Assembly: GCA_029881035.1 (NCBI GenBank)
Contig: JAOUNI010000019.1
Coordinates: 1 to 45,900 of the forward strand
Direction of reading: 5' to 3'
Length of the DNA: 45,900 bases
From: Gammaproteobacteria bacterium
GTDB lineage: Bacteria; Pseudomonadota; Gammaproteobacteria; SZUA-229
This document shows, one piece after another, positions 1 through 45,900 of this stretch. The notes under the pieces were generated by a model. It saw only the letters and a list, made by a program, of their open reading frames with translations. It searched no databases and was not told the DNA's origin. The translations under genes and the position numbers were made by a program. Every line of letters begins with the position of its first letter. Positions within the stretch are counted from its first letter, which is position 1.

Positions 1-2082
1 GACCTCCTGCCCGCTAATGACTTTATCGAAACGCACACCGGTCACACACTCATCGCCGATCACTTCTATTGGCGCATACTCCAGACGCAGGCGTACACCT
101 TCCTCCCAGGCGGCCTGTTTTTCTTTAGGGGTTGCACGCATCGCCTGTTCATTACCGCGATAGGCCATGGTCACTTCTACCGCACCCTGGCGAAGTGCAG
201 AACGTGCGCAATCTATCGCGCTATCACCACCACCAATAACCAGCACGTGTTTGCCCAACAGGGCAACACTGTTATTATCTTTATTCACCTGTTGCAAGTA
301 ACTCAGCGCATCCGTGACACCTATTAAATTCTGCCCCGGTAATTTTAAATCACGGGATGTCTGTGCACCGGTTGCCAGAAAAATGGCATCACTGGAACGC
401 TCTATTTTCTGCAACATGATCTGATCAACTTCGACGCCCAACTGAAAATGAACACCCTGTTTTTTTAACAATTGATAACGCCGTTCAAGCATGGCTTTAT
501 CCAGCTTGAAAGGTGGCACACCGGTAGCCATCAAACCACCCACCTGTGCATTCCGGTCATAGACCGTGACGACACAACCCGCCTTATTGAGTTCATCCGC
601 ACAGGCAAGCCCGGCGGGTCCGGCACCGATGACAGTAATATGCTTTCCATTCTGCTTTATAACGTTCAGAGGCTGCCATTGTTGCTCTAAAGCCTCATTA
701 ACCAGATAACGTTCAATAGCACCAATCGTCACCGCACCCCCCGGCTCCTTAGCCTTGGTACACGCACCTTCACACAAGCGCTGTTGCGGACATAAGGTGC
801 CGCAGATTTCTGGCAGATTGCTGGTGCTATGTGCAATCTCAGCTGCCTGCTGTAAATTGCCAACAGCCACCTGCTCCAGCCATTCGGGAATTCGGTTATT
901 CAGTGGACAGGCATTACTGCATCCCGGCAAGCCACAATCCAGACAACGACTCGCCTGTGCCTGAATCATCGACAAAGAAGGATGTTGAACAATTTCAGAC
1001 CAGTCATTAACTCGTTCATCCGACAAACGACTCGCAACTTCTTCACGACCCGAGTCCATCAAGGGATTACGTTTTAATAAATGACTGGCATTCTGTTTCA
1101 GTGATCTATTGAAAAAATTGCGCACATCGGTAATTTCCAGCGCATCCGTCGGACAGGAAACCACGCAACGGGCGCAGCCCATGCAATCTTCCAGCGCGGT
1201 AACACGTCCCGCTTGCTGACCCTGTCTCCATACGGGAATACCCATATCACACACCTGTTCGCAACGCTGGCAATCATTGCACTTGTCTTTATCCATATTG
1301 ATGCCATAAAAACCCGCATGATTGAGCAGGCCAAAGGTGGCACCATAAGGACACAGGTAACGACAATAAAAACGATTGCCGACGATGGGTGCAACAAAAA
1401 AACTACCGAAATAAGTCATAGAGACAATGAGATAAAAACCGCCGACAAAACCGACTGTCCACGAGTTGGGCGGGTACTGGGTAACCACCATGACACCGAC
1501 GTAATAAATAAAGAAAAACCATTTTGTGTGACGCAATTTCCAGGTCCAGTTGGAACGTAATGTACGGTCACGAAAAGCGAAACCCACGGTTTCACGAATT
1601 CCCACACAGGGGCAGTTAAAGCCGCAGATAATGCGACGACCAAATAGGAACACCGCAGCCAGAATTAAAAAGAAAGTGATCGTGCCCGGCACATGTAGCG
1701 AGGGGAACACCGGCTGCGACCAGAGAAAACCCACATAGGGTTCGTAAAAAGGATACAGCCATGGAACCAGCCACCAGAATACCGTGACCATGGAAACTAA
1801 AATAATTAAACGCTTTCGCGTGTAAGCATTTTTTTCGGCCATAATTCGCCAGAGCCCGAAACCAAGAATAATGCCGTATTCGGTATAACGATTTAGCCAG
1901 ATGGGATTATCAAACCAGAATAACCAGGTTTCATTGAGCCAGCCAACAAAAGCCAGCGTAAATGCTGCCATGCTTAAAAGCTGAATACCTATACCATAAC
2001 GACTCGGCATTAAATCCTGCAAGCCCGAAGATTGTTCGCGCGGTACATGACATATTGGTGGCTCAGCCTTAACAGTAAACAT
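1..2082 (-). CDS. NapH/NosR-like membrane polyferredoxin fused to GltD-like NAD(P)-FAD oxidoreductase (3' end outside window)
   Basis: One uninterrupted reading frame of 694 codons runs from ATG at 2082 to the window edge, so the C-terminus is missing. The N-terminal third has about six hydrophobic segments and a CxxxCP-type loop, as in NapH/NosR/CcoG membrane proteins. Two 4Fe-4S ferredoxin motifs follow near residues 268-279 (CNDCQRCEQVC) and 301-312 (CMGCARCVVSCP). From about residue 380 the protein switches to GltD: CLDCGLPGC and further cysteines, a first dinucleotide fold near 480 (VIGAGPAG) and a second near 613 (VIGGGDSA). GltD-type subunits move electrons between NAD(P)H, flavin and Fe-S clusters, so the fusion looks like a membrane-bound NAD(P)H/polyferredoxin electron-transfer protein. 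Its ATG sits 1 nt after the upstream stop, which indicates translational coupling. The electron partner is not known from sequence. Confidence 0.85.
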   Translation of the reverse strand, partial: MFTVKAEPPICHVPREQSSGLQDLMPSRYGIGIQLLSMAAFTLAFVGWLNETWLFWFDNPIWLNRYTEYGIILGFGLWRIMAEKNAYTRKRLIILVSMVTVFWWLVPWLYPFYEPYVGFLWSQPVFPSLHVPGTITFFLILAAVFLFGRRIICGFNCPCVGIRETVGFAFRDRTLRSNWTWKLRHTKWFFFIYYVGVMVVTQYPPNSWTVGFVGGFYLIVSMTYFGSFFVAPIVGNRFYCRYLCPYGATFGLLNHAGFYGINMDKDKCNDCQRCEQVCDMGIPVWRQGQQAGRVTALEDCMGCARCVVSCPTDALEITDVRNFFNRSLKQNASHLLKRNPLMDSGREEVASRLSDERVNDWSEIVQHPSLSMIQAQASRCLDCGLPGCSNACPLNNRIPEWLEQVAVGNLQQAAEIAHSTSNLPEICGTLCPQQRLCEGACTKAKEPGGAVTIGAIERYLVNEALEQQWQPLNVIKQNGKHITVIGAGPAGLACADELNKAGCVVTVYDRNAQVGGLMATGVPPFKLDKAMLERRYQLLKKQGVHFQLGVEVDQIMLQKIERSSDAIFLATGAQTSRDLKLPGQNLIGVTDALSYLQQVNKDNNSVALLGKHVLVIGGGDSAIDCARSALRQGAVEVTMAYRGNEQAMRATPKEKQAAWEEGVRLRLEYAPIEVIGDECVTGVRFDKVISGQEV

Positions 2083-2083
2083 T

Positions 2084-3046
2084 TTATTCAGTGGGATAGT
2101 TCTTTTTAATCCAGTCAGTCATACCCATTTTCGCCACATGCACGTCTGCAAAACCATGTTGTGCCAGCAACTGTGCAGCCTTAGCTGATTTGCGATCAGT
2201 TCTACAAATGGTAACCACCGGTTTTTCAAGATAATCACCTATCTCTTCTAATCGATATTCGAGTTCTTCCAGTGGAATGAGCTTTGAACCTGCAATATGC
2301 CCCTGCTCACCAACATAATCCTCGGCTGTACGCACGTCCAGCAACAGCACTTCTTCATCACTATCCAGACGTTGTTTAAGTTCATCCACAGCCAGCATCG
2401 AACCTTTGCGCAGACTACCGATTATTCTGGGCAAAAATGACACCATTGCCAGTAATGCCAGGGCCAGCATAGTTTTTTGCACCAGACCTTCACCACCCGT
2501 GGCAGCCTCTCTACCAATGTATCCGAGATAGGTATAAGCAATGGCGCCGGGCAACATACAAACGTAGGTAGCCAGACTATATTGTGTAAAGCTGATACGA
2601 GTCAGACCTAATGCATAGTTCAGTAGATTGAAGGGGAACAAAGGCACCAGACGAACAAAGGCCACAAATCGCCAGCCTTCGTTCTCAACGCCATTAATAA
2701 GTTGTTTTAGTCGACCACCAGTTTTATTGGCAACCCAGTCTGAGGCCAGAAAACGCGCGACCAGAAATGACAACATGGCACCAATGGTGGCCGCAGTCAG
2801 ATTATAAAAAGTGCCTAGCATCGGGCCGAATAAAGCACCACCGAGCAAAGTTAATACCGAGCCGGGAAAGAAGAAGATGGTGCCAACGATGTAAACCAGC
2901 ATGAACAACAGCGGTGCAGCCGCACCGGCATTTTCAATCCAGACCTGCAGTGCGGCGGCATCCAGCTGATCACGATAAACAATGACGGCGCCAATGCCTG
3001 CGGCAACCAGCAACAGCAGCAATAATTTTACTAATTTTTTATTCAT
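2084..3046 (-). CDS. TVP38/TMEM64-family membrane protein with C-terminal rhodanese domain
   Basis: The chosen start is the ATG at 3046 (MNKKLVKLL), giving 320 residues. Longer readings use upstream codons inside the previous gene. After an N-terminal membrane helix comes the SNARE-associated/TVP38 domain, with the FFFPGSVLTLLGGALFGP stretch and a second glycine-rich segment around RLVPLFPFNLLNYALGLT. The last 95 or so residues form a rhodanese domain with an active-site loop CRTDRKSA (Cys at about 281), so the catalytic cysteine is intact. Rhodaneses carry sulfane sulfur as a persulfide, while TVP38 proteins belong to the DedA-like transporter/scramblase group. The start overlaps the upstream hydroxylase by 8 nt and the stop lies 1 nt before the next gene, so the three genes form a coupled operon. 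The substrate is unknown. Confidence 0.85.
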   Translation of the reverse strand: MNKKLVKLLLLLLVAAGIGAVIVYRDQLDAAALQVWIENAGAAAPLLFMLVYIVGTIFFFPGSVLTLLGGALFGPMLGTFYNLTAATIGAMLSFLVARFLASDWVANKTGGRLKQLINGVENEGWRFVAFVRLVPLFPFNLLNYALGLTRISFTQYSLATYVCMLPGAIAYTYLGYIGREAATGGEGLVQKTMLALALLAMVSFLPRIIGSLRKGSMLAVDELKQRLDSDEEVLLLDVRTAEDYVGEQGHIAGSKLIPLEELEYRLEEIGDYLEKPVVTICRTDRKSAKAAQLLAQHGFADVHVAKMGMTDWIKKNYPTE

Positions 3047-3914
3047 TATTATTTTTCTCGTTTGAATCACTCCACAGTCGACGGTTAATTGCATAATCGG
3101 TCACTTTGCCAACGAAGGGCATGGCCAGCATGCCAGTTATCCATGAACACTGTTTTGCTTCGGTAAAATGATGTATGCCGATCGTCATACCAGTATGACC
3201 TGCACGCGGTTGATCACGGTAGGTACCAAAAAGACGGTCCCACCACGACAGATTAAAACCAAAGTTGCTGTTAGTTTCATCGTCTTCGATTGAATGATGC
3301 ACCCGGTGCATGTCAGGTGTAACTACAAACCAGCGTAAAAAATTATCCAGTGTCTTTGGCAAACCAATATTACCGTGATTGAACATCGCCATGACATTGA
3401 GTAGCACTTCAAAAATAATGACTGCTACTACGGGCGGACCTAGCAATAAAATGGCAGCAAATTTAATCAACATGGAAAGAATAATTTCTAACGTGTGAAA
3501 ACGCGCACCAGTAGTGACATCGTAATCAAGATCAGCATGGTGAACCCGATGCAAACGCCATAATACAGGTACGGCATGAACCATGACATGCTGTAGATAG
3601 ATAACAAAATCCATAATCACCACCGAAGCCAGCATGGCAAAACCCATCGGCACCTCAATCCGATTAAATAATCCCCATTGATTCTCAAGCGCTGTAGCGG
3701 CTACACCTACAGCTGCTGCAGGAAATAAAATCCGCACAATAAAATTATTAAGAAACACCAGAGCCAGGTTATTTATCCAGCGCACAGCTTTAGAGACCGT
3801 CAGCGCACGTCTGGGCGCAATAATTTCCCAGATCGCCATGACAGCCAACATGCCAATAAAAAAACTCAGACGAATCGTTTTTTCATTTTCAAGCACAAAA
3901 TTGTAAAAAGACAT
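3039..3914 (-). CDS. Sterol desaturase / fatty acid hydroxylase superfamily protein
   Basis: A 291-residue polytopic membrane protein with the histidine clusters that bind two irons in this superfamily: H109xxxH113, H122xxH125H126 (HRVHH), H180 and H203xxH206H207 (HRVHH). Hydrophobic segments lie near residues 14-33, 52-72, 90-108 and 145-175. Members use oxygen and external electrons to hydroxylate or desaturate lipids. The NAD(P)H-type flavoprotein/polyferredoxin two genes downstream is a reasonable electron source, which is inference. This is the first gene of a coupled operon and is divergent from the ArsR-rhodanese regulator at 4021. The substrate cannot be told from the sequence. Confidence 0.88.
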   Translation of the reverse strand: MSFYNFVLENEKTIRLSFFIGMLAVMAIWEIIAPRRALTVSKAVRWINNLALVFLNNFIVRILFPAAAVGVAATALENQWGLFNRIEVPMGFAMLASVVIMDFVIYLQHVMVHAVPVLWRLHRVHHADLDYDVTTGARFHTLEIILSMLIKFAAILLLGPPVVAVIIFEVLLNVMAMFNHGNIGLPKTLDNFLRWFVVTPDMHRVHHSIEDDETNSNFGFNLSWWDRLFGTYRDQPRAGHTGMTIGIHHFTEAKQCSWITGMLAMPFVGKVTDYAINRRLWSDSNEKNNNE

Positions 3915-3933
3915 GATTACCTCTGCTAGCTGC

Positions 3934-3961
3934 TTGCATGAAATCGTTATCTGGCTATAAT
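3934..3961 (+). promoter_or_regulatory. Putative sigma-70 promoter for the ArsR-rhodanese gene
   Basis: TTGCAT at 3934-3939 and a perfect TATAAT at 3956-3961 are separated by 16 nt and read rightward toward the gene starting at 4021. Transcription would start around 3968, just before the palindrome at 3975-3996, a position suited to autorepression. Confidence 0.5.
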
Positions 3962-3974
3962 TAAACCTATAGAA

Positions 3975-3996
3975 TATTCAATTGATTTCTTGAATA
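3975..3996. promoter_or_regulatory. Inverted repeat, candidate ArsR-family operator
   Basis: TATTCAA (3975-3981) and TTGAATA (3990-3996) form 7-nt arms around an 8-nt spacer. An extra direct repeat AGAATATT lies at 3971-3978 and 3997-4004. AT-rich palindromes of this size are typical ArsR/SmtB/BigR operators. The site lies just downstream of the rightward promoter. It also overlaps a possible leftward -35 box (TTGAAT, complement of 3976-3981) for the hydroxylase operon, so one bound dimer could control both directions. Confidence 0.5.
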
Positions 3997-4020
3997 AGAA
4001 TATTACTGGATAACGGATTA

Positions 4021-4686
4021 ATGTCAAGCCAAGGTGTAAAACAATTATTATTTGAGCAGTTTGCCCGTATTGGCAAGGCCATGAGTAATGCTAACCGACT
4101 GGAAATACTAGAATTTCTTGCGCAGGGTGAGCGCAATGTAGAGGAGTTATCCAAACTCAGCAACCTCAGTGTAGCCAATACCTCCCAACACCTGCAACAA
4201 CTTCGCCAGGCAGGTTTGGTAGTCAGTCGCAAGCAGGGCTTGAATGTCTATTACAGTTTGAGTGGTGACGATGTTATTGCCCTGCTTAATGTGCAGCGCA
4301 AAGTTGCCGAGCTACACATTGCAGAAGTGAATAAACTGGTTGATAACTTTCTAACTGTAAAAGACTCACTGGAAGCCTTATCCCGAAAAGAACTATTGTC
4401 CCGCGTCAAACAGGGGTTGATCACTATTATCGACGTGCGTCCGGCCGCTGAATATGCCGCTGGTCATGTACGCGGTGCCATCAACGTACCACTCGACAAA
4501 CTCGAAGAGCAGTTAATTAATTTTGATTCTAACAAAGAAATTGTAGCTTATTGCCGCGGCCCACACTGTGTACTGGCTTATGATGCCGTAGAAAAATTAC
4601 GCAAACAAGGTTTCAAGGCGAACCGACTGGAAGATGGATTCCCCGAGTGGAAGGTGGCGGGACTGCCCATAGAAAAGCTGAATTAA
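4021..4686 (+). CDS. ArsR-family winged-helix regulator fused to rhodanese domain
   Basis: This 221-residue protein has an ArsR-type winged helix (about 10-90; recognition helix within NLSVANTSQHLQQLRQAG, from residue 48) followed by a rhodanese domain (about 120-215). The rhodanese active-site loop is C178-RGPHC183. The ArsR half contains no cysteine, so the classical thiol metal site is absent. The only cysteines in the protein are the two in the rhodanese loop, which suggests sensing of sulfane sulfur or another thiol-reactive signal rather than arsenic or cadmium. The gene is divergent from the hydroxylase/TVP38-rhodanese/polyferredoxin operon, with an operator-like palindrome between them, so it probably represses that operon and itself. 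Confidence 0.9.
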   Translation: MSSQGVKQLLFEQFARIGKAMSNANRLEILEFLAQGERNVEELSKLSNLSVANTSQHLQQLRQAGLVVSRKQGLNVYYSLSGDDVIALLNVQRKVAELHIAEVNKLVDNFLTVKDSLEALSRKELLSRVKQGLITIIDVRPAAEYAAGHVRGAINVPLDKLEEQLINFDSNKEIVAYCRGPHCVLAYDAVEKLRKQGFKANRLEDGFPEWKVAGLPIEKLN

Positions 4687-4755
4687 CCCCCCTGCCAAAT
4701 CAAAGTAGCGAACTTTATTCACCAACAGTAGTCAGTGAATCATTAGGAGATAATA

Positions 4756-5112
4756 ATGAAACTGATTTTTGTTTATAACGCCGATTCTGGCCTGTTCAAT
4801 ACCGTTACCGATATTGCACACAAAATACTCTCACCCAAAACCTACAGCTGCAACTTATGCGCGCTTACGCACGGACATTTCAAAATCAAAGCAGACTGGG
4901 TAGATTTTCTTAAAGACATTGAAGCTGAACTGGAATTTCTTCACCGCGATGAGTTTGTTCAACAGTACCATTACAGCAATGCTGAACTGCCAGCCATCTT
5001 TATCGAAGAAAATAATGTTTTATTACCGTGGATAGACCAGGCCACCATTAACCAAATTCAAAATCTAGATGGTTTAAAATCAGTCATTCTAAAAAGAAAG
5101 CAACAGAGCTGA
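4756..5112 (+). CDS. Small conserved hypothetical protein with a CxxC pair
   Basis: A 118-residue soluble protein with a good ribosome site (GGAGATAATA before the ATG). The start (LIFVYNADSGLFN) resembles the first strand and loop of a small alpha/beta fold, and C32-x2-C35 lies in the segment SCNLCALTHG. Proteins of this look occur in proteobacteria with vague names such as 'GTPase', but no P-loop is visible here, so I do not assign a function. It lies 69 nt after the ArsR-rhodanese gene on the same strand and may be co-transcribed, and it is convergent with fdx. Confidence 0.75.
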   Translation: MKLIFVYNADSGLFNTVTDIAHKILSPKTYSCNLCALTHGHFKIKADWVDFLKDIEAELEFLHRDEFVQQYHYSNAELPAIFIEENNVLLPWIDQATINQIQNLDGLKSVILKRKQQS

Positions 5113-5147
5113 TAGATAATTTTGTACTAAATAGAAGACAGCCTGAT

Positions 5148-5486
5148 CTAATGATTTTCAGATACCATGTTGATAGTGTACTTTGGAATTTCGATGACCA
5201 GGTCTGCATCACCCACTTTCGCCTGACAACTTAAACGAGAATCCGGATCCAGTCCCCAGGCTTTATCCAGCATATCATCTTCTGTTTCAGTATTTTCATT
5301 GAGAGAATCCATACCTTCTCGAACGTAGACATGGCAGGTCGTGCAGGCGCAGGATTTCTCACAGGCGTGCTCGATTTCAATACCATTGGCAAGTGCAGCA
5401 TCACAAATAGTCTGGCCTTTTTCAGCTTCGATCACCATGCCATCAGGACAAAGTTCTTCGTGTGGTAAAACAATTATTTGTGGCAT
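5148..5486 (-). CDS. fdx: Isc-type [2Fe-2S] ferredoxin
   Basis: A 112-residue adrenodoxin-like ferredoxin. The cluster ligands are C42, C48, C51 and C87, with the additional conserved C46, in the pattern HACEKSCACTTCHVYV...LSCQ. This is the same layout as Fdx of the E. coli isc operon. It supplies electrons for cluster assembly on IscU. It is the last gene of the isc operon, 9 nt after hscA. No iscX follows; the next gene is on the opposite strand and convergent. Confidence 0.96.
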   Translation of the reverse strand: MPQIIVLPHEELCPDGMVIEAEKGQTICDAALANGIEIEHACEKSCACTTCHVYVREGMDSLNENTETEDDMLDKAWGLDPDSRLSCQAKVGDADLVIEIPKYTINMVSENH

Positions 5487-5495
5487 TGGGTCTAT

Positions 5496-7379
5496 CTACT
5501 CCTGATCTTTACCAGCATATTCATTGATAGAATGACCTTGCATGGCGTTACGTATATTAGAATTCATCCGCCGTGCGACATAATCAGCACAGGCGCTTTC
5601 AAGTGTCTTAATGGCTGCTTTGATGCTCTCAGCATCATCACCGGCTTTGGCTTCGAGCAATTGTACTCTAGCCTGAGCGATGTTATTTCTTTCTTCATCC
5701 GACAGCAATTCATCACCATCTTTTTTCAAAGCCGCATCCAGTGCCTCAACCACCCGTTCGGCTTCCACCTGCTGCTCTCGCAACATGCGCGAATGCATAT
5801 CATCCGAGGCATGATCCATCGAATCACGCAACATGGTTTCAATTTCTGAATCAGTCAAACCGTATGAAGGTTTAACATCAACACTGGCTTCAATACCGCT
5901 ATTTTCTTCACGCGCGCTCACAGTCAACAGACCATCGGCATCGACCTGATAAGTCACACGGATCCTTACCGCACCGGCAACATGCGATGGAAAACCACGC
6001 AGATCAAAACGCGCCAGTGACCGGCAATCATCAACCAGCTCTCGCTCGCCCTGCACCACATGCACCGCCATGGCAGTCTGCCCGTCTTTATAAGTGGTAA
6101 AGTCCTGCGCCTTGGCGACAGGGATGGGCGTATTACGATAGATAATTTTTTCTGCCAAACCGCCCATGGTTTCAATACCCAGCGACAGGGGAATCACATC
6201 CAGCAATAACATCTCATCATCGGGCTTGTTACCCGCCAGCACATCAGCCTGTAAAGCCGCGCCCACGGCAACCACTTTATCAGGATCAATACTCACCAGC
6301 GGTTCACGCTGAAAAAAGTCGCCCACCATTTCGCGAACCGCCAGCGTGCGTGTAGAACCACCGACCATGACAACTTCAAGCACGTCTTCAGTAGTCACAT
6401 CGGCATCACGCAGTGAACGGCGACAGGCCATGATGGTTTTTTTGATCAGCGGCTCAATTAAAGTACGCATCTGTGAGCGACTCAAACTTCCCTGCCAGAA
6501 AAAATCGCCGGTTTCGACTTTGATATTGACCTCATCCACATGCGCCAATTGCTCTTTGGCAGAACGAGCCTCTCTCTTCAACAAACGTACCAACGATGCA
6601 CTCGGTACTTTCTTGCTTCCCGATTGCTCAAGTATCCATTCGGCGATGGTGTGGTCGAAATCATCACCGCCGAGCGCACTGTCACCACCAGTGGCTAGCA
6701 CTTCAAACACGCCCTGCTTCAGGCGCAAAATAGAAATATCGAAAGTACCACCGCCAAGATCGTAAATCGCAATTATGCCTTCCTGCCCCGTATCTAAACC
6801 ATAGGCAACAGCGGCAGCGGTGGGCTCATTGAGCAAACGCAAGACATTAAGACCTGCCAGTCGTGCCGCATCTTTGGTGGCCTGGCGCTGTGCATCATCA
6901 AAATAAGCTGGCACGGTAATTACTGCACCGACAAGGTCATCACCTAAAGTGGCGACAGCCCTGGCTTTAAGTGTTTTTAAAATTTCCGCAGAAACTTCAA
7001 CAGCACTGACATCACCAGAACGTGTATGAATTTTTGGCACGGCCGATTCAGACGTTGAAAATAGGTAGGGCGAGCTCTCAGCCAGGCTCTTTAAATCACC
7101 AGCCGCACGCCCCATCAGACGCTTTACCGATACAATGGTATTAGATGGGTCAATGACGGCATGTTCGACCGCCGCCTCTCCTACTTCTATGCCAGTTTCA
7201 GCATAACGCACCACCGAGGGCAATAAATGATGACCCTGCTCATCTGGCAAAGTTTGTGCGTCGCCGCTTCTTACCGTGGCCACCAGTGAATTAGTGGTGC
7301 CCAAATCTATACCCACCGCCAGTCGATGCTGATGTGGCGCGGTAGTCTGTCCGGGTTCAGAAATTTGCAGTAAAGCCAT
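5496..7379 (-). CDS. hscA: Fe-S assembly Hsp70 chaperone HscA
   Basis: A 627-residue Hsp70. The ATPase domain carries [14 protein letters not shown] near residue 23, [26 protein letters not shown] and VGGSTRT. The substrate-binding domain and helical lid follow from about residue 395. HscA binds the LPPVK motif of IscU, present in the neighbour at 8361, and uses ATP hydrolysis stimulated by HscB to release the cluster. The ATG lies 2 nt after the hscB stop, which makes the pair tightly coupled. Position and length identify it as HscA rather than DnaK. Confidence 0.97.
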
Positions 7380-7381
7380 AT

Positions 7382-7927
7382 TTAAAATAGTTCATCTTCA
7401 ATTTTTGCAGACAGTTCATCCACTTCTTGTTTAGCTTTTTGCATGAACTGCATTTTTCTTATCCATTCCTTTGCGTCATCCAGTTTTTCATTCTCATAAG
7501 AATCGGAAAAACTTTTCATCATGTTTTTCATTGTATCTTTTATTTGTCTGGAAAATTGCTCCAGCTCGAATAGAGGATCATCCTTTGAAGAGACATTAGA
7601 CAATGCTTCGCGCATTTCCATCTGCCCCATTAAAAAATCCATATCCATTGTCGTTTCGTTTTCCAGATTAAGGTCAACGTTTTTTAATTTTAACAGGTAA
7701 ATAGCTCTGGCAACTGGCTGTTGTAAGGTATTAAAAGCCTCATTGATCAACGAGGTCTGCTGCATGGAGATACGCTTCTCCAGATCCGATGCATTGACAA
7801 ATTTATCAGGATGCACCGCTTTCTGTAAATCCCTGTGGCGTTGTTGAATCTTTTCAAGATCAACTTCATAAGCCACAGGTACATTAAACAGTTCGAAGAA
7901 ATTGCTGGTAAGAATATCAGTTATCAT
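7382..7927 (-). CDS. hscB: J-domain co-chaperone HscB
   Basis: This 181-residue protein has an N-terminal J-domain containing HPD at residues 39-41 (KAVHPDKF) and a C-terminal coiled helical domain that binds IscU. HscB brings IscU to HscA and stimulates its ATPase. The length is slightly above the usual 170 or so residues. It lies 44 nt after iscA and 2 nt before hscA, all leftward. Confidence 0.95.
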
Positions 7928-7971
7928 AGCCCTGTCATTATAGCGTCTGGCAAATTAAGCAACAGCCTCGA

Positions 7972-8295
7972 CTAGACAGTAAAGCTCTCACCACATCCGC
8001 ACTGATCCTTCTCTTTGGGATTGTTAAATTTAAAACCTTCATTCAGGCCTTCTCTGGCGAAATCGACCTCAGTACCATCAATGTAAACCAGACTTTTTTT
8101 ATCAACAATAACCTTCACACCATTATTCTCAAAAACCTCATCATCCGGATTGATTTCATCAACAAATTCGATGACATAACCCATACCAGAACAACCCATG
8201 GTTTTTACGCCCAGACGTAAACCTATGCCTTTGCCTCTATTTTTGAGAAAGCCTTTAACGCGCTCAGCAGCAGGTTCAGTTAAAGTAATAGCCAT
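7972..8295 (-). CDS. iscA: A-type Fe-S carrier IscA
   Basis: A 107-residue HesB/IscA protein with the three conserved cysteines C35, C99 and C101 (GCSGMGY and CGCGESF). A-type carriers accept iron or clusters from IscU and pass them to target proteins. It sits between iscU and hscB in the standard isc order. The ATG at 8295 matches the usual N-terminus ([10 protein letters not shown]). Confidence 0.97.
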
Positions 8296-8360
8296 ACAAA
8301 CAGTTCCGAATATTAAATTTTTGAGTTTAAATTGATCTTTGCAGATTATTGTAAAAAAAC

Positions 8361-8741
8361 TTACGCATGTTTTTTTCTATAGTCTTCTACTGCTGCATTA
8401 ATAGCATCTTCTGCCAGTACGGAGCAATGGATTTTAACCGGTGGCAATGCCAGCTCTTCTGCCAAATCAGTATTTTTAATCGCTTTTGCTTCATCCAGGG
8501 TTTTACCTTTTACCCACTCAGTCAGCAATGAGCTAGATGCTATTGCACTACCGCAGCCGTAAGTTTTAAATACCGCATCTTCAATCACGCCTTCATCATT
8601 TACCTTGATCTGCAAGCGCATCACATCACCACAGGCAGGTGCACCGACCATACCGGTGCCAATGTTTGCATCATTTTGATCAAACTTACCTACGTTTCTT
8701 GGATTCTCGTAGTGATCCAGAACTTTTTCACCGTATGCCAT
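8361..8741 (-). CDS. iscU: Fe-S cluster scaffold IscU
   Basis: This 126-residue scaffold carries ligands C37 (GAPACGD, with D39), C63 (YGCGSA), H105 and C106. The HscA recognition motif LPPVK is at residues 99-103. Clusters form here from sulfur delivered by IscS and iron. The gene lies 64 nt after iscS in the leftward operon, and its length and motifs are fully canonical. Confidence 0.98.
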
Positions 8742-8805
8742 ATCGTCGTGCCTCTAATACTTTTATCTTTTTATCTAACTATTACGCAACACACTGATCA
8801 CAGAT

Positions 8806-10032
8806 CTAGTGGGCTGCCCATTTGATGCTATTGAGATCAATACCATCTTTATACATATCCCACAGTGGTGATAAATTTCTCAATTTTTCAACTGCAGAAC
8901 GCACATGTTTGATTGTAGTTTCAATATCTTTACTGGTCGTATACCGGCCCATACTGAAACGAATCGAACTGTGCGCTAATTCATCATTACGGCCCAGTGC
9001 CCGCAGAACATAACTGGGTTCAAGACTGGCTGAAGTGCAGGCACTACCGCTGGAAATAGCCAGGTCTTTCAAGGCCATCAGCAAGCTTTCACCTTCGACA
9101 TAATTGAAACTGATATTCAAGTTACCCGCAACACGCTGATCAAAATCACCATTTACATAAACCTCTTCCATATCTTTGAGGCCATCCCATAATTGATTTC
9201 TCAAATTGATCAAACGTTCATTTTCGGTCGCCATCTCTTCTTTTGCGATGCGGAATGCTTCACCCATGCCAACAATTTGATGCGTTGCCAATGTGCCAGA
9301 GCGCATACCACGCTCATGACCACCACCGTGCATTTGCGCTTCCAGTCTCACACGTGGCTTTCTTTGCACATATAAAGCACCCATACCTTTCGGACCGTAA
9401 ATTTTGTGTGCTGAAAAACTCATCAAATCGACCGGCAACTCACTCAGGTTCATAGGCACTTTGCCGGCACTTTGCGCCGCATCGACATGGAAAATAATTT
9501 TACGTTGACGACAGGCTTTACCGATGGCTTCGATGTCCTGGATTACGCCAATCTCATTATTAACATGCATAATTGAAACCAGCGTAGTGTCATCGCGCAT
9601 CGCAGCTTTTAACTTATCCAGGTCTATCAGGCCATTTTGTTCTGGATCGAGATAAGTCACTTCATAGCCTTCTCTTTCCAGTTGACGACAGCTATCTAGG
9701 ACCGCTTTATGTTCAGTTTTGCAGGTAATAATATGCTTACCGCTTTTAACATTGAAATGCGCAGCACCTTTAATGGCCAAATTATCCGACTCAGTTGCTC
9801 CCGATGTAAAAACAATCTCACGTGGATCAGCCCCAACCAGATCTGCAACATGTTGACGCGCCTGTTCAACTGCCGCTTCAGCTGTCCAGCCATAAGAATG
9901 GCTACGTGATGCAGGGTTACCAAAGATAGCATCGGACCCCATATATTTAAGCATTTCAGCTACAACACGTTCATCAATCGGTGTTGTAGCACTGTAATCT
10001 AAATAAATCGGTCTATTTGTTTTATCGTTCAC
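8806..10032 (-). CDS. iscS: Cysteine desulfurase IscS
   Basis: A 408-residue PLP enzyme that removes sulfur from cysteine to give alanine and an enzyme persulfide. Lys210 in [10 protein letters not shown] binds PLP, and Cys332 in [14 protein letters not shown] carries the persulfide. The C-terminal tail ([18 protein letters not shown]) is the typical IscU-contact end of group I IscS. The start is GTG at 10032, preceded by AGAAGAG. It is the true isc-operon desulfurase, next to iscU; a shorter paralogue lies upstream at 10076-11218. Confidence 0.97.
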
Positions 10033-10075
10033 AATTCAACTCTTCTGTTACGTTAATTCTGCTGATTTAATTCAT

Positions 10076-11218
10076 TTACAAATTCGCTGCCATCATAACC
10101 GCTGAATTTGATAGTCCTATAATCTGTTTCATCGCTTCAATGAAGCGCTCAATCTCAGCCATAGTATTTGCTCTACCCAGACTCACACGTATCGCACTGG
10201 TCGCTAGTTGATTAGGCACTGCCATGGCTTTCAAGACATGACTGGGTTCAGTCTTACCACTGGTACAGGCCGAGCCACTAGACACAGCAAATCCGCGTCG
10301 ATCCAGCTCCATTAAAAGCGTCTCACCATCAAAACCCTGTACGCCAAATTGTAATGTGTTAGGTAAGCGCCTGACCTGTTGTGAAAAAACTTTCACCACT
10401 CCCAACTGCATCAATTCTTTTTCTAGCGCATCACGCAGAACTCTCACATGATCAGCACGTTCAATCAGCTCCTGTGCAGCCAGTTCAGCCGCCATGCCGA
10501 AACCAACGATGGCAGGAACATTCTCTGTACCTGCTCGCAACCCTTTTTCCTGTGAACCACCCTGTAATAAAGAATGCATAGGAAGGCATTTATCAACAAT
10601 CAAAGCCCCGGCACCCATCGGCCCGTATAACTTATGCGACGACAAAGTCATTGCATGTACTGCTGTTTTCTCAAAACTAAATTCAAGTTTCCCGGCTATT
10701 TGTGACGCATCGGTATGAAACCATATATCATGCGCCCGAACCTCTTCTGCCAACTTATTTATATCCTGTACGGCACCAGTTTCATTATTCGCCGCCATAA
10801 CTGAAACCAGAACTGTCTCTTTATTGATTGCCTGCTTCAACGATTCCTGAGTTACCAGGCCTTGTCCATCGACTGCAATCTGATCGACATTGCAACCCAC
10901 TTCGGCTGCTGGTTGCAACAATGACATGTGTTCAATCGCGCTTACTGCAATACGCTGTACCGCCGTATCCATGCTCAATCCTTTGACCATTAAATTATTT
11001 GCTTCCGTACCACCACTGGTAAAAATAACCTGTGATGACTGCGCACCCATCAACGCTGCAACCTGTTCACGCGCCTGTTCAATCGCCTGTCGCTGCAATC
11101 GCCCAAAACGATGCAAGCTTGATGGATTACCGCAGACTGAACCCATATATGGCTGCATTGCCTCGAAGATTTTTTCGTGCAATGGCGTGGTTGCATTGTG
11201 ATCAAAATACACCGCCAT
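10076..11218 (-). CDS. Second cysteine desulfurase family protein (NifS/IscS-like)
   Basis: A 380-residue class V aminotransferase-fold protein that retains the PLP lysine (Lys196 in SSHKLYGPMGAG) and the catalytic cysteine (Cys318 in [14 protein letters not shown]). It is clearly divergent from IscS next door and lacks the long IscU-binding tail of the 408-residue enzyme. It starts 20 nt after iscR and ends 43 nt before iscS, so it is part of the same transcript. It could supply sulfur to a different acceptor or act as a backup desulfurase. Activity is inferred from intact residues. Confidence 0.93.
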   Translation of the reverse strand: MAVYFDHNATTPLHEKIFEAMQPYMGSVCGNPSSLHRFGRLQRQAIEQAREQVAALMGAQSSQVIFTSGGTEANNLMVKGLSMDTAVQRIAVSAIEHMSLLQPAAEVGCNVDQIAVDGQGLVTQESLKQAINKETVLVSVMAANNETGAVQDINKLAEEVRAHDIWFHTDASQIAGKLEFSFEKTAVHAMTLSSHKLYGPMGAGALIVDKCLPMHSLLQGGSQEKGLRAGTENVPAIVGFGMAAELAAQELIERADHVRVLRDALEKELMQLGVVKVFSQQVRRLPNTLQFGVQGFDGETLLMELDRRGFAVSSGSACTSGKTEPSHVLKAMAVPNQLATSAIRVSLGRANTMAEIERFIEAMKQIIGLSNSAVMMAANL

Positions 11219-11238
11219 GTTTACTGGCCTTTTATACT

Positions 11239-11694
11239 TTATGCAGCTGCATCAGAGCAGATTGAATCCTGTCTGATCGAAACTTCTTTAACACGCTTAT
11301 TACGCATCAGCTCAGCCAGCGTAATACCATCCAGAAAATCTTTAATCTCATTACTTAAATCCTGCCAGAGATCATGTGTTAAACAACGATGTTCGTGCTT
11401 ACAATCTTCATTTGAACCACAGGCAGACATTTTTACGCTTTCATCTACAGCCACGATGATAGCTGATACACTTAGCTCTTCGGCACTCGTTTTCAAAGAA
11501 TAACCACCACCCGGCCCACGGGTACTGACAACAATGTCATTACGTCGTAGTTTCGAGAATAGTTGCTCTAGATAAGATAACGAGATATCTTGCCGCTCTG
11601 AAATTGCGGCTAGTGAAACAGGACCTTCATCCTGATGAAAAGCTAGATCTAATATCGCAGTAACCGCATAGCGGCCTTTTGTTGTCAGACGCAT
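11239..11694 (-). CDS. iscR: Rrf2-family Fe-S regulator IscR
   Basis: A 151-residue Rrf2 winged-helix protein. The [2Fe-2S] ligands C92, C98, C104 and H107 ([16 protein letters not shown]) are spaced as in E. coli IscR, and the DNA-binding half begins [13 protein letters not shown]. With a cluster bound, IscR represses its own operon through type-1 sites. Two such sites lie directly upstream (11736-11760 and 11762-11786). It is the first gene of the isc operon. Confidence 0.97.
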
Positions 11695-11726
11695 TACCTA
11701 TTACTCATTTCTAAAAATCGTAGGTA

Positions 11727-11756
11727 ATTTTACTTAATCCCTAGTATTTTAGTCAA
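11727..11756 (-). promoter_or_regulatory. isc operon promoter
   Basis: Read leftward, a -35 box TTGACT (complement of 11751-11756) and a -10 box TAAAAT (complement of 11727-11732) are separated by 18 nt. The -35 box lies inside the iscR-proximal IscR site, the arrangement expected for repression by IscR. Confidence 0.55.
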
Positions 11757-11760
11757 GTAT
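11736..11760. promoter_or_regulatory. IscR type-1 binding site (promoter-proximal)
   Basis: The 25-bp element matches one half of the type-1 consensus perfectly (AGTCAAGTAT at 11751-11760). The other half is degenerate, with TAGT in place of GACT. It overlaps the -35 box of the isc promoter. Confidence 0.55.
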
Positions 11761-11761
11761 T

Positions 11762-11786
11762 ATTTCCGACTAATATAGTCAACTAT
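11762..11786. promoter_or_regulatory. IscR type-1 binding site (distal)
   Basis: Read leftward, the 25-bp palindrome is ATAGTT, GACT, ATATT, AGTC, GGAAAT. It fits the type-1 IscR consensus (ATA, SYY, GACT, RWWWY, AGTC, RRS, TAT) at nearly every position. It is separated from the proximal site by 1 nt, like the paired sites upstream of E. coli iscR. Confidence 0.7.
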
Positions 11787-11808
11787 TACCAATGACCTAA
11801 AAACCAGG

Positions 11809-12630
11809 CTATTCACCTTCTATTTTTTGTGCTTCAGCATCCTCAGCAGAAGATGAAATATTGCAGGGCCCCAAATCTGGAAGATTTGTAACATCGATTT
11901 CCGTACCTAGCTGCTTAAGAGCTGCACACATATTTTCCATTTTATGATCCATGGCATGAATATGATCCAGCATACGATTTATCGCCGTAGCTACAGGATC
12001 AGGCGCTTCTTTAGTTGCGCCATATGCATCAAAACCCATTTTTTCAGCAATAGCTTCCCGTTTTTGCCGACTTTCAGCATCCTGATGCTGTTCTCTACGA
12101 ACCAGACGTCCAGGAACCCCGACGACAGTGCCATTTTCAGGTACATCATGAGTAATCACCGCATTCGAACCAATACGCGCCCCCGAATTAATGATAATTG
12201 GACCCAAGACCTTGGCACCAGCACCGACCACCACATTATCCTTTAGCGTTGGATGACGCTTGCCCTTATTCCAGCTGGTGCCGCCCAGAGTGACACCATG
12301 ATAGAGTGTGCAATCGTCACCAATTTCAGCAGTTTCACCAATCACCACGCCCATACCGTGATCGATAAAAAAACGTCGGCCAATGGTTGCACCAGGATGA
12401 ATTTCAATCCCGGTAAACCAACGCGCTATATGTGCAAAAAAACGCGCCAGCCACTTCAGACCCATTCTCCACAATATGTGGTTGAGTCGATGCATCATCA
12501 GAGCGTGCAAGCCTGGATAGGCCGTCAACACCTCAAGCGTATGACGTGCCGCAGGGTCACGATCAAAAACACAGCGAATATCTTCTCGTAAACTGATGAT
12601 GCTTACTCCTTCCTGATTAATGCCACACAA
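11809..12630 (-). CDS. cysE: Serine O-acetyltransferase CysE
   Basis: CysE makes O-acetylserine from serine and acetyl-CoA, the committed step to cysteine. The N-terminal helical part ([18 protein letters not shown]...[11 protein letters not shown]) and the left-handed beta-helix with the active-site stretch [17 protein letters not shown] and GVTLGG are present. The open frame reaches a TTG at 12630, but the only clear ribosome site (GGAAGGAG, 12613-12606) lies downstream of it. That site points to an ATC at 12600 or 12597, where family members begin. The true start is therefore probably near 12600. The gene is leftward and upstream of iscR, placing cysteine supply next to cysteine use. Confidence 0.93.
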
Positions 12631-12664
12631 AAATACAGGTCAAATGCAAATTTTTGGCTGCATA

Positions 12665-13483
12665 TTATGACACGTGCAATGCAATTTCATAGCCTGAAAA
12701 TTTACGGATATTCAATACGCCACAATCCAGAATCAAATATTGTCCTTTAATACCCAGCAAAACACCTTCAATTTTCTCCTGTTTATCTAAATTGAGTGAT
12801 TTAAGCTTAAGTGGATAATTTTCTATGGGATATTGAATTTCAACCTGTTTCTCATTCGGTAAAAACTGGATAGCCTCATCACCAAACTTTTTTTTCAGAT
12901 CATTTATTACCGGTGCAGATTCAAGCACCAACCGATCTCGAATTTCAGCAAGATCTATCATCTCAGAATCTCCCTTGAGCATCTTGCGCCAATCAGTTCG
13001 ATCAGAAACATGATTTTTCAATTCAACTTCGAGCAACCCTGATTGCAATCGCGTTTGTACTTTAAATATAGGTAAAGCCTGACCGGCCCCCTGATCAATC
13101 CAACGTGTAGGGATTTGTGTGCCCCGGGTAATACCCACTTTGATACCCGACGAGTTAGCCAGATATACATAGTGTGATTGGAAACAATGCATCAGTCCCC
13201 ACTCAGGCTGACGACAGGTACCCGCTTCATAATGACAGGTTTCCGGTTTCATAATGCACATATCACACTCAGCCAGATCTCTGAAACAGGGATAACAATG
13301 CCCCTGAGCAAAACTCTTGCTGGTTTTTCTTCCGCAGGAAATACAGTGAATTTCTCCGCTATATTCCAGCCGAATACTTTTACCAATCAGATCATTCATT
13401 ACCACCAACTCATCACCGATAGGTAATTTATAGTGAACGGGTGATGATAGTTCTACCCTCATTTTTTTTATATCACCTTTCAA
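12665..13483 (-). CDS. DUF2797 domain protein, cysteine-rich
   Basis: About 272 residues. The start chosen is TTG at 13483 (reading MKGDIKKMRVELSSPVHY), with AAGGTG 5 nt before it; this fits the usual DUF2797 N-terminus. The frame is open back to another TTG at 13513. The middle holds clustered cysteines and histidines: CISCGRK, GHCYPCF, ECDMCIMKPETCHYEAGTC. These look like zinc- or metal-binding knuckles. A YLANSSGIKVGITRGTQIPTRW segment follows, whose GIY-YIG-like shape is only suggestive. The function of the family is unknown. It lies directly after the aminotransferase stop, so the two are probably co-transcribed. Confidence 0.82.
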   Translation of the reverse strand: MKGDIKKMRVELSSPVHYKLPIGDELVVMNDLIGKSIRLEYSGEIHCISCGRKTSKSFAQGHCYPCFRDLAECDMCIMKPETCHYEAGTCRQPEWGLMHCFQSHYVYLANSSGIKVGITRGTQIPTRWIDQGAGQALPIFKVQTRLQSGLLEVELKNHVSDRTDWRKMLKGDSEMIDLAEIRDRLVLESAPVINDLKKKFGDEAIQFLPNEKQVEIQYPIENYPLKLKSLNLDKQEKIEGVLLGIKGQYLILDCGVLNIRKFSGYEIALHVS

Positions 13484-13514
13484 ACTGACACCTTCGATTT
13501 TTTGTAAAAACAAA

Positions 13515-14660
13515 TTATTTAATAAATCGTGTAATTCTACACATCGCGCGTTTTAGTTCATCAACCGAACGCGTATAAGCAAAGCGCACATGTGTACTCG
13601 CTTCAAACTCACCAAAATCGATACCTGGTGTCACTGCCACACCTTCTTCTTCAAGCAGTTTTTTTGTCCAGCTAAATGAATCAGAGCTAACATCACTGCA
13701 ATCTGCATAAATATAAAATGCACCCTGTGGTCGTGCCGAGACCTTAAAGCCTATTTCGCACAATACCGGCAACATATAATCACGACGCTCCTTAAAAATA
13801 GCCACTCGACTCTGCAATATTTCTTCCGTTCCAGTTTCAAAAGCCGCCAGTGCTGCATATTGAGAAATAGTCGGTGGTGCCAAAAAAATATTTTGTGCTA
13901 CACGATCCACTACATTGATAAAATTCTCCGGCACTACCATCCAGCCTAATCGCCAGCCCGTCATACCAAAATATTTAGAAAAACTATTCACCACAAAAAC
14001 ATCATCAGATAACGACAGAGCGGTATATTCCTCAACATCGTAGACTAGCCCCTGATAAATTTCGTCAACGATCAAATGCCCATTTGCATTAGCGATCGCC
14101 TCAATCAATGCAGTCATCGCACTGCGTTCAATAATCGTACCTGTGGGATTAGATGGGCTCGACACCATGGCGGCGCGGGTGTTCGCCGACCAGCACTGTT
14201 GTATATGTACAGCATCAAGCTGGTATTGAGTATCCTCGGTCACCGGCACATCAATAGTGTTGATGCCCAAAATTTTAGCGATATTTCGATTACAGGGATA
14301 ACCGGGATCAGTCAGCAGAATACTTTCACCGGGATCCGTCAACACCGACAAGGCCAATTGTAAGGCACCTGATGCCCCTGGCGTGACCACGATACGACGC
14401 GGATTAATCTGCAAGCCGAACTTACGGTGATAATGACCCGCAATCGCCTGCTGCAATTCAGGTAAACCTGTGGCTGCTGTATAATGTGTTTTTAATTGCC
14501 GAAGTGTCTGAATGCCCGCATCAATGATCGGGCGTGCGGTGGCAAAATCCGGCTCCCCGACTTCGAGGTGAATAACCGAACGGCCTTCGGCTTCCAGTTG
14601 CTTGGCTCTTGCCAGCAAATCCATCACATGGAAAGGCGGTATTGTTTGTGATCGGCTCAC
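13515..14660 (-). CDS. Pyridoxal phosphate-dependent class I aminotransferase
   Basis: A 381-residue fold-type I aminotransferase, starting at GTG 14660. Recognisable parts are VGEPDF near residue 35, the SNPTGT segment, DEIYQGLVY, and the PLP lysine in NSFSKYFGMTGWRLGW. A C-terminal arginine region (THVRFAYTR) binds the substrate carboxylate. It belongs to the AspC/AlaT-like group, but the amino-acid substrate cannot be told from sequence. It is leftward and followed at once by the DUF2797 gene, and is divergent from the M23 peptidase. Confidence 0.9.
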   Translation of the reverse strand: MSRSQTIPPFHVMDLLARAKQLEAEGRSVIHLEVGEPDFATARPIIDAGIQTLRQLKTHYTAATGLPELQQAIAGHYHRKFGLQINPRRIVVTPGASGALQLALSVLTDPGESILLTDPGYPCNRNIAKILGINTIDVPVTEDTQYQLDAVHIQQCWSANTRAAMVSSPSNPTGTIIERSAMTALIEAIANANGHLIVDEIYQGLVYDVEEYTALSLSDDVFVVNSFSKYFGMTGWRLGWMVVPENFINVVDRVAQNIFLAPPTISQYAALAAFETGTEEILQSRVAIFKERRDYMLPVLCEIGFKVSARPQGAFYIYADCSDVSSDSFSWTKKLLEEEGVAVTPGIDFGEFEASTHVRFAYTRSVDELKRAMCRITRFIK

Positions 14661-14868
14661 TTGTCACCACTTAATTTGAATTATTATTTTTGTATCTGTA
14701 ATTACTTTTAATATCTGACAAAATACAGCTATTAGACTCATTTAGCGTAAAATCTACATACTACATTAGATTCTGCAAACCGTCTTGAGACAAATTAAAC
14801 TTGACCTGACAACCATATTTGCTAACTTGGGTTCATATTTCTTCACTGCTAAAACCAACACGTAATAT

Positions 14869-15720
14869 ATGCACCACAGAATCAGTACAGCCTTTCTGCT
14901 TTTTTGTCTGACACTACCTCATCTAGCCCAGGCTCTGCCCGAGAAAGCACTGGTACCAGGTGGAATCGCTCTGCTTTCACTACCAGATTATCAAAAGGAA
15001 ACCATCGTCACCTTTGACAACGAGCAAGTTGCCGTCTTTCCCTATAAAGACACCTGGATTGCCATGGCAGGTATTCCACTCGATGCCAAACCCGGCGATC
15101 ATCAATTTTCTATCAAACACCATACCGGCGTCACCCTCAATACACGCGTTTTGGTCATAGAAAAAAAATACGAAGAACAGCATCTCACTATCAAGGATAA
15201 ACGCAAAGTAAATCCAACTAAAGAAGACATGAAAAGAATTGCTCAGGAAAGAGTCCGCAAGAACAAAGCCAGAACACTCAGAACAGAGACAACGCCCAAG
15301 GTTGATTTCATCTGGCCAGCCGAAGGCCGCATTAGCAGCGTATTCGGATTACGCCGCTTTTTCAACGAACAGGAACGCAAACCTCACAACGGGCTGGATA
15401 TTGCCGCGGCTATCGGCACACCCGTTAAAGCCACCGCTGACGGCACCGTGATTGATGCCGGTGATTTCTTTTTCAGCGGTAACATGATTTTCCTTGATCA
15501 TGGCCAAGGTATCATCAGCCTCTACGCTCACATGGATCATATTAACGTTAGACCCGGTGATACCATCAAACAGGGCGATATCATCGGCGCTGTAGGCCAA
15601 ACCGGCCGCGCCACCGGCCCACATCTCCACTTTGCCGTATTTGCCAACAAGACACTGATTGACCCTGTCTATATGCTGCCAAAAAGGCAGCCAAAACCCC
15701 AAATCAGTTCCAGTCCATAA
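14869..15720 (+). CDS. Secreted M23 (LytM) family peptidoglycan endopeptidase
   Basis: A 283-residue protein with a signal peptide (STAFLLFCLTLPHLAQA). A beta-rich N-terminal region and a lysine/arginine-rich linker (about 100-142) precede an M23 domain (about 148-270). Zinc and catalytic residues are intact: H173 and D177 (KPHNGLD), H221 (YAHMDH), and H252 and H254 (GPHLHFAV). It should therefore cleave peptidoglycan cross-links in the periplasm, unlike the degenerate NlpD at 32470. It lies alone on the plus strand, upstream of infA. Confidence 0.9.
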   Translation: MHHRISTAFLLFCLTLPHLAQALPEKALVPGGIALLSLPDYQKETIVTFDNEQVAVFPYKDTWIAMAGIPLDAKPGDHQFSIKHHTGVTLNTRVLVIEKKYEEQHLTIKDKRKVNPTKEDMKRIAQERVRKNKARTLRTETTPKVDFIWPAEGRISSVFGLRRFFNEQERKPHNGLDIAAAIGTPVKATADGTVIDAGDFFFSGNMIFLDHGQGIISLYAHMDHINVRPGDTIKQGDIIGAVGQTGRATGPHLHFAVFANKTLIDPVYMLPKRQPKPQISSSP

Positions 15721-15751
15721 AAACTTTATCCGCTGAAATCCCCTAAAGTAC

Positions 15752-15779
15752 TTGCGCTTAGCTCAGAATTAACGATAAT
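15752..15779 (+). promoter_or_regulatory. Putative infA promoter
   Basis: TTGCGC at 15752-15757 and GATAAT at 15774-15779 are separated by 16 nt and placed 45 nt before the infA ATG. The boxes are close to the sigma-70 consensus; no experimental support is implied. Confidence 0.4.
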
Positions 15780-15824
15780 TACGACGCTTTTAGCACAATC
15801 TCTGTAATACACCCCGGTTAAAAC

Positions 15825-16043
15825 ATGGCAAAAGAAGACGCAATACAAATGGAAGGCACGGTACTTGAGACCCTTCCCAACACAATGTTCCGTGTTGAAC
15901 TCGAGAATGGCCACAAAGTCATTGCACACATTTCTGGAAAAATGCGCAAGCACTATATCCGAATCATGACTGGTGACGCCGTTACTGTAGAGCTCACCCC
16001 CTACGATCTTGAAAAAGGCCGCATCATTTATCGCGCCAAATAA
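15825..16043 (+). CDS. infA: Translation initiation factor IF-1
   Basis: A 72-residue S1/OB-fold protein ([20 protein letters not shown]...[10 protein letters not shown]...YDLEKGRI) identical in length to E. coli IF-1. It binds the ribosomal A site during initiation. It stands between the M23 gene and a strong bidirectional terminator at 16071-16101. The nearby clpA/clpS pair reproduces the common gammaproteobacterial clpS-clpA-infA neighbourhood, with one small gene inserted. Confidence 0.98.
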
Positions 16044-16070
16044 TCTTTTCGGGAAAATCTGCAATATAAA

Positions 16071-16101
16071 AAAAGAGCCTGTCACAATGACAGGCTCTTT
16101 T
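16071..16101. terminator. Bidirectional rho-independent terminator
   Basis: A perfect 14-bp stem, AAAAGAGCCTGTCA / TGACAGGCTCTTTT, with loop CAA and A/T tracts on both sides. It serves infA from the left and the DUF4124 gene from the right. Confidence 0.9.
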
Positions 16102-16123
16102 CGTTAGTACCTAAAAATACAGA

Positions 16124-16561
16124 TTATTTGCAATTTTTTCTAATTTGCTTTTCCAGATCAGAAATTGCTTTTTCACGTGATGCATCCGATAAGGTATTAC
16201 GATTACCCCCTTTATCAAGATTGTATAATCTACCAGCTCTTTTATAACGCATTAAGCGATCTTTTGATTCAACACACTGGCGATTCATTTCTGCCTTCTT
16301 CTCTTTTTCCTCAGTTTTTTTCTTCTCTCTTGCCAGCCGCTCATCTGTCATAGACTCTGTAATACGTTGGCGGCGTTCCTCCCGTGTTTCATCACCTTCA
16401 GTCGAGCTGGATGGTGCTTCTACGCTTATATCCAGTTGTTCACTGCTTGCCGTAGGTTTATCTCCATATTGCACATTACCGTTTTTATCCGTCCATTTAT
16501 ATATGCCCGCGTTTGCGTATACACTAAAGAATAAAAGTAAAGTGATAAATAATATTCTCAT
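16124..16561 (-). CDS. Secreted DUF4124 domain protein
   Basis: A 145-residue protein starting at ATG 16561 with a strong ribosome site (GGAGG, 9 nt upstream). The frame stays open to 16672, but that extension would cross the terminator at 16607-16644 and is rejected. A signal peptide (ILFITLLLFFSVYANA) is followed by the DUF4124 signature GIYKWTDKNGNVQYGDKP. A highly charged helical region rich in Glu, Lys and Arg makes up the rest, with two cysteines (NRQCVESKD and the C-terminal RKNCK). It is probably periplasmic; the function of the family is unknown. Confidence 0.85.
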   Translation of the reverse strand: MRILFITLLLFFSVYANAGIYKWTDKNGNVQYGDKPTASSEQLDISVEAPSSSTEGDETREERRQRITESMTDERLAREKKKTEEKEKKAEMNRQCVESKDRLMRYKRAGRLYNLDKGGNRNTLSDASREKAISDLEKQIRKNCK

Positions 16562-16606
16562 TGTAATGCTGCCTCCATACCCAATGTTCGAATAATACAC
16601 GCTTAA

Positions 16607-16644
16607 ATAATAAGAGCCTATCGGTGAGGATAGGCTCTTATTAT
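16607..16644. terminator. Terminator between clpA and DUF4124 gene
   Basis: Sixteen-bp arms at 16607-16622 and 16629-16644 (core AAGAGCCTATC / GATAGGCTCTT) enclose a 6-nt loop. It ends the leftward clpA transcript; the flanking sequence is AT-rich but not a pure T run. Confidence 0.8.
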
Positions 16645-16691
16645 GATTTTGCACTTTTAATTTAATGTTCACAAATTCATTTTTATTAAAA

Positions 16692-18953
16692 TCAGGCCTC
16701 TTCTACCTTCAGCTCAGAGGCTGATTCTGTCTTAATATCCAGCTTCTCATCAACCACCGTCACCTTAACATGACCACCATGTGACAGATCACCAAACAAT
16801 AATGCATTCGCCAACGGTTTCTTGAGGTATTCCTGAATAACCCGAGCCATAGGTCGAGCACCCATTTTTGGGTCATAACCTTTATCACCAAGCCATTGTC
16901 TGGCAGCCTCATCAACATGAATACCCACTTTTTTAGCATCCAGTTGTGTTTCAAGTTCAACCAGAAATTTATCCACCACATGTGCCAAAGTTAATTTATC
17001 CAGCGCACTAAATTGCACAATGGCATCAAGACGATTCCTGAACTCTGGAGTAAAGATACGCTTCAGTTCTTCCGCTCCATCAAGTTCATTATCCTGCTTG
17101 GTGAAACCCATGGAGTTTCTTTCCATCATTTGAGCCCCAGCATTGGAGGTCATGATGAGTATCACGTTTCTGAAATCAGTTTTACGACCATTACTGTCCG
17201 TCAACGTACCATGATCCATTACCTGTAATAAGATATTGAATACTTCAGGATGCGCTTTTTCGATTTCATCGAGCAACAACACTGAATGTGGTTGTTTGGT
17301 AATGGCTTCGGTTAATAATCCACCATCGTCAAAACCAACATAACCTGGGGGCGCACCCAGCAATCTTGAAACAGTATGACGTTCCATATATTCGGACATA
17401 TCAAAACGCACCAGCTCAACACCCATTATGCTAGCAAGCTGTTTACAGACTTCAGTTTTACCTACACCAGTTGGCCCGGTAAACAAAAATGAACCAATCG
17501 GTTTTTCTGGATTCCCCAAACCGGAGCGAGACATGCGAATAGCCGTGGTTAACGATTCAATAGCATCACCCTGGCCAAAGACAACGAGGTTCAAATCACG
17601 ATCCATATTTTTAAGAACTTCAGTATCAGAAGTTGAGACCGTTTTTGAAGGTATACGTGCAATCTTGGCAACGATGTTTTCAATATCGTTGACATTAATC
17701 GAAGCCTTATTCGACTTACCATACAACTGGCGATGTGCGCCAGCCTCATCAATAACATCAATGGCCTTATCAGGCAGGAATCGATCAGTAATATAACGTT
17801 CTGATAATTCAGCCGCTGCTCGCAATGCGTTATTACTGTACTTAACATCATGATGTTCTTCAAAGCGTGTTTTCAAACCCTTCAGAATACTCACTGTTTC
17901 TTCAACAGAGGGTTCGGCCAGATCAATTTTCTGAAATCGGCGTGCCAGAGCATGGTCCTTTTCAAAGATACTACGAAATTCAGCATAAGTGGTTGAACCG
18001 ATGCATTTAAGATCACCAGAAGCCAGTACTGGTTTAATCAAATTCGAAGCATCCATAACACCTCCGGAGGCAGAACCTGCACCGATAATGGTATGAATTT
18101 CATCAATAAATAAAATCGAGCCTTCGCGCTTTTTCAGGTGTTTTAAAACAGCTTTCAGGCGCTTTTCAAAATCACCGCGATATTTTGTGCCCGCTACCAG
18201 TGCGCCTAGATCAAGTGAATAAATTGTACAGCCCTTTAATATCTCTGGCACTTCTTTATCCACAATTTTTTTGGCCAGACCCTCAGCTAATGCAGTTTTG
18301 CCTACACCCGCCTCACCCACTAATAATGGATTATTTTTTCTGCGACGACATAGCGTTTGAATAGTCCGTTCGATCTCCTCGTCTCGACCAATCAGTGGGT
18401 CTATGTGGCCCTGCATAGCTCGTTGATTAAGGTTGGTGGTGAAGTTTTCTAACGGTTGCTGCTCAGCATCAGCAGTTTGCTCATCCTGTGTAACCCCGTC
18501 CAGACTTTCATTTTCATTCTGGACTTTGGCGATACCATGAGAAATATAATTAACAATATCAAGGCGATTGATATTTTGCTGCCCCATTAAATAAACAGCT
18601 TGTGATTCCTGCTCACCAAACATGGCAACCAGCACATTCGCACCAACTACTTCTTTTTTACCTGAAGATTGAACATGAAATACAGCACGTTGTAAGACAC
18701 GCTGAAAACCAAGGGTGGGCTGTACTTCTCCACCAAGCACATCACCAAAAACAGGGGTGTTTTTTTCCAGATATTCGCGTAATTCACTGGCCAGCAATTT
18801 AAGATCAGCTCCACATGCTTGTAGAACCGAGTTAGCACTGCTGTTATCTAATAATGCCAACAGCAGGTGCTCAACAGTTATGTATTCGTGACGCTTATCA
18901 CGCGCTTCATTGAATGCCTGATTTAATGAAGTTTCAAGCTCCTTACTCAACAT
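16692..18953 (-). CDS. clpA: ATP-dependent Clp protease ATPase subunit ClpA
   Basis: A 753-residue AAA+ unfoldase. The N-domain occupies about residues 1-145. The first AAA domain carries [12 protein letters not shown] near 212 and the second [12 protein letters not shown] near 493, with Walker [11 protein letters not shown]. The ClpP-contact loop reads SMGFTKQDN in place of the usual IGL loop of ClpA. ClpA unfolds substrates for ClpP, and its N-domain binds ClpS. The start ATG has AGAGG 7 nt upstream. It lies directly downstream of clpS; clpP itself is not in the window. Confidence 0.98.
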
Positions 18954-19000
18954 AACGTTACCTCTTTTACAGTGTACAAAACAAATTTAGTTATGAGTTC

Positions 19001-19324
19001 TTAAGCTTCCTCCATGGTGCACATTAATGGGTGCTGATTCATTCTTGAAAACTCATTTACCTGATCAACTTTGGTCTCGGCAATCTCATAACTAAAAACG
19101 CCACAAACCCCTTTTCCTTTGGTATGTACTGACATCATAACCCTGGTAGCTTTATCTGAATCCATACCAAAAAACAGATTTAGCACCTCAACCACAAACT
19201 CCATCGGCGTATAGTCATCATTGATCAGCACGACCTTATACCGCTTAGGCTCTTCCAGCTTTGGCCGTGCCTCTTCGACAGCCAAACCATCATCGATATC
19301 AAAATCGTTCTGTTGATTACTCAT
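19001..19324 (-). CDS. clpS: Clp protease adaptor ClpS
   Basis: This 107-residue adaptor brings N-degron substrates to ClpA. The core [21 protein letters not shown] contains the Asn-Asp-Asp site for the substrate N-terminus. [15 protein letters not shown] contains the conserved histidine. A disordered N-terminal tail of about 25 residues is also normal. It is upstream of clpA on the same strand. A divergent, broken ClpS-like relative occurs in the integron array at 43148-43513. Confidence 0.97.
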
Positions 19325-19393
19325 GGTCTTTTCTAACGCTCACTCTCAGTGTAGAACATGTTGTGGTTTTTGTAAGAAACTACCTAATCAAAG

Positions 19394-19419
19394 TTGACCA
19401 TTCGCCGACCAATGGTCAA
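19394..19419. repeat. Perfect inverted repeat upstream of clpS
   Basis: TTGACCATT (19394-19402) and AATGGTCAA (19411-19419) are exact inverted arms with an 8-nt spacer, about 70 nt upstream of the clpS start. It could be an operator for clpS or the end signal of the lipoprotein operon; there is no clear T run on the minus strand. Confidence 0.5.
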
Positions 19420-19557
19420 AAAGGCCATACGAAACCTTTATATAGGAAGAATTGAATTATTCAAGTGCGCCATTTGTATCTGCACTAAATTCTCTTATCA
19501 TGACAGGCAATTTTACATCAAGACACATCTTTGCAGAAGACATGCCCGTTAGGTCAC

Positions 19558-20595
19558 TTATTTTATCGTGGCAAAGTCCATCACTGTAGTCTTAAGCTCT
19601 TGATTTAACGTCTTTTCTACAGTAGCCATAAGACGTTGATTTAGTGCCCCTTTACTCGATGCAGAGACCTTAAGCGGCCAGGTTTTATTACCCCGAACAC
19701 TACCATCGTTAGAGGTTAATCGTAGCGTTAGTGTACCGCGCAGCCAATACCAGTCCTGCTTCAGGATAGGTGATTGAATTTCCAGACCTGCGGAAAGTAT
19801 GTAGCCATTAGAAGCCATGGATGACTCAGGAAAGCCTGATTTGGACATTGCTCCTTTAAGCAATTTATCCAGGCCACCGACTGGATCATGTAATACCTCC
19901 GGCTTCATGTTCAGTGCAGACAAGCTCACTTCCAGCCGAGTGCGCAGTTCAGCACTGTTCCATTTCGATTGAGTCCCCTGACCACTGAGATCAATCACCT
20001 TGAGCGTCTTTTGCAGCGTTTCACGTTTGTCCTGAGAAGCTAACACTCGTTGATAAACAGCTACTTTCTGCAAAGGATCATGCTTTAACTCGACATTGGC
20101 CAATTCAAAATCGACTTCTTTGTCGATACGACTCATTTCTTCGCGGATATTATTTCCCGCCTGATGGCGATCCAGCACCGCCAATGCATAGTATGTCAAA
20201 TCAGGTGACTTCCACTGCTCAGCAATACGTGCACCTTCGATAATTTTATTTGTTTGTATGTTAATGTTTTGCATTACACGTTGTGACTTATCAACTGATT
20301 CTGAGCCATTTTTGATCATTACCTGAATATCCTGGCGCGTTGTTGATGATTCACGAATCCGCAATTCAAAAACTTTTGTCAAATTAGCCAGCGCTCGATC
20401 CTTTGCCTGCTCTATATTCGATGCAGAACCACTTGCCACCACATACAGGGAGTTTGGGTAGCTTGACGGCTCACCGTTAACCCAGTCAGGCTGATTTGCA
20501 TTCACCGTGGGCGTTGATTGCATACAACCTGTCAAAAGCAAACATGATATAAAAAGTTGTCTGTTCAAATATTGATTACCAAAACTAAATCGCAT
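19558..20595 (-). CDS. LPP20-family lipoprotein
   Basis: About 345 residues. The start is the ATG at 20595, one codon after a GTG, with AGGA 7 nt upstream. A lipoprotein signal ends in LLLTGC. The mature part opens with PDWVNGEPSSYPNSLYVVASGSAS and EQAKDRALANLTKVFELRI, the LPP20 signature. A helical middle and a beta-rich end (LTLRLTSNDGSVRG) follow. It is the last of three consecutive lipoprotein genes with short gaps, a set also seen in other gammaproteobacteria. The role is probably in the outer membrane or peptidoglycan layer, but is not established here. Confidence 0.85.
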   Translation of the reverse strand: MRFSFGNQYLNRQLFISCLLLTGCMQSTPTVNANQPDWVNGEPSSYPNSLYVVASGSASNIEQAKDRALANLTKVFELRIRESSTTRQDIQVMIKNGSESVDKSQRVMQNINIQTNKIIEGARIAEQWKSPDLTYYALAVLDRHQAGNNIREEMSRIDKEVDFELANVELKHDPLQKVAVYQRVLASQDKRETLQKTLKVIDLSGQGTQSKWNSAELRTRLEVSLSALNMKPEVLHDPVGGLDKLLKGAMSKSGFPESSMASNGYILSAGLEIQSPILKQDWYWLRGTLTLRLTSNDGSVRGNKTWPLKVSASSKGALNQRLMATVEKTLNQELKTTVMDFATIK

Positions 20596-20604
20596 CACTA
20601 ATTC

Positions 20605-21939
20605 CTATTTTTTATCAGCTACTACTTTCAAAGTCATATTAGGTACAACCCAGTGCTCGGTTAAGAAAACACTTTTTCCCGATTTAACTTGCACATTTTT
20701 TTCTATAATATCGACCAATGCACCTGCCGCATTATAGATTTCAATTTTGACCTTATTTAGGCCCTCAGGAAGACGAACTCTCGCCAGTTGAATGTTTTGT
20801 GGCAGGGTTGTCCAGCTTCGAGTGTCTGCTTGCTCAGTGGCGACATTAATCGCCGTAGCCAGAAAGCCCATCATGGCACCACGTTTTTCTTCTACACGCT
20901 CCTGAGTCTTATGTTTGAGTACAGCACGTGCAATAGCTCGTGTCATAATCAAAGGCATATCATCCGCAAGTGCTCCTCTTGCCAGAGCATCGATATCCTC
21001 AACCAGTTGCAGATCCGTCGAAGTAATACTATCAGTCGTCAAACGTGCGGAATATCGTTCTTTCGGCGGTGTATATTTTGGTATAGAAATTTTAACTGTA
21101 TCAACGACTTCACCACTGGTATTTGCCACAATTGACTGTTTGTGTCGGATGGGCGCCAAGCCACTATTTACTACCACAATAAGCTCACCAAAACCTTTGG
21201 CCATCGGTTTAGCTTTAAAGTGCTTAATGTTAAATTCTTTTTTGAGAATACTCAGCTCATCCTCAAGACCTTCTTCGGATAAAATGCGTAATAAATCTTT
21301 TTTAAGTACAACCGGAATTTTCAAGCCATGTTTTTTCTTTGAGGATTTATAAGCATCTTTAGCTAATCGATAAGAGACCAACGCCTGATCTCTCTCGCCC
21401 AAAGCTTCATAAATTATTCCAGACAGATAACGCACAAATGGATCATCTTCTGGCTCTTCACCCCATTCCTGCATTTTCACATTTGCCTGCATCATCTCAA
21501 CACGCGCCCCATCGAGATCATCCAGCTGAATATAATTCATCGCCATATAAGCATGTAGCAATACCTGCTCATAACGATCCCCCATATAACTTCGCGTGGT
21601 GTCGTTAACGATGAGCGCGCTCGCCTGTTCGGAAACGCTAACACCATAAAGTTCTTCGATTTGTCGTTTCGCAACCTCAAAAATACGATTACTGCCCTGA
21701 TAATCGCCTTTCATACGGCGCAACATGCCTTTATTCATGCTCGCCAGCACATCTTTTTGCTGCGAATCTTCTTTCTCAACTATAGCTAAAGCATTACCAA
21801 CGTGTCCTGCTGCCAACGCACTTTGCATTGACTCGCCCTTCATACCCAAATTCATACAGCCGGTTAACAACAGCATAGCTGTCAATATAGAGAGGCTCGA
21901 CAATATGATCGTCCAGTTACACCAGCTACGTACACGCAC
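20605..21939 (-). CDS. COG3014-type lipoprotein with TPR-like helices
   Basis: A 444-residue protein starting at GTG 21939. A signal peptide with lipobox LLLTGC (Cys28) is followed by repeated helix pairs typical of TPR folds (about 50-200: ...YEQVLLHAYMAMNYIQLDDLDGAR..., ...YLSGIIYEALGERDQALVSYRLAKDAY). The C-terminal half is beta-rich, from about 240. It sits between the LpoB-like and LPP20 genes with 6-nt and 46-nt gaps, so it is an operon member. The biochemical role of COG3014 proteins is unknown; envelope assembly is the likely context. Confidence 0.83.
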   Translation of the reverse strand: MRVRSWCNWTIILSSLSILTAMLLLTGCMNLGMKGESMQSALAAGHVGNALAIVEKEDSQQKDVLASMNKGMLRRMKGDYQGSNRIFEVAKRQIEELYGVSVSEQASALIVNDTTRSYMGDRYEQVLLHAYMAMNYIQLDDLDGARVEMMQANVKMQEWGEEPEDDPFVRYLSGIIYEALGERDQALVSYRLAKDAYKSSKKKHGLKIPVVLKKDLLRILSEEGLEDELSILKKEFNIKHFKAKPMAKGFGELIVVVNSGLAPIRHKQSIVANTSGEVVDTVKISIPKYTPPKERYSARLTTDSITSTDLQLVEDIDALARGALADDMPLIMTRAIARAVLKHKTQERVEEKRGAMMGFLATAINVATEQADTRSWTTLPQNIQLARVRLPEGLNKVKIEIYNAAGALVDIIEKNVQVKSGKSVFLTEHWVVPNMTLKVVADKK

Positions 21940-21985
21940 TATAATTCAACTCCCTGATAAAATTTAAAAAAATCGAATAAATAAT

Positions 21986-22600
21986 TTACAAGCGGATACT
22001 ACTACGCTCGACCGATTTTTTGATTTTCTGTTGTCCCGCCCAGACCATACGGTTACTGGACAAATCGATGAGCGTCAAATCAACTTGATAAAAACGCACC
22101 TGCTCACCTTCTATCGCATCGATAATAGTGTTGATAGTACCTTTCAGCATAAAGTCGGCACCCGCCTCATTACCCATTTCCTTTCTGGTATCTTCCGAAG
22201 CATGCAGATCCTGATCTTTACGTTCTTTACGAATTTCACCACGCTCTTCACTGGAAGCAACAAAACTAACTTCACCAGAATTAATCAGGGCGCGTCTGAT
22301 ATCTGAAGTAAATGTTTGTGTATTAATATGTTCATGAGATAGGTTACGCACCTTACCGATAATAATTGTAGGGATACGACCTTTTTTTGAATTAAATTTA
22401 CCCAGCCATGGCTGTGATAAAACATCCTGAATCATTTCTTCAGATACTTTTCTCGAATCTGTATCGTTCCATTTACCGCTCAAATCTTTAACCAAATTTG
22501 GATCTTCGCGTGTAACGGCTGGTTTACAGGCAGCAACGCCAGCAACTATACCTAGCACCAACAAAAGACTCATAAAATTACGGAAATAATGGGTAGACAT
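21986..22600 (-). CDS. lpoB: LpoB-like penicillin-binding protein activator lipoprotein
   Basis: A 204-residue lipoprotein (lipobox VAAC, Cys25) with a very good ribosome site (GGAG, 6 nt before the ATG). The mature part matches the LpoB/YcfM fold: DLSGKWNDTDSRKVSEEMIQDVLSQPWL, IIIGKVRNLSHEHINTQTFTSDIRRALINSG, then ADFMLKGTINTI and YQVDLTLIDLSSNRMVWAGQQKIKK. LpoB reaches from the outer membrane to stimulate PBP1b. It heads a three-lipoprotein operon. The PBP partner is not in the window. Confidence 0.85.
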   Translation of the reverse strand: MSTHYFRNFMSLLLVLGIVAGVAACKPAVTREDPNLVKDLSGKWNDTDSRKVSEEMIQDVLSQPWLGKFNSKKGRIPTIIIGKVRNLSHEHINTQTFTSDIRRALINSGEVSFVASSEERGEIRKERKDQDLHASEDTRKEMGNEAGADFMLKGTINTIIDAIEGEQVRFYQVDLTLIDLSSNRMVWAGQQKIKKSVERSSIRL

Positions 22601-22752
22601 AACTCACTCCTTTTAAAAACGCTCTTGATAATAAAAAAACACAGTGGCTTTTATACCATTTTGTTCTGAAAAAATCATAATAAACACTTTAAAATTAACA
22701 TTTTATATTATCCACAGTTGCACAGACTTTGCACAACAGGTATCTTCGCTGC

Positions 22753-24063
22753 ATGAAAAATATTGACACCCTACTGCACGCTCGCTGGATTATTCCTGTA
22801 GAAGGTAATGACCATTGCCTGGCCAATCACAGCATCGCCATCCATGACGAGCGCATCCTTGATATTCTGCCCAGCGACAAAGCCAGAGAGATTTATCAGG
22901 CCCAGACCGAAGTCGATTATGCACAACACGCCCTGATACCCGGCCTGATTAATGCACACACCCATGCCGCTATGAGCCTGTTCCGCGGCCTGGCAGATGA
23001 TCTTGCCCTGATGGACTGGCTAAACAACCACATCTGGCCCGCTGAAAACCAATGGGTGAATGAAGATTTTGTACAACTGGGTACTGAGCTAGCCTGTGCT
23101 GAAATGCTGCGCAGCGGCACCACCTGTTTCAATGACATGTATTTCTTCCCGGATATCGCCGCGCGCGTCGCCAGCAAGGCAGGTATGCGTGCCAGTATTG
23201 GCCTGATTGCGCTTGATTTCCCAACTATATGGGCACGCGATGCCGATGAATACATCGACAAGGGCCTGATCGTGCACGATGTCTACCGTGGCAATGAACT
23301 GATCAGCACCACGTTTGCGCCCCATGCTCCCTATACCATTTCTGATGAACCGCTGCAGAAAATACGCATGCTGGCTGATGAGCTGGATTTGCCCGTGCAC
23401 ATGCACATCCACGAAACCGCGCATGAAGTCGATGAAGCGGTGATGAAAATGGGGCAACGCCCACTGCAAAGACTGGCCGATCTGGGGCTGATTTTCCCCA
23501 ACCTGGTCGCGGTGCACATGACCCAGCTACTCGCTGAGGAAATTGACCAGCTGGCCGCCGCGGGTAGCCATATCGTACACTGCCCCAAATCGAATCTGAA
23601 ACTGGCCAGCGGTTTTTGCCCGGTACAACGGCTGCTCAATGCCGGCATTAATGTTGCACTCGGCACCGACAGCGCCGCCAGCAACAACGATCTCGATATG
23701 TTCAGTGAAATGAAAACAGCAGCGCTACTAGCCAAAGGCGTGTCGGGCGATGCCACCGCCGTTCCAGCCCATCAGGCACTCACTATGGCAACTTTAAATG
23801 GCGCCAAAGCACTGGGTATTGATGACAAAACCGGCTCACTCAGTATTGGCAAATACGCCGATCTGATCGCGGTTGATTTCTCCTCAATTGAATCCACACC
23901 TGTGTACGACCCGATCTCTCATTTAGTCTATTGTTGCGGCCGTGAACAGGTTTCTGATGTCTGGATCACAGGTCAACATATCATGAAAAATCGCTCCATC
24001 ATCACACTGGATACTGATCGAATCAAACAGGCCGCGAATGAATTTAGTACAAAATTGAAATAA
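22753..24063 (+). CDS. mtaD: 5-methylthioadenosine/S-adenosylhomocysteine deaminase (TRZ/ATZ amidohydrolase)
   Basis: An amidohydrolase of 436 residues from ATG 22753; an in-frame TTG at 22729 is less likely. Metal-site motifs are HTHAAMSLFRGLADDL, HMHIHET, a histidine in LVAVHM, and GTDSAASNNDLD. It removes the amino group from 5'-methylthioadenosine or S-adenosylhomocysteine, salvaging SAM by-products. That fits its usual place beside the SAM-dependent methyltransferase gene ubiG. Here two envelope genes lie between them. It is divergent from the lpoB operon. Confidence 0.9.
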   Translation: MKNIDTLLHARWIIPVEGNDHCLANHSIAIHDERILDILPSDKAREIYQAQTEVDYAQHALIPGLINAHTHAAMSLFRGLADDLALMDWLNNHIWPAENQWVNEDFVQLGTELACAEMLRSGTTCFNDMYFFPDIAARVASKAGMRASIGLIALDFPTIWARDADEYIDKGLIVHDVYRGNELISTTFAPHAPYTISDEPLQKIRMLADELDLPVHMHIHETAHEVDEAVMKMGQRPLQRLADLGLIFPNLVAVHMTQLLAEEIDQLAAAGSHIVHCPKSNLKLASGFCPVQRLLNAGINVALGTDSAASNNDLDMFSEMKTAALLAKGVSGDATAVPAHQALTMATLNGAKALGIDDKTGSLSIGKYADLIAVDFSSIESTPVYDPISHLVYCCGREQVSDVWITGQHIMKNRSIITLDTDRIKQAANEFSTKLK

Positions 24064-24145
24064 ACACCGCGCTTACAACTTAAGTTAATAATGGCTATGT
24101 TATGGTAAACAGTCTCTGATGTACTCAACCAGAAAGTAATGGAAT

Positions 24146-24667
24146 ATGAAAAATCATCTCATTTTTAAAACCTGTTTTTTTTTATCCCTGTTTTATTCAT
24201 CGAGCGCAGGCGCAGGCATTTACATTGCGCTCGCACCCACCCTGTCTAAAATTAAAGCCCCTGCGGCATCAACCCATCCCTTACTCACCGATTTTCGTCT
24301 TGGTTACGAAATTCCGCAGCATCAGCTTGAGCTGGCAATAATGACCAGTAGTAAAGATGATCAGCTCAATCAGCTGACCGTTGATATCCCCTCAGTGAAA
24401 TCTGTCTTCTATCGTTATTCACCATACTCGAAATCCAGTATTAAAACCTATTTAATATTAGGCACGAGCCAGATAGAAGTTGAATCATCGTATCCGGGCG
24501 TTCCCGATTCAAGTGATCAATTTGATGGTTTTAGTTACGGCATCGGCCTGGAAGAAGCATTTCATTCTATTCCTAATTTCAAAATGAAATTTGACTGGAT
24601 TTCATTGTATAACGGCGACCAGATTACTATTAACACCACTAGCCTGGGGCTTCGCTATGAATTTTAA
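24146..24667 (+). CDS. Small secreted beta-barrel-like hypothetical protein
   Basis: A 173-residue protein with a signal peptide ending near SSAGAG. The rest alternates polar and hydrophobic residues (FRLGYEIPQHQLELAIMT, FYRYSPY, TYLILGTSQIEVES, FSYGIGLEEAF) and ends LRYEF. A terminal aromatic residue is typical of outer-membrane beta-barrels. It overlaps the start of the next gene by 11 nt, so the two are translated together. No family was recognised with certainty. Confidence 0.7.
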   Translation: MKNHLIFKTCFFLSLFYSSSAGAGIYIALAPTLSKIKAPAASTHPLLTDFRLGYEIPQHQLELAIMTSSKDDQLNQLTVDIPSVKSVFYRYSPYSKSSIKTYLILGTSQIEVESSYPGVPDSSDQFDGFSYGIGLEEAFHSIPNFKMKFDWISLYNGDQITINTTSLGLRYEF

Positions 24668-26072
24668 AACCTACTGTCAATCGGTCTTATACGCCCTATT
24701 TATTTTTATTATGGCTTGCAGTGCTGACGATGAAACCAACCTGGTTGATTTACATACTGTCGCCAATCAGGACATTATTGCCATTAGTTTTCCAGCTGAT
24801 ACTGAAACCATTCTTTCCATTAACAGCGAATATGATTTTAGCCTGCAGGGCCTGAAATCAAATACGTTGGATACCATTCTCATCAGTAGCGATGTTCAAT
24901 GGTCACTTTCAGATGGCGCCATAAGTACAATTGACCAGAACGGGCATTTTACCGCCAGCGCAAGTGCCGAACTGATAACCGTCACTGCCGATTTTGGTTT
25001 TTATAGTGCCTCCATTGAAATAAAAATATCATCAGCAAAATTCGATCGGGTCGTGCAACTTGATAACACCCCCCTTATTGTTGACTTGTGTCGCTCACAA
25101 ACTTTCAGACCTATTGGCCGTTATGTCGATGAAAACAATAACGAAGAAATACGCCCTGTCGATAACGTCACTCTTAATACCATAGAGTGGATTATTCGTG
25201 ATCTGGAAAATAATAACCCATCACAACGGGCACACATCGAAACAGTAGACAATCAGGCAACTTTGCACACCCTGGCTGAGGGCAATATTATTGTTCAGGC
25301 AAAAGCCTTTTCCCCGCTTAGTAATAGTGACGTGACTTCCATCGATTTTAATCAGGCTATAACGAATAACCTGAATAGTCTTAAACTTTGCTATAGCAGT
25401 GCTTCAGATTTAACTAACTGCGTTGTGACCAACGCCAGTGTCGAAAAAGACAAATCCATATCCTTCATCTCTGTGGCTAACTATCAGGCCCTGGACGGGT
25501 CTAATTTTAATGAAAACATCAGCGGCAACAGTAAATGGGGAATCGATGATACTTTAAACGCCTCGATCGCTTTATCCGCAGATCGCCAGAAACTTAATAT
25601 TACCGGGATAACCGAGGCATCTAATACCACCATTTCCGTGGCCTGCGGTGATATTGAACAGGCCATTGATGGCATTGATATATCACAGGGAGTGGTACTT
25701 AATACGCCAGTCAGCTGTGGCATGGGTGCTAGCTGTTTAAGCGCTTCCACAACCGTTGATATTGACCTGCTCAGCGTCACGGTCCTGAAGGTTAGCGCCA
25801 ACAATATCGTTTTAACCAGTAATGAAGCCTTAATTCTGAGCATACGCCCAGATGAAATCAGCCTGGTGACGACAGCTGTTTTTTCAAACAATACTGAAGC
25901 AGTTATTACCGACGATGCAGGCCTGATATACAGTATTACTGAGGGTAAAGATGTGGTTATTGAAGACAAAGTCAACTATCTGGGCATCTATACGGTCCTC
26001 AGCAGCGGCACGGCTGAAATTAAACTCGATTTCCGCGGTGAGACATTTTACGCCTTGATTGAAATTCCCTGA
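24657..26072 (+). CDS. Lipoprotein with bacterial Ig-like repeats
   Basis: A 471-residue protein starting at ATG 24657; upstream codons in this frame lie inside the preceding gene. The lipobox is FIMAC with Cys21. Segments such as VQWSLSDGAISTIDQNGHFT followed by LITVTADFGFYSASIEIKIS are typical of BIG2 Ig-like domains, and a related pattern recurs near the C-terminus (AVITDDAGLIYSI...GTAEIKLDF). Several cysteine pairs are present. It is probably anchored at the cell surface together with the product of the overlapping upstream gene. The function is unknown. Confidence 0.75.
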   Translation: MNFKTYCQSVLYALFIFIMACSADDETNLVDLHTVANQDIIAISFPADTETILSINSEYDFSLQGLKSNTLDTILISSDVQWSLSDGAISTIDQNGHFTASASAELITVTADFGFYSASIEIKISSAKFDRVVQLDNTPLIVDLCRSQTFRPIGRYVDENNNEEIRPVDNVTLNTIEWIIRDLENNNPSQRAHIETVDNQATLHTLAEGNIIVQAKAFSPLSNSDVTSIDFNQAITNNLNSLKLCYSSASDLTNCVVTNASVEKDKSISFISVANYQALDGSNFNENISGNSKWGIDDTLNASIALSADRQKLNITGITEASNTTISVACGDIEQAIDGIDISQGVVLNTPVSCGMGASCLSASTTVDIDLLSVTVLKVSANNIVLTSNEALILSIRPDEISLVTTAVFSNNTEAVITDDAGLIYSITEGKDVVIEDKVNYLGIYTVLSSGTAEIKLDFRGETFYALIEIP

Positions 26073-26126
26073 TTCAGCGTTGACATTTTTCTGATAATTA
26101 ATCAGAGTTCCCCTAAAATAGCCGTC

Positions 26127-26846
26127 ATGAACACAACCCATACTAAAGACAATGTAGACCCCGCAGAAATCCAGAAATTCGAGGAGCTCGCCAGTCGCTG
26201 GTGGGATAAAAGCGGTGAATTCAAACCACTGCATGATATGAACCCGATTCGACTGAATTTCATCAATACCAACAGTCCCTTATCAGGAAAAAAGGTACTG
26301 GATGTGGGTTGTGGCGGTGGTATTCTCACCGAAAGCATGGCACGTGCTGGTGCAACAGCAACAGGTATCGACATGGGCAAAGCCCCCCTGTCCATTGCAC
26401 GCTTACACGCCATGGAAGAAGAACTGGACATCGAATACCTACAAACCACTGTTGAGACACACGCAACGGAACGGGCTGAAGGCTATGACGTGGTCACCTG
26501 CATGGAAATGCTCGAGCACGTGCCCGACCCCGCGTCCATCATTAAGGCCTGCACACAACTGGTTAAACCCGGTGGTTCATTGTATTTCTCTACTATCAAT
26601 AGAAACGCCAAAGCTTACCTATTCGCCATAGTCGGTGCTGAGTATGTAATGAAAATGCTGCCCAAGGGCACGCACGACTACAGTAAATTCATCCGCCCTT
26701 CCGAGCTGGATATCTGGGCCAGACAGGCCGGGCTGGAACTGGCGGGTATTGAGGGCGTTACTTACAACCCATTAACCAGTATGTTCCGTAGTAGTAACGA
26801 CGTTGACATCAATTACATGGTGCATTACCAACGCCCCGCCGCATAA
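26127..26846 (+). CDS. ubiG: Ubiquinone biosynthesis O-methyltransferase UbiG
   Basis: A 239-residue class I methyltransferase with the SAM site [20 protein letters not shown] and the UbiG-typical [31 protein letters not shown]-terminus. It carries out both O-methylation steps of ubiquinone synthesis. It is followed 7 nt later by gph, a common pairing. It makes S-adenosylhomocysteine, a possible substrate of the MtaD-type deaminase upstream. Confidence 0.97.
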
Positions 26847-26853
26847 ACCGTTG

Positions 26854-27504
26854 ATGATCAAGACTGTTCTATTCGACCTTGATGGCACCCTCATCGACAC
26901 TGCACCCGATATGGCTGCAGCGCTAGATCAACTCTGCCGCGAAGAAGATCAGATACTGCTGCCCTTCGACAAAGTCCGCCCTGTTGTTTCAGACGGCAGT
27001 GTTGCGCTGGTCAACCTTGCCTTTGGCCACGACCTCGAAGAACCCCGGCTCGAACACCTGAAAAAACGCTATCTTGAAATCTACGCAGAAAAGATTGCTG
27101 TACATTCAAAACTATTTGAAGGTACACAAGAAGTACTCGATCATATCAAACAACAGGGCTTAAACTGGGGTGTGGTCACCAACAAACCAGGCTGGCTAAC
27201 GCTACCACTGATGGAAGCACTGGGACTCGCACAGCATGCCGCCTGTATCGTTAGTGGTGATAGCACACAAAATCGCAAACCCCACCCCGAGCCCATGTAC
27301 CACGCCTGCAAACTGGCCGGCAGCAAGGCTGAAGAATGTATGTACGTCGGTGATGCCCACCGCGATATTGAAGCAGGAAATAATGCCGGTATGAAAACAC
27401 TGATCGCCCTGTATGGCTATATTGGCGAGCACGAGGACACCCGTGAATGGAAGGCGGATCACGCCATCAATAAACCGGAAGAAATTCTGGAATATCTCCA
27501 GTAG
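26854..27504 (+). CDS. gph: Phosphoglycolate phosphatase (HAD family)
   Basis: A HAD-superfamily hydrolase of 216 residues starting at ATG 26854. The catalytic motif is FDLDGTLIDTAPDM (nucleophile and acid aspartates), with VVTNKPG as motif II, a lysine in NRKPHPEP as motif III and VGDAHRDIEAG as motif IV. It removes the phosphate from 2-phosphoglycolate formed during DNA repair. The frame is open further upstream, but those codons overlap ubiG. It is coupled to ubiG by a 7-nt gap. Confidence 0.92.
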   Translation: MIKTVLFDLDGTLIDTAPDMAAALDQLCREEDQILLPFDKVRPVVSDGSVALVNLAFGHDLEEPRLEHLKKRYLEIYAEKIAVHSKLFEGTQEVLDHIKQQGLNWGVVTNKPGWLTLPLMEALGLAQHAACIVSGDSTQNRKPHPEPMYHACKLAGSKAEECMYVGDAHRDIEAGNNAGMKTLIALYGYIGEHEDTREWKADHAINKPEEILEYLQ

Positions 27505-27592
27505 CAGAATTTACCCTCATCTAACTGCATTTTTCTGACAAAGCTAAGGCACAAATTCTGTATAATTCGAAAAAAATATTTTTGGATCAAAT

Positions 27593-29062
27593 ATGAAATT
27601 TATAGAAACACGTGGCAACGACGGCCAGCACCCTGAAAGTGTCAGCTTTTCTCAGGCGATACTCTCACCCATTTCGTCATTTGGCGGTATTTATTCTCCA
27701 GAATCATTGCCAGATTTAGGAACAGATTTCCTCAACAATCATGTGAACTCTAATTACAAAGATCTGGCTCGCGGTGTGCTTGAGGCTTTTGAAATTGATA
27801 TTGATCCAGCCACCGTTGATAAGGCGCTCGCCCTGTATGATGAATTCGATGACCCAACCAATCCAGTACCCGTAGTTAAGGTATTTAATGATCTTTATGT
27901 AAGTGAGCTATACCATGGTCCAACCCGTGCCTTCAAGGACATGGCACTGCAACCTTTTGGCGTCGTGCTGTCATCTATTGCTCAGCAACGTAATGAAAAT
28001 TACCTGATTCTGGCCGCTACTTCTGGTGACACCGGCCCGGCCGCACTGGAAACTTTCAAAAATAAAGCCAACGTACGTGTTGCCTGTATGTACCCTGTGG
28101 GTGGCACTTCAGACGTACAACGTTTGCAGATGGTGACCGAAGATGCCAGCAACCTGAAAGTCATCGGCGTTAAAGGTGATTTCGACGACACCCAGAACGC
28201 ACTGAAACGACTGCTAGCGTCTGAAAGTTTCAACAAAAAACTAAAAGAAAAAAATATCAGTTTATCAGCCGCCAACTCAGTTAATTTTGGCCGCATAATT
28301 TTCCAGACTATTTACCACATACACTCTTATCTCGAACTGGTTCGTCAAAAAGCAATCAGCATGGGCGAAAAAGTTTACCTGAACGTACCCAGTGGTAACT
28401 TCGGTAATGCACTCGGTGGATACTACGCCATGAAGATGGGGTTACCCGTCGAGAAGATTCTTATTGCCTCAAACAACAATAACGTTTTAACGCACCTGAT
28501 TAAAACCGGTGCTTACGATCTAAGAACCATGTCCGTCGTAGCCACCACATCGCCTGCCATGGATATTTTAAAATCATCCAATATCGAGCGAATCCTGTTT
28601 GATCTTTTCGGCAACGTACGCACCAAAGAATTAATGCAACAACTGGACACAGAAAAACATTACCAGTTAAGCGAGGACGAACTTAAAATAATTCAAACCA
28701 TTTTTTCCGCCGATTACTGTGGTGACGACGAAGGTAAAGCCTACATCAAAAACACCTTCGCCAAAGGCTATTTGATGGATCCACATACCGCAACCTGTTT
28801 TAAAACTTACGACACATGCAGAGAAAAGAATTTAAAAACCATTGTTTATTCAACCGCCGAGTGGACCAAGTTTTCACCTGTTATTGCCAATGCATTAACC
28901 GGCGAAATCGATGCACACGATATCGATGCTCTGAAATCTATAGCGGCCAAAGCAAACATTCAAATCCCTGTAATGATTAATGAGCTGTTTAATAAAGAAG
29001 TAACTCAGAAAAGCATTATCGGAAAAGAGGCTATCGAGGAAGAGATCCTTTCATTTTTATGA
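27593..29062 (+). CDS. thrC: Threonine synthase
   Basis: A 489-residue fold-type II PLP enzyme that converts O-phosphohomoserine to threonine. The PLP lysine lies in SELYHGPTRAFKDMALQPFG, and the phosphate-binding stretch is in LAATSGDTGPAALE. The length matches the long (fungal/Gram-negative type) threonine synthase. It is convergent with hom rather than in the usual hom-thrC order, with a hairpin terminator between them. Confidence 0.96.
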   Translation: MKFIETRGNDGQHPESVSFSQAILSPISSFGGIYSPESLPDLGTDFLNNHVNSNYKDLARGVLEAFEIDIDPATVDKALALYDEFDDPTNPVPVVKVFNDLYVSELYHGPTRAFKDMALQPFGVVLSSIAQQRNENYLILAATSGDTGPAALETFKNKANVRVACMYPVGGTSDVQRLQMVTEDASNLKVIGVKGDFDDTQNALKRLLASESFNKKLKEKNISLSAANSVNFGRIIFQTIYHIHSYLELVRQKAISMGEKVYLNVPSGNFGNALGGYYAMKMGLPVEKILIASNNNNVLTHLIKTGAYDLRTMSVVATTSPAMDILKSSNIERILFDLFGNVRTKELMQQLDTEKHYQLSEDELKIIQTIFSADYCGDDEGKAYIKNTFAKGYLMDPHTATCFKTYDTCREKNLKTIVYSTAEWTKFSPVIANALTGEIDAHDIDALKSIAAKANIQIPVMINELFNKEVTQKSIIGKEAIEEEILSFL

Positions 29063-29066
29063 TTAA

Positions 29067-29100
29067 TTAGTTGCAGGCTCTGTATAGAGGCTGCAACTAA
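29067..29100. terminator. Stem-loop between thrC and hom
   Basis: A perfect 10-bp stem TTAGTTGCAG / CTGCAACTAA has a further inner stem CTCT/AGAG closing a GTAT loop, between two convergent genes. It lacks a long T run but is the only strong end signal for thrC. Confidence 0.65.
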
Positions 29101-29295
29101 TAAAACATTATAAAACGCGCTAGCATTGCTGAGAAATTCGGACATAATGACATTGTCAGCTTGCTCAAAAAATACGAAGGTAAAAAATCTTTTTTTGATA
29201 TTTTTTTAGTGCTCGGTCTCAACCAGCTTTGATATCGATCAATTTCATCCCTGAAAATCATTTCCTGATATAACTTAGCAAAAAATCGGGTAGAT

Positions 29296-30609
29296 TTATT
29301 TTCCCAGGTGCTCCATTCTGATACGAACCACATCGCCCTGTATGGCTGAAAGTGCTTCTATTTCCTTAATCGCTACATTCATGTTCTTTTCCTGAACTTG
29401 TTGAGTGAGCAGAACTAGATTAACAAGATTAACCCCTTCTGCCGGTTCTTTCTGCAAAACGGCTTCAAGACTGATGTTATGTTCAGCAAACACTTCGGAA
29501 ACTTCGGCCAACACACCCGGTTTATCTTCAGCGCTCATTCGTAGATAGTAAGCTGTTTTAGCCTCTTCGATAGAAAGCACAGGTGTGTCATGCATTGCGT
29601 CAGTCCTGAAACCTAACAATGGTACTTTCTGATCAGCAGGCACATCGATATAACGAGCGGTATCAATAATATCTGCAACTACAGCAGAAGCGGTGGGCTC
29701 TGCGCCAGCGCCAGCGCCGTAATACAATGTAGGGCCGACTGCGTCGCCATAAACTAGTACTGCATTCATTACACCGTCTACATTGGCCAATAGACGCTTA
29801 GCAGGAATTAGAGTCGGATGCACACGCAACTCAATACCTTTATCTGTTTTACGGGCGATACCTAAATGTTTAATGCGATAGCCCAATTCACCCGCATAAT
29901 TTACATCTTCGGCGGTAATCTTACTGATGCCTTCGGTATAAGTTTTTTCAAACTGTAGTTCGATACCGAATGCCAGTGAAGCCAGAATCGTCAGCTTATG
30001 TGCCGCGTCGATACCTTCAACATCAAAGGTAGGATCAGCTTCAGCATAACCCAGTGCCTGAGCTTCTTTTAACACATCATCAAAAGCACGGCCCTTATCA
30101 CGCATTTCGGTAAGAATAAAATTACCGGTGCCGTTGATAATCCCGGCCAGCCATTTAATCTGATTACCGGCCAGGCCTTCGCGCATAGCTTTAATAATAG
30201 GGATGCCACCAGCCACTGCAGCTTCATAGGAGATCGTTACCCCTTTGGCCATGGCGGCTTTCATAATCTCAGTGCCGTGAGTTGCAATCAGTGCTTTGTT
30301 GGCGGTCACCACATGCTTGCCGTTATCAATCGCTTTCATCACCAGATCTTTGGCCAGTGTATAACCACCAATTAATTCAACGACAATTTGTACTTCAGGA
30401 TCATTGACCACATCAAAAGCATCTTCAGTCAGTTTAACTTTGGTGGCATCCAGTATGGTCTGATTAGCAATACCCAAACCAGCGACATGTGTAATTTCAA
30501 TCGCACGTCCCAGCCGACGCTGAATCTCATCCGCATTTCTCAACAATACTGTGGCAGTACCACCACCGACTGTGCCCAAACCTAATAAACCAACTTTAAC
30601 TGCTTCCAA
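29296..30609 (-). CDS. hom: Homoserine dehydrogenase
   Basis: A 437-residue enzyme with the NAD(P) fold VGLLGLGTVGGGTATVLL at the N-terminus, the catalytic domain (GGIPIIKAMREGLAGN...NGTGNFILTEM) and a C-terminal ACT domain (EDKPGVLAEVSEVFAEHNISLEAVLQ) for threonine feedback. The start is TTG at 30609, which has AGGAG 6 nt upstream; another TTG at 30636 has no such site. The 230 nt between this gene and thrC hold only the hairpin. Confidence 0.95.
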   Translation of the reverse strand: MEAVKVGLLGLGTVGGGTATVLLRNADEIQRRLGRAIEITHVAGLGIANQTILDATKVKLTEDAFDVVNDPEVQIVVELIGGYTLAKDLVMKAIDNGKHVVTANKALIATHGTEIMKAAMAKGVTISYEAAVAGGIPIIKAMREGLAGNQIKWLAGIINGTGNFILTEMRDKGRAFDDVLKEAQALGYAEADPTFDVEGIDAAHKLTILASLAFGIELQFEKTYTEGISKITAEDVNYAGELGYRIKHLGIARKTDKGIELRVHPTLIPAKRLLANVDGVMNAVLVYGDAVGPTLYYGAGAGAEPTASAVVADIIDTARYIDVPADQKVPLLGFRTDAMHDTPVLSIEEAKTAYYLRMSAEDKPGVLAEVSEVFAEHNISLEAVLQKEPAEGVNLVNLVLLTQQVQEKNMNVAIKEIEALSAIQGDVVRIRMEHLGK

Positions 30610-30702
30610 AATTCTCTCCTGTCTCAGACCCTTCAAACCAAATCAAACCGCCAATAAGATGCGCATTCTACTGCATATGCAGGCAGTCGAACAGAACGTA
30701 TA

Positions 30703-31113
30703 ATGTCCATCAAGCCATTCAACTCTGGATATTTTATTGTGAAATTTGCCGAAGACGACCCCACAGAAGGTTATTTCATTACTCTCTATAATGAAGATAC
30801 TATTCAGGTAAACGGGAAAAATTTTAATTGCAGCTTGATTATCTCTAGCCAGCAGCTTAAAACCGACTGGCCACCACGTTCACCGCAAAATCTGATTGCT
30901 GAACATTTCACGACCATTGTCGAAATGAAACCGGAGCTGGTACTGCTTGGCACAGGTAACACACTCATCTTTCCACCCGTCGAAACTTACGCAGAATTAA
31001 TCCGACGCGGCGTGGGCGTGGAAATCATGGATACTGGCGCAGCCTGCCGAACATATAATATCTTGAGCAGTGAAGGCCGACACGTAGTCTGTGGTTTAAT
31101 TCTCGCTGATTAA
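30703..31113 (+). CDS. Mth938-like (DUF498) domain protein
   Basis: A 136-residue protein of the Mth938/Xcc1710-like fold, with FNSGYFIV, PPRSPQNLIAEHF, PELVLLGTGNTLIFPP and GVGVEIMDTGAACRTYNIL. The fold is known from structural genomics, and in mitochondria a relative (NDUFAF3) assists complex I assembly. The role in bacteria is not settled. It is divergent from hom and ends at a shared terminator with rpoS. Confidence 0.88.
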   Translation: MSIKPFNSGYFIVKFAEDDPTEGYFITLYNEDTIQVNGKNFNCSLIISSQQLKTDWPPRSPQNLIAEHFTTIVEMKPELVLLGTGNTLIFPPVETYAELIRRGVGVEIMDTGAACRTYNILSSEGRHVVCGLILAD

Positions 31114-31133
31114 ATCGGGCTGAACTAAATACA

Positions 31134-31172
31134 AAAAAAACCGGGCAGCTCTGAAAGCTACCCGGTTTTTTT
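31134..31172. terminator. Bidirectional terminator between DUF498 gene and rpoS
   Basis: CCGGG and AGCT pair with AGCT and CCCGG across a 5-nt loop, with one mismatch. The stem is flanked by eight A on the left and seven T on the right, the classic form for ending both convergent transcripts. Confidence 0.9.
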
Positions 31173-31192
31173 AACACATCAACTGTAATTGA

Positions 31193-32227
31193 TTAATCGT
31201 GAAATAACAGATCTTCGGAGAAGCCCTGACTTTCCAAAATTTTACGAAGTTGTTTCAACGCGTCCATTTGTATCTGGCGAACTCGTTCACGTGTCACACC
31301 CAGCTCACGACCCACATCTTCCAACGTAGAGCGCTCATGATTGTTTAAACCAAAACGGCGAACCAGCACTTCGCGTTGCTTCTCTTCGAGTTGCCCCATC
31401 CAGACGCCAAGATTAGCCATCACATCTTCATCCTGTAACATTTCTGGTGGCGCTTGCATGCGTTCATCAGCAACAATTTCCAGCAAAGGACGATCATTTT
31501 CCTGACCAACCGGTACATCGACCGAGGTTACACGATCACGCAAACCCAGCATTTTTTCGACATTGGCAACTGGTTTATCAAGCATTTTGGCAATATCTTC
31601 TGCGGTAGGCTCTTTGTCCATAGTCTGCTCAAGTTTACGAGCAGCTCTTAGATAAACATTCAATTCTTTAATAACGTGAATTGGGAGACGAATAGTACGT
31701 GTCTGATTCATCAGTGCACGTTCGATAGTCTGACGAATCCACCAGGTCGCATAAGTTGAAAAACGGAAACCCTTTTCAGGATCAAATTTCTCAACAGCAC
31801 GGATTAAACCTAAATTACCTTCTTCGATTAGATCAAGTAGCGCCAGGCCACGATTCATATAGCGACGTGCAATTTTAACCACCAGGCGCAAATTGCATTC
31901 GATCATTTTTTTGCGGGCTTCTATATCACCCTTCAGGGAAAGACGGGAAAAATAAACTTCTTCTTCTGCCGTCAATAATGGAGAACCTTCAATTTCTCTC
32001 AGATACAGGCGAGTCGCATCTAGTTCTTTACGATTTACCTTTCCGGTGATATCAGGAGAAGATTTTTTCTCAGCTTCTACATCATCTTCGATTTCATCGA
32101 TTTCATCGATCTCACCAACCTCACCAGCTTCTAGCTCCTCAGTATCCAAATCGACATCATCAATATCGTGCATCAGTACACCAATATCCGCAGCATTCTC
32201 ACGGCTCTCTAAAGTAGCTTCTCTCAT
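31193..32227 (-). CDS. rpoS: Stationary-phase sigma factor RpoS
   Basis: A sigma-70 family protein of 344 residues. The start is ATG 32227 with AGGGGAAG just upstream; an ATG at 32242 lies inside that site. An unusually acidic N-terminus ([20 protein letters not shown]) precedes region 1.2. Region 2 has the RpoS-typical [19 protein letters not shown] and [19 protein letters not shown]. Region 4 has [20 protein letters not shown]. It is downstream of nlpD, its standard location, and a 240-nt leader that could hold its own promoter separates the two. It directs stress and stationary-phase transcription. Confidence 0.96.
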
Positions 32228-32469
32228 TTTTCTTCCCCTCATCCAAATACGTTTTTATTTTTGTTTTCGCATTTTGAGCGCCTGTCTGAAGCTCTTGCTC
32301 TAAGTCCTTTATTTCCAGACACTTACAGGTCACTTCTAAAACCGTCCGTAGGTTAGAAAAATTTATATCACTAAATATCTATGCAAAGCAAGGATTTATT
32401 TAAATTAATTAAATTTATTTTCACTATTAGAAGCCTAACCACATGATATTGTGGTTTGAGAAATGAGAA

Positions 32470-33390
32470 TTAACTACGGGGAAGATAACCCAAAGGATCA
32501 ACAGGCTTACCATTCTTACGAATTTCGAAGTGGAGTTTTGGTTTTTCTACATCAGTTTTTCCCAGTTCAGCGATTTTTTGACCGGCTTTAACCATCTCAC
32601 CTTCTTTCACCAGCAGCTTTTTATTGTGAGCATAAGCACTAAGGTAAGAACGGCTGTGTTTGATGATAATTAAGTTGCCATAACTGATTAAACCATTACC
32701 GCTATAAACTACTTTTCCGGAAGAAGCTGCCCTGACCGACTGACCTTCACCGCCCGCAATATCGATGCCCTTGGTATCATTTTTATTGAAACGCGCTAGC
32801 AGTTTGCCCTCAGCCGGCCATTGCCAGCTGACCGTGCGATCAGTCTCGACCACAGATTCTTCTGTATTAACTGCCTGCTGCCTGACCTGCTGCGCCGTTG
32901 CCTGGCGCACGGTATTTTGTGTGCTAGCGCGAACTGAAGTTTCGACCGGTTTTACAACAAGCTGGCCAACCAGAGTCAAAACCTGCCCGGGATTAATGAC
33001 ATATGGCTCCTTTAGTCCATTGATAGCCGCTAATCTGGCCACACTGATATCATTATCCTGCGACAGGGAATACAAGGTATCACCTCGTCTCACCGTAACC
33101 TCAGTTGGCCTATGCTTCTGCTGTTGTTCTTCTACAGCCCTGAGCCTGTCATCTTCAAGAGCGTCCGACTCTTTGGTGTGCAGCCGGTCACCGGGATAAA
33201 TCATGTAGGGAGGGGACAGATGGTTCCACCTGGCCAGATCATCTGGATCAATTTCGTAACGCCAGGCGATCGAATACAGCGTATCGCCAGAGCTGACCGT
33301 GTAATCATCAGGGTTCCAGCTGAACCGCTGATGAGTACAGGCCACCAGCAGCGTATGAAGAAGAAAGATAAAACCGAGCTTACGAAACAT
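32470..33390 (-). CDS. nlpD: NlpD-type LysM/LytM lipoprotein
   Basis: A 306-residue lipoprotein (lipobox LVAC, Cys18) with two LysM domains (about 30-70 and 98-140) for peptidoglycan binding, a glutamine-rich linker and a C-terminal LytM domain. The LytM metal site is degenerate: the usual HxxxD reads as NDTKGID and the HxH pair as PKLHFE. It therefore cannot be a zinc peptidase and should act like NlpD, as an activator of an amidase (AmiC type). It starts 1 nt after the stop of the YqaA gene. Confidence 0.93.
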   Translation of the reverse strand: MFRKLGFIFLLHTLLVACTHQRFSWNPDDYTVSSGDTLYSIAWRYEIDPDDLARWNHLSPPYMIYPGDRLHTKESDALEDDRLRAVEEQQQKHRPTEVTVRRGDTLYSLSQDNDISVARLAAINGLKEPYVINPGQVLTLVGQLVVKPVETSVRASTQNTVRQATAQQVRQQAVNTEESVVETDRTVSWQWPAEGKLLARFNKNDTKGIDIAGGEGQSVRAASSGKVVYSGNGLISYGNLIIIKHSRSYLSAYAHNKKLLVKEGEMVKAGQKIAELGKTDVEKPKLHFEIRKNGKPVDPLGYLPRS

Positions 33391-33391
33391 A

Positions 33392-33964
33392 TTAACTATG
33401 GGTATATATAACAGCAGCGATCACCAGCACCGTTAACCAGCCCAGCCACTCAATATAGCGACGCACCACCGGTTCCATTTTTGGCCCCGCCCAGGCCATG
33501 GCAAATGCGACCAGAAAAAAATGCGCCGACCGACCCACCAGCGACGCCAGTAAGAACATCGGCACCGACATGGCAAAAGCCCCGGCCGTGATGGTAAATA
33601 ACTTGAACGGTATCGGTGAGAAACCCGCGATCACCACCGACCAGAAACCCCATTCCCTGAACCAGTCCTGCGCAATCATGTATTTATCCCAGTAGCCGAC
33701 ATCATGCAAAATGGGCTCAATCCAGGCAATCGCGAAGTAACCCAGCATATAACCAAACAGTCCGCCAAACACCGAGGTCACTGTCGCGATGGTGGCGATG
33801 CGCAGCGCACGCTCGGGTTTGGCAACCGCCATTGGCGCCACCATTAAAGCCGTCGGCACAGGGAAAAATATCGACTCAAAAATACTCACCGCCGCCAGAT
33901 AACGTTCCGCATTGGGGTGCGCGGCCATCTCCATACATTTTTTATACAACTTTTTAAATAGCAT
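33392..33964 (-). CDS. YqaA-like DedA-related membrane protein
   Basis: A protein of about 190 residues with four or five membrane helices, starting at ATG 33964. The stretch ERYLAAVSIFESIFFPVPTALMVAPM and the later GFSPIPFKLFTITAGAFAM are typical of the YqaA branch of the SNARE-associated/DedA group. It lies between pcm and nlpD with gaps of 15 and 1 nt, a place this gene occupies in several gammaproteobacteria. The substrate is unknown. Confidence 0.87.
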   Translation of the reverse strand: MLFKKLYKKCMEMAAHPNAERYLAAVSIFESIFFPVPTALMVAPMAVAKPERALRIATIATVTSVFGGLFGYMLGYFAIAWIEPILHDVGYWDKYMIAQDWFREWGFWSVVIAGFSPIPFKLFTITAGAFAMSVPMFLLASLVGRSAHFFLVAFAMAWAGPKMEPVVRRYIEWLGWLTVLVIAAVIYTHS

Positions 33965-33979
33965 CAATCTATACCCGCG

Positions 33980-34648
33980 CTAACGAATTGAACCATCGAG
34001 CAAGGGCACAAAACGAACTGCATTCAACGTTTGTTCATCAAAATCGGTCGCACTAATGCGCGTAATCAGCTTCAACTGCTGATCACCTGAAATCGTGCCG
34101 ACAGGAATCACCATGCGACCGCCAACGGCCAGCTGTTCTAATAAAGATTCAGGAATCTGCTCGGGTGCCGCCGTCACCATAATCGCCGGATAAGGCGCAT
34201 TCTCCGGCCAGCCCCAGGAACCATCACTGTGCTTGCTGTAAATATTATGCAGCCCTATTTCACGGTGGCATTTACGCGCCTTGTCCAGCAAGCCGCTGAT
34301 ACGCTCAACGGTATAAACCCTGGGCACCAGACGCGACAATATGGCCGACTGATAACCCGAGCCGGTGCCGACTTCGAGTACAAAATCCAGCGCACCTTTC
34401 TCCAGCAGTACCTCGGTCATTTTCGCCACAATATAAGGCTGTGAAATCGTTTGCCCCTGGCCGATCGGCAAGGATGAGTCTTCATAGGCACGATGCGCCA
34501 GCGCCTCATCAATAAACAGGTGCCGTGGTGTGGTGCGCATCACCTCTAACACACGATCATCTTTGATGCCCTTTTCACGCAAACGCTCGACCAGACGGTC
34601 GCGCGTGCGCTGGGATGTCATACCTATACCTTGAATACTTCGTTGCAT
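33980..34648 (-). CDS. pcm: Protein-L-isoaspartate O-methyltransferase
   Basis: A 222-residue SAM methyltransferase that repairs isoaspartyl residues in aged proteins. Key parts are [38 protein letters not shown] and the SAM motif [16 protein letters not shown]. It is located after surE in the stress-survival cluster ending with rpoS. Confidence 0.96.
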
Positions 34649-34684
34649 ATTACTGAGAGCGAGTTACTGATATTTTTATCGTTA

Positions 34685-35449
34685 TTATTTATCGGAGAAA
34701 AGCGAAGCCGTATCCAGCCAGTCATTCAAACCGTGAAGGCTATCATAACGGGTTAAATCAATCTGCAAAGGTGTCATCGAAATAAAACCGTGCTCGACCG
34801 CATGAAAGTCGGTACCCTCGCCCGCATCCTGCGTCCTGCCCGGCGGTCCCACCCAGTACATTGGCAGACCACGCGGATCAGTCTGCTTGATCACACCTTC
34901 CGATTTATGACGATTACCCAGACGAGTCGCCCTGATACCTTTGATTTCATCCCACGGCAAATCCGGCACATTCACATTCAGAATACTGTTCTGCTTCAAA
35001 GGCTGCCGCTGTAACTGTTCGACAATCTGCGCAATCGCCCTGGCCGCGGTCTCGAAATGCTCCGGCAGGTACGAGCCCATGGAAACCGCAATCGCCGGAA
35101 AGCCCAGAAAACGGCCTTCCATAGCGGCCGCGACGGTGCCGGAATACAGCACATCATCACCCATATTGGCGCCGTCATTAATGCCGGAAATCACGATATC
35201 CGGCTCGGAATCGAGCAGTCCGGTGATGGCCAGATGCACACAATCGGTCGGCGTACCGTTAACATAGGTAAAACCGTTCTCCGCGGTATTGGCACGCAAT
35301 GGCCGCTCCAGTGTCAGTGAATTACTGGCACCGCTGCGATTACGATCCGGCGCCACTACCGAAATGGTATGCGCCTGCGCCAGCGTTTTCGCCAGCACGC
35401 GCAAACCCGGCGCCAGGTAGCCATCATCATTGCTCAATAAGATGTGCAT
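34685..35449 (-). CDS. surE: 5'/3'-nucleotidase SurE
   Basis: A 254-residue metal-dependent phosphatase. The N-terminal motif [14 protein letters not shown] holds the paired aspartates, SGASNSLT supplies the next metal ligand region, and [27 protein letters not shown] is the family signature. It removes phosphate from nucleoside monophosphates and short polyphosphate. It is the first gene of the leftward surE-pcm-yqaA-nlpD-rpoS series, divergent from the Smr gene. Confidence 0.97.
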
Positions 35450-35508
35450 ATACCAAAATCATCGTTAAAATAAACAGATGCTAACTATACATGATGTGAC
35501 TGTGCCCG

Positions 35509-36117
35509 ATGCAGGATGATTCTAAAAAAGACGCCAAAAAACCCTCTGCAAACTGGCTAGATGACTGGCTGAGCGAGACCGGCACTGTGCAAACGGAAGT
35601 AAGCCTCCCGGAGGATGTCGACCTGTTCAGGGAGGCCATGCAGGATGTCGCCCCCATCAAACAGCCTGATAAAGTGCGCACCCAACTGGTGCGCAAAAAT
35701 ATCAAAATCAGAAATCCCGAAACATCATCCAACATCAATGATGTTTTCTCGGATGCGCCGGTGGATGAATGCCCCGATCAATTACTATATACACGTGACG
35801 GCATCACCCCGGATACGCTCAAAAAATTACGTCAGGGGAAATTTCACGTCGACAACAGCATCGACCTGCACGGCATGACCGTTGACGAGGCACGCAACTA
35901 CCTGCTGGAATTTCTTGGAGAATGTGAAATCGATGGCAGCCGCTGCATTATCATCGTGCACGGCAAAGGTTACAGCTCGCCCGAGAAAAAACCCGTAATC
36001 AAACCCATGGTCAACCGCTGGCTGCGCGCCACCCCGATGGTGCTTGCCTTTAGCAGCGCACTACCGGCAGACGGTGGTACGGGTGCGGTCTATGTGTTGT
36101 TAAAAAGAAATAAATAA
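35509..36117 (+). CDS. Smr-domain protein
   Basis: A 202-residue protein. A variable charged N-terminal half is followed by a C-terminal Smr domain (about 118-200) with SIDLHGMTVDEARNYL, IIIVHGKGYSS and a GGTGAVYVLL end, the three classic motifs. Smr domains bind or nick nucleic acids; stand-alone bacterial members have been linked to RNA cleavage and ribosome rescue. The residues are intact, but the substrate is not predicted. It is divergent from surE. Confidence 0.92.
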   Translation: MQDDSKKDAKKPSANWLDDWLSETGTVQTEVSLPEDVDLFREAMQDVAPIKQPDKVRTQLVRKNIKIRNPETSSNINDVFSDAPVDECPDQLLYTRDGITPDTLKKLRQGKFHVDNSIDLHGMTVDEARNYLLEFLGECEIDGSRCIIIVHGKGYSSPEKKPVIKPMVNRWLRATPMVLAFSSALPADGGTGAVYVLLKRNK

Positions 36118-36135
36118 AAAGTGGGCAACCGCTGG

Positions 36136-37473
36136 CTAAGATTTATCTTTGCTATCGGCCTCAGTCATTTTCAGATTCGCCAGAAAATTATCCGCCAGCG
36201 CAAAATAAATCGACTTCTTACAGATCAGTTTGGAGGTGCCGGTGGCGATCAAGGAAGTCGCCATCATGGCTAAAACCAGATCCTGATTATCGGTCATTTC
36301 CATAACGATAATAAAAGCCGTAATCGGCGTTTGCACCACAGCAGAAAAATAACCGACCATAGCCAGCACAACAATGGTCGATGCCAGCTCAACGGGGAAA
36401 TAAGCCGCGATGTTTGCGCCCAGGCCGGCACCACTCGCCAGTGAAGGCGCAAAAATACCCCCGGGGATACCGCTCAGATAAGTGGCGATGGTCGCCAGAA
36501 TTTTAAGCAACGGATAAAACACGCCAACGTTGGCCGCGCAAACATCCGTACCCGCGCAGCTCACAATCTGTTTGGCTTCGATGTAGCCGGTACCGTAAAT
36601 AACACCACCACTGACAAAGCCCAGCAAGGCCACGATCAGCCCACAGGCAAAGGCAATCTTGATGGCATGCGCTGGCATCAACGGCCGCAGCATTTTTGCC
36701 GCGGTAATCAAAAACTGACTGAAAGCACCGCCTAATATTCCGCCGACAACACCACAGATCAACACCGCCAGCCACACCCAGCTAAAGTCGATATTGGCGG
36801 GCGAAGTACCGTAGTAATTATAATTATCCTGATGCACGACAATCGCGACCATACCGGCGAGCACCACACCAATTAGCATCATGGTGCTGTTGCGCCGATC
36901 AAATGAACGCGCCATTTCTTCGATGGCAAACATAATCCCGGCGAGCGGCGTATTGAAAGCAGCCGCAATACCGGCGCCACCGCCGGTCAGAATCAGGCCA
37001 CGTTCCAGATAACGCGCTGGCACGTGCATGTGCCGGCCGATGGAATACATAATCGCCGCACCGATGTGCACCGTCGGCCCTTCACGACCAATTGAACCGC
37101 CGACAAACAAACCCAGCACGGTCAGAATAAATTTACCAATAGCGATACGAATCGACAGCAGCCGTTTACACAGCCCTTCACCGGTTCGTTCAATCGCCAC
37201 CAGCGTCTGTGGAATACCGCTGCCCTCTGCACCCGCAAAGAAACGGCGCGTCAGCCAACTGATGCCGGCAAAACCTAAAGGCGTCACCACGAAAGGTAAC
37301 CACCATGTCGAGGCAATGTGTTCACGGAAAGTGTGATCGGCCAGCTCGCCCAGCAAAGCAAAAGCCGCGGCGACCACACCCACCAGAATGGCACCCAGCC
37401 AGAAAATCAGACGAGTACGCCAGGTAGTACGGTTAAAAAAACGATGTCTGGTTCGGCGAATGTGGCGGCGCAT
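36136..37473 (-). CDS. clcA: ClC-family H+/Cl- antiporter
   Basis: A 445-residue polytopic membrane protein with the ClC selectivity motifs GSGIP (in GAEGSGIPQ), GREGP (gating glutamate present) and GIPGGIFAPSLASGAG. A glutamate pair in AIEEMARSF matches the proton-path glutamate of E. coli ClcA, so exchange rather than channel activity is expected. No C-terminal CBS domains are present. It is convergent with the Smr gene, with an 18-nt gap. Confidence 0.93.
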   Translation of the reverse strand: MRRHIRRTRHRFFNRTTWRTRLIFWLGAILVGVVAAAFALLGELADHTFREHIASTWWLPFVVTPLGFAGISWLTRRFFAGAEGSGIPQTLVAIERTGEGLCKRLLSIRIAIGKFILTVLGLFVGGSIGREGPTVHIGAAIMYSIGRHMHVPARYLERGLILTGGGAGIAAAFNTPLAGIMFAIEEMARSFDRRNSTMMLIGVVLAGMVAIVVHQDNYNYYGTSPANIDFSWVWLAVLICGVVGGILGGAFSQFLITAAKMLRPLMPAHAIKIAFACGLIVALLGFVSGGVIYGTGYIEAKQIVSCAGTDVCAANVGVFYPLLKILATIATYLSGIPGGIFAPSLASGAGLGANIAAYFPVELASTIVVLAMVGYFSAVVQTPITAFIIVMEMTDNQDLVLAMMATSLIATGTSKLICKKSIYFALADNFLANLKMTEADSKDKS

Positions 37474-37799
37474 TTAATAGATTGAGCTTATTCGAATGGA
37501 TTCAAGGATTCTAACGTAAATAAGAAACTCATATGAAAAAACTCGGTACTGGATAACAAAAATTTGCTGATCTAATTGACGATTTATATCAATAGCGGAA
37601 TACTGAAAGCTGCTCCCTAATTTACCTCGTTCAGCAGCTTAACTTTTACCTTCATCTTGTAATTAAAAAGGTTATACAGTCACCGCCTATTGCCTCTTTT
37701 GTTTCTAAAATTTTTTCTATATCAGTTTGCTGACATACCCACACATCTTCCAATGAAACAAAAAACAATATATCTAAGCCACAGAGTCATTTCAGACAT
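37474..37799. other. AT-rich intergenic stretch, no gene seen
   Basis: No reading frame with a ribosome site or family resemblance is visible here. It separates the conserved housekeeping block from the accessory region to the right and contains the upstream region of clcA. Confidence 0.6.
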
Positions 37800-37822
37800 A
37801 AAAAAACCCTCAGGACGAGGGT
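37800..37822 (-). terminator. Terminator of the sorting-tail protein operon
   Basis: Read leftward, ACCCTC, loop GTCCT, GAGGGT is followed by a run of seven T. It lies 45 nt after the last stop of the two-gene operon. Confidence 0.85.
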
Positions 37823-37867
37823 CTTTGTAAAATTAAAGCTATGTAACTTTGTTACATATTATTACGA

Positions 37868-38416
37868 TTAAGCTTTACGTCTAGCCAAACCAACCAGAGC
37901 AATTAAACCAGAACCAAATAACCATACAGCAGCAGGGACAGGTACAACAGAAACCGGACCAAGTTTTGCTGAAAGATTACTAATATTACCAATTCCTTCA
38001 AGACGACCACCAGTCAATCCGGTACTGAGACTGCCTGCGTCATATGATAAATTTGCTGAAAAATCTATAGAGCCACTGCTTAAAACTGCAACCGTCAGGT
38101 CGTTAAATGAACCTGAGAGTAGACCGCCAGCAACATTAAATGATCCATAAAAGGCATTAGCACCAGCATCATAAGTTCCGTGTAGTGTGAATGACTGATT
38201 AGGAATATCTATGTTAGCTGTTATATCATCAAACACAATAGCAAAAGCAGTAGCATCAATATCAAAATCAAATGCTCCCGATGACGTTTCCGTTAGCCAT
38301 GCACCAGCATCTCCAGAAAACAACTGAATATCCAGTGCAGGTCTAACTACAGCTGCATTTGCTATACACGGTATAAGTAGTACAACTACTGCCGCAAATC
38401 GTTGAAAAATATGCAT
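37868..38416 (-). CDS. Secreted protein with VPLPA-CTERM-type sorting tail
   Basis: About 182 residues. The start is ATG 38416 behind AGGAGTAGGAGA; an ATG at 38431 lies inside that site. A signal peptide (FAAVVVLLIPCIANA) is followed by a beta-rich, low-complexity body with many Gly, Ser, Asp and Asn. The C-terminus has VPVPAAVWLFGSGLIAL followed by VGLARRKA. That is the tripartite form (motif, membrane helix, basic end) recognised by an exosortase-type enzyme. It is the second gene of a two-gene operon behind a sigma-54 promoter. The exosortase is not in the window. Confidence 0.87.
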   Translation of the reverse strand: MHIFQRFAAVVVLLIPCIANAAVVRPALDIQLFSGDAGAWLTETSSGAFDFDIDATAFAIVFDDITANIDIPNQSFTLHGTYDAGANAFYGSFNVAGGLLSGSFNDLTVAVLSSGSIDFSANLSYDAGSLSTGLTGGRLEGIGNISNLSAKLGPVSVVPVPAAVWLFGSGLIALVGLARRKA

Positions 38417-38466
38417 TCTCCTACTCCTCATCCTTAGTAATATTTATGTAATTTTTTTGTATCATT

Positions 38467-39099
38467 TTAAACAGTTAATTTTCTGACTAAGATCACCATT
38501 AATAAACCAAGGCATAGCAGTGCAAGTGGTGATGGTTCAGGAACACTGTTTCCTTTTATATTTCCATCGACCATGCCCGTAAAATTTGAGTCATACATCG
38601 TATTTGAAAAAACAGTATCTAAACCTAACTGAAGAGCAAACAGGTCACTGCTACCAAACAAATATTCAAGTGAACCACCTGTTGCGTTTAAAAGCCCAAT
38701 AACCTCACCGGTAGTACCACCATTAATACCTTCAAGACTCAGCCCTAGAAACTTGGCAGTTAATAGCGTATTACCATTACCATCAAAAATTTCCAGGTCA
38801 TTTATTAATGCATCGGTAGCACCATGAAAGCTACCTCTAGTAGAGGTAGCACAGAAAAAACAACTAGCTGAATAGGTCTCTACAGTGTCAAAAAAAACGC
38901 TAAAATTCATCGAAGATCCAGATAATTCTGGTGCAGGATTTATATCAGTAGTTTCAGTTAAAGCTGCTGATACTTGTAGTTCACCTGAATCAACTGTGTA
39001 ATTAATGGAGCCATCAAAAAACAAAGTTGGTATGGCTTGCACGGATGAAGCCATCATCATAGTAAATACGACAAAAATCCCTGTTACAAAATTTTTCAT
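38467..39099 (-). CDS. Secreted PEP-CTERM sorting domain protein
   Basis: About 210 residues. The start is ATG 39099 with GGGAAG upstream; an ATG at 39111 would remove that site. A signal peptide ends in SSVQA. The body is beta-rich, with a cysteine pair CFFC near the middle. The tail NSVPEPSPLALLCLGLLMV, then basic residues, is a PEP-CTERM signal for export and cell-surface or matrix display. It is the first gene behind the sigma-54 promoter at 39161-39177 and lies 50 nt upstream of the VPLPA-type gene. Confidence 0.88.
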   Translation of the reverse strand: MKNFVTGIFVVFTMMMASSVQAIPTLFFDGSINYTVDSGELQVSAALTETTDINPAPELSGSSMNFSVFFDTVETYSASCFFCATSTRGSFHGATDALINDLEIFDGNGNTLLTAKFLGLSLEGINGGTTGEVIGLLNATGGSLEYLFGSSDLFALQLGLDTVFSNTMYDSNFTGMVDGNIKGNSVPEPSPLALLCLGLLMVILVRKLTV

Positions 39100-39160
39100 G
39101 TTACTTCCCATTTTTTATTCTAATTTTAGCCAATTGAAACTTCTAAACTTAATACAGATT

Positions 39161-39177
39161 TAGCAAATACTGTGCCA
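39161..39177 (-). promoter_or_regulatory. Sigma-54 (RpoN) promoter for the PEP-CTERM pair
   Basis: Read leftward, TGGCACAGTATTTGCTA has GG and GC exactly 10 nt apart, as in the -24/-12 consensus TGGCAC, N5, TTGC. It would start transcription near 39151, giving a leader of about 50 nt. PEP-CTERM genes in other bacteria are known to be RpoN-dependent through the PrsK/PrsR two-component system. Confidence 0.75.
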
Positions 39178-39853
39178 AATAGATACAATCACTATTAAAA
39201 CAATGACTTACAATTTAACCAAGATATTTTTAACCGCTCAGCACCTCATAAATGTTAAATATTTCGACATTAGTCTTAAAAGGAGACATCCTTCTTTAAA
39301 ATCGAGCATGCAAGCTATTGATAATAAATAGTTTAAATTTCATTCACAGTACAGCATGCTAATTAACGTTTCAGTTTAATATGTTAATAAACGTGACAGC
39401 CTAAAATCATAAAAGTGAAATGAGAACCATTTCTAACCATTTTATGATGAAAAACATGTATTTCCCTATATCAAAGCTTGTTTACCTTACTCATGATCAT
39501 ACAATCAACAATTAATTATTGTTTTTCTAACAATCTCACTCTGACCACAATCAGAAACCAATAAAAACATTGCTTATAACCAATAACTTATTCTTAACCA
39601 CAAAGACCAAATCGTTTTTTGACCTCAAATAACCAGCACCACCAATAACAACAATTTTAGAAGTATTTATTCCATAAAAAATATTTTTTCTTTTTGAGGG
39701 TAACAACAAAAATGCGCCACACATGGCTAGATGCAGGATGACCATTCGCGCGACGCATAATATTTTTTACTTAAAGCTATCTAAAATCTCTGAAGCCACA
39801 CCATGTTAAGTGGGTATGTCTTTACTCCTCATATCACACTGGTAAAACTCGCA
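39178..39853. other. AT-rich gene-poor stretch
   Basis: Roughly 0.7 kb without a convincing gene. A 64-codon minus-strand frame at 39551-39745 lacks a ribosome site and family resemblance. The part next to the sigma-54 promoter could hold binding sites for its enhancer protein, but I see no clear palindrome. Confidence 0.5.
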
Positions 39854-39958
39854 TCACTGAATCATCATATAGATTAGAAGATTGACACCCACTAATACTA
39901 AGATAGCAATTTTCAAGTTAGACCAGTCATCATGTTCTTCCATTGAATGGTTATCCAT
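39854..39958 (-). CDS. 34-residue single-span membrane protein
   Basis: The start is ATG 39958 with an ideal ribosome site (GGAG, 7 nt upstream); the stop is TGA at 39856-39854. The peptide begins MDNHSMEEHDDWSNLK, an acidic, histidine-containing end. It continues with one hydrophobic helix, IAILVLVGVNLLIYMMI, ending in Q. This layout resembles small accessory subunits or regulators of membrane complexes such as oxidases or pumps, but I recognise no specific family. It is isolated on both sides. Confidence 0.6.
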   Translation of the reverse strand: MDNHSMEEHDDWSNLKIAILVLVGVNLLIYMMIQ

Positions 39959-40377
39959 TTTTAATCTCCAATTAAAATTATTCGCCTAACCAGTATATTG
40001 ATACTAAAGATTAGAAAAATTGAAATAGATCACAATAACGTGAATTTTTAGATTTATTTGATTTAAAGAGCCTCTATGTTAAATCTAACAGAGACATATC
40101 AATCAAGAAGTGGCTTAATTTCCTGCTAACAAACACGCCAGTGATAATGGGTACTATATGCCCTTCTATGCGTATTCTTAGTTACTCCACTCATCCCTGG
40201 GGCCAGGCTTTGATCCTGTCAAGTAACAGATAGTCAAACTTATCCACAATAAACCCGGAACTTACTACACTCATACAAATTTAATCACATCAATTTGTAA
40301 CACTTATGAACGAGGCGCACATTTTTACACAGTACAATGCACTGTGGTTATTGCACAACGCCACGGTAAATTTTTAC
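39959..40377. other. Intergenic stretch, no gene seen
   Basis: AT-rich sequence. On the minus strand TTGTGATCTATTTCAA (about 40024-40039) resembles a CRP/FNR half-site upstream of the 34-residue protein, but only one half is good. Nothing else is supported. Confidence 0.4.
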
Positions 40378-40722
40378 TCAGGCGCGTATTACATAAAGCT
40401 GCTTAAACATATACATATAAGCCAACATCAATTTAAACAGACCATGCTCCTCATCTTCCCACTCAGATTTTGGGCGCTGTTCAATATCACGACGCATCAC
40501 ACAACAAGCTTCGGCCGCACTAAAGGCCATTGGTGAAGGTTGACTACTACGAGGCTCTGTACCCGTGATTTGATCATACAGCTCCAGATAAGCGCTCATC
40601 AAAATCTGCGACCCCTGATCATCAAGACTAAGCTCTTCTGGGTCACGACTATTTAGGCAATTGAGATTAGCCTCAGCAATACAGGCAACAAGATCAAGGT
40701 GTTCACGTGTTTCTTGTTCCAT
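40378..40722 (-). CDS. Hypothetical acidic protein
   Basis: 114 residues from ATG 40722, which follows a strong purine-rich site (GGGGGGGAGT). The frame is open to 40737, but that would begin inside this site. The protein is helical and acidic (REHLDLVACIAEANLNC, SAYLELYDQITG, SEWEDEEHGLFKLMLAYMYMFKQLY), without a signal peptide or membrane segment. No family was recognised. It is followed leftward by the 34-residue membrane protein 420 nt away. Confidence 0.65.
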   Translation of the reverse strand: MEQETREHLDLVACIAEANLNCLNSRDPEELSLDDQGSQILMSAYLELYDQITGTEPRSSQPSPMAFSAAEACCVMRRDIEQRPKSEWEDEEHGLFKLMLAYMYMFKQLYVIRA

Positions 40723-40966
40723 ACTCCCCCCCCTCATCGACGTTAATAACTATCGATTACGTTTACACACTTAACAATCAAGCATGGAACGTCCTGGGGA
40801 ATCAATAAATAACATGATGAACGCAACAATTTCGACGATGAAGGATCAATTAACCGAGAAACAAACCAGCTTTAGGCTGATTTATTAATCCAGCATTTAA
40901 ACGGAAAAAGAGAGTATTTTGATCAAACAAGATCATTAACTAAAGTAAGAAAGTAGCGATAACTTA

Positions 40967-41788
40967 TCAATCAGGTTTTACCGCAACAGTCTCGATCAAA
41001 CTAACACGTTCTTCATCAAGATTGCGACGCAAGTTATACGCCTTGGTCAGGATGTCGTGTCCAACCAGCATATGCACACCCAGTTCCGGCAGCTGCGGCT
41101 CGCCTTTAGGCTCGCTCATATTTGCAAACGCCTTCTGCGCCAGGTCGGTCTTATCATTCCACACCGTAATATCAAAGCCGGCAGCTTTAATGACATCGCG
41201 GAATGCCTCCGGTGGCACCAGAAAACTCATCGAGCCATCCTGCGCCCACGGCACCGGAAAATGCACTGGTGTGTTCTTATGGCCGCACACCTCGTACAAA
41301 ATGGCACGGCAGCCGGGTTTGAGCACGCGATACACTTCCTGAAGCCACAACAGCTTATCCTCAACATTCATATTCATCTGAATCGACCAGACACCGTCAA
41401 AGGTATTGTCATCATACGGTAACGCCGTCGCACTGCACGCATGGAACTTGACGCGTTCCTGCATGTTGAGCAACTGCGTCAATCTTTCTGCGGCATCAAT
41501 GTATTCATCGCTCAAATCAATGCCAGTGACCAGACAACCTGTTTCATGCGACAAACGGCGTGTGGAACCACCCACCCCGCAACCCACATCGAGGATATGC
41601 ATATCGGGCGTAAACTCGGCGAGCTTGATCAACTCCTGTGTGGCGACACTACCGCGAATATGAAATTCATCCACCGGGTGAAGATCGTCCAGCGTCACTT
41701 TCGATAATTCCTTACCGATATTATTGAGTCCATCAATAATCTTGTTGTACAAATCATTCGGCGAGTAATAACTGTGTATATGCTTCAT
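40967..41788 (-). CDS. Class I SAM-dependent methyltransferase (sarcosine/dimethylglycine methyltransferase-like)
   Basis: 273 residues from ATG 41788, preceded by AGGATTAAGGAT. The upstream-extended frame to 41860 is unlikely. The SAM site is ILDVGCGVGGSTRRLS with the acidic residue in VTGIDLS. The segments SIQMNMNVEDKLLWLQEVYRVLKPGC and FPVPWAQDGSMSFLVPPEAF resemble the sarcosine/dimethylglycine N-methyltransferases of glycine-betaine synthesis. The match is by eye, so a small-molecule methyltransferase is certain but the substrate is not. The gene is single, with no betaine partner gene nearby. Confidence 0.82.
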   Translation of the reverse strand: MKHIHSYYSPNDLYNKIIDGLNNIGKELSKVTLDDLHPVDEFHIRGSVATQELIKLAEFTPDMHILDVGCGVGGSTRRLSHETGCLVTGIDLSDEYIDAAERLTQLLNMQERVKFHACSATALPYDDNTFDGVWSIQMNMNVEDKLLWLQEVYRVLKPGCRAILYEVCGHKNTPVHFPVPWAQDGSMSFLVPPEAFRDVIKAAGFDITVWNDKTDLAQKAFANMSEPKGEPQLPELGVHMLVGHDILTKAYNLRRNLDEERVSLIETVAVKPD

Positions 41789-41955
41789 ATCCTTAATCCT
41801 GAAAACGGTGAAACCACTGATCGAAGAGGGCCTTGCCGGTGTCGCAGAAAAACCGGACAAACAAGAATAAGCGTCATTTTAGAAAAAGTCTAGATCCTAT
41901 TGCACTACACCAGAAGATCACGCTTTGATTCACAGACTAAAAGCAGGGAAGAAAG

Positions 41956-42201
41956 TTACTTATCCGTATCTGGCGAGCAAAGACACTCAATCAAACGCTC
42001 TACCTGCTGAGTGCAACAGCCACTGCCCATCGTGGCATAAGTCTGTTTTTTGACCTCTGCAACGGTTGTAGCGCCATTGACGATGGCATTGATGATATCC
42101 ATCTTTACAACCTGATTGCAGGTACAGAGATCCCGGTTTAAATTCTTTTTCAGAATGGGTGGGAGTTTATCCAGGGGATTTTTGGTGGGATTGTTTTTCA
42201 C
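41956..42201 (-). CDS. BFD-like [2Fe-2S] domain protein
   Basis: An 81-residue protein starting at GTG 42201. The BFD-type pattern is C26xC28 (DLCTCNQVV), then IINAIVNGATTVAEVKKQT, then C62C63 (GSGCCTQQVERLI), with two more cysteines at 73 and 75. Normal BFD domains have CxxC in the second pair; here the two cysteines are adjacent, so the ligand set may differ. Such small proteins serve iron release from bacterioferritin or act as redox modules. It is a solitary gene downstream of nothing obvious, and no ribosome site is visible. Confidence 0.75.
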   Translation of the reverse strand: MKNNPTKNPLDKLPPILKKNLNRDLCTCNQVVKMDIINAIVNGATTVAEVKKQTYATMGSGCCTQQVERLIECLCSPDTDK

Positions 42202-42423
42202 GATTGTAATTATATCAATAAATTGGATTCAGCATGAATACTCAGCTATCCGTCATCTCGGCATGTTTTTGAGCCGTGATCCAGTTTTTCCTGTGTTGAT
42301 CTTTTGCCAATGCAGGTCATCGCACCCACGGGCGAGGCACTCTTTACTTTACCTTCCTTATTTTTTCTTGAAAATATCAACACTTCTGCTAGATTCAAGC
42401 AACAAATTAACAGGTAAAACACA

Positions 42424-42825
42424 ATGAGTTCAAAAGACATTTGGTATGGCATCCTTGTTGCTGGCGAAAAGACCAGCCCAGTGGTTCGCGATACCACATT
42501 AGACGCCAGCGAAGGAAAAGTCTGGCTCTACAACCACCTTAGAAAGCAGTTCATCGAATACTCGAAGGCAATCGTCGAGCCCAAGCTACGCGCACTGACA
42601 ACGGGAGATATTCCTCAGAAAGATCTCGACGAAGCCTTCAAGGCTGCGCTCAAGGCATTCTCATCGTCACACAAAATAAGGATATCGTCCGACACTGAAC
42701 CCGCCACCCGGGCTGTGAAAAAAATAGTCAAAGACGAAGAGGATGATATTGATATAGATACCGATATTGATATTGAGATATCAGATGACGAAGAAGAGGA
42801 AGAACTCGACGAACTCGATGATTAA
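42424..42825 (+). CDS. Hypothetical protein with acidic C-terminal tail
   Basis: A 133-residue protein. The N-terminal two thirds look folded (SSKDIWYGILVAGEKTSPVV, EGKVWLYNHLRKQFIEYSKAIVEPKLRAL). The last 30 residues are almost only Asp, Glu and Ile (DIDIDTDIDIEISDDEEEEE), a low-complexity acidic tail. No family was recognised. It is the last gene before the cassette array and is convergent with it. Confidence 0.65.
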   Translation: MSSKDIWYGILVAGEKTSPVVRDTTLDASEGKVWLYNHLRKQFIEYSKAIVEPKLRALTTGDIPQKDLDEAFKAALKAFSSSHKIRISSDTEPATRAVKKIVKDEEDDIDIDTDIDIEISDDEEEEELDELDD

Positions 42826-42846
42826 TAGGCCAACGGGAAATCAGGG

Positions 42847-42909
42847 AAACCGAGGTCAGAACACTGTTGTTTCTAATATTAGAGAAAACTGTGTTCTGAC
42901 CCCGGTTTT
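42847..42909. repeat. REP-like palindrome
   Basis: AAACCGAGGTCAGAACAC (from 42847) and its near-complement, read back from 42909 as AAAACCGGGGTCAGAACAC, form a large imperfect hairpin around an AT-rich centre. The GGTCAGAACAC type of arm is common in REP or small non-autonomous elements of gammaproteobacteria mobilised by Y1 (RAYT) transposases. It marks the left end of the cassette array. Confidence 0.65.
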
Positions 42910-43054
42910 GCAATTCTTCATTGCCCTGTAGAGCAATAACTGTTGTTTGAAGTAACAGTACACGACCTTTCCCCAAACCTAAAATTCTTGATTGCACTCT
43001 ATCCAATGAATCAAATATGGATTCTTGAATAGAGTTAAGCGATTTGCTATTCAT
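42904..43054 (-). pseudogene. Remnant of the last integron cassette gene
   Basis: An ATG at 43054, 28 nt after the attC site at 43082-43146, opens a frame reading MNSKSLNSIQESIFDSLDRV, then QSRILGLGKGRVLLLQTTVI. After about 50 residues it runs into the REP-like palindrome and then antisense to the neighbouring gene. No attC follows. The likely reading is a cassette gene whose 3' end and attC were lost. No family was recognised. Confidence 0.4.
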
Positions 43055-43081
43055 TTCTCATTTCTCTAATGCTTGTAACAT

Positions 43082-43146
43082 GCATAACGCCAAGCTAAGG
43101 GCCAACCTGCTTGTTGGTTGGTCCGCTTGAGCGCCTTGTTAAGTGC
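43082..43146 (-). other. attC site A
   Basis: Read leftward it starts CACTTAAC and ends GTTATGC. The inner arms are GGACCAACC / GGTTGGCC, and CGCTCAAGC pairs with GCTTGGCG leaving one extrahelical base, the hallmark of attC. It is 65 nt long and closes the ClpS-like cassette. Confidence 0.85.
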
Positions 43147-43147
43147 T

Positions 43148-43513
43148 TTATTCATGTTTTTCTATTGAAACTTTTAGTGCTTTTGCACCTTTGTGTAACA
43201 TTAATGGGTCAGGGCCATAAGCGATCATTTTCTGCTGTTTGTTTGATGCTTCCTTATGACGCCCTTGCCATAGAATGCTTTTGCCTGTGAAATGAGCTTT
43301 TAACATTAGCCAAATTGCCTTGCTAGTACTATAGCCAAATACTTCTTTTATAATTTTTGTTACATACTAAACCCCGTTGATTGGGTCGTTATGTAGTATT
43401 ACACAGTATTTTCCAGGCTTATCTTCTTCTGTTAGTTCTTTTAGTTTCTCTTCTATAAGCTGCTTGGATTTTGTATCTGTGAAATCTTCAATGTCAAATA
43501 ATAGAGTAGTCAT
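43148..43513 (-). pseudogene. ClpS-like adaptor in an integron cassette, interrupted by an amber codon
   Basis: From ATG 43513 to TAA 43148 one frame spans 121 sense positions with a single TAG at codon 49 (43369-43367). The part before it ends KYCVILHNDPINGV; the part after begins YVTKIIKEVFGYSTSKAIWL and continues MLKAHFTGKSI. This aligns with chromosomal ClpS ([19 protein letters not shown]...MMSVHTKGK). The Asn-Asp of the binding site and the histidine are kept, and the stop stands where ClpS has Glu. GAG to TAG is one change. It could be a pseudogene, a read-through gene or a sequencing error. Confidence 0.72.
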
Positions 43514-43521
43514 CCTTTATT

Positions 43522-43628
43522 GCACTTAACGTTTAAGCTCAGCCGACCGCCGTATCGGGGCTTGGATTGTGCTACACAGCACAAGCCAAGTGCCGCGGAG
43601 GTGGGTCGGCTGGAGCGCCTTGTTATGC
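43522..43628 (-). other. attC site B
   Basis: Read leftward it begins GCATAAC and ends GTTAAGTGC. CAGCCGACC and GGTCGGCTG form a 9-bp stem around a long variable terminal structure. About 107 nt. The TAA of the DUF4288 gene lies within its first core. Confidence 0.85.
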
Positions 43629-43952
43629 ATTTTCTGCATGGTATAGGTATTTGTCATAATGCTCTTCGTAAAATTGATAAAGTGACAAAGGCGCTTCATA
43701 TAAGGCTGACCACACCTCATAGCCGTCTATTAATGTGGAACCATCTTGCTTATATGCTAATTGCTCATGATGCACAATGAAGCCATTGTTTTTTGAGTAA
43801 TTTTCAGCTTCTTTTTCAGCTTTTAAGTGCGCTTCTTTAAAATCTCTGGCTTCGAAGACAACGACTCTCTCCTCAAATATATTAATACCATTTTTATTAA
43901 CGCCAAAATGGTAAACACTTCTAATAGCTATCCATTCCATATTTTTATGCAT
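43623..43952 (-). CDS. DUF4288-like cassette protein
   Basis: A 109-residue protein. The pattern WIAIRSVYHFGVNKNG, YEERVVVFEARDFKEAHLKAE-like segment (FEERVVVFEARDFKEAHLKA) and GYEVWSALYE fits DUF4288, a small family of unknown function common in mobile DNA. Its ATG lies inside the GTTATGC core of the preceding attC site and its TAA inside the GCATAAC core of the following one. The gene therefore fills the cassette exactly. A second ATG four codons on (MEWIAIRS) is an alternative start. Confidence 0.75.
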   Translation of the reverse strand: MHKNMEWIAIRSVYHFGVNKNGINIFEERVVVFEARDFKEAHLKAEKEAENYSKNNGFIVHHEQLAYKQDGSTLIDGYEVWSALYEAPLSLYQFYEEHYDKYLYHAENA

Positions 43953-44039
43953 AACGTTCGAAATAAGGGGCGCGGCGCGTTTTTGGCGCAGCGTCCCAGC
44001 CCACGCCTTTTGTGGGCGAACTTGATTGATTTGTTAGGT
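43949..44039 (-). other. attC site C
   Basis: Read leftward it begins ACCTAAC and ends GTTATGC. The outer arms AAATCAATCAAGTTCG and CCCCTTATTTCGAACG are the same as in site E, while the inner stem differs. 91 nt. Confidence 0.88.
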
Positions 44040-44047
44040 ATTGAACG

Positions 44048-44464
44048 CTATGGGTCACAGACTACACCTAAAGATATACCTAAACTAGAAATGTTTTTCA
44101 TTAAGTTAGGACTTATATCTATACCAAGGTTTCTATCGCAATATATCCATATAAAATATTCAATTGTCCCACCCTCATTAGTGATTCTATTTAATTCAGC
44201 GCTGTGCGTAGATAATTTATTTGTCCATTCTTCTAGTGAAGTTTCTATATCAATATTATCGCTTTCTTCAGGGTCATTGGTTATAACGGAGTACCAGTAA
44301 CTGTCTGTATACCTGCCATCCAGAATAGTCCCCTTTGGTGTCATTCTTTGCTCACCTGCTAACCAACCACCTTTTGCTTTTATTTCTAGTAATGAATCAA
44401 GATACGATAGGTCTTGAGTAGGATGCTTTACTCGTAAACTAATAACGTATGTATATGGGTTCAT
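44048..44464 (-). CDS. DUF4279-like cassette protein
   Basis: 138 residues from ATG 44464 (MNPYTYVISLRVKHP); upstream codons in the frame lie within attC site D. The AGGT of the attC core GTTAGGT stands 7 nt before this ATG and can act as the ribosome site. The layout of a beta strand, a LLEIKAKGGW segment, a tryptophan/tyrosine-rich centre (SYWYSVITNDPE), a helical LEEWTNKLSTHSAELNRI and a final LGISLGVVCDP resembles DUF4279. The family role is unknown and the match is by eye. Confidence 0.65.
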   Translation of the reverse strand: MNPYTYVISLRVKHPTQDLSYLDSLLEIKAKGGWLAGEQRMTPKGTILDGRYTDSYWYSVITNDPEESDNIDIETSLEEWTNKLSTHSAELNRITNEGGTIEYFIWIYCDRNLGIDISPNLMKNISSLGISLGVVCDP

Positions 44465-44470
44465 TAAGAT

Positions 44471-44557
44471 ACCTAACGTTTTAGGTAAGCAGCGGTATGA
44501 GATTGTTTCAGGAAACACATATCTGGTTAGTCCGTCTGCTTGACTGGTTTGTTAGCT
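44471..44557 (-). other. attC site D
   Basis: Read leftward it begins AGCTAAC and ends GTTAGGT. CAAGCAG pairs with CTGCTTA, and the centre is a long AT-rich region. The exported-protein gene reads 16 codons into it before stopping. 87 nt. Confidence 0.75.
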
Positions 44558-45140
44558 GCTTTTTTGGTACAAAGTTAAATTTATTCCCATCCCACTCAAT
44601 TACTCCCAGTTCTATTCCAAATGATTCATCTGGGATTCCTGACTGCACTTTCAAAATATTACTCATGGTATGGAGTACCCTGTAACTAGAATGAGCAACG
44701 CTACTAACATAGCTAGAAGTGTACTTTGCGTTACCGGTTTCTTGTATTAATAATTGACCAATCACAGTGCCAGTGATGTTTGGCCATACCTTGTCTTTTA
44801 TATCAATGTATTTACCGCCTCGAACCTGAAACACCCAACGGTTTTCAACAGAAGCCCCATCTTCAGTGATTAGAATTATTGTTGATTTGTCATCAACATA
44901 TTCAAAGTAAGAAATATAGTGGGCAAACAATACATCATCGCACTCTAATATGTGGCGTGTAGGACTTTGTGATTGTATGCAGCTAGACAGAAACTCTTTT
45001 GTAGCATTTTCACCAGAATCTCTGAAAATAATATTATTCTTAATAAGAACTTCTGTGACATCATTTAACAGCAAGTTTTCAGCCTGCGCTAAACTAAAGA
45101 ACAGAACTAGTAGAATTGTATAAATCCATTTCGTTTTCAT
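44508..45140 (-). CDS. Exported hypothetical cassette protein
   Basis: A 210-residue protein with a clear signal peptide (KWIYTILLVLFFSLAQA). The mature part has a cysteine pair (SSCIQSQSPTRHILECDD) that may form a disulfide, and mixed alpha/beta content, so it is probably periplasmic. The last 16 or so residues (LTNQSSRRTNQICVS) are encoded by the attC site that ends the cassette. No family was recognised. It lies alone between attC sites D and E. Confidence 0.72.
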   Translation of the reverse strand: MKTKWIYTILLVLFFSLAQAENLLLNDVTEVLIKNNIIFRDSGENATKEFLSSCIQSQSPTRHILECDDVLFAHYISYFEYVDDKSTIILITEDGASVENRWVFQVRGGKYIDIKDKVWPNITGTVIGQLLIQETGNAKYTSSYVSSVAHSSYRVLHTMSNILKVQSGIPDESFGIELGVIEWDGNKFNFVPKKQLTNQSSRRTNQICVS

Positions 45141-45166
45141 CTTGGGTTGATCATCCTATTTCATGC

Positions 45167-45256
45167 AGCTAACGTTCGAAATAAGGGGCTAGGCGGGATT
45201 TATCGCCTAGTCCCAGCCCACGTTGTTTGTGGGCGAACTTGATTGATTTGTTATAA
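45167..45256 (-). other. attC site E
   Basis: Read leftward it begins TTATAAC and ends GTTAGCT. The inner stem GGACTAGGCG / CGCCTAGCCC is present. The outer arms are nearly identical to site C. 90 nt. Confidence 0.88.
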
Positions 45257-45264
45257 GGCATTAC

Positions 45265-45768
45265 TTATTTGCCTGCTGAAGTTAAATACAAACTAATGTA
45301 GTTTGCTTTTTTTAGCAAAATAACTGCAAAAGCAATCTCAGCTAATGTGGCAAACACAGCAGGATAATCAAATGTACCAGTTGCGTATGAAGGGTCAACT
45401 AAGTCTCGATATATAAAATAGACGAAAAAATGGAAGACAATATCTGAAATTGACCAAAATAATAGAAGTAGAGCAAGAAGCCTAATAGCAATAACTTGAA
45501 TATGATTCGCAATATCTGCTGAAGCGGATGGTTCTGCTGACTCAAAAAGAAAATGATTACTTATTTTATAGGGTATAAATACTAAGACCAAACATGCAGT
45601 ACCAACTATTAGTAACGGAATAATGTAATACAAATAACTTATTGGGTTTTGACTGCTTTCATATGATAAATATGAATTTATGTATTCTGGTACTTTTGAG
45701 AGAACGATTACGAAAAGAACTAAACCTGCAATCTTTATTGCTAGTGCTGTTACATCATGTAATTTCAT
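45265..45768 (-). CDS. Four-helix membrane protein in integron cassette
   Basis: A 167-residue protein with four hydrophobic segments: about 10-27, 44-66, 90-115 (IQVIAIRLLALLLLFWSISDIVFHFF) and 137-152. The start ATG has an excellent ribosome site (AAGGAG, 5 nt upstream) directly after the attC core. Small polytopic proteins of this kind are frequent in chromosomal integron arrays, but no function is known. Confidence 0.78.
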   Translation of the reverse strand: MKLHDVTALAIKIAGLVLFVIVLSKVPEYINSYLSYESSQNPISYLYYIIPLLIVGTACLVLVFIPYKISNHFLFESAEPSASADIANHIQVIAIRLLALLLLFWSISDIVFHFFVYFIYRDLVDPSYATGTFDYPAVFATLAEIAFAVILLKKANYISLYLTSAGK

Positions 45769-45783
45769 AAATACTCCTTGACC

Positions 45784-45852
45784 TTATAACGGCCGAGCTG
45801 TGGGGTGAGCAGCGTTTTTTGCTGCGAGTCCCGCACGAGCGAATTGTTATGC
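45784..45852 (-). other. attC site F
   Basis: Read leftward it begins GCATAAC and ends GTTATAAGG. The inner stem is CGCAGC, loop AAAAAA, with GCTGC on the other side. 69 nt. Confidence 0.82.
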
Positions 45853-45858
45853 ATTTTA

Positions 45859-45900
45859 CTAACCATTTGTGACTTGTTTCCATAAGAACCAAGGAAGCAC
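45859..45900 (-). CDS. 3' end of a further cassette gene (partial)
   Basis: One frame, open to the right edge, ends at TAG 45861-45859, just before attC site F, where a cassette gene should end. Only 13 codons (VLPWFLWKQVTNG) are visible, so the frame is a guess. Confidence 0.25.
   Translation of the reverse strand: MLPWFLWKQVTNG

Follow-up and report, generated by a model that had tools for sequence, protein, structure and literature searches.

A predicted sulfur-responsive gammaproteobacterial locus in which an ArsR-rhodanese regulator faces a polyferredoxin-GltD fusion whose most likely partner is an octahaem cytochrome system

The window is a whole contig of 45,900 nucleotides, and its left end falls inside a gene, with the genes downstream of it out of sight. 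Open reading frame calls showed three leftward genes divergent from a regulator. The gene cut by the contig end (1..2082, minus strand) codes for a fusion of a NapH-like membrane polyferredoxin with a GltD-type Fe-S/FAD/NAD(P)H module, as judged from the reading frame, domains and motifs. On the same kind of evidence, 2084..3094 (minus strand) codes for a VTT-domain (DedA/TVP38-like) membrane protein with a C-terminal rhodanese and a conserved Cys297; a single nucleotide, base 2083, separates its stop from the start of the fusion. The third gene (3039..3914, minus strand; reading frame and domains) codes for an FA_hydroxylase-superfamily membrane di-iron protein with all histidine motifs intact, and overlaps the VTT gene by 56 nt if the latter starts at ATG 3094 or by 8 nt with the second ATG at 3046. 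On the plus strand, an ArsR/SmtB winged helix fused to a rhodanese (CRGPHC) was recognized at 4021..4686 from reading frame, domains and motifs, and is followed after 69 nt by a small conserved protein that falls outside the known families (4756..5112, plus strand) with invariant VYNADSG and CxLC motifs, for which a fold search gave only weak thioredoxin-like matches (E 0.05). Between the divergent genes, at 3975..3996 and assigned to neither strand, lies the predicted operator TATTCAATTGATTTCTTGAATA, which matches the conserved dyad TATTCAA-N8-TTGAATA exactly. The core gene set is kept in about 30 genomes of the same family and in many families across the class, well above chance. The sequence-only reading had described the three coupled leftward genes as an operon and had called the domains of all four proteins from motifs; the layout and the order conserved in related genomes bear out the former, and profile matches with intact motifs agree with the latter, the NapH match being weak.

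The fusion, read from position 2082 to 1, shows 694 residues and no stop codon, for a full length of about 790-825 residues. Profile search found Fer4_20 (112 bits), Pyr_redox_2 (90 bits) and Fer4 pairs, and two CX3CP motifs (C153/C157 and C240/C244), ferredoxin clusters at C268-278 and C300-310, GAGPAG and GGGDSA are all intact. The GltD-type domain set, Fer4_20 with the NAD(P)H/FAD part, is present, with locus L040 as the complete-length example. The fusion scored 70 bits with the curated NapH/MauN model, below the cut-off of 213, and 359 bits with TIGR01318 (gltD_gamma_fam), for which a full-length relative scored 425, both below the cut-off of 483. A plasmid search with the fusion as query gave only partial matches to AegA/YgfT/GltD.

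The hydroxylase matched PF04116 at 102 bits and carries HX3H, HX2HH and HX2HH at 109, 122 and 203, invariant in 24 aligned sequences. It scored 98 bits with the curated OlsE model, far below the cut-off of 475, and a fold search with its model found no PDB match. The VTT-rhodanese protein matched VTT (90 bits) and Rhodanese (60 bits), the rhodanese cysteine being intact. Hydroxylase and VTT protein, with or without rhodanese, would constitute a membrane module, module A.

The regulator matched HTH_5 (48 bits) and Rhodanese (68 bits). Its only cysteines, Cys178 and Cys183, are both in the rhodanese loop, with none in residues 1-110. The cysteines in the DNA-recognition helix that mark CVC-type arsenite-sensing ArsR proteins are thus absent. 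SqrR/BigR-type persulfide sensors are defined by a cysteine pair in the ArsR domain; this pair is also lacking, and the BigR model gave 35 bits for a cut-off of 155. A response to sulfur is assumed to follow from the rhodanese domain. With a threshold of at least 12 of the 14 dyad bases, the dyad was found in the divergent promoter of 86 out of 111 relatives, compared to 3/555 in the shuffled control. Loci in which the fusion comes immediately after the regulator (L116, L122, L153, L120) keep the dyad as well, and it is the sole genomic site in three complete genomes (G158, G116, G168). Since the dyad is conserved in divergent promoters and unique in these genomes, the predicted joint control by ArsR-rhodanese, exerted through a shared operator on the regulator gene and on the leftward operon, is well supported; for the operon it had already been proposed from the sequence. 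A genome-wide regulon drawn from one-mismatch dyad matches in the own genome was discarded (17 sites, 12 in the control, hence mostly chance).

We then considered 57 fusion loci in all. In the 43 with at least 3.2 kb of downstream sequence, the genes behind the fusion include an octahaem HAO-family cytochrome (42/43), a pentahaem cytochrome (40/43) and a cytochrome c (20/43). Upstream, the 41 loci with at least 4 kb of sequence carry ArsR-rhodanese in 32, VTT in 27, hydroxylase in 27 and DsrE in 21. The fusion is present in 9 of 58 related genomes; six of these nine have the octahaem and the loci of the other three end at contig ends, and a full-length octahaem occurs in none of the 49 related genomes without the fusion. 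In 28 of 37 genomes the hydroxylase is there but a fusion is lacking altogether; no fewer than 21 of the 28 are at least 90% complete. Conversely, 14 of the 41 fusion loci show no hydroxylase within the 9 kb upstream. That the hydroxylase is simply missing where the fusion has none as a neighbour is weakened by the homologues that 9 of the 12 genomes concerned hold at another place; a genome-wide search did not find it in either Magnetococcales genome or in the Methylophaga genome. The fusion being paired with the octahaem and the hydroxylase being often without fusion, the fusion most likely works with the octahaem system rather than with the hydroxylase. The gene order asked for by the sequence-only reading is conserved in relatives; electron supply from the fusion to the hydroxylase is not supported.

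Judged by the relatives, the three genes and the regulator are the front end of a longer gene set of sulfur-oxidising bacteria, cut by the contig end. Module B begins with the fusion; past this end it would go on to encode a cytochrome c with one or two haems and, after it, two larger cytochromes, an octahaem of the HAO family and a pentahaem. DNA and protein searches of the own assembly found no octahaem and nothing past the contig end inside the fusion; we infer the continuation in this strain from the same-genus genomes G002, G003, G005 and G006 and the close relative L073. Five loci (three Candidatus Thiodiazotropha, one Methylococcales, one Methylophaga) carry module B without an adjacent ArsR-rhodanese, and two Magnetococcales loci have a polyferredoxin without GltD ahead of the octahaem. 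Every octahaem counted has eight CXXCH motifs, and the pentahaem proteins have five, with one exception. The octahaem belongs by sequence to the HAO family (PF13447, 143 bits; PDB matches 4n4j, 6h5l and 6hif with 292, 270 and 268 bits). The position of Tyr467 in Nitrosomonas HAO (1fgj) is occupied by Val, and the loop has no Tyr at all in 17/17 aligned sequences. Lack of the HAO catalytic Tyr predicts reductive catalysis, as a predictor only (PMC8940962, PMC12758564). Because this tyrosine of oxidative HAOs is missing, the sequences suggest that the octahaem enzyme is a reductase.

The loci of relatives have DsrE, TauE and SQR genes as neighbours, the named carriers are mostly lithotrophic sulfur oxidisers, and the own genome holds dsrA (626 bits), in line with the sulfur link first read from the two rhodanese domains. 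The sulfur-type neighbours and the HAO-type enzyme hint at different elements. Of 39 class-wide loci, 10 have ArsS at a distance of up to about 10 kb, where about 0.25 would be expected by simple arithmetic from one gene per 3 Mb. In L045, ArsS, a TIGR04283/TIGR04282 glycosyltransferase and ArsM stand as a full set behind the VTT gene, an ArsM-like gene follows the octahaem in L125 and L128, and the ArsS of the own genome is on another contig.

Taken together, we consider it probable that the window holds the front of a sulfur-responsive locus, found in sulfur-oxidising Gammaproteobacteria, in which one operator serves two separable modules and NAD(P)H electrons pass to an octahaem reductase. 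The cytosolic GltD part would accept electrons from NAD(P)H and pass them through the Fe-S clusters of the fusion and the membrane polyferredoxin to periplasmic haems. The octahaem would reduce a small periplasmic substrate, which may be a sulfur oxyanion or one of the nitrogen compounds nitrite, NO and hydroxylamine. By binding the dyad, ArsR-rhodanese would repress both its own expression and that of the operon facing it, and would be released once sulfane sulfur loads its rhodanese cysteines.

The electrons could also flow in reverse, from a reduced compound of sulfur or nitrogen that the octahaem oxidises to the fusion, which would make NAD(P)H or reduce ferredoxin for carbon fixation. The lithotrophic habit of most named carriers and the occurrence of GltD-type modules in bifurcating NfnAB (5jca matches) would fit; this is nevertheless unlikely, given the missing catalytic Tyr and the GltD-less polyferredoxins ahead of the same octahaem, which fit a quinol-driven input. 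Somewhat less likely still, the modules would be mere neighbours in a variable island that share a promoter but have no function in common. Repeated gain or loss of the fusion module on the regulator tree and the varied cargo behind the same core (SQR, DsrE, ArsS, octahaem) speak for this, whereas order, strand and operator are constant over many families.

Di-iron hydroxylases require an electron donor, and the sequence-only reading had proposed the fusion for this role, which as an NAD(P)H-dependent donor would let the set remodel lipids on sulfane sulfur. Adjacency, the 1-nt gap and joint regulation in the own genome, both genes at one locus in 29 rows of the tree set and the hydroxylase homologues located elsewhere agree with it. 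The fusion is however linked to the octahaem, many nearly complete genomes have the hydroxylase without fusion, and neither the two Magnetococcales genomes nor the Methylophaga genome yielded a hydroxylase, so that we hold this role to be improbable. The lowest probability, a very small one, goes to arsenic handling, in which ArsR-rhodanese would sense arsenite and the membrane module would help to make arsenosugar lipids; the excess of ArsS near the class-wide loci, the L045 set and the ArsM-like genes point in this direction, but the DNA-binding part of the regulator has no Cys, and ArsS is not near most loci and is on a separate contig in the own genome.

As a tentative proposal that we hold with less than even confidence, the set might be a new respiratory module, in which the fusion forms a direct link between cytosolic NAD(P)H and an octahaem/pentahaem HAO-family reductase in the periplasm, and a rhodanese-fused ArsR reads sulfane sulfur, coupling the reduction of nitrogen or sulfur compounds to sulfur status. 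No description of this combination of genes turned up in the literature searched. Octahaem cytochromes decide between oxidation and reduction of nitrogen or sulfur intermediates, and for many of those in sulfur bacteria and in the symbionts of tubeworms or clams neither an electron donor nor a regulator has been assigned; the conserved set offers candidates for both. The defined operator names the predicted targets of the regulator, and the fusion points to a place of NAD(P)H entry that can be tested. Seen in a contig cut short by its end, the fusion resembles a hydroxylase reductase, and it is here reassigned.

The components were finally compared with known systems. The regulator shares the ArsR/SmtB winged helix and adjoining sulfur genes with the sulfane-sulfur repressors SqrR, BigR, YgaV and sHdrR/SoxR (PMC10451225, PMC12423496), but has no Cys in its DNA-binding domain and both Cys in the fused rhodanese. 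The hydroxylase has PF04116 and the histidine motifs in common with the ornithine-lipid hydroxylase OlsE and other FA_hydroxylase enzymes, while it misses the curated OlsE cut-off and has no solved relative by fold search. The fusion shares CX3CP motifs and two ferredoxin clusters with NapH/MauN polyferredoxins, and Fer4_20 and NAD(P)H/FAD domains with GltD/AegA/YgfT flavoproteins; unlike in these, both parts are joined in one membrane protein, and the curated cut-offs are not reached. Like the octahaem tetrathionate reductase (OTR) of Shewanella and Beggiatoaceae (PMC6449678), the octahaem of the relatives occurs in sulfur oxidisers near sulfur genes, but it matches the HAO profile PF13447 and OTR is absent from its PDB matches. 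The otr gene near soxY in a lucinid symbiont paper is not the present locus, and the Beggiatoa octahaem BOGUAY_0691 adjoins napAB, a setting that differs from the fusion locus. In reverse-HURM nitrite ammonification a NapC/CycX-type quinol dehydrogenase accompanies Hao; no such gene was conspicuous on inspection of the gene neighbourhoods studied here. With the reductive HAO-family octahaem cytochromes (Kuenenia HAOr complex, 6h5l; Campylobacterota Hao, reverse-HURM), the octahaem of the relatives shares eight CXXCH, the HAO family, the lack of the cross-linking Tyr and a small haem partner nearby; it differs by an N-terminal hydrophobic anchor-like stretch and a pentahaem partner, and by a polyferredoxin-GltD fusion as proposed electron entry under a rhodanese-type regulator.

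The window is a single complete contig of a 2.69 Mb assembly (98% complete), and its bases 1-4686 hold the three leftward genes and the divergent regulator described in the sequence-only reading. Pfam agreed with the domain calls made there from motifs: FA_hydroxylase for the membrane di-iron hydroxylase (3914-3039), VTT plus rhodanese for the DedA/TVP38-like protein (3094-2084) and HTH_5 plus rhodanese for the ArsR-rhodanese regulator (4021-4686, forward strand). The fusion of a NapH-like polyferredoxin with a GltD-type flavoprotein (2082 to 1) matched Fer4 pairs, Fer4_20 and Pyr_redox_2. All hydroxylase histidine motifs (HX3H/HX2HH/HX2HH) are intact, as are two CX3CP motifs, two ferredoxin clusters, GAGPAG and GGGDSA in the fusion; the VTT protein carries the expected intact rhodanese with Cys297, and the regulator has Cys178 and Cys183. 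The tight packing was also borne out, with a hydroxylase/VTT overlap of 56 or 8 nt, depending on start codon choice, and 1 nt between the VTT stop and the fusion start. No stop codon closes the fusion within the window; its frame reaches the contig end after 694 residues, compared with 786-826 in complete relatives. Beyond the regulator, a small protein (4756-5112) that frequently adjoins it has invariant VYNADSG and CxLC motifs and no Pfam or NCBIfam match, its predicted model weakly resembling thioredoxin (E 0.05). Leftward genes for ferredoxin, HscA, HscB, IscA, IscU, IscS and a second IscS-like protein occupy 5148-11694; these Fe-S assembly genes come after the locus in this genus, a neighbour that is convenient for a haem- and Fe-S-rich module but probably there by chance.

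In the same-genus genome G002, the identical gene order is followed by genes for three cytochromes: a cytochrome c with two haems, an octahaem protein and a pentahaem protein. With the fusion as query, 84,980 species genomes yielded 57 usable loci, non-independent through common ancestry; among the named carriers are Thiohalobacter, Thiogranum, Thiobacillus, Thiotrichaceae, Candidatus Thiodiazotropha, Thioploca, Arenicellales, Lamellibrachia and Escarpia endosymbionts, Methylophaga, one Methylococcales MAG and two Magnetococcales MAGs. The downstream side was visible for at least 3.2 kb in 43 loci, of which 42 had the octahaem gene there and 40 the pentahaem gene. Upstream, the 41 loci with at least 4 kb showed ArsR-rhodanese (32), hydroxylase (27), VTT (27), DsrE (21) and TauE (7). 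The octahaem gene was not found in the window's own assembly, so for this strain we infer the downstream half from same-genus genomes. Three of nine fusion-bearing contigs of kindred genomes (the window, L057 and L071) stop in or just past the fusion, as though the cytochrome module were present in some strains of the samples and missing from others.

The proposal that the fusion could supply the hydroxylase with electrons was not supported. Among 58 related genomes, nine had the fusion and six a full-length octahaem protein, every one among those nine; in the remaining three (own genome, G008 and G027), and in no others, the contig stops within the fusion or shortly past it. A close hydroxylase (at least 62% identity) was present in 37, and the hydroxylase does not require this fusion, since 28 of these 37 had no fusion anywhere, 21 of them being at least 90% complete. 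The reverse dependence gives weaker evidence: of 12 genomes with no hydroxylase adjoining the fusion, nine keep a homologue elsewhere, and none was found in two Magnetococcales and one Methylophaga genome. The hydroxylase fell below the curated OlsE cut-off and was rejected as OlsE; its predicted model had no PDB match. Fusions to PAS and GGDEF domains occur in hydroxylase paralogues whose histidine motifs are intact (648-895 aa; own contig C38, 27093-27917, read at L032:8971-10917; L034; L036), where the hydroxylase-type membrane domain is apparently a diguanylate cyclase input.

All octahaem proteins counted contained eight CXXCH, and profile searches placed them in the HAO family (4n4j, 292 bits; 6t5e, 286; 6h5l, 270; 6hif, 268). 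At the position of Tyr467, the cross-linking residue in Nitrosomonas HAO, the alignment shows Val, and no Tyr was found in the cross-link loop of 17 diverse aligned members; an absent cross-link is taken in published work to predict reductive catalysis (PMC8940962, PMC12758564). Membership of this enzyme family points to nitrite, NO or hydroxylamine as the putative substrate. We favour a route in which NAD(P)H electrons would enter through the GltD part, at its FAD and Fe-S clusters, and pass through the membrane polyferredoxin and periplasmic haems to the octahaem reductase, this direction being proposed. In two Magnetococcales loci the polyferredoxin lacks the GltD part yet adjoins the octahaem gene, consistent with electrons coming in through the polyferredoxin and with GltD being a further entry point for NAD(P)H.

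Sampled by ArsR-rhodanese alone, the class had matches in 78 of 274 genomes, and 60 loci were read. On the divergent side (loci with at least 3 kb), the hydroxylase occurred in 37/52, VTT in 35/52 and both in 32/52; the fusion with the octahaem gene occurred in 6 of 39 loci with at least 8 kb. On the regulator tree (89 rows) fusion presence switches many times, well-supported branches requiring at least 10 changes of fusion-plus-hydroxylase state, a rough count because bootstrap has not settled. From these gene counts and changes, the locus combines a stable core of regulator, hydroxylase and VTT with cargo that is exchangeable. Cargo types were the octahaem module, DsrE with SQR, TauE and arsenosugar genes. 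A full arsenosugar set (ArsS, TIGR04283/TIGR04282 glycosyltransferase, ArsM) lies at L045:13959-17167, and such sets immediately follow the hydroxylase-VTT core or lie close to it in L045, L044, L068, L118 and 10/39 class-wide loci, far above expectation; ArsS of the own genome is on a separate contig (C40). Two same-genus genomes keep the locus with only a short, partial ArsR frame (L054:9622-9921; L055:13114-13425) matching over its first 46-47 residues, which may reflect a regulator in decay.

A dyad search found TATTCAA-N8-TTGAATA (at least 12/14 bases) in 86 of 111 distinct promoter regions versus 3 of 555 shuffled ones, and the window has an exact match, a candidate operator, at 3975-3996. 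The dyad is retained where the fusion directly adjoins the regulator without the hydroxylase (L116, L122, L153, L120) and is the sole site at one mismatch or fewer in complete genomes G158, G116 and G168; kept at the locus and unique in these three, it supports a single local regulator that would serve both directions. Sulfane sulfur, the suggested signal, would in our favoured reading release transcription; dsrA in the own genome (626 bits) and the DsrE, TauE and SQR neighbours speak for a sulfur-dependent trigger. All individual domains are already known; in the open-access literature we found no description of the gene set or of the operator, nor of an octahaem enzyme that receives electrons from a NapH-GltD fusion. 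The regulator's cysteines occur only within the rhodanese loop CRGPHC, and therefore any sulfane-sulfur sensing would happen there, which would set this regulator apart from SqrR and BigR in the site of sensing.
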